Below, one piece after another: positions 1 to 32,457 of a stretch of DNA of 32,457 bases (position 1 is the first letter of the stretch; every line of letters begins with the position of its first letter). Origin of the DNA: an uncultured Bacilli bacterium (GTDB taxonomy: Bacteria; Bacillota_I; Bacilli_A; RF39; UBA660); contig CALVKM010000011.1 in assembly GCA_944332705.1 (NCBI GenBank), positions 1 through 32,457 of the forward strand, given 5' to 3'. The notes under the pieces are model-generated. The model made no database searches. It had not been told where the DNA came from and saw nothing but the letters and a program-made list of their open reading frames with translations. The position numbers and the translations under genes are program-made.

Positions 1-35
1 GTATCAGGATTTTTATGTCCAAAAATATAAGTCAT
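1..35 (-). CDS. ppaC: Manganese-dependent (family II) inorganic pyrophosphatase, N-terminal fragment
   Basis: Only the first 12 codons lie in the window; the gene runs off the left edge. They read MTYIFGHKNPDT, which matches the conserved N-terminus of DHH-family PpaC enzymes, where the GHxNPDTD motif supplies the first metal ligands. The family hydrolyses cytosolic pyrophosphate to two phosphates, pulling biosynthetic reactions forward. The ATG at 35 is preceded by an AGAGGTGG ribosome binding site four to five bases upstream and by a candidate extended -10 at 60-68. The gene lies downstream of uvrB on the same strand. Another DHH phosphoesterase is possible, but the NPDT signature is characteristic of PpaC. 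Confidence 0.78.
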   Translation of the reverse strand, partial: MTYIFGHKNPD

Positions 36-59
36 TATTCCACCTCTTTACTTTTCTGT

Positions 60-68
60 ATTTTATCA
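60..68 (-). promoter_or_regulatory. Extended -10 promoter element for ppaC
   Basis: On the minus strand TGA-TAAAAT forms an extended -10 (TGnTAnnnT) about 25 bases before the ppaC start. No good -35 is visible at 17 bases spacing, where the sequence is TTTAAA. The same TGn feature recurs before other genes here. uvrB ends at 84, so ppaC may also receive read-through transcription. Confidence 0.45.
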
Positions 69-83
69 TACTTTTTTATTTTT

Positions 84-2027
84 TTAAATACCTTTCATTT
101 CATAAATTATATTTCTAAGCTCAATTGCTCTTTCAAAATCCATTTTAGATGCCGCTTCCTTCATTTCTTCTTCTAAAGTAACTAGCATTTTTTCTTTTTC
201 TTTCTTACTTACTTTCTTCTTATCACTCTTAACTACTTCATTTGTTACAATTTCTTTTATCTCTTTAACAATTGTTTTAGGAGTGATACCATGTTCTTTA
301 TTATAAGTTTCTTGTATTTCTCTTCTTCTTTTTGTCTCTTTAATAGCTTCATCCATAGCTTCACTTACAGTATCGGCATACATTATTACTTTACCATTTT
401 CGTTTCTTGCACATCTACCAATTGTTTGAATTAAACTTCTACCACTTCGTAAGAAACCTTGTTTATCGGCATCAAGTATACATATTAAGCTTACCTCAGG
501 TATATCTAATCCTTCCCGAAGTAAGTTTATACCAACAACACAATCATAAGTGCCTAATCTTAAATCTTGAATTATCTTAAGTCGTTCTAATGTTTTAATT
601 TCACTATGTAAGTAAGCTACTTTTATATTTAATTCTTTTAAATAATTAGTTAATTCTTCACTCATACGAATTGTAAGAGTTGTAATTAACACTCTTTCGT
701 TTTTACTAATTCTATTTCTTATTTCGCCGATGATATCATCAATTTGTCCCTCAGTTGGACGAACTTCAATAATTGGGTCAAGTAAACCTGTTGGACGAAT
801 AATTTGTTCTGTATATTTACCATGAGTTTTCTCAAGCTCATAATCACCAGGGGTCGCTGAAACATAAATTACTTGATTAATGTGACTTTCAAATTCCGCA
901 AATGTTAGGGGTCTATTATCAAGGGCACTAGGAAGACGAAAACCATAATCAACTAAAGTTTGTTTTCTTTGTCTATCCCCATTATACATACCTCTAACTT
1001 GTGGTAAAGTTACATGTGATTCATCTACAACTAACAAAAAATCTTTAGGAAAAAAATCAATTAAACAACTTGGTGTTTCCCCGGCATCTCTAAGTGCTAG
1101 GTGTCTTGAATAATTTTCTACCCCATTACAAAAACCTGTTTCTTTAAGCATTTCAATATCATAATTAGTTCGCTCACGAAGTCTTTGTTCTTCAATTAAT
1201 TTATTTTCCTCCTTTAATTCTTCTAATCTATTTTTAAGTTCCGTTTCAATTCTAGATATTGCTATATCCATTTTATCTTTACTAGTAACAAAGTGGGAAG
1301 CTGGAGATATCGTAATACTTTTAACACTTTTTTCTATTGCTCCAGTTAATGGATCAAATAGTGATATTTCATCTACTACATCTTCATCTAAAGTAATTCT
1401 AATACCAAGTGCTCTTTCATTAACGGGGATTATATCAATACTACCCCCCCGAACGCGGAATGTACCCCGATGAAAATCTAATTCATTTCGCTCATAAGTC
1501 ATATCAATTAATCTATTTAAAATAGTATTACGAGATATACTTTGACCAACAGTTAAAATAAGCATATTTTTTTCGTACTCTTCTTTTTCTCCAATACCAT
1601 AAATACAAGAAACTGATGCAACAACAATAACATCTTTATAATTGATTAATGCCGATGTTGCGGCATGACGAAGTTCATCTATCTCATCGTTAATAGATGC
1701 ATCTTTTTCAATATAAGTATCACTACTAGGTACATATGCTTCTGGTTGATAATAATCATAATAAGAGACAAAATACTCAACATGATTATTTGGAAAAAAC
1801 TCTTTTAATTCCGCGTAGAGTTGGCCAGCTAAAGTTTTGTTGTGAGCAAGTACTAATGTTGGTTTATTAGTTTTAGCTATAACATTTGCAATAGTAAATG
1901 TTTTACCAGTACCTGTTGCCCCAAGTAATACTTGTTCTTTAACACCTTTATTAATACCATCGACAAGTTCGTTGATAGCTTCTGGTTGATCCCCACTTGG
2001 CTCAAATTTTGAAACTAATTCAAACAT
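84..2027 (-). CDS. uvrB: Excinuclease ABC subunit B (UvrB)
   Basis: UvrB is the damage-verifying helicase-like subunit of nucleotide excision repair; it is loaded by UvrA and then recruits UvrC. The 647-residue protein has the family N-terminus [15 protein letters not shown], Walker A GATGTGKT (36-43), the [10 protein letters not shown] beta-hairpin region (about 89-98), the Walker B-like DESH (335-338), helicase motif VI around QTIGRCARN, and a C-terminal UVR motif (about 610-645) that contacts UvrC. I start it at the ATG at 2027, not at the in-frame ATG at 2042: the first five upstream codons are the AGGAGGG ribosome binding site itself, and the family begins with MFELVS. Full length and apparently intact. 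It has its own promoter behind the channel gene's terminator; uvrA is not in the window. Confidence 0.97.
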
Positions 2028-2053
2028 ATATACCCTCCTCATAAGACTTATTT

Positions 2054-2082
2054 ATTTTACCAAAAAAAGCAAAATATAACAA
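2054..2082 (-). promoter_or_regulatory. uvrB promoter overlapping the upstream terminator
   Basis: On the minus strand a -35 TTGTTA (2077-2082) and -10 TAAAAT (2054-2059) are separated by exactly 17 bases, and the -10 is extended by TGG. The -35 lies in the 3' arm of the terminator hairpin at 2078-2097, so termination of the channel transcript and initiation of uvrB share DNA. No LexA-type operator was recognised. Confidence 0.55.
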
Positions 2083-2097
2083 GCAAACTTGCTTGTT
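2078..2097 (-). terminator. Intrinsic terminator of the orf267-tsaC-channel operon
   Basis: AACAAGCAA and TTGCTTGTT form a nine-base-pair inverted repeat with a tiny loop, 32 bases past the channel stop codon. On the minus strand it is followed by ATATTTTGC and seven T (2062-2068). Confidence 0.65.
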
Positions 2098-2129
2098 TAT
2101 ATTATTAATTAATATTTTTTTAATATTCT

Positions 2130-3185
2130 TTATTTAGTTATAATCTTTAAATCATTTATTTTTAAAATGCCTTCTAACTCATTATTCTTTTTAAATATTG
2201 TATAACATATTTCCGTAATTTCTTCTAAAGAATCAGTATAATCACTTAAATTAATTTTTATTTTTTTATTATTTAATAATAATTCTTTAGATAAATTATT
2301 ACCATTACTTAGTTTTATTTCAAAATTAAGTAATATATTATCACTGGTATTAATATCAAGTTCTAAATAAGTAGTATCTTTATTATATTTTTCTAAATTA
2401 AGATAATTATTATGAAAATTATAATACATCATTACAAATGCATCATCTTTATCTTTCTTTTTAAAAGAATAATTAATATTTTCATCTATACTTAATTTAC
2501 CACCATTTTCTACCTTTAATAAATACTCACTTTTTAAAATTACTGGTTCGATAAATTCATCATAACTTATATTTAGATTTTCTTTTTTTATTTCTTCAAC
2601 CTTGATACTTTCTTGACCACTTTTTGTATCTACAAAAGAAAAAATACAATATAATTTTTTATCATTTGATGTAAGTAAACTATAAATAGCTTTATACCAA
2701 AAAGTTTCATTCAAAGAAACTTCTAAATTCCATAAAGAATTTTTTAGCATTATGGGCATATAGTATTCTTTAGGTTCTAATATATTCATTGAAATTTCAC
2801 TATCATATAAAACAAAAGTAGCTTTCATATCACAAATAGCTTTACCTCTATTTTTAAATGATATTTTAATATTTTCTAAATCACATATTATTTCTTTATT
2901 AAATTTGACATCATCAAGTCTCCAGAAAAGATTGATAGTAAGAAAAGTCGTCATTAAAGCAACAGATATAATACCAATCATTGCTAGAATATTTTGAATG
3001 ATGGCATCTCCCTCTAAAGCTCCATAACCAATGGTATAAAGAAAATAAAGGCCTGTTTCACTAATTAGTTCAGCAGGAGTTATAACTCCCGCAAATAATT
3101 TATATAAGCTAAATAAAAAACATATTACAAACATCAATATAATAAATACCACTACTGTATTAATAATCTTTTTTAACTTTAACAT
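2130..3185 (-). CDS. Putative KirBac-like two-TM potassium channel with extra C-terminal beta domain
   Basis: The 351-residue protein has one membrane helix (about 8-31), a re-entrant segment ending in the potassium selectivity signature TIGYG (51-55), and a second helix (about 62-88) containing a Gly (71). That is the TM1-pore-TM2 layout of simple K+ channels. Next comes a beta-rich cytosolic region (about 93-205) beginning VKFNKEIIC and ending near FSFVDTKSGQES, laid out like the Ig-like domain of prokaryotic inward rectifiers. The remaining residues (about 215-351) form a second predicted beta domain ending in EICYTIFKKN and LKINDLKI, resembling CIA30/carbohydrate-binding jelly-rolls. The usual Kir N-terminal slide helix is missing: only about seven residues precede TM1. 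It starts five bases after the tsaC stop, so it is co-transcribed. The channel call rests on the filter and topology; the tail is inferred from strand pattern only. Confidence 0.62.
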   Translation of the reverse strand: MLKLKKIINTVVVFIILMFVICFLFSLYKLFAGVITPAELISETGLYFLYTIGYGALEGDAIIQNILAMIGIISVALMTTFLTINLFWRLDDVKFNKEIICDLENIKISFKNRGKAICDMKATFVLYDSEISMNILEPKEYYMPIMLKNSLWNLEVSLNETFWYKAIYSLLTSNDKKLYCIFSFVDTKSGQESIKVEEIKKENLNISYDEFIEPVILKSEYLLKVENGGKLSIDENINYSFKKKDKDDAFVMMYYNFHNNYLNLEKYNKDTTYLELDINTSDNILLNFEIKLSNGNNLSKELLLNNKKIKINLSDYTDSLEEITEICYTIFKKNNELEGILKINDLKIITK

Positions 3186-3190
3186 AATTC

Positions 3191-3817
3191 CTACTTTCTA
3201 ATAACTTCTTCTATATTCTCTTTACTTATAATACCATTTCTTAATATATTTACTTCATTATCTTTTATTTGAGCAACAGTTGATGCGAGTAAATTACTAC
3301 TAATATTTCCTTTTATAAATATATCAACATAACTAGCTAAATCATTTATAATATCTTCAATATTACTATTATTAACACTTCCTGATATATTAGCACTAGA
3401 TGTCGCTAGAGGATAATCTATACTTTTTAAAATACTTAAAGCAATTTCATGATTAGGTATTCTTACTCCAACAGTATCGCTGTTTGCCGTAACTAGATTG
3501 CTAATACAATCTTTCTTTTTTAAAATTAAAGTTATTGGCCCCGGCATAAATTTTTTAATTACTTTTTCTTCATAATCACTCACATAAGCAATATCTTTAA
3601 TTTTATTAATATCACTAAGCATCAAACTAAAAGGTTTAGAATAATCCCTTTTTTTAGCTTGAAATAATTTATCAATTACTTCCACCTTTAAAGCATTCCC
3701 CGCTATCCCAAAAACGGTTTCCGTGGGAAAAACTATTAATTTATCTTCATCTAAAGCCTTTGTTACAATTCTTAATTCATCTTCATTTATTTCATTAGTC
3801 CAATCAAATACTTGCAT
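3191..3817 (-). CDS. tsaC: L-threonylcarbamoyladenylate synthase (TsaC/YrdC family)
   Basis: It makes threonylcarbamoyl-AMP from threonine, bicarbonate and ATP, the first step of t6A37 tRNA modification. The 208-residue protein is a single YrdC domain with PTETVFGI (31-38), the KKRDYSKPF motif (about 56-63), PGPITLIL (92-99), TVGVRIP (115-121) and ATSSANISG (138-146). The C-terminal Sua5 domain is absent, so it is the short TsaC form. ATG at 3817 has an AAGGAAAG ribosome binding site and overlaps the end of the upstream gene by 14 bases, implying translational coupling. It ends in TAG five bases before the channel gene. No tsaB, tsaD or tsaE is in the window. Confidence 0.93.
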   Translation of the reverse strand: MQVFDWTNEINEDELRIVTKALDEDKLIVFPTETVFGIAGNALKVEVIDKLFQAKKRDYSKPFSLMLSDINKIKDIAYVSDYEEKVIKKFMPGPITLILKKKDCISNLVTANSDTVGVRIPNHEIALSILKSIDYPLATSSANISGSVNNSNIEDIINDLASYVDIFIKGNISSNLLASTVAQIKDNEVNILRNGIISKENIEEVIRK

Positions 3818-4607
3818 TATTATCTTTCCTTACCAAACTCATGCCTTTAGAATCTTTATTCATTTTATATAATATATTATTTAATAAATCAATCACTTGA
3901 ATTGTATGTAATTTACCAACTAAATTATATATTGTTTCATAATCTAATATACTACAAAGATCTTTTATTTCCCCTAAAAAATTATTATATAAATAACAGT
4001 CTTCTAAATTAAATAATTTTAAATCAATACTAATTATTAAATCTTCTATTTCTTTAGTGGCATTTAATACTTTTAGTTTATTTATAAGCTCACTAACTAT
4101 CTGCGGATATGATTTTAAAGCTTCTATTTCTAAAAACTCTTTAATAAATGCCGCATCACTACCATCTAGAACAATTAAAGACATCATATCTAATGGAGCA
4201 TTTGGCAAATATTTAGCATAATCATAAAAATATGTATAATTTGCAGAACCAGAAGCAAACAAAAAACTAAATATTTCTTCATCATGATTTTTTAAAATAT
4301 ATTTGGCATACCGATAAATATATTCAGAATCATTGGTATTTAATAAAGCTTGTTTAAATCTATCATCTACTCCCACATAGGAATAGCAATACATATAAAT
4401 GATTCTACTACTACCCCATTTAAGTATCTTATCATCCATTTCAGGACTTCTTAAACTTGGAATAAATCTAAGACAATTATAAATATCATCACAAGAAAGA
4501 GCACTAATATGAGCTTTTAATTCATTATCTATAGATATTATTCCTAAATTTACTAAACTACTTAAAAAAACCCAATTTTTATCCTTTACTATCTCACTTA
4601 TATTCAT
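3804..4607 (-). CDS. Uncharacterised helical-repeat-like protein
   Basis: I do not recognise this 267-residue protein. It has no membrane segment or signal peptide and looks alpha-helical, with recurring short patterns such as LLNTNDSEYIYRYAKYI (about 86-102) and LIVLDGSDAAFIKEFLEI (about 143-160), suggesting a weak solenoid. It ends in TGA; a TAA follows in frame three codons later. ATG at 4607 has a GTGAGG ribosome binding site, and a TGATACAAT extended -10 lies just upstream. It is the first gene of the operon with tsaC (14-base overlap) and the channel. The tnpB element lies directly upstream. No function is assigned. Confidence 0.75.
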   Translation of the reverse strand: MNISEIVKDKNWVFLSSLVNLGIISIDNELKAHISALSCDDIYNCLRFIPSLRSPEMDDKILKWGSSRIIYMYCYSYVGVDDRFKQALLNTNDSEYIYRYAKYILKNHDEEIFSFLFASGSANYTYFYDYAKYLPNAPLDMMSLIVLDGSDAAFIKEFLEIEALKSYPQIVSELINKLKVLNATKEIEDLIISIDLKLFNLEDCYLYNNFLGEIKDLCSILDYETIYNLVGKLHTIQVIDLLNNILYKMNKDSKGMSLVRKDNNASI

Positions 4608-4623
4608 ATTAACCTCACTAAAT

Positions 4624-4632
4624 ATTGTATCA
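4624..4632 (-). promoter_or_regulatory. Extended -10 promoter for the orf267-tsaC-channel operon
   Basis: The minus strand has TGA-TACAAT seventeen bases before the start codon at 4607. The -35 position is A/T-rich without a clear hexamer. The promoter lies about 45 bases beyond the omega-RNA hairpin of the tnpB element. Confidence 0.5.
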
Positions 4633-4677
4633 TAATTAAAATTTTTTTAATATACTAAATTCAACAATTTTGACTAT

Positions 4678-4789
4678 CCTTGTATCACTACAAGGCATTT
4701 CTGCTTCACCAAGTCCTTTAGACTCTCCACAGACCAAATTCGGATGGTCGCCACCCTACTATTTATTTAATTTAATTTTATTTTTTTAT
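4678..4789 (-). ncRNA. Candidate TnpB-associated omega-RNA (reRNA)
   Basis: Downstream of tnpB on the same strand there are three consecutive hairpins: GACCA/TGGTC (4732-4749), AGTC/GACT (4712-4724) and a terminal CCTTGT/ACAAGG (4678-4695), with a GAAGCAG segment before the last. This is the usual architecture of IS605 right ends, where the transcript serves as TnpB guide RNA and the bases just past the element act as guide. The guide would start at about 4677 on the minus strand (ATAGTCAAAATTGTTG). The scaffold is typically transcribed as part of the tnpB 3' region; no separate promoter was found. The 5' limit is arbitrary. Confidence 0.6.
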
Positions 4790-5914
4790 TTATACTAAAC
4801 TTCGCATATATATTTTTAATCCTTCAAACATTATATTAATACTAGCATTGATATCTCGGTCATGTATATATCCACATTTTGGACATTCCCACTTTCTTAT
4901 ACTTAAATCTTTTAACTTCTTATTTTGATATTCACATACACTACATATTTGACTACTTGGATAATATCTATTTATTGTATATAATTTTTTATTTTGCCAA
5001 AGGCACTTGTATTCCAAGACTCGTTTTATTTCAGCTAGGGGAATATTGACTAAATGTTTAGCTATACTTTTTGTTTGATACATTGCTTTAATATCTAAAT
5101 CTTCCATTACTATAATATCATTATCTTTAATTATTTTATTTGTTATATCATGGATTAAATGCTTACGGATGTTTTATAGTTTCATATATGCTCGTTTTAT
5201 TTTTAATTTTATTTTCTCTCTACTCTTGCTTCCTTTTTGACATCTTGCAAGAGCCTTTTGTAAGCCCTTCATTCGTTTATTAATATTTGCACATTCTAGG
5301 TTGTTTTCTATCTTTTCATTATGATTAGTTATTATTAAATCTTTTATTCCTAAATCTAGTCCTACGATACTTCTAGGTTGAAATGGAACTAATATTAGTG
5401 GTTCTTCTACTAATACACTTACATAATACTTAAGTCCTTCTCTTCTTATAACTGCACTTTTTATATTACCTATATGATATACTTCTTTTAACTTTGGTAA
5501 TGTAATTGTCCTATTTTTTAAATCTATTTTTATACTTTCATAGTTTTTACCTTTATAAGTATTTTTAATATTATTGGTTTTATAACTATTACCAGTATCT
5601 TTATTTTTAAATTTAGGAAATCCATTATTTTGACTAAAAAATCTATGGTATGCATCTTCTAGATTAAATGAAGCTACTCTTAAACTGCAACTATCTACTT
5701 CTTTTAACCATGGATAATCTTTACATAATTCTGGTATTTCTTTTATTTGTTCATAACAAGTTAAAGTTCTACCTGTTTTTTTATATTCATTTATTCGTTC
5801 TTCTAAAAAATGATTATATATAAATCTAGAACAACCAATGGTTTGATTGATTAACTTTTTTTGTTCATTGTTTGGATATAAACTAAATTGATAACCTTTT
5901 AAAATAGTAGTCAT
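4790..5914 (-). pseudogene. tnpB: RNA-guided endonuclease TnpB, interrupted by one in-frame stop
   Basis: The frame encodes an about 373-residue TnpB, the RNA-guided nuclease of IS605 elements. The N-terminal part (5174-5914, 246 residues) holds the wedge/REC region and the first RuvC Asp in GLDLGIKDL. A TAA at 5174-5176 then stops translation. Reading on in the same frame gives NIRKHLIHDITNK, then IIVMEDLDI with the RuvC Glu, the zinc-ribbon cysteines (CSVC and CPKC) and the last RuvC Asp in HDRDINAS. So all three catalytic acids and the zinc finger survive and the lesion is a single nonsense codon, not a frameshift; the lost residue was plausibly Tyr. An ATG at 5107 opens the C-terminal part but has no ribosome binding site. 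The start at 5914 has an AAGGAGG site and a strong promoter. Confidence 0.88.
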
Positions 5915-5938
5915 ACCAAATTTCCTCCTTGTAAATCA

Positions 5939-5967
5939 AGTATACCAAACAGTAGTTTGGATGTCAA
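5939..5967 (-). promoter_or_regulatory. Near-consensus tnpB promoter with palindromic spacer
   Basis: TTGACA (5962-5967) and TATACT (5939-5944) are exactly 17 bases apart, and the -10 is extended by TGG. Nearly the whole spacer is the dyad CCAAAC-TACT-GTTTGG (5945-5960). The dyad may be the left-end hairpin of the IS, an operator, or both. Confidence 0.7.
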
Positions 5968-6010
5968 TAATTTTATTTAAAAAAGTATAACTTTCCTATT
6001 ATATAAAGAA

Positions 6011-6035
6011 AAAGAACATATTATACTTGTTCTTT
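6011..6035 (-). terminator. Intrinsic terminator of the Clp ATPase gene
   Basis: AAAGAACA and TGTTCTTT pair over eight bases around a nine-base loop, and on the minus strand the hairpin leads into TTCTTT. It overlaps the last codons and stop codon (6021-6023). Confidence 0.6.
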
Positions 6036-8120
6036 AACTTTATTTTTTTCAATATATTTATCTAATCCCCTAAAACCTTGTTTTTGATAATCATAATTAG
6101 ATATATCAACATTAGTTACATTATGTTGTTTTAAATAATTATTTATATCATCAATAGTTATATCTTTATATTCCACAATAGTATTAAATCTAGCTATAAA
6201 TTCTTTACTAAAAGCATGATTATATGTTAATTTAGAATCCATAAAACCAATTTTTTTATTGCCTTTTATATTGCTAGTAGCAAATATATATGTATTTTTA
6301 AAATTAATTTTCTCTCCCTTAGCATTGGTTATTATTCCTTCATCTAAAATTTGTAAAAATAAGTTCAAAACACTTGGAGATGCTTTTTCTATTTCATCAA
6401 TTAATATACATGTATATGGCTCCATTTTAATTTTATCAAATAAACTGCCATCTTCATAGCCGATGTATCCCGCAGTTGAACCTATAAGACGAGTTATAGA
6501 TATTTCACTATTATATTCACTCATATCAAGTTTTAATAAAGGCATATTAAAATACTTAACAATTTCTTTAACAGTTTTAGTTTTACCAACACCAGTTGAA
6601 CCAGTAAGCATTATAGATAAAGGCATATCTGTGTTGTGATTTTGCATTGTATCTACAATTGTTTCTATAGCTTCCTTTTGAGCGAATATATTATTATTTA
6701 AATAGTCTTTTAAATTTTTAAAATCACATTTTAATAATGGTATATTATACTTACGATGCAAAAGAGTAATTATATCTTTATGAGTTATTTTAACCAATTG
6801 ATTATTTAATTTGTTTATTTTATTAGCAATATTTATTTCTTGATTATGTAAAAATAAAGCTTTTTTAAAATCATTAATCTTTACCATTTCTTCTTTTTCT
6901 TCTATAATCTTTTTTTCTTTGTTTTTTAAATTATTTATTTTATTAAAAGTATTATTATCCACTTCCTTCATGGCACATACAGAATCAAGAACATCTAAAG
7001 ATTTATCAGGATTTCTTTTATCAATAACATATCTATTAGTTAAAGTAACTATATCTTTGATATTATCTTTAGTTATTTTAATATTGTAATGTAATTCATA
7101 ACTGTTTTTTACCTCATTTAAAATATTAATAGTTTCTTCTTCAGTTGGTTCTAATATACGTATTAATTCAAATCTTCTATTTAAAGCTTTATCTTTTATA
7201 ATAAATTTATTATATTCTTCAGTTGTTGTTGCCCCGATGACTTTTACTTTACCACGAGCTAAATAAGGCTTTAAAATATCACTAGCATTAATAGCCCCTT
7301 CAGCTCCACCAGCATTAACCATAGTATGTATTTCATCAATAAATAAAATTATCTCCGGATTATTTTCTAATTCTCTAATGAGTTTAGTTAGTTTTTCTTC
7401 AAATTCACCGCGATATTTTGTTCCGGCGACTAAGGTTCCCATTTCTAACATAACAATTTTTTTATCTTGTAATGAAGATGGAACCATTTTATTTTTAATA
7501 CGTCTTGTTAATTCTTCTACTATGGCTGTTTTACCTACTCCCGCATCTCCAACAAGTAAAGGATTATTTTTATTCTTTCTTATTAAAGTTTCAATAATTA
7601 AAGATATTTCTTTATCACGACCTATAACTTGTTCTGTCATATCTATGCTATCCATTAAATTTTTACCAATATTATAAATTTCTAACTTTTTATTATTTTT
7701 CTTAGTATTTTCTTTTAATTCATCATATAACTTTTCTAAATTTATATCCATACCATATAGCAATCTAATAGCTATTCCTTCGCCTTCTTCAAGTAAGGCT
7801 TTAAATAAATGTAAAGCATTAAGTTCTTCTTTCTTTTCACTAGCCTCTTCCAAACTTAAATTAATAATTCTTTTAAGTAATGGCGTATATAAAATGTAGG
7901 TACTCTTTTTAGAAGAAGAACCTACAACTAAAATAAGTTCTTTTTTAAAGTTATCATATGTTAAATCATATTTTTTAGCTATATTACTAATTGTAGTAGA
8001 ATTTTTTAATAAACTAAGCAGCAAGTGTTCACTACCAACATAAGGATGGTTTAATTCAAGCATTTCTCCTTCAGCACATTTAAATATTTTACTAATTTCT
8101 AAACTATATTTATCAAACAT
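6021..8120 (-). CDS. ClpC-like AAA+ unfoldase, ATP-dependent Clp protease ATP-binding subunit
   Basis: This is a two-ring HSP100 unfoldase that would feed proteins to ClpP in the cytosol. Order of parts: double Clp N-domain (1-140); AAA D1 with Walker A GDAGVGKT (191-198), Walker B ILFIDE (258-263) and Arg finger around 315; a short coiled linker with a UVR-like segment (about 410-440), as in ClpC rather than ClpB; and D2 with Walker A GSTGVGKT (507-514) and Walker B CILIDE (571-576). An IGF tripeptide (624-626) sits where ClpC and ClpX carry their ClpP-docking loop. At 699 residues it is about 100 shorter than usual ClpC: the D2 small domain is only some 40 residues, and the sensor-2 GAR motif reads GFR (682-684). 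ATG at 8120 has a GGGGAGGATT site. It follows orf217 by 36 bases. No clpP or mcsAB is nearby. Confidence 0.88.
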   Translation of the reverse strand: MFDKYSLEISKIFKCAEGEMLELNHPYVGSEHLLLSLLKNSTTISNIAKKYDLTYDNFKKELILVVGSSSKKSTYILYTPLLKRIINLSLEEASEKKEELNALHLFKALLEEGEGIAIRLLYGMDINLEKLYDELKENTKKNNKKLEIYNIGKNLMDSIDMTEQVIGRDKEISLIIETLIRKNKNNPLLVGDAGVGKTAIVEELTRRIKNKMVPSSLQDKKIVMLEMGTLVAGTKYRGEFEEKLTKLIRELENNPEIILFIDEIHTMVNAGGAEGAINASDILKPYLARGKVKVIGATTTEEYNKFIIKDKALNRRFELIRILEPTEEETINILNEVKNSYELHYNIKITKDNIKDIVTLTNRYVIDKRNPDKSLDVLDSVCAMKEVDNNTFNKINNLKNKEKKIIEEKEEMVKINDFKKALFLHNQEINIANKINKLNNQLVKITHKDIITLLHRKYNIPLLKCDFKNLKDYLNNNIFAQKEAIETIVDTMQNHNTDMPLSIMLTGSTGVGKTKTVKEIVKYFNMPLLKLDMSEYNSEISITRLIGSTAGYIGYEDGSLFDKIKMEPYTCILIDEIEKASPSVLNLFLQILDEGIITNAKGEKINFKNTYIFATSNIKGNKKIGFMDSKLTYNHAFSKEFIARFNTIVEYKDITIDDINNYLKQHNVTNVDISNYDYQKQGFRGLDKYIEKNKVKEQV

Positions 8121-8156
8121 AGAATCCTCCCCATATTAATTCTATGTTAATAATGT

Positions 8157-8810
8157 TTATCTAGTCCCAAAATTATTCATATCTATACTATTTTTAATTT
8201 CTTTTTCATCTCCGGGATATAATTTTAAGATGTTTGATGCTAAAGAATAATTAAAATTATATAAAATCCGATAAATACTTTTTAAATCTTTCATAAGTAA
8301 AGATTTTTTTATTATAACATCTAGGGAATTTACTTTATCAGATATTTTTAAATGAACACTAGTTAGAGGATAATTACCACTAGCTTTAATTTTACTTTTT
8401 TCTTTAATAACATCACTAGCAAAATGAATAGTTTTTATTTCCTTATCTTTAGTAATGGCATAAAATTCAGTAGAATAATATTCAAATCTTTCATCTTCTT
8501 TAGTTTCTCCCCAAATTATTTTTAAAGTATTTTCTAAAATAGAAATACTAATATTTAATTCATTAGAAAATATTTCAATTTCACTATCTTTATCTAGTGA
8601 AGGATCCATAAATATCCTTGTACCTTTATTTTTTAATAAATTAAGTAATTGTCTTACAAATAATTCATCTATTATCTCCGGATTAACATTAAATAAAGCC
8701 AAAAACTTTTCAACAGAAATGGATAGTTCTTGTAGACACGCAAAAATTGATTTATTTTCTAAATCACATTTCTTATTAATAGAGTTAATTAATTTCCAAA
8801 CATCTCTCAT
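8157..8810 (-). CDS. Uncharacterised protein (orf217)
   Basis: I do not recognise this 217-residue, probably soluble protein. It starts MRDVWKLINSINKK, has a helical first half with a possible small DNA-binding-like bundle (about 20-80), and a mixed second half. The frame stays open up to a TTG at 8852, but those extra 14 codons encode a hydrophobic stretch that is really the U-rich terminator of the preceding gene, so I start at ATG 8810. No Shine-Dalgarno is visible; a TATAAT ends only six bases before the ATG, so a leaderless transcript is possible. The Clp ATPase gene follows by 36 bases and is probably co-transcribed. An adaptor role for that ATPase is only a guess from position. Confidence 0.6.
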   Translation of the reverse strand: MRDVWKLINSINKKCDLENKSIFACLQELSISVEKFLALFNVNPEIIDELFVRQLLNLLKNKGTRIFMDPSLDKDSEIEIFSNELNISISILENTLKIIWGETKEDERFEYYSTEFYAITKDKEIKTIHFASDVIKEKSKIKASGNYPLTSVHLKISDKVNSLDVIIKKSLLMKDLKSIYRILYNFNYSLASNILKLYPGDEKEIKNSIDMNNFGTR

Positions 8811-8834
8811 AAATTTATTATATATTAAAATGCC

Positions 8835-8861
8835 AAAGAAAAAAAGAACCAAATTGGTTCC
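8835..8861 (-). terminator. Intrinsic terminator of the distal YfcC carrier gene
   Basis: GAACC and GGTTC form a short hairpin with loop AATTT directly after the TAA at 8863-8865. On the minus strand it is followed by seven T, C and three T. It separates the arginine region from orf217. Confidence 0.7.
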
Positions 8862-8862
8862 T

Positions 8863-10635
8863 TTACATATAAGTTACTACTGTAAATAATACAAGTAGAA
8901 TTATAAGCATGCCTACAACAAATAACCAAATGTATTTTAACCATGACTTATAGTCTATTTTCATAAGTGAAAGACCGATAATTAAAATAGCACTGGTTGG
9001 CAAGAATAATTGAACAAGGCCATACATTGATGTATAAATCGCATGTACTAATGGGAAATTGTCTGTATAAACAGTAGTTAGGAAGCCACCAACTGCATAG
9101 GAAGTGTAACCTAAATCTGGACTAAATACAGATCCTATAATAGCACATAATGATGTAATAAATGGATTAAATCCTTCAACTAAATTGAATAGCCAATTAC
9201 AAATTGTTGATGTAAATGGAATACTTACAATAATGCCAAATACCATGTATGATGCCACAAATAATAATGCTGGTTTAACCATTTTCTTAACACCATTATA
9301 AAAGCCTTCGATAAATTCATCAACTTTCACGCGATATAAGAATGCTAGTATAATTGCCACTAAAATGAAGACACTACATAATAAGAATACATAGTCAAAA
9401 TTTCCAAAAGCAGTTGCTCTTTGACCTAGAAGATAACTAATAATTGTAAAATCTTCTACTGGAGCAAGTGTAGTTAACCATTCATGGAATTCATTAAATA
9501 TGGTAATTCCAAAGTAATCACCCCATGATATATAACCAAGAATTACAATTACTAAAAGTAATAATAATACTATAGCTGTTGGCAGAGCATTCTTCTTCTT
9601 TGATGTTTCTACTGTAAATGGATCGTCAGTAATTTCACTGTTTTTAGTATTTTTCTTTGTTTCACTTAAAACCTTTTTAAGACGCATGCAAATGAAGAAA
9701 TTATATAAAACTATTGTAACAGCAGCAATAATATAACGGTAATTCAAACCAGTTGTCATATATGTTGTGTTACCATAAATATAGTAATTAAAGTTACTAA
9801 TTCCTTCAGTACCAAATGTTGCCCCAAGAATACCTACAAGTATAGAACCAAAGGTTACAATAAATGCCGATAATTTATCCAAATTCATCTTTAGTAATAC
9901 ACTAATGAAGAACGGAACAAATGTTAGAGCAATAAAAGTTTGGGAAAACAAAGATGTTATTACAAATAGAAATACTGATGTTATAACAGAGAATACAATA
10001 GTATGTTTCTTGCATTTTTCAGCAATTACTGTAACTAATCTTTGATAGCCACTAACTTTAGATAAAACGCCATATACACCAGCTAGAACAAATAGATAAA
10101 CTACTTTATCCATAGTGTAATATAGAGCATTATACATTGATATACTAATATCGATTAAACCAACACGACCCATGCCATAATCATAAAAATCGCCGCCATT
10201 AAATTGACCATATGGTATAACCCAAGTAAATAATACAGCAGTTAGTACCATAAATAATATCGATTTAGTTAAACGATGATTATCAGCAGTGATAGAAATC
10301 ATTAAACCACCGACTAAAAAGAATACCAATGCAAGTGATTTTAAAATTAATAAAGAATCAGTTTCGGTAACAAAAATTGCTGCAGCTATTAAAGCACATG
10401 ATAAAGCAATTAAAGTTGCCCCAGTTAAACCAACTTTAGTTAGTTTTTCTTTTAAGTTTTTAAACATAAGTAAATAAATACCTATAACTAAGAAAACTGA
10501 ACCAATGATTTTTAAAACCATATCTGGAGTTGTTGCATCTACAAAGTAAGATACAGCTAATAAAATAACAGCTATTACATCCATTAAAGCTCCAATGCAT
10601 TTTAACATCCCATGTTTTTCAAATATCTTTAACAT
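8863..10635 (-). CDS. YfcC-type ion-transporter superfamily carrier with four-helix N-terminal extension
   Basis: A 590-residue integral membrane protein with about 15 hydrophobic helices. The part from about 125 onward resembles the carrier at 10725-12173: both contain a WGDxxxxTIFxxFxxWLT segment and the bulky loop before it. This places it in the YfcC/DcuC-like ion transporter superfamily (secondary carriers of amino acids or dicarboxylates). Residues 1-120 add four compact helices not found in the neighbour, making it about 108 residues longer. ATG at 10635 has a TAAGGAGG site. It has its own extended -10 promoter and terminators on both sides, so it can be expressed apart from arcABC. 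The substrate cannot be read from sequence; arginine, ornithine or a peptide-derived solute are plausible given the neighbours. Confidence 0.78.
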   Translation of the reverse strand: MLKIFEKHGMLKCIGALMDVIAVILLAVSYFVDATTPDMVLKIIGSVFLVIGIYLLMFKNLKEKLTKVGLTGATLIALSCALIAAAIFVTETDSLLILKSLALVFFLVGGLMISITADNHRLTKSILFMVLTAVLFTWVIPYGQFNGGDFYDYGMGRVGLIDISISMYNALYYTMDKVVYLFVLAGVYGVLSKVSGYQRLVTVIAEKCKKHTIVFSVITSVFLFVITSLFSQTFIALTFVPFFISVLLKMNLDKLSAFIVTFGSILVGILGATFGTEGISNFNYYIYGNTTYMTTGLNYRYIIAAVTIVLYNFFICMRLKKVLSETKKNTKNSEITDDPFTVETSKKKNALPTAIVLLLLLVIVILGYISWGDYFGITIFNEFHEWLTTLAPVEDFTIISYLLGQRATAFGNFDYVFLLCSVFILVAIILAFLYRVKVDEFIEGFYNGVKKMVKPALLFVASYMVFGIIVSIPFTSTICNWLFNLVEGFNPFITSLCAIIGSVFSPDLGYTSYAVGGFLTTVYTDNFPLVHAIYTSMYGLVQLFLPTSAILIIGLSLMKIDYKSWLKYIWLFVVGMLIILLVLFTVVTYM

Positions 10636-10655
10636 TTTTTTACCTCCTTAACAAA

Positions 10656-10664
10656 ATTATAACA
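10656..10664 (-). promoter_or_regulatory. Extended -10 promoter of the distal YfcC carrier
   Basis: TGT-TATAAT on the minus strand is a perfect extended -10, 21 bases before the start codon and just behind the terminator at 10677-10702. The -35 position holds only a T-run. Confidence 0.6.
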
Positions 10665-10676
10665 CTCTAGCAAAAG

Positions 10677-10702
10677 AAAAAAAAGCAAATATTGCTTTTT
10701 TT
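10677..10702 (-). terminator. Terminator between the two YfcC carrier genes
   Basis: GCAA and TTGC flanked by A- and T-runs form a long AT-rich hairpin (AAAAAAGCAA / TTGCTTTTTT) that ends in eight T on the minus strand. It lies 23 bases after the proximal carrier's stop and probably ends the arc transcript. It is almost symmetrical. Confidence 0.75.
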
Positions 10703-10724
10703 CACAGTTTTTCTAACTTTTTAT

Positions 10725-12173
10725 CTAAAATACTAAGGTTATTAACTCTAAAACTAACATATTGGCAACAGCAATAGTTAAAACTATTTTAAATGCCCAT
10801 TTAAACCAAGTTGTATATTCAACTTTAGCTAAGGCAAGGCCTCCCATTATTGCTCCACAAGTTGGAGTAATTAAATTAACTAAACCATTGGCAGCAACAA
10901 AAGTCATAATTGTAACTTCGACACTATAACCTAAAGTGCTTGCAAGACCACCCATGATTGGAGTTGATAAAACAGCTAGACCACTTGATGAAGGTACTAA
11001 AATTGATAATACAACATGCAGTAAGTAATTTAGTGGCACAAAGGCTAGTTCTGGTAAGTTAGATAGCCAGTCCGCGGCATTATAGATTATGTAGTTATCT
11101 AAATGAGTTACTCCCATTAGAACGCTTGCTCCACGAGCAACAGCAATAATTAAAATAACTGCAATCATATCATTAGCGCCATCAATAAAGGTATCAACAA
11201 TTTCTTTTTCTTTAAAGCGATTGATTATACCAATAATTATTGCCATAACGAAGAACCAAACTGAGGCTTCCGCAAAATACCAACCACCTAAAGGTGTTCC
11301 AGTAAGCCAGCCAGTAAATTTATCAAATATTGTAACATTGAAATCTCCCCAAGGGATGAAACCAATAATCATAACAATAAATGTTAAACCTAGTAATATT
11401 AAAGTTATTTTTTGTTTGCCACTTAATTTTACATCTTTTTTCTTATCTTTTGCTCCTTCAATTTCGGCCGCAAATTTCTTTTCCATGGCTTTTTGTTCTT
11501 GAAGTGAAAGAAAAGTTGAACCTTTATCATCTTGAACTTTTTTAGCATAATTCATGACAAAGATAATTGATATTATCAAAGTTGTAATCCATAAAATTAG
11601 TCCTGTAAATATTAGCAAGCCTTGATTGGCTCCAACACCTTCAGGCAAACTACTTACTGCAACACCTACAGCAAATGGATTAACGGTTGAACCAAGAACA
11701 CCAGAACCAGCTCCTAGTAAAACTATGGCTGAACCTACTAAAGTATCCATGCCAGCAGCAACCATTGTGGCGGCCAGTAAAACATAAAATCCAACTGTTT
11801 CTTCAAGCATGCCATAAGTTGTACCCCCAACAGAAAAGATAAACATTAAAATAGGAATTAAAACTATTTCGTTACCTTTTAGTTTTTTAACTAAAACTTT
11901 AATACCAGTTTCTAAGGCACCAGTTTTAGTAATAATTGCCAAAAACCCACCTAGAATAAGAATAAATATACACACATCTACCGCATCGGCAAAACCTAGA
12001 ATTGGTGATAGTAAAAAGTCTGATAGTTTAGCACCAACTGTACCACTACCATCAACCAAAACACCATCAACAAACTCTGCATTTGGTAAAACGTGTGATA
12101 GTATCGCTAAGGCAATTATCAATATAAAGATAATTGAGAAAGCCGATAACATAAATTTTTTTCTTTTGGCCAT
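10725..12173 (-). CDS. YfcC-family carrier, probable arginine/ornithine exchanger of the arc operon
   Basis: A 482-residue polytopic membrane protein of the YfcC family (ion transporter superfamily). Hydrophobic helices fill most of the sequence, with a charged cytosolic loop at about 215-255 (MEKKFAAEIEGAKDKKKD). Motifs seen include SVGGTTYGMLEET (about 114-126), GAGSGVLGSTVNPFAVG (about 154-170) and a second-half counterpart around PSSSGLAVLSTP (about 396-407) and TPTCGAIMGG, the hairpin-like repeats of this fold. It starts one base after the arcC stop with a GTAGGAGG site, so it is part of arcABC. In ADI operons the carrier here exchanges arginine for ornithine; classical ArcD belongs to another superfamily, so the substrate is inferred from context. 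Confidence 0.85.
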   Translation of the reverse strand: MAKRKKFMLSAFSIIFILIIALAILSHVLPNAEFVDGVLVDGSGTVGAKLSDFLLSPILGFADAVDVCIFILILGGFLAIITKTGALETGIKVLVKKLKGNEIVLIPILMFIFSVGGTTYGMLEETVGFYVLLAATMVAAGMDTLVGSAIVLLGAGSGVLGSTVNPFAVGVAVSSLPEGVGANQGLLIFTGLILWITTLIISIIFVMNYAKKVQDDKGSTFLSLQEQKAMEKKFAAEIEGAKDKKKDVKLSGKQKITLILLGLTFIVMIIGFIPWGDFNVTIFDKFTGWLTGTPLGGWYFAEASVWFFVMAIIIGIINRFKEKEIVDTFIDGANDMIAVILIIAVARGASVLMGVTHLDNYIIYNAADWLSNLPELAFVPLNYLLHVVLSILVPSSSGLAVLSTPIMGGLASTLGYSVEVTIMTFVAANGLVNLITPTCGAIMGGLALAKVEYTTWFKWAFKIVLTIAVANMLVLELITLVF

Positions 12174-12174
12174 A

Positions 12175-13110
12175 TTATTTTCCTCCTACAATTTTCGTAC
12201 CAATATTATCTTCAAAAGCAATCCCTGCATTTTCTAGTGATGAAATTATTGCTTCTTTTTGGGAGTTTTCTACAAATTCGATGCAAGCTTCTACTTTTGG
12301 TAGCATACTACCTTTAGCAAATTCATTTGTTTTAATGTAGTTTTTAGCTTCATCCACGGTCATTTTTGATATACCTTTTTCTTTATCAGTGCCAAAATTT
12401 AAATATACTTTATCAATTGAAGTTAATATTAATAACTTATCAGCATCAATTAATTTAGCAAGTAAGGCACTAGATAAATCTTTATCAATTACTGCATCAA
12501 CTCCTTCTAACAATTCATGTTTATCATTTTTAATGACTGGAATTCCACCTCCTCCACAAGCAATAACTACAATGCCAGAATCTATTAATTTGGCAATTGC
12601 TTTTTTTTCAATTATGTCTATAGGTTTAGGAGATGCTACTACTCTTCTATAACCCCTACCAGCATCTTCCATAAATGTATAACCCTTTTCTTTTTCCTCT
12701 TTCTTAGCTTCTTCTAAATCATAAAAAGCACCAATTGGCTTAGTAGGATTTTTAAAAGCGGGATCAGAGGCATCAACTAAGACTTGAGTTATAAGCGTTA
12801 CACAATCTTTTTTTATCTTCTGTCTTTCTAATTCATCTTGCAAAGCTTGTTGTAATTGATAACCAATATAGCCTTGAGACATACTACCACATTCAGCAAA
12901 AGGCATAATTGGAGTATCAACTTTACTACTTGCATATTCCATTGCTAGAGATATTTGTCCAACTTGGGGACCATTACCATGAGTTAAAACTATTTCATTA
13001 CCATCTTTAATTAATTTAACAATTATTTTGGCAACACGTTCTAATCTATCCATTTGCTCTTCGGGAGTATTACCTAAGGCATTACCTCCAAGGGCTATTA
13101 CTATTTTCAT
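12175..13110 (-). CDS. arcC: Carbamate kinase
   Basis: It transfers phosphate from carbamoyl phosphate to ADP, giving ATP, CO2 and ammonia: the energy-yielding last step of the arginine deiminase pathway. The 311-residue amino-acid-kinase-fold protein has the N-terminal VIALGGNAL (4-12), [11 protein letters not shown] (42-52), the mid-region ACGGGGIPV, and a C-terminal GSMLPKVEA with the conserved Lys. Length is normal. ATG at 13110 has a GGAGG site and lies inside arcB, overlapping its end by 29 bases, so the two are translationally coupled. The carrier gene follows after one base. Confidence 0.96.
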
Positions 13111-14101
13111 TATTACCTCCTAAAGTGGCATACATAACAGCTTTTATTGTATGCATTCTATTTTCTGCTTCATCAAATACTTTAGATTTATCCATTCTAA
13201 ATACTTCATCAGTTACTTCCATTTCCCTTAAGCCAAATTTTTCATAAATATCTTTACCAATAGTGGTATTTAAATCATGAAATGATGGTAAACAATGCAA
13301 GAATATAGCACTTTCTTTAGCGTGCGATAAAACATCGCTATTTACTTGATATTTCTTTAGTAAATTAATTCTTTCTTCCCAAACACTATCCGCTTCTCCC
13401 ATGGATACCCAAACATCAGTATAGAAGACATCCGCATCTTTAACAGCAGAATATATATCTTCATTAAATTCAATAATTGATCCAGTAGACAAAGCAATAT
13501 CTTTACAAATATTAACTAAGTTTTCATCTGGCCACAAACTTTTTGGAGCCGCCAAGGAAAAGTTAACACCTAATTTAGCACTAGCAACCATTAGGGAATT
13601 AGCAACATTATTGCGTCCATCACCACAAAATACTAACTTTAATCCTTTGAGGGTGCCAAAATTTTCTTTAATAGTTAGAAAATCAGCAAGCATTTGGGTT
13701 GGATGAAATTCATTAGTTAGACCATTCCACACTGGTACACCTGCATTTTTGGCTAAATTTTCAACAATACTTTGATCAAATCCCCGATATTCTATGCCAT
13801 CATACATTCGTCCTAGTACTTTCGCAGTATCTTCAATACTTTCTTTTTTGCCCATTTGACTAGCTGCGGGATCTAGAAATGTTACATGCATTCCCAAATC
13901 ATAAGCCGCAACTTCAAAAGCACATCTTGTTCTTGTTGAAGTTTTTTCAAATAAAAGAGCAATATTTTTTCCTTTTAAATATTCATGAGGAATATTATTT
14001 TTCTTTTTATTTTTAAAATCCGCACTTAAATCTAATAGATACTCAATTTCTTCTGTAGTATAATCTAGTAGTTTTAAAAAATTTCGTCCTTTTAAGTTCA
14101 T
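13082..14101 (-). CDS. arcB: Ornithine carbamoyltransferase, catabolic
   Basis: In this pathway it splits citrulline with phosphate into ornithine and carbamoyl phosphate. The 339-residue protein has the carbamoyl-phosphate loop STRTR (55-59), HPTQ (133-136), the ornithine-binding D229 and SMG loop (233-235), and the catalytic HCLP (269-272). The SMG loop argues for ornithine over putrescine or agmatine carbamoyltransferases. Start ATG 14099-14101 overlaps the arcA stop as TAATG, with a GGGAGG site inside arcA. Its last 29 bases overlap arcC. The catabolic direction is inferred from the operon; no argG, argH or argC is present. Confidence 0.96.
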
Positions 14102-15342
14102 TAGTCCTCCCTATATAGTGGCATACTCATACATCTTGGACCACCACGACCGCGTGAAAGTTCAGCACTAGCCATTTCGATAACTTTAATACCATGAGCT
14201 CTTAAAACTTCATTAGTTATATTATTACGATTATAAACAACTACTACTCCTGGAGCAATACATAATGTATTTGTGCCATCATTCCATTGTTCTCTTTGAC
14301 TAGCTACATCATCTCCTCCAGCACAAGGAATTAAAGTTACTTTTAAACCTAAATAATGACTCAATATGTTTTCTAGAGAATCATTTATCTCGCGAACATT
14401 TAAATCTTCATCACTATTAGGATCATTTCCTTCAGTTATTTCAAATACTTGCAAGGTTTTCATAATTCCAGGATGATAAGTAAATTTATCAACATCTATT
14501 TGGGTAAATACTGTATCAAGATGCATAAATGCCCTGGACTCAGGAATATTGAAAGCTAATACAGTATCTATACTGCAACTTGGATTTTTAAATAAATTTT
14601 TAGCTAGTTTATCAATAGCTCCCGCTTCGGTTCTTTGAGATATTCCAACTGCTAAAATGTGGTCATTTAAATTTAGAACATCCCCACCTTCAATATGCCA
14701 ATCATAGTCCCTATCATAATATTTTTCTATTTCTCCTTTAAATTTAGGATGATATTTAAAAATATAATCCGCATAGATAGTTTCTCTTCTGCGAGTTTCT
14801 GAATACATTTTATTTAAAACTATGCCACTACCAACACTAGCAAAAGGATCTCTAGTAAAATACAAATTAGGCATAGGTTCAACAATAAAATCAGTTTCCG
14901 CTGTAACTAAATCTACTAAAGATTTTTCCATAATTCTTTTACTACGATCTAGTTCATAAATTTGGACACCTTCCATAGTTTTTAAAACAAATTCTTTAGT
15001 TTCTTCAATACCCATTAAGTATTCATAAACTAAATCACGATATTTTGGAGTATTTACTCCAGCTTCAGCGATAAATTGCCTTAAGAATTTAGGCTTAATT
15101 TCCGGATTATAATCCAGAGTTTCAGCCATTAAATCCTCCAAATAATAAACTTTGATGTCATTGTCCCTTAAAATTTGGACAAATTCATCATGTTCCGCCT
15201 GGGCTACTTTTAAATAAGGAATGTCATCAAAAAGCAACCGATGTAATGTATCGGGAGTCAAATTGAGTAATTCCTTGCCTGGGCGATGAACTAAGACTTC
15301 TTTTAAAGGTTTAATTTCGCTTTTTACATTAATTTCACTCAT
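14101..15342 (-). CDS. arcA: Arginine deiminase
   Basis: It hydrolyses L-arginine to citrulline and ammonia, the first step of the ADI pathway. The 413-residue protein has the normal length and the family motifs: TRDPF (163-167), the catalytic Glu/His positions in HIEGGD (216-221) and MHLDTVFT (273-280), and the C-terminal nucleophile Cys404 in [13 protein letters not shown] at 15342 has a TAAGGAGG site. It follows the ABC ATPase gene by 44 bases with no terminator. An AT-rich TATAAT-like stretch lies in that gap, so an internal promoter is possible. Tight coupling to arcB (TAATG) and arcC makes this the core of an arginine-fermentation operon. Confidence 0.97.
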
Positions 15343-15386
15343 ATATCCTCCTTATTATATTATATATTGTATCACATTTTTTTAAA

Positions 15387-16106
15387 TTAAACTATACTTT
15401 CTAAAAATTCTTTTAATCTTTTACTTTTGGGATGTTTAAATATGTCTTTTGGTGATCCTTCTTCAACTATAACTCCATCATCCATAAAAATTACTCTACC
15501 AGCAAAGTTTTGAGCAAAAGTCATTTCATGTGTTACAACAATCATTGTTAAACCACTTTTACCTAATTCTTCCATCAATTCTAAGACTTCTTTTTTCATC
15601 TCTGGGTCTAAAGCTGATGTTGGTTCATCAAATAGCATTAATTTTGGTTCTAATATTAAGGCTCTAATGATTGCTACTCTTTGTTGTTGTCCTCCAGAAA
15701 GCTCTTTAGGATAATTATTTTCTTTATCACTTAGATGAATTTTTTCTAACAATTCTCTAGCTTTTTTTATAGCCTCTTCTTTAGACATTAATTTTAATTT
15801 AACCGGAGCCAAAATAATGTTTTCTAAAACTGTTAAATGAGGAAATAAATTAAATTGTTGAAATACCATTCCCATTTTAATTCTTATTTTATATAATTCA
15901 TCATCATTAGCTAAAGGAATTCCTTCAAATAAAACTTTACCACCGGTTGGTTTTTCAATATGATTAATACAACGAAGTAATGTCGATTTGCCACAACCAG
16001 ATGGACCAATTATAACTAATCTTTCTTTTTCATTAACTTGTAAATTGATTTTCTTTAATACCTTGGTTTTACCAAAATTCTTTTCTAAATTTTTAACTAC
16101 TAACAT
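15387..16106 (-). CDS. Polar amino acid ABC transporter, ATP-binding protein (GlnQ/ArtP type)
   Basis: The 239-residue nucleotide-binding subunit has Walker [10 protein letters not shown] (34-42), the Q-loop in [11 protein letters not shown] (about 80-90), the ABC signature LSGGQQQR (about 135-142), Walker B LMLFDEP (about 156-162), D-loop SALDPE and switch His in VVTHEM. These are the features of the PAAT subfamily. ATG at 16106 has an AAGGAAG site and overlaps the permease end by 14 bases. Together with the permease and binding protein it forms a complete importer just ahead of arcA, so arginine is the likely solute, though the sequence alone does not fix that. Confidence 0.94.
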
Positions 16107-16779
16107 TGTTCAACTTCCTTTCCATTAATCCAACCAACTTTGTTAAAATTAATGTTAATAAGAAATAGATTATAGCAACAATTATTAATGGGAAAAAATA
16201 ATCATATGTTCTTGATGCTATAATATCACTGGCTTTTGTTAATTCAACAATTCCTATATAAGCTCCAACTGATGTTTCTTTAACAAGTGTTATAAATTCA
16301 TTACCTAAGGCAGGTAAAATATTTTTTATAGCTTGAGGTAATATAATATATATCATAATCTGAAAATAATTAAATCCTAAAGAACTACCAGCTTCAATTT
16401 GGCCTTTATCAATGGAATTTATTCCTGCTCGAATAACTTCAGCTACATAAGCTCCAGAATTTATACCAAATGCAAGTATTCCTACTAAAACAATATTAAT
16501 ATCAACACTAGCAAAAATAACATAATAAATTATCATTAATTGTAAAATTGATGGTGTTCCTCTGATAATATTAACATAAGCCTTAGCTAAAAAATTCAAA
16601 AATTTTAATTTATGACTATATTCAGAGTAATTTCTAATTAATGCTATAATTATTCCAATAATTACTCCCAAAATGACCGCAAAAAAGGCAATTATTAAAG
16701 TATTTTTTAACCCTTCTAAAAAGAAAAGATAACGATTATCAACTATTAATGTATCATACAAACTTTCAAATAACTTCAT
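16093..16779 (-). CDS. Polar amino acid ABC transporter, permease (HisM/GlnP type)
   Basis: A 228-residue inner-membrane subunit with about five helices and the EAA loop ([14 protein letters not shown]...LPQA) that docks onto the ATPase, followed by [12 protein letters not shown] typical of polar amino acid permeases. I start at ATG 16779; the GTG at 16785 lies within the AAGGTG ribosome binding site. That site overlaps the stop of the binding-protein gene, so translation is coupled. As only one permease is encoded, the transporter is probably a homodimer in the membrane. Confidence 0.93.
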
Positions 16780-16786
16780 AAACACC

Positions 16787-17497
16787 TTAAGAATGATTAA
16801 TTATAAATTCTTCAATTTTTCCGTTTTTCATTAATTCTTCTAGTACTTCATTAATAGCATTTAATAATTCTTTATTACCTTTTTTGACAATCATTCCATA
16901 AGTATCTGTAAATAGTTCATTTTCTAATATTTTTAAACCACTATTTTCTTCTAAAATTTCTTTAGCTGGTAATTCATCCATAACAACACAATCTACTTTA
17001 GATGTTTTTAAATCTTCAATAGCTGCTAAATATTTTTTCTGACGAACTACTTCAGCATTTGGATAATTTTTAGTAACATAACTATCACCAACACTACCAA
17101 GTTGAACAGCAATTTTTAAATTATCTAAATCATTAGTAGTAATATTACTATCTTCTTTAACTATTACAATTTGTTTAGATGTTGTATAGTTTATAGTAAA
17201 ATCTACTTTTTCAGCTCTTTCATCACTATAACTAATTCCTGCAGCACCAAAATCCGCTTTGCCAGTTTTTACTTCATTGATAATGGAATCAAATGCTACA
17301 TCTTTTATAACTAGTTCTTTACCTAATTTTTTAGCTATTTCTTTAGCAATATCGACATCTGCTCCCACTATCTCACCATTTTCATAATATTCATATGGAG
17401 CAAATCCAGCTTCAGTCACCATAACAAGAGTATCATCATCTTTGCCACAGCCACTTATCAAAAATAAACTTAATAATAAAATAATAATTTTTTTCAA
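16787..17497 (-). CDS. Amino acid ABC transporter substrate-binding lipoprotein
   Basis: A 236-residue SBP_bac_3 protein: a short basic start (KK), a hydrophobic run and the lipobox LISGC, so it is lipid-anchored at Cys and displays a binding domain outside the membrane. After the linker GKDDD come family features: GFAPYEYYENGEIVGADVD, DVAFDSIINEVKTGKAD and SYSDERAEKVDFT, the last providing the alpha-carboxylate Arg contact. I prefer the TTG at 17497 because AGGTG lies eight bases before it. An upstream in-frame TTG at 17518 has no ribosome binding site and falls at the predicted transcription start. First gene of the arginine locus, directly behind an extended -10 promoter. Specificity for arginine is inferred from arcABC. 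Confidence 0.92.
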   Translation of the reverse strand: MKKIIILLLSLFLISGCGKDDDTLVMVTEAGFAPYEYYENGEIVGADVDIAKEIAKKLGKELVIKDVAFDSIINEVKTGKADFGAAGISYSDERAEKVDFTINYTTSKQIVIVKEDSNITTNDLDNLKIAVQLGSVGDSYVTKNYPNAEVVRQKKYLAAIEDLKTSKVDCVVMDELPAKEILEENSGLKILENELFTDTYGMIVKKGNKELLNAINEVLEELMKNGKIEEFIINHS

Positions 17498-17522
17498 ATA
17501 TACTACACCTACTTTCAAAAAG

Positions 17523-17531
17523 AGTATAGCA
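17523..17531 (-). promoter_or_regulatory. Extended -10 promoter of the arginine transport/arc locus
   Basis: TGC-TATACT on the minus strand lies just past the terminator of the preceding gene and about 25 bases before the preferred TTG start. The -35 is poor. No clear ArgR box or catabolite site was found. This would drive the three ABC genes, arcABC and the proximal carrier as one transcript to the terminator at 10677. Confidence 0.6.
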
Positions 17532-17540
17532 TGTTTTAGA

Positions 17541-17567
17541 AAAAAAATCCACTGAAATTAATCAGTG
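17541..17567 (-). terminator. Intrinsic terminator of the lysS operon
   Basis: CACTGA and TCAGTG form a six-base-pair hairpin (17550-17567) followed on the minus strand by GGA and eight T. It overlaps the stop codon of orf318 (17558-17560). Confidence 0.75.
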
Positions 17568-18514
17568 AATATTCTAGCACGACTAAAAACAAATTCTTCG
17601 GCATCTAAACTAACAAAAATACTTTTAATAATATTAGTAGTCATTTCATTAGCATTCGTGTTAATCATATATGCAGTACTTATGGCATTTATTTCATCTT
17701 TTAATTTTTCGTCGCTAAGTAATAATATAGCTTTCATAAAATTTTTAGAAAATTCAATTTTAAATATATTATCTAAAAGTAATGTATCATCTAAATCATA
17801 ACTTAAAATAATATCTAATTTGCTTTGATATAATTTTTTTAAGAATTCAGTTTTTATTTTATCACTATATTCTTTGGAAATACCATAAAAGTAATTAACA
17901 ACGTCTGATCCTATGATATAGTCACTATTATTATTACTTAAAAGCCGTTTTTCTAAATATGGTATAGTATAATTTAAATCATAAAAATTACGAACAAACA
18001 TATTTTTTAATAAAGGATTTTGGGAATTATGATTAACTACTAATAATATATTTAAAATATCTTGCATTAAATAATTGTTAATGGCAATTATAAAATTAGA
18101 TTTTCTAAAATTATTTATATCTAAAGATAAATCATTGACTGTTTTTAAATACATTACATCAAAATTATTTATAATATAACATATAATATTATTTATTATT
18201 CTAGTAGTTACATAATTTTTAAACAATACTTCATCAGGTATTATTAAATTTAATGTTTCATCTTTAATATTTAAATATTTTTCTTTTAGATATTTAACTA
18301 TTAACATTAATTCAGAATAACTATGAGGTAATTTTTTTAATTCTTCCTGTTCAAAATATTTTAAACCTTTTATTACTTGAATAAGATCTTGATATTCTTG
18401 AGTATTTGTTTTTTTAAAAACATCTAATTCAAATAATTTGTCATACTTTTCCTTTATTGATAAAGAAATAGTAAAAATATTATCTAAAATATTTAAAATA
18501 TCTTGATTTGGCAT
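17558..18514 (-). CDS. Uncharacterised protein (orf318) downstream of lysS
   Basis: I do not recognise this 318-residue protein. It has no signal peptide or membrane helix, is rich in Asn, Ile, Leu and Lys, and looks wholly alpha-helical with weak repeats (for example IINNIICYIINNFDVMYLK near 125-143). Its ATG overlaps the lysS stop as TAATG, so it is translated with lysS, and the terminator lies on its own stop codon. Base use matches the neighbours. Two similarly helical unknown proteins occur at 3804-4607 and 20974-21807; I cannot show homology between them. Confidence 0.72.
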   Translation of the reverse strand: MPNQDILNILDNIFTISLSIKEKYDKLFELDVFKKTNTQEYQDLIQVIKGLKYFEQEELKKLPHSYSELMLIVKYLKEKYLNIKDETLNLIIPDEVLFKNYVTTRIINNIICYIINNFDVMYLKTVNDLSLDINNFRKSNFIIAINNYLMQDILNILLVVNHNSQNPLLKNMFVRNFYDLNYTIPYLEKRLLSNNNSDYIIGSDVVNYFYGISKEYSDKIKTEFLKKLYQSKLDIILSYDLDDTLLLDNIFKIEFSKNFMKAILLLSDEKLKDEINAISTAYMINTNANEMTTNIIKSIFVSLDAEEFVFSRARIFTD

Positions 18515-19998
18515 TATTTATCACGAGGTTTCATGGTTGGGAATAATATTACTTCTCTTACTGTTTCAGCACCAGTTAAAAGCATAACAAGACGATCTAT
18601 TCCAATACCTAACCCACCAGCTGGAGGCATACCATATTCTAGAGCCTCAACAAAATCGATATCCATTTCATTAGCTTCATCATTACCAAGTTCTCGTTCT
18701 TTAAGTTGACTTGCAAACCTTTCATATTGATCAATTGGATCATTTAATTCTGTAAAGGCATTACCATATTCAGAACCCGCAATAAATAGTTCAAATCTCT
18801 CTGTAAATCTTGGGTCATTTGGATTCTTTTTAGCTAAAGGACTTATTTCAATTGGATGACCATAAACAAATGTTGGTTCAACTATTGTTTCTTCCACATA
18901 CTTTTCAAAAAAGGCATTAACTATATGACCATAACCAAAGTGTTTTTCTACTTCAATACCATGTTCTAAAGCTAGCTTTTTAGCATCTTCAAAAGACATA
19001 TCTTGGAAAAAATCTATACCAGTTTTTTCTTTGATTAAATCAACCATATGAGCTCTTTTGTATTTTGGAGCTAAGTTGATATGATTTCCTAAGAAATCTA
19101 CTTCATATGTTCCATTTAATTCATAAGCTGCTGTACTTATAATACCTTCACAAATATCCATCATACCTTCTAAATCAGAGAAAGCTTTATAAAGTTCAAC
19201 AGTTGTAAATTCCGGATTATGTTTACGGTCCATACCTTCATTTCTAAATAGTCTTCCTATTTCATAAACCGCATCCATACCACCAACAAGTAAACGTTTT
19301 AAAGGTAGTTCTGTTGCTATACGCAAGTACATATCAATGTTTTGAGCATTATGATGAGTTATGAATGGCTTAGCAGCTGCTCCTCCAAGAATTGTATTTA
19401 AAACTGGAGTTTCTACTTCAGTATATCCTAAATTATCTAAATACTTCCTAATTGAACGAATTATTTTAGGGCGAGCAAAAGCAATACGTCTAGCATCATC
19501 ATTCATTATAAGATCAACATATCTTCTTCTATATCTTTCTTCAACATCATTTAAACCATGATATTTTTCAGGCAAAGGTCTTAAGGCTTTAACTAAATGA
19601 GTATACTTTATACATTTAATAGTAATTTCTCCAGTTTGGGTTTTCATCAAAATACCTTTAATACCTACAATATCGCCGATATCAGAACTTTTAAATAAAG
19701 TATATGCATCTTCTCCAACATCATTAATCGAAATATAAATTTGAATATTACCTAATTTATCTTTGATTGAGAAAAAACTAGCTTTACCCATTTTTCGAAT
19801 AAACATAATACGCCCTGCAACAGTTACTTCCTTATGTAACTCATCAAGTTCATCATGAGTCATATCTTGATATTCATCTTTAATATCTTTAGAAAAATCA
19901 GTTACTTCAAAACGATGACCAAATGGGTCAATTCCTAATTCTCTTAATTTATTAGCTTTTTCTCTTCGAACTAATTCTTGTTCACTAAATTCTCGCAT
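18514..19998 (-). CDS. lysS: Lysyl-tRNA synthetase, class II
   Basis: It charges tRNA-Lys in the cytosol. The 494-residue protein has an N-terminal OB-fold anticodon-binding domain (about 55-140), then a class II catalytic core with motif 1 around the ETPVLNTI region (about 196-203), motif 2 FRNEG...HNPEFTTVE (about 251-268) and motif 3 [12 protein letters not shown] near the C-terminus. I start at ATG 19998, which has AGAGGTGAT upstream; the in-frame GTG at 20007 is part of that ribosome binding site. It is transcribed from a promoter at 20016-20044 behind the previous terminator, and no T-box leader fits in the 85-base gap. It overlaps orf318 by one base. Confidence 0.97.
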
Positions 19999-20015
19999 TT
20001 CTATCACCTCTACAT

Positions 20016-20044
20016 ATTTTACTAAAAATATCCCTAAAAGTCTA
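20016..20044 (-). promoter_or_regulatory. Candidate lysS promoter
   Basis: TAGACT (20039-20044) and TAAAAT (20016-20021) are 17 bases apart on the minus strand, about 18 bases before the lysS start. Four of six -35 bases match consensus; there is no TG extension. Confidence 0.45.
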
Positions 20045-20046
20045 TT

Positions 20047-20080
20047 CTAAAAACAACAATTTTCATAAAAATTGTTGTTT
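20047..20080 (-). terminator. Intrinsic terminator of the metallopeptidase gene
   Basis: A perfect 13-base-pair inverted repeat (20051-20063 with 20068-20080, AACAACAATTTT type) with a four-base loop ends in GTTGTTTTT on the minus strand, right after the stop codon at 20084. Confidence 0.85.
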
Positions 20081-20083
20081 TAA

Positions 20084-20923
20084 TTACAAATCTAACTCCG
20101 GAATATTATCTGTAATAACCTCTTTTAAATAATTAGCTTTAGCATATAACCTTGGAAATCTTGAAAAATCATTACCTAAACAAATAAATTCAAACATTCT
20201 TGCTCTATCTTCAACAGCACTACTTCTCGCATAATTATCTAAAAAATAAATATTATTACAATTATTATTATATCCCAAAGTATCATTATATACATTAGTA
20301 TTATAACTACCACTATAACTAAAACCATAAGGGTTTAAGCTATCCCAATTTCTAAAATAAACATTATTTAGTCTTAAATATTCTTCAATAGCATGCATAG
20401 TTTCATGAAAAGCTATTTTAGTTAATGATTCATTACTTGTTACATCAATAACAATTATATATTTATTATCTTGTTTAAAAAATAAACCAACTATATCAGT
20501 ATTTTCGCCATAAATACTACCATTATCAATATTAGTTGCTAAGTAAATATTTAATCCATTCATATCATTTTCATAAAATCTATTGAAAAATTCTTTATTA
20601 AATACTTTAAAGTAATCTCCAAGATAATCTAGAGCTGTAGTTATAGTATAATTATTATTAACTAAATCAATATCATAACTACCATCAGTTAAATTAATAT
20701 CATTATATAAATTAATAGCTACATTATAATAATCCTGATAATAATTAATTTGATCATTTATAAGTTTTACATCTTCACTTATAGTATCTTCATAACTAAT
20801 CCTAGCAACAGTACTTACAGGTTCACTAAAACTGCTTGTATCAAACCAAGTATAAATTGTATAACACAAAATAACTGTAATAGTTACTATTATATAACTA
20901 ATTAAATGAACTTTTCTCTCCAT
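20084..20923 (-). CDS. Membrane-anchored HExxH zinc metallopeptidase-like protein
   Basis: A 279-residue protein with one N-terminal membrane segment (about 7-27) and an extracytoplasmic remainder. FHETMH (172-177) is an HExxH zinc site; about 60 residues later AVEDRARMFE (236-245) supplies acidic residues in the position of a gluzincin-like third ligand. The region between is rich in Tyr, Asn and Ser. The family is not one I can name; it resembles small putative zinc metallopeptidases of gut bacteria. ATG at 20923 is preferred over the in-frame GTG at 20932, though neither has a strong ribosome binding site. The gene has its own promoter (20942-20970) and terminator, so it is a monocistronic unit. 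Substrate unknown; catalysis is inferred from HExxH. Confidence 0.72.
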   Translation of the reverse strand: MERKVHLISYIIVTITVILCYTIYTWFDTSSFSEPVSTVARISYEDTISEDVKLINDQINYYQDYYNVAINLYNDINLTDGSYDIDLVNNNYTITTALDYLGDYFKVFNKEFFNRFYENDMNGLNIYLATNIDNGSIYGENTDIVGLFFKQDNKYIIVIDVTSNESLTKIAFHETMHAIEEYLRLNNVYFRNWDSLNPYGFSYSGSYNTNVYNDTLGYNNNCNNIYFLDNYARSSAVEDRARMFEFICLGNDFSRFPRLYAKANYLKEVITDNIPELDL

Positions 20924-20941
20924 ACCAATCACTTGGGCTAT

Positions 20942-20970
20942 ATTTTACCACAAATTAAAGAAAATTGCAA
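20942..20970 (-). promoter_or_regulatory. Promoter of the metallopeptidase gene
   Basis: TTGCAA (20965-20970) and TAAAAT (20942-20947) are 17 bases apart on the minus strand, with a TGG extension before the -10. The leader would be only about 12 bases, which fits the weak ribosome binding site. Confidence 0.6.
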
Positions 20971-20973
20971 AAA

Positions 20974-21807
20974 CTAATGCTTGAACGACTGTAATTTCTT
21001 TATTTCTTCTTTATTTAATATATTATTATTAATACCTTTTTTAATCATTAAATCGATATCTTCATTATCAAGTAATTCCATAATCCCCGGTGTAAATATT
21101 TTAATTAAAAATTCTTTATCATTTAATTTAATTAATTTATCATATAAATTATTCATATCGATATTATCTTTAAAAGCATATAAAGATTCTATTATATAAA
21201 ATATATCTTTTTCTTTGATAAAATAATTTATTATATTATTATAGTTAAAATGATTTTTTTCATAAGTAAATGCTAAACGCCATAAAGATTCTTTTTGGTC
21301 ATTTTCTATTCCAAGTTCTACTAAATCTAAAAATTTATTTTCATCTATTTTTAGAGGTATAGGTACACTAATATATTCTGTTAAAAAATCTAATAATTCT
21401 AAATCAGTCATTCTATGTAAATATTTAAATATGGAATAACAATTATTTAATTTTTCTAATATAGAATTATAAAGCGCCCCACCATCTCTTACTAATAATT
21501 TTTCCTTTTTTAAATTTTCTATTTTTTTACTAATAATATCCCATGCTTCTTCATCACAATTATTTTTATCTACTGCAGTTAATTTATCTAAAAAGAAATT
21601 AATGTTTTCTAATCTTTTTTCTTCTACTTCATCAATTTCATTCGGTATTTCTTCTTTTATTTTTTTAATGTCTTTAATTAATCTTTTTATTTCAGATCTA
21701 GTATCAATAGTATATTTATTTAAATCTAAGTTTTGTAATTCTTCTAATAATTTATCACTATTAATAAATCTATTTAGGTATTTATACCAAAGTTTAACTA
21801 ATTCCAT
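20974..21807 (-). CDS. Uncharacterised helical protein (orf277)
   Basis: I do not recognise this 277-residue protein. It is acidic/lysine-rich and fully helical, with a coiled-coil-like stretch (about 45-110: IKKIKEEIPNEIDEVEEKR onward) and possible short helical repeats in the second half (LAFTYEKNH, LYAFKDN). No HPt-type HxxKG motif is present, so it is not an obvious phosphotransfer partner. Its ATG overlaps the receiver gene by 14 bases, so it is translated with the histidine kinase and receiver and may belong to that pathway. No clear terminator follows before the next promoter. Confidence 0.7.
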   Translation of the reverse strand: MELVKLWYKYLNRFINSDKLLEELQNLDLNKYTIDTRSEIKRLIKDIKKIKEEIPNEIDEVEEKRLENINFFLDKLTAVDKNNCDEEAWDIISKKIENLKKEKLLVRDGGALYNSILEKLNNCYSIFKYLHRMTDLELLDFLTEYISVPIPLKIDENKFLDLVELGIENDQKESLWRLAFTYEKNHFNYNNIINYFIKEKDIFYIIESLYAFKDNIDMNNLYDKLIKLNDKEFLIKIFTPGIMELLDNEDIDLMIKKGINNNILNKEEIKKLQSFKH

Positions 21808-22159
21808 TTTGATACCTATCTATTGTTTCTTTTAATAAATTAACATCTATAGGTTTAGGAATGTAGGCATCAAAACCAAGACTCAAATATTTTTCTTTGG
21901 CATCAATACCAGCATCAGCCGTTAGGGCTATAATGGGAGTATTAAAGCCTTCGATACTTTTTAGTTTTTTAAATGTTTCTACACCATCCATCTCGGGCAT
22001 CATTATATCCATAAATATAATATCATATTTATTATTTACGACATTTTCTAAACATTCTTTACCACTCATAACACTAGATACTTTAACTCCTAAATGTTCT
22101 AGTAATTTTTCTGCAACTTTAATATTTAATAAATTATCATCAACAATTAATGCTTTCAT
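21794..22159 (-). CDS. Stand-alone response-regulator receiver protein
   Basis: A 121-residue CheY-like receiver domain with no output domain. It has the acidic pair D7-D8, the phosphoacceptor D51 in [13 protein letters not shown], the Thr in ALTAD (about 79-83) and the Lys in YIPKPID (about 103). The sequence style ([20 protein letters not shown]) is that of receivers fused to hybrid kinases. Its ATG overlaps the kinase stop as ATGA, so kinase and receiver behave like a hybrid kinase split into two genes. With no output domain it must act by protein contact or phosphotransfer. Confidence 0.9.
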
Positions 22160-23532
22160 ATTCTACCTACTTTCTGGGTTAATTTAATTTTAAAAGTTGT
22201 TCCCCTAGATGATGATGTACAACTTATTTCCCCATTTAATATATCAACTAATCTTTTGGTTATAGCAAGACCTAAACCTAAACCAGCAGTAGCACTATCT
22301 TTATAATCACTGGCTCTGGTAAAGTTTTCAAATAAATGATTTACAACATATTCATCCATTCCCTCACCATTATCTTTAATAATAATTTCCAACTTACAAA
22401 TACTACCTTTAATACTAGATTTTATATTTAAATTAATTTTTCCATTGTATGTATATTTAATAGCATTATCTACTAAATTAATTATTATTCTTTTTATTTT
22501 ATCAATATCTCCTTCTAAAACATCGGGAGCTTTTATATTTAATTTTAATTCTAAATTCTTTTCTGCTAATTTATATTTATATAAATTAGCTATATCATTA
22601 ATCACATTTTTTAAATTATATTTTTCTTCTTTTATAGATGTATCATCAACATCTAAACTTGCTATATCAATGATATTTGAAACCATATAAAGCAAAGTAT
22701 TAGCAGAATCCATTAAATACTTGCTATTTTCTTTAGCTTCTCTTAAAGTTTTAGCATCACTTATAAGAGTAGAAAAACCTACAATAGCATTCAGAGGTGT
22801 TCTTATTTCATGAGACATACTGGTTAAAAATTCTTTTTTTATTTGATTTGATTTTTCTGCTTGAATCTTGGCTAAATTAAGTTCATTTAATAATTTAACA
22901 TCAGGGTTTTCAATGGTATAATACATCATAATTGTAATAAATGTTTGAGTTACTGTAATTAAAAGAATACCAGGATTAATTTCTCTAACAATTAAATTAG
23001 CTGTTGCTCCAAAAATAAAGGTAAATAAAGGAACATATTTTCTATAACCGACTTCTTTAATATTTAATATTAAACAGAATAACCACATTATTATTAATAG
23101 AGCAATTATAATATATAAAAAGTCTGTTGCAGGACCAAAAGAATAAACATAAGTACCATCATAATAATAGTATAAAGGTATTATACATAAAATAAGAACT
23201 ACAATAATAAAAAATATATTTAAAATTTTATTAAGAGTTTTTTTGTTATTAAATGATATTAAAATAATATATTTAGTAAATAAAAATGTCCATGTAAAAA
23301 TATATATTAAAAATAGGCGATTGACTATTTCGTTTAATATAGGAATATTATCTTGATATGGTACGGTTAATATACATGTTAATTCTAATACTATGCCAAA
23401 AAAAGCAGCAATAATTAGATAATTATAAATGTTATTTTCGGCATTATCTATTCTTTGTTTAGAATAATACATTATCCCTGTAAGTAGTAAGTATAGAAAA
23501 CTTACTATTAACATAGTAACCCCAATAATCAC
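22156..23532 (-). CDS. Seven-TM sensor histidine kinase
   Basis: A 458-residue membrane kinase. Seven hydrophobic helices (about 2-22, 37-57, 70-93, 103-122, 136-157, 166-182, 188-205) form the sensor, with no large outside domain, so the signal is probably membrane-linked or a small solute. A short linker leads to the HisKA segment [11 protein letters not shown] with H241, then the HATPase domain: N box NLVDNAIKY (N356), G1 DNGEG (387-391) and G2 GLGLGLA (417-423). Starts at GTG 23532 with an AGGAG site. It lies four bases after the acyl ligase stop and ends ATGA over the receiver. It ends in TGA. Confidence 0.92.
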
Positions 23533-23536
23533 TTTA

Positions 23537-25303
23537 TCAACTCCTATTTCTTACTCTTTTTAATTCTTTTTCTTCATTTAATTCTTTTAATGCTTCAAAA
23601 TCTATTTTACCAACTGCAGTGATTGGTAATTTATTAGTTACTTCTATATTTAATCCCTCGGTATAATAACTTGGTAAACAATATTGTAAAACTTCTTTTA
23701 TTTCTTTAATTATTTGTTTTTCTTGATTTTCATACTCTGGTTTTAATACAATATATGTTTTAGCATAATTACCTACACCATGAATATTATCAGGAACTCC
23801 AATAGTTTTACAAGAAAGTATAGCATTATTTGTACTAACTAATTTATCTATTACAAAAGGATAAATTTTAAAGCCATCATATCTCGTAATCATTTCTTTA
23901 ATTCTACCATCAACATAAAGAATACCATCTTCATCAATGTAACCTAAATCTCCGGTATGAATCCATATATATCCATCTTTATGTTTTCTTAAAACTTGCT
24001 CTGTTAAAGTTGGATTATTAAAATATCCTAACATTTGATTTGGTGTTCTTAAACAAATTTCTCCTCGCATGTTATAATCAAGCTCTTCATCTTTAGTAGT
24101 TTCTGTTTCCTCATCAAACTTGAATATTCCCACAGTACAACCAGGAAGAGGAATACCTACACTGCCTGGTTTGTATGGTTCTAATTGTCTTACTGCAAAA
24201 GCAGAGGTTGCTTCAGTTAAAGCATACCCCGGATACACACCTTTACTAGCTCCATTTTCTTTTAAAAATTGTTCGCTTTCTAAAAACAATTCGGAAGACA
24301 TGGCATCTCCACCAACAGCACATCCTTTTATGTATGAAACACCATTTTTAGCTAATAATTTACTACCATTTACTATTTTATAATGAGCAGGAACACCTGC
24401 AAACCATTGAGGTTGGTATTTATTTAAATAATTTGGCATTTTCTTTGAATCTAATTTAGATATAATTGTGGCTTTCATTCCTACAACTAAACTCATGTGA
24501 AGCATACCACTACCATAAGAAATCCAAGGTGGCATAATTAGTAAAAATCGATCTTTTTCGGCAAAACCAATGCCTGATGATTTATATTCATAAGCCATAG
24601 CATTATAATTATCATGTGATAAAATTACTCCTTTAGGTACTCCGGTTGTACCACCAGTATGAACAATTGTTAAAGCTTGATTTTCTTGGTAATCAGGAAT
24701 CTCTACACTACCAATACTTAAATTATCTTGATAATTTATAAATCTATTATCTTTTCTACCTAAAATGCTACTGTAAAGGCCAGTTGCTAAAGAGATACCT
24801 CCTAATAAAAGGGGCATTTTAGTCGCACTATTATTAAGAGAGTAATTTATTACTTTAATGTCTTGATTAGTGATAGCTTCTTTTAATTTAGATGTAAATA
24901 TATCAGTGTTAATAACTACACTTGATTTTGCTTCATCTAAATATTCTTTAATACCATTAGCACTAGTTCTAGGATCAATTAAATTACTTATAGCATTTAA
25001 TCTTCCTAAAGCATACCAATCATAGACAAATTCAGGACTCATTAACATTGAACAAGTAACAATATCATTTTCCTTAACACCTAAATCTTGAAAAAATTCA
25101 GTTTTTTCTTCAACTTTATCAAAGAATTCCCCATAGCTTATATTAGTACCTTCATATTCCAAAGCAATATTATCTTTACGATTTTTATTTTCTTCATAAA
25201 CTAAATCATAAGTTTTCATTCTGGGAAAATCAAAATTTTCAACATTCTCTGGATAATATTTTTCCCATCTTCTTTCTTCAGATGGCTTTAATTTTGAATT
25301 CAT
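23537..25303 (-). CDS. AMP-binding acyl-CoA synthetase-like enzyme
   Basis: A 588-residue member of the adenylate-forming (ANL) superfamily, which activates a carboxylic acid with ATP and usually transfers it to CoA. Motifs: P-loop [11 protein letters not shown] (215-225), GYALTEAT (A5), HTGDLGY (A7), and the C-terminal catalytic Lys566 in [10 protein letters not shown] (A10). An unusual Gly/Leu-rich insert, [19 protein letters not shown] (163-181), lies before the P-loop and might touch the membrane. ATG at 25303 has an AGAGGTG site and an extended -10 promoter upstream. It is co-transcribed with the histidine kinase (four-base gap). The acid is unknown; the dehydrogenases upstream hint at acid/aldehyde/alcohol interconversion. 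Confidence 0.9.
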
Positions 25304-25333
25304 AAAACACCTCTTTTACAAAATTACAGTAAT

Positions 25334-25342
25334 AGTATAACA
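25334..25342 (-). promoter_or_regulatory. Extended -10 promoter of the acyl ligase / kinase operon
   Basis: TGT-TATACT on the minus strand lies 31 bases before the start codon and just past the terminator at 25360-25384. No convincing -35. Confidence 0.6.
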
Positions 25343-25354
25343 TAATTTAAGACA

Positions 25355-25384
25355 TTTAAAAAGGTTAATTTCAAATTAACCTTT
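25355..25384 (-). terminator. Intrinsic terminator of the FIST-ALDH-SDR operon
   Basis: AAAGGTTAATTT pairs with AAATTAACCTTT (25360-25384), a very regular 11-12 base-pair stem ending in a five-T run on the minus strand. It overlaps the stop codon of the dehydrogenase. Confidence 0.8.
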
Positions 25385-26141
25385 ATACACAAGTATATCC
25401 ACCATCAATTGGTAGTATGACACCAGTTACATAGCTAGCTTCTTCGCTTCCTAAGAATATTGCCCCTGCATTAAGTTCACCAGCATGTCCATATCTTCCA
25501 ACTGGTACTGTAGCTTTCATATAAGCCGTAAATGAATCAGTTATTAAAGTTTCATGAGTAAGTTCGGTATCAAAATATCCTGGACATATTGCATTACAAG
25601 TAATACCATATTTTGCGAGCTCTGCAGCTACTGCTCTGGTAAAGTTTACAACTCCACCTTTACTTGTGTGATATGCAACAGTATCCATTGCCATATTACC
25701 AACCATTCCATACATTGAAGCAATATTGATAATTCTACCATAATTATTTTTCTTCATGATATTTGCAAATGCTCTAGTTACATAAAATACACTATTCATA
25801 TCAGTATCTATAGTAAACTTCCATTCTTCATCAGTCATATTAAGTACCCCATTATTCTTAGCACTTCCTGCACAATTGACTAAAACATCAACTTTACCAT
25901 ATTTTTCTTCAACAGCCTTAGCTGCATTATTTACATCAGTTACATTTGTAACATCACATTTAACTGGATAAGCACTCACTCCCATACCTTCTAATTCTTT
26001 AGCAAATTCTTCGAGTCTTTCAATTCTTCTTGCCATTAAAACTAAAGTTGCACCTTGATGAGCAAACCCTCTAGCCATTTGCATACCTAGACCAGATGAT
26101 GCTCCAGTTATTACTACTACTCTTCCTTTATAATCAAACAT
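25383..26141 (-). CDS. Short-chain dehydrogenase/reductase (FabG-like SDR)
   Basis: A 252-residue classical SDR that moves hydride between NAD(P) and a hydroxy/keto substrate. It has TGASSGLG (12-19) for the dinucleotide, NCAG (89-92), N116, catalytic S142, and Y157-K161 in YHTSKGG, then CPGYFDTE and the C-terminal IDGGYT. ARR at 37-39 after the second strand hints at NADP(H), which is inference. ATG at 26141 has an AAGGAGG site. It follows the aldehyde dehydrogenase by 51 bases that hold an inverted repeat. It is not in a fatty-acid synthesis cluster, so a role in hydroxyacid or alcohol metabolism with its neighbours is more likely than FabG itself. Confidence 0.92.
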   Translation of the reverse strand: MFDYKGRVVVITGASSGLGMQMARGFAHQGATLVLMARRIERLEEFAKELEGMGVSAYPVKCDVTNVTDVNNAAKAVEEKYGKVDVLVNCAGSAKNNGVLNMTDEEWKFTIDTDMNSVFYVTRAFANIMKKNNYGRIINIASMYGMVGNMAMDTVAYHTSKGGVVNFTRAVAAELAKYGITCNAICPGYFDTELTHETLITDSFTAYMKATVPVGRYGHAGELNAGAIFLGSEEASYVTGVILPIDGGYTCV

Positions 26142-26162
26142 AATTTTTTCCTCCTTAATTTT

Positions 26163-26192
26163 TTAAAGAGCAAGCATTTACTTGCTCTTTAA
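26163..26192 (-). repeat. Inverted repeat between aldehyde dehydrogenase and SDR genes
   Basis: TTAAAGAGCAAG and CTTGCTCTTTAA form a perfect 12-base-pair hairpin with loop CATTTA, starting at the base after the aldehyde dehydrogenase stop. On the minus strand it is followed by A, not T, so it is not a standard terminator; it may protect or process the mRNA and set unequal expression. Confidence 0.7.
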
Positions 26193-27629
26193 TTATTTTG
26201 TAACATTTTTTAAAATAACAGTTTTCATTCTAGACATTTCATTTAATGTGGTCATGATACCTTCATTACCAATGCCTGAATATTTCCAACCACCGAAAGG
26301 TTGTTCAAATGATCTGAAGAAACTTGCACCATTAATGACAAATCCTCCACATTCCATGGCCTCACTTACCTTAATAGCTTTATTAAAATCACGAGTTACT
26401 ATAGCACCAGATAAGCCATAAATAGACTGATTAGCAATTTCGACAGCTTCTTCAATCGTATCAAAACCAATTACGGGAATAACTGGACCAAAGATTTCCA
26501 TATCTTTAGCAACTTCCATATCCCGAGTTACATTATCTAGAATTGTTGGTTCATAGAAAGCTCCTTTTCTACGACCACCATAAATTAGTTTAGCTCCTGC
26601 TTCAATTGTTTTGTTAACTTGTTTTTCAACTTCGATTGCAGCATCTTCACTAATTAAGCAACCTATATCGGTATCCATTTCTGAAGGCATACCTACCTTT
26701 AATGTTTTAATTTTGGCTACCATTTTATTAATAAATTCATCTTTAACAGAATTTTCTACTAGGAATCTTTTACTAGCACAACATACTTGACCAGTATTAT
26801 AAAGTCTTCCCCAAACAGTTTCTTCAACTGCTAAATCAATATCACCATCAGCACAAATTATAAAGGCATCATTTCCACCAAGTTCAAGACTATTATGAGC
26901 ACAATGTTCGGCACAATTTTTAGCAGCATCGATACCTGCAGCAGTAGAACCAGTTAAACTTACCATATCAACTAACTTACTACTTGTAAGAGTTGTTCCA
27001 ACTATTGAACCAGAGCCATGAACTACTGAAATAACTCCCGCAGGAACTCCTGCTTCCACAAGTAATTCAACATAACGAGTTAAAGTAAGTGGATTAGCAC
27101 TAGCGGGCTTTAATATTACTGAATTACCCATTAATAATGCAGGTGGTACTTTATTGATAAAAATATCACTTGGGAAATTAAACGGAATAATAGCAACTAC
27201 TACTCCTAGAGGTTGTCTAATGGTATATTGAATAGTATTTTCTTGACCCTTTTCTGTTCCTCTATAAATAATATTCCCATATTCATGTTTAACTTTTTCT
27301 ACATAAGCTGGAACACCAATCTGAATGTTTGCAATTTCATTATATGCTTCTTTAATTGGTTTTCCTGTTTCATCTGATAATAATTTAGCCAGTTCATCTT
27401 TGTTTTTTTCCACTAATTCGGCGAACTTTGTTAGTATTTCACATCTAGCAACAACTGATAAAGATGCCCAATCTTTTTGATGTTCATGAGCATATTTAAT
27501 TGCTTCTTCAACATCTTCTTTGGTAAGAGAAGGCACTGTATCAACAAGTTCATTTGTTGCAGGATTCATAACTTCAATTACTTTACCATCACTTGAATCT
27601 CTCCAAGTACTACCTATTAAACTTTTCAT
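26193..27629 (-). CDS. NAD(P)-dependent aldehyde dehydrogenase (succinate-semialdehyde dehydrogenase-like)
   Basis: A 478-residue aldehyde dehydrogenase that oxidises an aldehyde to its acid in the cytosol. Seen: oxyanion Asn151 in PFNFPSD, the cofactor Lys in ILKPA (Lys174), GSTAAG turn (227-232), general base Glu249 in LELGGNDAF, and catalytic Cys283 in GQVCCASKR (an unusual Cys pair). Length is typical. ATG at 27629 has an AAAGGAGAG site. It lies 26 bases behind the FIST gene and upstream of the SDR. The succinate-semialdehyde label is only a closest-style guess. Confidence 0.92.
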   Translation of the reverse strand: MKSLIGSTWRDSSDGKVIEVMNPATNELVDTVPSLTKEDVEEAIKYAHEHQKDWASLSVVARCEILTKFAELVEKNKDELAKLLSDETGKPIKEAYNEIANIQIGVPAYVEKVKHEYGNIIYRGTEKGQENTIQYTIRQPLGVVVAIIPFNFPSDIFINKVPPALLMGNSVILKPASANPLTLTRYVELLVEAGVPAGVISVVHGSGSIVGTTLTSSKLVDMVSLTGSTAAGIDAAKNCAEHCAHNSLELGGNDAFIICADGDIDLAVEETVWGRLYNTGQVCCASKRFLVENSVKDEFINKMVAKIKTLKVGMPSEMDTDIGCLISEDAAIEVEKQVNKTIEAGAKLIYGGRRKGAFYEPTILDNVTRDMEVAKDMEIFGPVIPVIGFDTIEEAVEIANQSIYGLSGAIVTRDFNKAIKVSEAMECGGFVINGASFFRSFEQPFGGWKYSGIGNEGIMTTLNEMSRMKTVILKNVTK

Positions 27630-27655
27630 TTTCTCTCCTTTTTATTCTTTATATT

Positions 27656-28819
27656 TTACTTTCCAAAAGCGGTAAATGAAAGTGATAAGCCACCAACTGT
27701 GTTAGATGAATGATCACCTCTACCATATTCTCCAAAAGTAAATACCATTAAAAATTCTTTATCAGGTATAGCTTTCTTTATTTCCGGATAAATCTTATCT
27801 TCAATATTAGCTAAAGCTAAACCTAAACGACGACCTCCACAATGAATTAGAAAATATGAATCAATATCACTTAATAAACCATTTACTTTATTTACTGTAT
27901 CGGCATTAGCTTTAAGTATTCCTTCTGGAGTATTTGTAAGTTGAATAACTGCCGTATTAACTGCTAAGTCTGCTCCAATATTCATTGAGTAATCATCATT
28001 ACCAGCCATTGGATGACGAACTGCTATAACTTTACCAATTGGATCTTTTACTCCAAGTGGAGCTGTAATTGTTGCTGTAAGTAAGTTCCCCCCCATAATA
28101 TCTTCAACATTTTGATTTGTCCATTCTGCATATTTTTTAAGGGCAGGTTCATGGTCAATTTCAACTAAAGTTCTACTTCCTGCAACTTTAGTAATGATAC
28201 CAACATTATCTGTTTCATGATATGCTCCAGTATAAATGTTAGCCATCTTACCATCAGTATAAAATATGGCAATAACACAGCCATCAGCAAAAGCTTCGCC
28301 ATCATTTAAGATACTCCATTTGCCTTCAACAGTATTATCAGCAGCAGAACCACCAAATACAGGAACATCGCCGATAACATCCGCAATTCCTTTTAAATAT
28401 TCTTCTTCATTTGCTGGACTTGCACACATAAAGAAATAATCAGGTTTTCTATCGCCTTTATATTTAGAAATAGCTTCTTTAGCAATACGACGTCCTATTT
28501 CTCTAGGGGACTCATCTGTTTTTTTAGATCCAGCAGTAACAACAGAGACATCGCCACCAAAAAGCATCATGCCAGAATATCCTGTTTCTTTATTTAGATA
28601 GCCATCTTGCGTACAAAGTGCTGCCGATGAAGTACATCCAATAATAGGTACATCTCCTAAAACGCTTTTTGCTCCCTTCATAATTTCTCTTTGGTCTTGA
28701 ACGCAACTAGTAAATAATAATCCTACTTTAGGATTGTCAATAACATTTGCCATAGTTGCAGTTTCAACACCTGAAGAAAATGCATTTGCATTTTCACTAT
28801 AACCAACTTTGGTTTTCAT
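27656..28819 (-). CDS. FIST domain sensory protein
   Basis: A 387-residue cytosolic protein made only of a FIST N domain (about 30-200, with GCTSSAA 61-67 and FGGSAADN 155-162) and a FIST C domain (about 220-365, with HCGGRRLGL 327-335 and GEYGRGDHSS 363-372). FIST is a predicted small-ligand sensor usually joined to chemoreceptors or kinases; here it stands alone. I start at ATG 28819 because the upstream in-frame ATG (28837) precedes codons that are the AAGGAGGG ribosome binding site. First gene of the operon with aldehyde dehydrogenase and SDR; a 7-TM kinase is encoded two transcripts' distance downstream and could be a partner, which is inference. Confidence 0.9.
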   Translation of the reverse strand: MKTKVGYSENANAFSSGVETATMANVIDNPKVGLLFTSCVQDQREIMKGAKSVLGDVPIIGCTSSAALCTQDGYLNKETGYSGMMLFGGDVSVVTAGSKKTDESPREIGRRIAKEAISKYKGDRKPDYFFMCASPANEEEYLKGIADVIGDVPVFGGSAADNTVEGKWSILNDGEAFADGCVIAIFYTDGKMANIYTGAYHETDNVGIITKVAGSRTLVEIDHEPALKKYAEWTNQNVEDIMGGNLLTATITAPLGVKDPIGKVIAVRHPMAGNDDYSMNIGADLAVNTAVIQLTNTPEGILKANADTVNKVNGLLSDIDSYFLIHCGGRRLGLALANIEDKIYPEIKKAIPDKEFLMVFTFGEYGRGDHSSNTVGGLSLSFTAFGK

Positions 28820-28844
28820 AAATTCCCTCCTTAACATATTAATC

Positions 28845-28857
28845 GCTACCTTGTAGC
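28845..28857 (-). promoter_or_regulatory. 5'-end hairpin in the FIST leader
   Basis: GCTAC-AAG-GTAGC forms a small, G/C-containing hairpin at or within a few bases of the predicted transcription start. Such a 5' hairpin may stabilise the mRNA. Confidence 0.45.
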
Positions 28858-28865
28858 CTAATTTA

Positions 28866-28895
28866 ATTATAAAATATAATAAGAAAAAGTGTCAA
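28866..28895 (-). promoter_or_regulatory. Consensus promoter of the FIST-ALDH-SDR operon
   Basis: Both hexamers are perfect on the minus strand: TTGACA (28890-28895) and TATAAT (28866-28871), 18 bases apart. The -35 is part of the terminator stem of the upstream surface-protein gene. Confidence 0.75.
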
Positions 28896-28917
28896 TGAAT
28901 AGTTAAATCATTGACAC
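28884..28917 (-). terminator. Intrinsic terminator of the surface-protein gene
   Basis: GTGTCAATGA and TCATTGACAC form a perfect ten-base-pair stem (28889-28917) with a nine-base loop and five T on the minus strand, six bases past the stop codon. Confidence 0.85.
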
Positions 28918-28922
28918 AAGTT

Positions 28923-31900
28923 TTACACTTTAAACAATCTATTTTTCTTTCTTAAAATAATATTGCCTATAACAACAATTATTAAAGCTCCAACAAGTAA
29001 AATAATACTCAATCTAGTACCCGTACTAGGATTATTAGGTATTTCTTCTGAAGTTATTTTAACTATTACTTCATTACTTAAAATTTCATCATCATTAACT
29101 ATTAATGTTGCGGTATTAGGTATTTCCTCTAGTTCAGTATCCTCCTTAACTTTAGCAGTTATTTCAATAACTACCTCTTCATTAGGAAGTAAAGAAATAA
29201 TCCAAGAATAAATGCCATCATTAATTGTAGTATTTGCACTATCAATTATTTCTAAATTCTCATTAAATATATCTTCTACTCTTATATTATCAACAGCAAC
29301 ACTACTTTCATTCTTAATTTTAATGTAATATTTAAATTCTTCATCAACCATTACTAAATCTTTACTTACCTGTTTAGTAATAGATAATTTATAATCAACA
29401 ACTAAAACATCAACTTCATCCCTAATACTTGGTTTATCATCATATGTAGCTTCAACATAATTAGTAATTATATCACCACTATTCTTATTATTTACTCTTA
29501 CTTTAACATTAAATCTTACTGTTTCATTTACTGCAATATTATCTATTTGCCAATTTAGGGTATTATCAACCACATTACAATTATCACAAGCTAATATTTC
29601 TAAATCACTGTCAAAAGTATCAACAACATTAATATTACTAGCAACAGCTGTTCCATTATTAGTAATAGTTATTGTATAGTTAAATTCTTCATTATTGACA
29701 ACCTGGTATTTATCACTACTTTTTTCTATAACTAAATTAGAATCAATTATAGTTATATCTACATCACTATCAAGTTCTAAATTCGGGGTTGTAAGAGTAG
29801 CAATATTATTAATAATCTCATCTTTTGGAGCATTACTATTAACCCGAGCATTAATAGTTATACTAAATTCTTCATTTGGATTTAATGTATCAATTCTAAA
29901 TTCATTATTACTTATAATATTTATTCTATCACTACTTGGAATTGCTTCTAAAAAGGTTATATAATCTGGAGTTAAATCACTAATAACAACATCACTAACT
30001 GAAGCATCGCCATTATTACCAAAAGTTATAGTATAACTAAATTCTTCATTTGGTCTTAAAGTATTTTTAGATACACTTTTAACTAAATATACATCTGATG
30101 CTATAATTACTACATCTTCATCATCACTTATCTCTTCATCATCATGTGTTACTACAACAGTATTCTTTATAGTTGTATTATTAGATACATTTTCTTTAGC
30201 TTTTATAACAACCTCAAAAGATACTTGATCAAAAGCTGGAATACTCTCAACCATCCAAGAGATTTGATTGTTTTCAACTATTCCCGAATCACTATCAACA
30301 ATATCTAATAATTCATTAATGGCATCAGTTACATAAACTCTATCACTAGCAATAGAACCATCATTATAAACCACTATATTATAACTAAATTCTTCTCCAA
30401 TTTCATATATTGCTGGATTATCATTCACTGTTTTTTCTACTCTTAATATTGGTTTTCTTACGATTACTTCTTCTTCATCACTGATACTTGGTTTTCCTGT
30501 TTCTGTTAAAGTAACAACATTATTAATTGTAGTATTATCACTAGCACTTTTTCTAGCCTTTACAGTAATAGTAAAATTCTTCTCATCTTGAGCTGCTAAA
30601 GAAGGTATTGTCCAAGTTATAGTTTGACCATTAATTGCAGCATTTGGAGCTGAAATTATTTCTAAATATGAATCAATGACATCAGTTATAATTATATTAT
30701 TACTTGGAGCACTACCATTATTAAATACTCTAATATTATAGGTAAATTCTTCATTTGGTCTAACTACACTTTTATTAACCGTTTTTTCTATTGTAACATT
30801 TGAATCTACTACATTTACATTTACTTCATCTTCTAAAGGTTGTTCATCTTCTTCAGTAAGGACTACAACATTTTTTATTACTGAATCTGCTTGAACATTA
30901 TCATTTACTCGCACAACTATTTCATAAGTATTAACTTCATCTGGAGAAAGACTAGAAACTTCCCAAGTTAAAGTATTTCCTGAAATGCTTGCCCCTTCTG
31001 CTTTAATTACTGTAAGTCTTGAATCAATGGTATCTGTGATAGTTATAGAATCACTAAAAGCATCACCAGTATTACCAAATTCAATATAATAACTAAATTC
31101 TTCTCCAGGTCTAAGAGTTGTCTTACTAGCACTTTTAGCAACATAAACATCATCATCAACTACTGTTACATCATCACTAGCTTGAACATCTTCGTGATTT
31201 GTGGCACTAACTGTGGCAACATTAATAAAATTTTGTAGTTCTGCATCTTCATTTGCTCGCAGAGTTATAGTAATCGTCTCTTTAGATTCTTTAGTTAAAT
31301 CTCCAAGTTCAAATACCAAATTATTACCCGTACCACTATTTTCATGACTAGTACTAACAATTGTAAAGTTAGAATCGATTGTATCTCTAACAATTACATC
31401 ATAAGCGGTAGCATCACGATTATCAACAGTTATAGCATAAGTAAATGTATCTCCTCTTTTAACAAAATCAGCACTTGCTTCTTTAGTAATACTCAAACTA
31501 GGTTTTAATATACCAAGTTCATAATCATCACTTTTTTCTTTATCACCAACTGTAATACTGGAAGTATTTAATATGGTATTTCCCGTTGCATCAATTAACC
31601 TAACTTTGACATATATAGTTTTTTCTTCACCAACCCCTAAAGAATCTAGAGTATAAGTTATGGTATTACCGCTGCGATTTCCCGAAATATCTTTAAAATC
31701 AACATCTAGCACTTCTAATTCACTAGGTATTTGGTCAATAAAATTAATTGTATCAGTTGGTATAGGACTAGTATTTTGAATAGTTATTTTATAATAAAAT
31801 TCTTCGTTAAACTCAACATTATCTAAACCAACTAAAGAATCTGTACTTGCAATAGCACTTTTAGTAATATCAACATCATTAGTTGAAACTAAATCCCTTA

Positions 31901-32315
31901 AAGCATTAAATTTCAAAGTACAATCTTCTGTATAATCAGGATCCGCATATTGCGAAACTACTCTTGCAAAATAAACTTTACCATCACTACTAGTATATAC
32001 ATCATTAGAAATAAAACTAAAAGATTTTTCATCCATATCAATATATTCCGCATAAAAATTACCAGAACTTTCAATTTCTAAAACATTAAGGTCAATTTCT
32101 TCATAAGTTCCTTCGATATGATTAATCTCTTCATTAGCACTAATCGTAAAATAAACATTATAAATATGATAAATACTTCCATCATCATCCCTAATAGTTT
32201 CAATATCCGCTCCAAGATTAACCGCTGCATCAGCTTTAGAAATATTTCTAATTATAAAAACACTAATAATTGCTAATATAAAAATTATTCCAATTATTAT
32301 TTTACGCCAGTTCAT
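28923..32315 (-). CDS. Secreted DUF11-repeat surface protein with NPSTG sorting-type C-terminus
   Basis: A 1130-residue exported protein. It has an N-terminal hydrophobic signal (about 5-22) ending near SKADA-AV, a distinct domain (about 30-147), then eight tandem DUF11-like beta domains of about 115 residues (to about 1080). Each begins with a strand such as SITKEAS, YVAKSAS or TIEKTVN, followed by GEEFSYxIxxxNxG, a TDxxD turn and a closing INxxxLT segment. The C-terminus is NPSTG (1095-1099), a hydrophobic helix and RKKNRLFKV, the layout of a sortase signal with N in place of L. ATG at 32315 follows TGGTGG; the upstream GTG codons at 32327 and 32324 belong to that site. Likely an adhesin or stalk. 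The gene is monocistronic, with a promoter at 32342-32370 and a strong terminator. Confidence 0.9.
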   Translation of the reverse strand: MNWRKIIIGIIFILAIISVFIIRNISKADAAVNLGADIETIRDDDGSIYHIYNVYFTISANEEINHIEGTYEEIDLNVLEIESSGNFYAEYIDMDEKSFSFISNDVYTSSDGKVYFARVVSQYADPDYTEDCTLKFNALRDLVSTNDVDITKSAIASTDSLVGLDNVEFNEEFYYKITIQNTSPIPTDTINFIDQIPSELEVLDVDFKDISGNRSGNTITYTLDSLGVGEEKTIYVKVRLIDATGNTILNTSSITVGDKEKSDDYELGILKPSLSITKEASADFVKRGDTFTYAITVDNRDATAYDVIVRDTIDSNFTIVSTSHENSGTGNNLVFELGDLTKESKETITITLRANEDAELQNFINVATVSATNHEDVQASDDVTVVDDDVYVAKSASKTTLRPGEEFSYYIEFGNTGDAFSDSITITDTIDSRLTVIKAEGASISGNTLTWEVSSLSPDEVNTYEIVVRVNDNVQADSVIKNVVVLTEEDEQPLEDEVNVNVVDSNVTIEKTVNKSVVRPNEEFTYNIRVFNNGSAPSNNIIITDVIDSYLEIISAPNAAINGQTITWTIPSLAAQDEKNFTITVKARKSASDNTTINNVVTLTETGKPSISDEEEVIVRKPILRVEKTVNDNPAIYEIGEEFSYNIVVYNDGSIASDRVYVTDAINELLDIVDSDSGIVENNQISWMVESIPAFDQVSFEVVIKAKENVSNNTTIKNTVVVTHDDEEISDDEDVVIIASDVYLVKSVSKNTLRPNEEFSYTITFGNNGDASVSDVVISDLTPDYITFLEAIPSSDRINIISNNEFRIDTLNPNEEFSITINARVNSNAPKDEIINNIATLTTPNLELDSDVDITIIDSNLVIEKSSDKYQVVNNEEFNYTITITNNGTAVASNINVVDTFDSDLEILACDNCNVVDNTLNWQIDNIAVNETVRFNVKVRVNNKNSGDIITNYVEATYDDKPSIRDEVDVLVVDYKLSITKQVSKDLVMVDEEFKYYIKIKNESSVAVDNIRVEDIFNENLEIIDSANTTINDGIYSWIISLLPNEEVVIEITAKVKEDTELEEIPNTATLIVNDDEILSNEVIVKITSEEIPNNPSTGTRLSIILLVGALIIVVIGNIILRKKNRLFKV

Positions 32316-32341
32316 TAATACCACCACACTATTATATTATT

Positions 32342-32370
32342 AGTATACTTTATTTTTCTAAAATTAGCAA
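32342..32370 (-). promoter_or_regulatory. Promoter of the DUF11 surface-protein gene
   Basis: TTGCTA (32365-32370) and TATACT (32342-32347) are 17 bases apart on the minus strand, about 27 bases before the start codon. Confidence 0.55.
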
Positions 32371-32400
32371 TTTAAAAATGATTTAAGTTTCGGTTTTTTA

Positions 32401-32446
32401 TGCAAAATTCATCATAATTTTTGCAATAATACACTTTACAGTAAAG
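32401..32446. repeat. Two inverted repeats upstream of the surface-protein gene
   Basis: TGCAAAA (32401-32407) and TTTTGCA (32419-32425) form an imperfect dyad, and CTTTAC-A-GTAAAG (32434-32446) is a perfect 13-base palindrome, with GTAAAG repeated at the window edge. They lie 30-100 bases upstream of the -35 and could be operators or the end of a neighbouring transcript. The rest of the last 140 bases shows no gene. Confidence 0.4.
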
Positions 32447-32457
32447 CAAATGTAAAG

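Follow-up and report, generated by a model that had tools for sequence, protein, structure and literature searches.

The window, the whole stretch of 32,457 nucleotides analysed here, carries a gene for a protein predicted to join the pore of a two-helix K+ channel to a cytosolic beta domain resembling that of Kir channels and to a C-terminal jelly roll of the CBM11/CIA30 type. We lean towards the view that this protein forms a homotetrameric, Kir-like two-helix K+ channel in which the cytosolic jelly roll gates the pore. The pore can be called a K+ channel pore with confidence and the beta domain only Kir-like, because the profile signal comes from the pore, whereas beyond it the likeness to Kir rests on fold and collinearity. 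The features on which the argument draws are as follows.

2130..3185 (stop codon included), minus strand: whole gene, predicted Kir-like K+ channel with a C-terminal jelly roll (open reading frame, homologues, purifying selection)
3093..3182, minus strand: TM1, helix residues 2-31, with the basic N-cap MLKLKKI and no preceding slide helix (AlphaFold2 model, hydropathy, charge bias)
3021..3077, minus strand: pore helix, residues 37-51, and selectivity filter TIGYG, residues 51-55 (AlphaFold2 model; GYG invariant in 22 sequences)
2925..3005, minus strand: TM2, residues 61-87 (AlphaFold2 model, alignment, hhalign register)
2571..2909, minus strand: Kir-like cytosolic beta domain, residues 93-205 (AlphaFold2 model, Foldseek and VIA-align comparison with Kir, profile alignment)
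2133..2555, minus strand: C-terminal jelly roll of CBM11/CIA30-type fold, residues 211-351 (separate model, structure matches)
3191..3817, minus strand: tsaC/Sua5 (tRNA t6A modification), upstream neighbour, not counted as part of the system (PF01300, E 5.7e-52; synteny)

A conserved gene with a patchy distribution

The channel reading frame begins with ATG and encodes 351 amino acids. Four codons before the start there is an in-frame stop, so the protein has no hidden longer N-terminus and begins with TM1. The reading frame represents a genuine gene subject to purifying selection: homologues of 36-95% identity to the window protein occur in other genomes, and all 22 aligned homologues, down to the 34% identical one of Syntrophaceticus schinkii, keep both GYG and the three-part layout. 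Comparison with three close orthologues gave dN/dS values of 0.14, 0.15 and 0.26, and selection was strongest in the pore (0.015-0.12). An artefact or chance reading frame is therefore ruled out by the homologues together with the dN/dS values of 0.14-0.26.

The gene was found in 8 of 99 genomes searched, including the window's own, and a scan of public genomes yielded 24 loci that carry it. Nearly all carriers are metagenome-assembled genomes (MAGs) of uncultured Bacilli or Clostridia, among them Candidatus Ventrenecus avicola, and one is a named strain, S. schinkii Sp3. Since only 6 of the 30 genomes of the window's genus contain the gene and 24 are without it, its distribution in the genus is patchy; among 20 genomes searched near S. 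schinkii, S. schinkii itself was the only one with a homologue. No match was obtained in plasmids, phages or viral contigs, and a mobile or viral origin was set aside. In one MAG (locus L008, about 1490-2550; L031, about 5986-7046) the reading frame is broken within the jelly-roll part, and either the tail has been lost there or the assembly is wrong.

A pore homologous to K+ channel pores

An AlphaFold2 model of the full protein, built without templates from an alignment of 22 natural homologues, reached a pLDDT of 90 and showed TM1, a pore helix with filter, TM2, a beta domain and a second beta sandwich in this order. The T-I/V-GYG loop between two transmembrane helices, a feature of Kir membership, is present in the sequence, in the model and in the 22 homologues; GYG is invariant, and the two preceding positions are occupied only by T or S and then by I or V. 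Gly71 in TM2 is likewise invariant and lies at the Kir hinge position, and TM2 is followed by an invariant WR-x-DDV (residues 88-93). Also invariant among the aligned homologues is Tyr50, directly before the filter; KcsA and KirBac have Thr or Ala at the equivalent cavity-side position. In all sequences with an intact start, the N-terminal 12 residues carry a charge of +2 to +5, compared with 0 to -4 on the pore-loop side, a bias that supports an N-in/C-in topology in which both termini would be cytosolic. The pore can be assigned with confidence as homologous to K+ channel pores. The first-pass annotation had read TM1, a TIGYG pore loop and TM2 from the letters of the gene, and had proposed structure prediction with a Foldseek comparison as a check; in the model the filter indeed sits in a pore loop between transmembrane helices, and the tail matches beta jelly rolls.

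A cytosolic domain that is Kir-like by predicted fold

In the model, residues 93-199 form a beta domain with elements in the order E-E-E-E-E-H-E-E. The best Foldseek matches of the model were KirBac3.1 entries (E 3.3e-7, probability 1.00), and VIA-align superposed model residues 1-208 on Kir structures with Z scores of 9.6-10.8 (Kir7.1: Z 10.8, rmsd 7.2 Å, 193 residues; KirBac3.1: Z 9.8, rmsd 7.3 Å, 199 residues). Whole-chain superpositions on Kir had an rmsd of about 6-9 Å, and these high values indicate that the angle between pore and beta domain differs from that in Kir.

For comparison at the sequence level we used a KirBac profile of five sequences, namely KirBac3.1 (identical to 1xl4), KirBac1.1 and three plasmid-borne relatives. 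The hhalign match had an E-value of 4.5e-6 and paired filter with filter. When the parts were aligned separately, the pore by itself gave an E-value of about 8e-6, and no significant match was obtained for the cytosolic part (0.37, with 0.24 for a reversed control). The joint alignment is collinear over residues 21-191 of the window protein and 60-252 of KirBac3.1, with the stretches around N112, W152 and D186-x4-Q191 falling opposite N165, W212 and the D/H-x4-Q motif of KirBac. When the cytosolic columns were shuffled, none of the 120 resulting versions extended to residue 185, and the joint profile score did not fall. The Ig-like (E-set) domain expected after TM2 in a Kir protein is thus present by predicted fold, with the sequence alone not significant, and we regard the beta domain as probably Kir-like on the strength of that fold with modest sequence support. 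Of the KirBac-like cytosolic domain claimed in the first-pass annotation, the predicted fold and the collinearity stood up, and a significant profile match for the domain by itself did not; the proposed borders of 93-205 for this domain and 215-351 for the tail came close to those of the model (1-208 and 211-351).

The likeness to Kir channels (KirBac3.1; IRK; PDB 1xl4, 2wlj, 9pr6) consists of the same order of TM1, TIGYG pore loop, TM2 and cytosolic beta domain, together with the best Foldseek matches and the collinear profile alignment to KirBac3.1. In contrast to Kir, the window protein has neither a long N-terminus nor an amphipathic slide helix before TM1, as the first-pass annotation had noticed; the TM1 helix starts at residue 2, homologues share this start, and the Kir structural matches begin at KirBac3.1 residue 42-43. 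The RPxxR-type basic lipid-binding cluster after TM2 is also missing, and where KirBac sequences carry R-F-x-(R/K)-P the window family has the invariant WR-x-DDV. Further differences are the Tyr before the filter and the jelly roll in place of the last Kir hairpin, KirBac3.1 residues after about 268 having no counterpart. The profile register places a hydrophobic residue at the position of D172, the rectification aspartate of Kir2.1, so that strong rectification is not expected. The window protein matched no Pfam family at E up to 1, and IRK was absent among the 21 Pfam families listed for 22 members scanned at E up to 10. Pfam, NCBIfam and PHROGs offered no credible family for the channel protein, the PDB no credible match by sequence, and none of 296 genomes of the class contained a known Kir (PF01007) above the cut-off. 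Because slide helix, basic cluster and family models were all looked for and not found, the protein is Kir-like by predicted architecture and not a confirmed Kir member. Inward rectification is best treated as a candidate function, as is a ligand-sensing role for the tail.

A tail predicted to adopt a CBM11/CIA30-type jelly roll

Modelled alone, the tail reached a pLDDT of 93. Its best match was CBM11 of Clostridium thermocellum (1v0a; Z 13.4, 2.4 Å, 127 residues, 19% identity), and the likeness held for the full model and for the tail alone (Z 13.3-13.4), as did that to CIA30/NDUFAF1 (Z 12.2-12.7 to 7zkq and 7zkp); GH50 agarase modules were other near matches. The CIA30/CBM-type tail that had been suggested from the sequence is thus borne out as a fold (CBM11 Z 13.4, NDUFAF1 Z 12.7), but not as a profile match, the alignment to CBM11 being not significant. 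Neither CIA30 nor CBM_11 or any other CBM family was among the Pfam matches of 22 members at E up to 10.

Within the protein, conservation is lowest in the tail, where 6 of 146 positions are invariant. The fully invariant residues (F250, M252, E289, K291, E325 and C327) occupy alternate positions of three strands, which suggests that they form one conserved face in the modelled fold, and this face could line a cleft that accepts a peptide or a ligand other than that of CBM11. The beta-glucan-binding platform of CBM11 comprises Tyr22, Tyr53, Tyr129 and Tyr152. By-eye strand matching, for which the profile alignment is too weak to give a reliable mapping, suggests that the tail lacks the loop bearing Tyr129 and has Ile330 in place of Tyr152. 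The platform does not appear to be visibly kept, and the tail is for this reason a candidate sugar sensor at most; similarity in fold is no evidence that the ligand is the same. The tail thus resembles CBM11 (CtCBM11; PDB 1v0a, 6r31) in its jelly-roll fold, whereas CBM11 itself is part of a cellulosomal cellulase and the window tail is shorter, without Pfam match and probably cytosolic. With NDUFAF1/CIA30 (PDB 7zkq, 7zkp) it shares the beta-sandwich class, and NDUFAF1 too works on a membrane protein, but as a separate mitochondrial assembly factor that is not fused to a channel.

Proposed mechanism and alternative explanations

We propose that four subunits, each contributing TM1, a pore loop and TM2, would assemble around one K+-selective pore, that the beta domains after TM2 would enclose a Kir-type vestibule on the cytosolic side, and that a CBM11/CIA30-type jelly roll would hang from each subunit into the cytosol, replacing the last Kir beta hairpin. 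A ligand or protein segment in the cytosol could then bind the jelly roll, displacing the beta domains and thereby opening or closing the pore. As the protein lacks both the slide helix and the membrane-facing basic cluster of Kir channels, the invariant WR-x-DDV linker would transmit gating straight from the beta domains to TM2. That the protein represents an undescribed ligand-gated family of Kir architecture, in which the jelly roll senses a sugar, a nucleotide-sugar or a cell-wall precursor and, with no slide helix involved, regulates K+ flux directly, seems doubtful to us. We give an appreciable, though minor, chance to a Kir-like channel in which the jelly roll has a purely structural role or serves as a docking cleft for a neighbouring subunit or a partner protein. 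In NDUFAF1, a close fold match, the cleft holds a loop of another protein, ND3 (PMC10910544), and such a role would also agree with the apparent loss of the CBM11 sugar platform and with the finding that no gene is conserved beside the channel across subclades; however, the polar, invariant alternate-residue face of the tail (E289, K291, E325, C327, with T329) would suit a ligand site as well.

If a generic two-helix K+ channel had gained two beta sandwiches independently, the middle one resembling Kir only as an Ig-like (E-set) fold, this would account for a Kir profile signal that comes from the pore alone and for the arrestin-like (VPS26) and transglutaminase-like beta proteins that Foldseek returned at comparable E-values. 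We consider this unlikely, as a single Kir superposition spans both pore and beta domain (model 1-208, Z about 10) and the collinear alignment runs to residue 191 through N112, W152 and D-x4-Q (186-191); of the shuffled versions, 0 of 120 reached residue 185. Least probable of all is a channel-shaped but non-conducting protein that acts as a membrane-anchored receptor or scaffold. The invariant Tyr50 just before the filter is unusual and would fit such a role, yet GYG is invariant across very divergent homologues and the pore is where purifying selection is strongest.

Genomic neighbourhood and K+ uptake

The upstream neighbour of the channel gene is tsaC/Sua5, in agreement with the earlier proposal of co-transcription with a tRNA-modification gene as far as the identity of the neighbour is concerned; the linkage itself is confined to one subclade, and within it the spacing varies from 5 bp in the window to about 165 bp in two orthologues. 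In other subclades, inspection of open reading frames identified prfB, an rlmD-type methyltransferase, secG/rnr/eno, rnc and others beside the channel gene, and synteny comparison revealed no partner gene conserved across subclades. With neighbours differing in this way, a general functional operon with tsaC is ruled out. A 267-amino-acid protein without Pfam match (3804-4607, minus strand) is kept beside tsaC in the same subclade.

None of the 30 genomes of the window's genus contained TrkH/KtrB (PF02386) or Kup (PF02705), which the same searches detected in 11 of 14 and 6 of 14 control genomes, respectively. Kdp or KimA may also serve the genus, and most of its genomes are incomplete drafts, so the absence of TrkH/KtrB and Kup does not make the channel its sole route for K+. 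If it conducts, the channel would provide a K+ pathway in a genus without detected TrkH/KtrB or Kup, and would be a minimal natural Kir-like channel without slide helix, offering a direct test of the need for this helix in gating. We know of no earlier channel with a CBM-type domain as a possible cytosolic sensor, and a conducting protein would be the first such channel known. The literature searched, which gave partial coverage, likewise described no fusion of a Kir or prokaryotic K+ channel with a carbohydrate-binding module or CIA30, in keeping with the first-pass remark that no described bacterial inward rectifier with such a tail was known to its author. The extra domain, shaped like a sugar-binding module, suggests a mode of on/off switching of the predicted channel that is unstudied.

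Other features of the window

Elsewhere in the window, two reading frames on the minus strand (4790-5107 and 5174-5914) resemble a disrupted TnpB/OrfB-type transposon protein, with its N-terminal part and its zinc-ribbon part in separate frames. Inspection of open reading frames also pointed to an arginine deiminase pathway cluster at 8863-15342 (minus strand) with arcA, arcB, arcC and two ArcD/YfcC-like transporters. At 28923-32327, again on the minus strand, lies a surface protein of 1134 amino acids with eight DUF11 repeats (PF01345) and a sortase-like NPSTG tail.

What the first reader, a model, noticed from the sequence alone, without database searches (positions are those of the whole stretch)
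4678..5967. tnpB inactivated by one in-frame stop while its guide RNA and catalytic residues persist
The TAA at 5174-5176 is in the same frame as both halves. RuvC Asp, Glu and Asp, the zinc ribbon, a strong promoter and three omega-RNA hairpins are all kept. This is either very recent decay, a strain-level variant, or expression of a 246-residue N-terminal RNA-binding fragment that could act as a nuclease-dead, RNA-guided binder, by analogy with TldR regulators derived from TnpB.
Basis: partly seen in the sequence, partly recalled or inferred. Interest (0 to 1): 0.6.

Follow-up and report, generated by a model that had tools for sequence, protein, structure and literature searches.

The report
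Dead copy of a tnpB transposon
The stop codon in this RNA-guided nuclease gene is real, but the copy is ordinary transposon debris: intact sibling copies exist in the same genome, and this one has also lost part of its RNA-binding domain and the end of its guide RNA.

Summary
In detail: an IS605-type tnpB (minus strand, 5914-4790) is cut by one in-frame TAA at 5176-5174, with RuvC D-E-D, zinc ribbon, promoter and three guide-RNA hairpins kept. The interpretation mostly fails. The same genome has seven full-length copies; five are intact (383 codons). The window copy and one at another locus (C58) share the stop, the same 27-nt in-frame deletion in the WED domain, and an identical 305-bp block around the stop, although they differ at 62 of 1313 sites overall. 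So the stop is not a random base error; it most likely moved between copies by recombination. The window copy has also lost its right end: the fourth, covarying hairpin and the terminal TTTTGTTC found in 29 of 33 right ends. Its 3' flank is promoter-region DNA shared with another locus. No TldR hallmark tested was met. Best reading: a recently killed, probably immobile copy in a tnpB-only (IS1341-like) family with intact members. The family's preference for sites just after transcription terminators (27 of 35) is the more interesting by-product. An assembler artefact cannot be excluded without reads.

The parts
6011..6035 (-). terminator-like hairpin (AAAGAACA...TGTTCTTT) at the end of the clp-like gene, followed by a T-rich tract; insertion site of the element
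4666..6000 (-). IS1341-like (tnpB-only) element copy: left end AATAGGAAAG at 6000, similarity to intact siblings stops at 4666
5939..5967 (-). promoter TTGACA-N17-TATACT; its spacer holds the left-end palindrome CCAAAC..GTTTGG
4790..5914 (-). tnpB reading frame, 374 codons plus terminal TAA, interrupted
5174..5176 (-). in-frame TAA, codon 247; a sense codon for one invariant residue in 18 of 18 intact relatives aligned
5479..5480 (-). junction of a 27-nt in-frame deletion that removes a conserved RGY(R/K) segment of the WED domain; shared only with copy C58 among those compared
5061..5365 (-). 305-bp block identical to copy C58 (contains the stop): recombination or gene-conversion tract
4678..4756 (-). 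omega-RNA scaffold, three kept hairpins (4756-4742, 4733-4700, 4695-4678)
4666..4675 (-). 5' arm of the terminal right-end hairpin; its 3' arm and TTTTGTTC tip are missing
4618..4665 (-). segment shared with contig C51, where it lies upstream of a different gene; a similar segment without the element is upstream of that gene's homologue in G028

Best explanation
This is a recently inactivated, probably immobile copy of a multi-copy tnpB-only (IS1341-like, IS200/IS605-type) insertion sequence. Its tnpB carries two lesions (a 27-nt WED deletion and a premature stop) that it shares with one sibling, most likely because tracts were exchanged between copies by recombination. [quoted passage not shown] The promoter probably still transcribes it, but no working RNA-guided nuclease or guide RNA is expected. 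Shown: the lesions, the intact siblings, the shared block, the missing right end. Inferred: recombination as the cause, loss of mobility and of function.
For: Seven full-length copies in the own genome, five without stops, two with the same TAA. C11 and C58 differ at 62 of 1313 aligned sites but at 0 of 305 around the stop; the longest identical run in 20,000 random placements was 250. Similar mosaics between other copies (C37/C8 647 identical columns; C37/C58 289). Stop and deletion hit positions conserved in 18 of 18 intact relatives (one has KGY for RGY). 29 of 33 distinct right ends keep the terminal TTTTGTTC (one mismatch allowed), the window copy does not; the terminal stem covaries (A-U to C-G in 12 of 28, U-A to C-G in 3 of 28). 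The 3' flank matches C51. No element after the clp-like gene in 5 of 5 relatives looked at. The right end marks the scaffold's 3' end and the guide follows it (PMC10278001, passages); in ISDra2 the last scaffold bases form a pseudoknot (PMC10097598, passages).
Against: The frame is otherwise open for 374 codons and differences between C11 and C58 after the stop are mostly silent (dN/dS 0.04). This would fit continued translation, but those differences lie outside the shared block and can be inherited from functional copies. No reads were seen. Recombination is inferred from a draft MAG in which repeats can be merged.
Confidence: 0.8

Rival explanations
1. Assembly artefact: the assembler merged small differences between near-identical copies, so the stop belongs to one locus (or a co-binned strain) and was written into the other; the shared right flank could likewise be a mis-join.
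For: Draft MAG with 81 contigs, 84% complete, 5% contamination; five other pieces of the element end at contig ends. An identical 305-bp block is longer than usual short-read k-mers (recalled).
Against: The copies differ by about 5% elsewhere and were kept apart; C11 and C51 differ at 3 positions in the shared right-end region; the stop must still exist in some reads.
Confidence: 0.13
2. The 246-residue N-terminal fragment is a nuclease-dead RNA-guided binder, like a TldR.
For: Promoter, ribosome site and three scaffold hairpins remain. The only other match to the putative guide lies upstream of another gene.
Against: The fragment stops within the RuvC domain and lacks a conserved WED segment; in ISDra2 the pseudoknot is sandwiched between WED and RuvC (PMC10097598 passages). 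Scaffold 3' end lost. The guide match is explained by shared ancestry (97 nt at 95%) and is preceded by scaffold, not by the left-end target motif. Not conserved: stop context in 1 of 30 genomes.
Confidence: 0.02
3. The broken copy is a guide donor: its RNA is loaded in trans by TnpB from the intact siblings.
For: Five intact TnpB copies in the genome. A frameshifted tldR locus was suggested to supply guide RNA in trans (PMC13418256 figure legend).
Against: Right-end tip and terminal hairpin are missing here. C58, with an almost normal right end, is a better candidate.
Confidence: 0.05

Closest known systems
IS1341-type (tnpB-only) elements of the IS200/IS605 family
   Same: TnpB flanked by palindromic left and right ends, guide-RNA scaffold at the right end, no tnpA in the element, short ends-only derivatives
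   Different: This copy has a stop, a WED deletion and no right-end tip; the family here inserts mostly after terminators
IS605 tnpB copies of Halanaerobium hydrogeniformans (PMC7290912, passages read)
   Same: Many tnpB copies that appear shuffled by recombination, fragments and an ends-only copy
   Different: There the shuffled marks are inserts and tnpA remnants are present; here a tract with a stop is shared
TldR (TnpB-like nuclease-dead repressors; PMC13418256, passages read)
   Same: A TnpB relative without nuclease activity next to a scaffold RNA
   Different: Here the frame is cut, the catalytic residues are unchanged in the DNA, the scaffold end is lost and no conserved partner gene was seen
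ISDra2 TnpB (PDB 8H1J, 8BF8)
   Same: Homologous over residues 6-366, E about 2e-63
   Different: Intact and active (PMC10097598, passages)

Membership tests
IS200/IS605, IS1341-type | TnpB with OrfB and TNB domains | tested here: met
   (on the read-through protein; NCBIfam guided_TnpB 277 bits, cut-off 100)
IS200/IS605, IS1341-type | Conserved left end with subterminal palindrome | tested here: met
IS200/IS605, IS1341-type | Conserved right end with palindrome and tip | tested here: not met
   lost in this copy; kept in 29 of 33 right ends. The family meets it; this copy is a truncated descendant, not a complete element
IS200/IS605, IS1341-type | No tnpA in the element | tested here: met
   one search shows none between the ends; own genome has only a broken Y1 gene on C18
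TldR | RuvC residues mutated in an otherwise open gene | tested here: not met
   D, E, D all encoded; the gene is cut by a stop
TldR | Conserved association with a non-transposon gene | tested here: not met
   element absent behind the clp-like gene in 5 of 5 relatives looked at
TldR | Guide matching a promoter next to a TAM | tested here: inconclusive
   only C51 matches besides itself, up to 3 mismatches, and is preceded by scaffold; the TAM is inferred, not measured, and the guide boundary is lost
TldR | RNA-guided DNA binding | not testable with these tools
   needs ChIP-seq or RIP-seq

The most novel reading that the evidence does not exclude
Inactive tnpB copies with usable right ends (C58 and ends-only copies more than the window copy) form a scattered guide array served in trans by the intact TnpBs, and gene conversion moves dead and live coding tracts among them.
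Probability: 0.06. Interest if true: 0.5.

Novelty: new member of a known kind. Interest (0 to 1): 0.17.

Why it matters
It shows how a stop in tnpB can look like a candidate regulator when one copy is read alone, and why all copies must be compared. The family itself (tnpB-only, multi-copy, no matching tnpA found, inserting behind terminators) is a good natural set for asking what mobilises IS1341-type elements and whether broken copies still donate guides.

Tried and rejected
Base-call error: rejected as the sole cause by the second copy. TldR-like reading: rejected on scaffold end, WED deletion and lack of conservation. Constraint downstream of the stop as evidence for readthrough: rejected, since C11-C58 differences lie outside the shared block; private changes in the window copy are too few to test (4 before the stop, 2 silent and 2 not; 1 silent after it). 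Rfam found nothing in the window at gathering thresholds. A serine recombinase as mobiliser: PF00239 hits exist in 4 of 4 genomes searched, mostly in long frames, not followed. Y1 transposase: in 11 of 30 genus genomes, but not in G004, which holds several intact copies. Literature searches about terminators and IS605 or tnpB gene conversion gave only PMC7290912 as close. The genome-contig scan served to learn what kind of genomes hold relatives (MAGs of uncultured Bacilli). The first end search beside Y1 genes was cut at 40 rows, all left-end; one search repeated it.

Full report
The finding. On the minus strand a tnpB frame runs from ATG at 5914 to the stop at 4790 and is interrupted by TAA at 5176-5174, codon 247. 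The read-through protein matches three TnpB Pfam domains above cut-off and ISDra2 TnpB in the PDB (8H1J, E 1.8e-63). The RuvC residues are Asp187, Glu271 and Asp354, the same in 18 of 18 intact relatives aligned.

Copies. The window is contig C11 of a 1.43-Mb MAG. A protein search of that genome gave 16 matching pieces; seven are full length. C37, C3, C8, C13 and C12 are open (383 codons); C11 and C58 have one TAA each. The exact stop context occurs twice, both in this genome, among 30 genomes of the genus. C58 has different neighbours. Both also share a 27-nt in-frame deletion absent from the 18 intact relatives aligned, which removes a conserved RGY(R/K) stretch. In ISDra2 the WED domain is residues 1-12 and 117-176 and RuvC 185-326 and 360-375 (PMC10097598, passages), so the deletion lies in WED and the stop within RuvC (placed through the alignment).

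Mosaic. C11 and C58 differ at 62 of 1313 aligned sites, with none in the 305 columns around the stop (window 5365-5061); the longest run in 20,000 random placements was 250. Other pairs show the same kind of pattern: C37/C8 have 647 identical columns, C37/C58 289. I read this as recombination between copies; recombination among tnpB copies was proposed in Halanaerobium (PMC7290912, passages), whose reference list names Cordaux 2009 on gene conversion keeping non-functional elements (title only seen). Merging of repeats by the assembler would look alike and cannot be excluded here. dN/dS between C11 and C58 is 0.26 before and 0.04 after the stop; pairs without a stop give 0.12-0.37 and 0.07-0.21. 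These differences lie outside the shared block, so they say nothing sure about the time since the stop arose.

Right end. Of 33 distinct right ends in the loci held, 29 carry the terminal TTTTGTTC (one mismatch allowed); the four without are the window, C51, a short element on C4 and a diverged one (L054). For 28 of the 29 (one dropped because its start did not match the pattern used) an alignment gives four hairpins; the terminal one shows double changes that keep pairs (12 of 28 and 3 of 28 sequences at two pairs). The window keeps the first three hairpins and loses the fourth; folding energy is -27.6 against -34.2 and -33.1 kcal/mol for two complete siblings. The right end marks the 3' end of the scaffold and the guide follows it (PMC10278001, passages).

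Flank. From 4665 to about 4618 the window matches contig C51, where the segment lies before another gene; a similar segment precedes that gene's homologue in G028 without the element. The window's right flank therefore seems to come from a C51-like place. Twenty bases past 4666 match only C11 and C51 in the genome at up to 3 mismatches. The element is absent behind the clp-like gene in five relatives looked at: G004, G005, G014, G015, G028 (for G005 only about 75 nt past the gene were seen).

Mobiliser. In the own genome the only Y1 transposase hits are two pieces of one broken gene on C18. Searching 13 loci around Y1 genes (12 places) with the left and right ends gave one strong match, the separate element copy at the end of C18 about 2 kb away; all others were weak. 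Y1 hits occur in 11 of 30 genus genomes, TnpB hits in 16 of 30. The family fits the IS1341 description, TnpB alone between ends, whose autonomy is called unclear (PMC9956272, passages).

Insertion sites. Of 35 distinct left ends, 27 follow a terminator-like hairpin with T-tract by a simple score, against 6 of 128 control stretches from the same loci and 238 of 700 shuffles that keep the T-rich tail. An earlier, looser scan listed 37 sites, a few of them false matches to the pattern.

Verdict. A real but ordinary finding: a dead copy in a family with intact members. Interest is low for the stop itself; the terminator-tail preference deserves a look of its own.

Noticed in passing
6001-6035 and 34 further left ends in loci L002-L112: The element family inserts just behind intrinsic terminators (consensus TTTTTRTAT|AATAGG): 27 of 35 sites against 6 of 128 controls.
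   Followed up: partly
L029:376-639, L084, L085: A short tnpB-less element with both ends and a full guide-RNA scaffold sits at what looks like the same site (after a T-box-like leader, before a gene starting MSE) in three genomes, G000, G004 and G014.
   Followed up: partly
L027, L028, L031: Solo left ends of about 53-110 bp on C5, C31 and C1; two are broken soon after the tnpB start codon.
   Followed up: no
4613-4665 upstream of the gene at 3804-4607: The 267-residue gene appears to have received the promoter region of a different gene (HAD-like on C51, named by resemblance only) together with the element's right end.
   Followed up: partly
L033:1053-1435 (C18:16055-16410): The only Y1 transposase found in the genome is split over two frames.
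   Followed up: partly
28923-32327: A 1134-residue repetitive surface-type protein with an anchor-like C-terminus (judged from its sequence, not searched).
   Followed up: no
10725-15342: Genes that look like an arginine deiminase pathway cluster (deiminase, transcarbamylase, carbamate kinase, transporter); named by eye, not searched.
   Followed up: no
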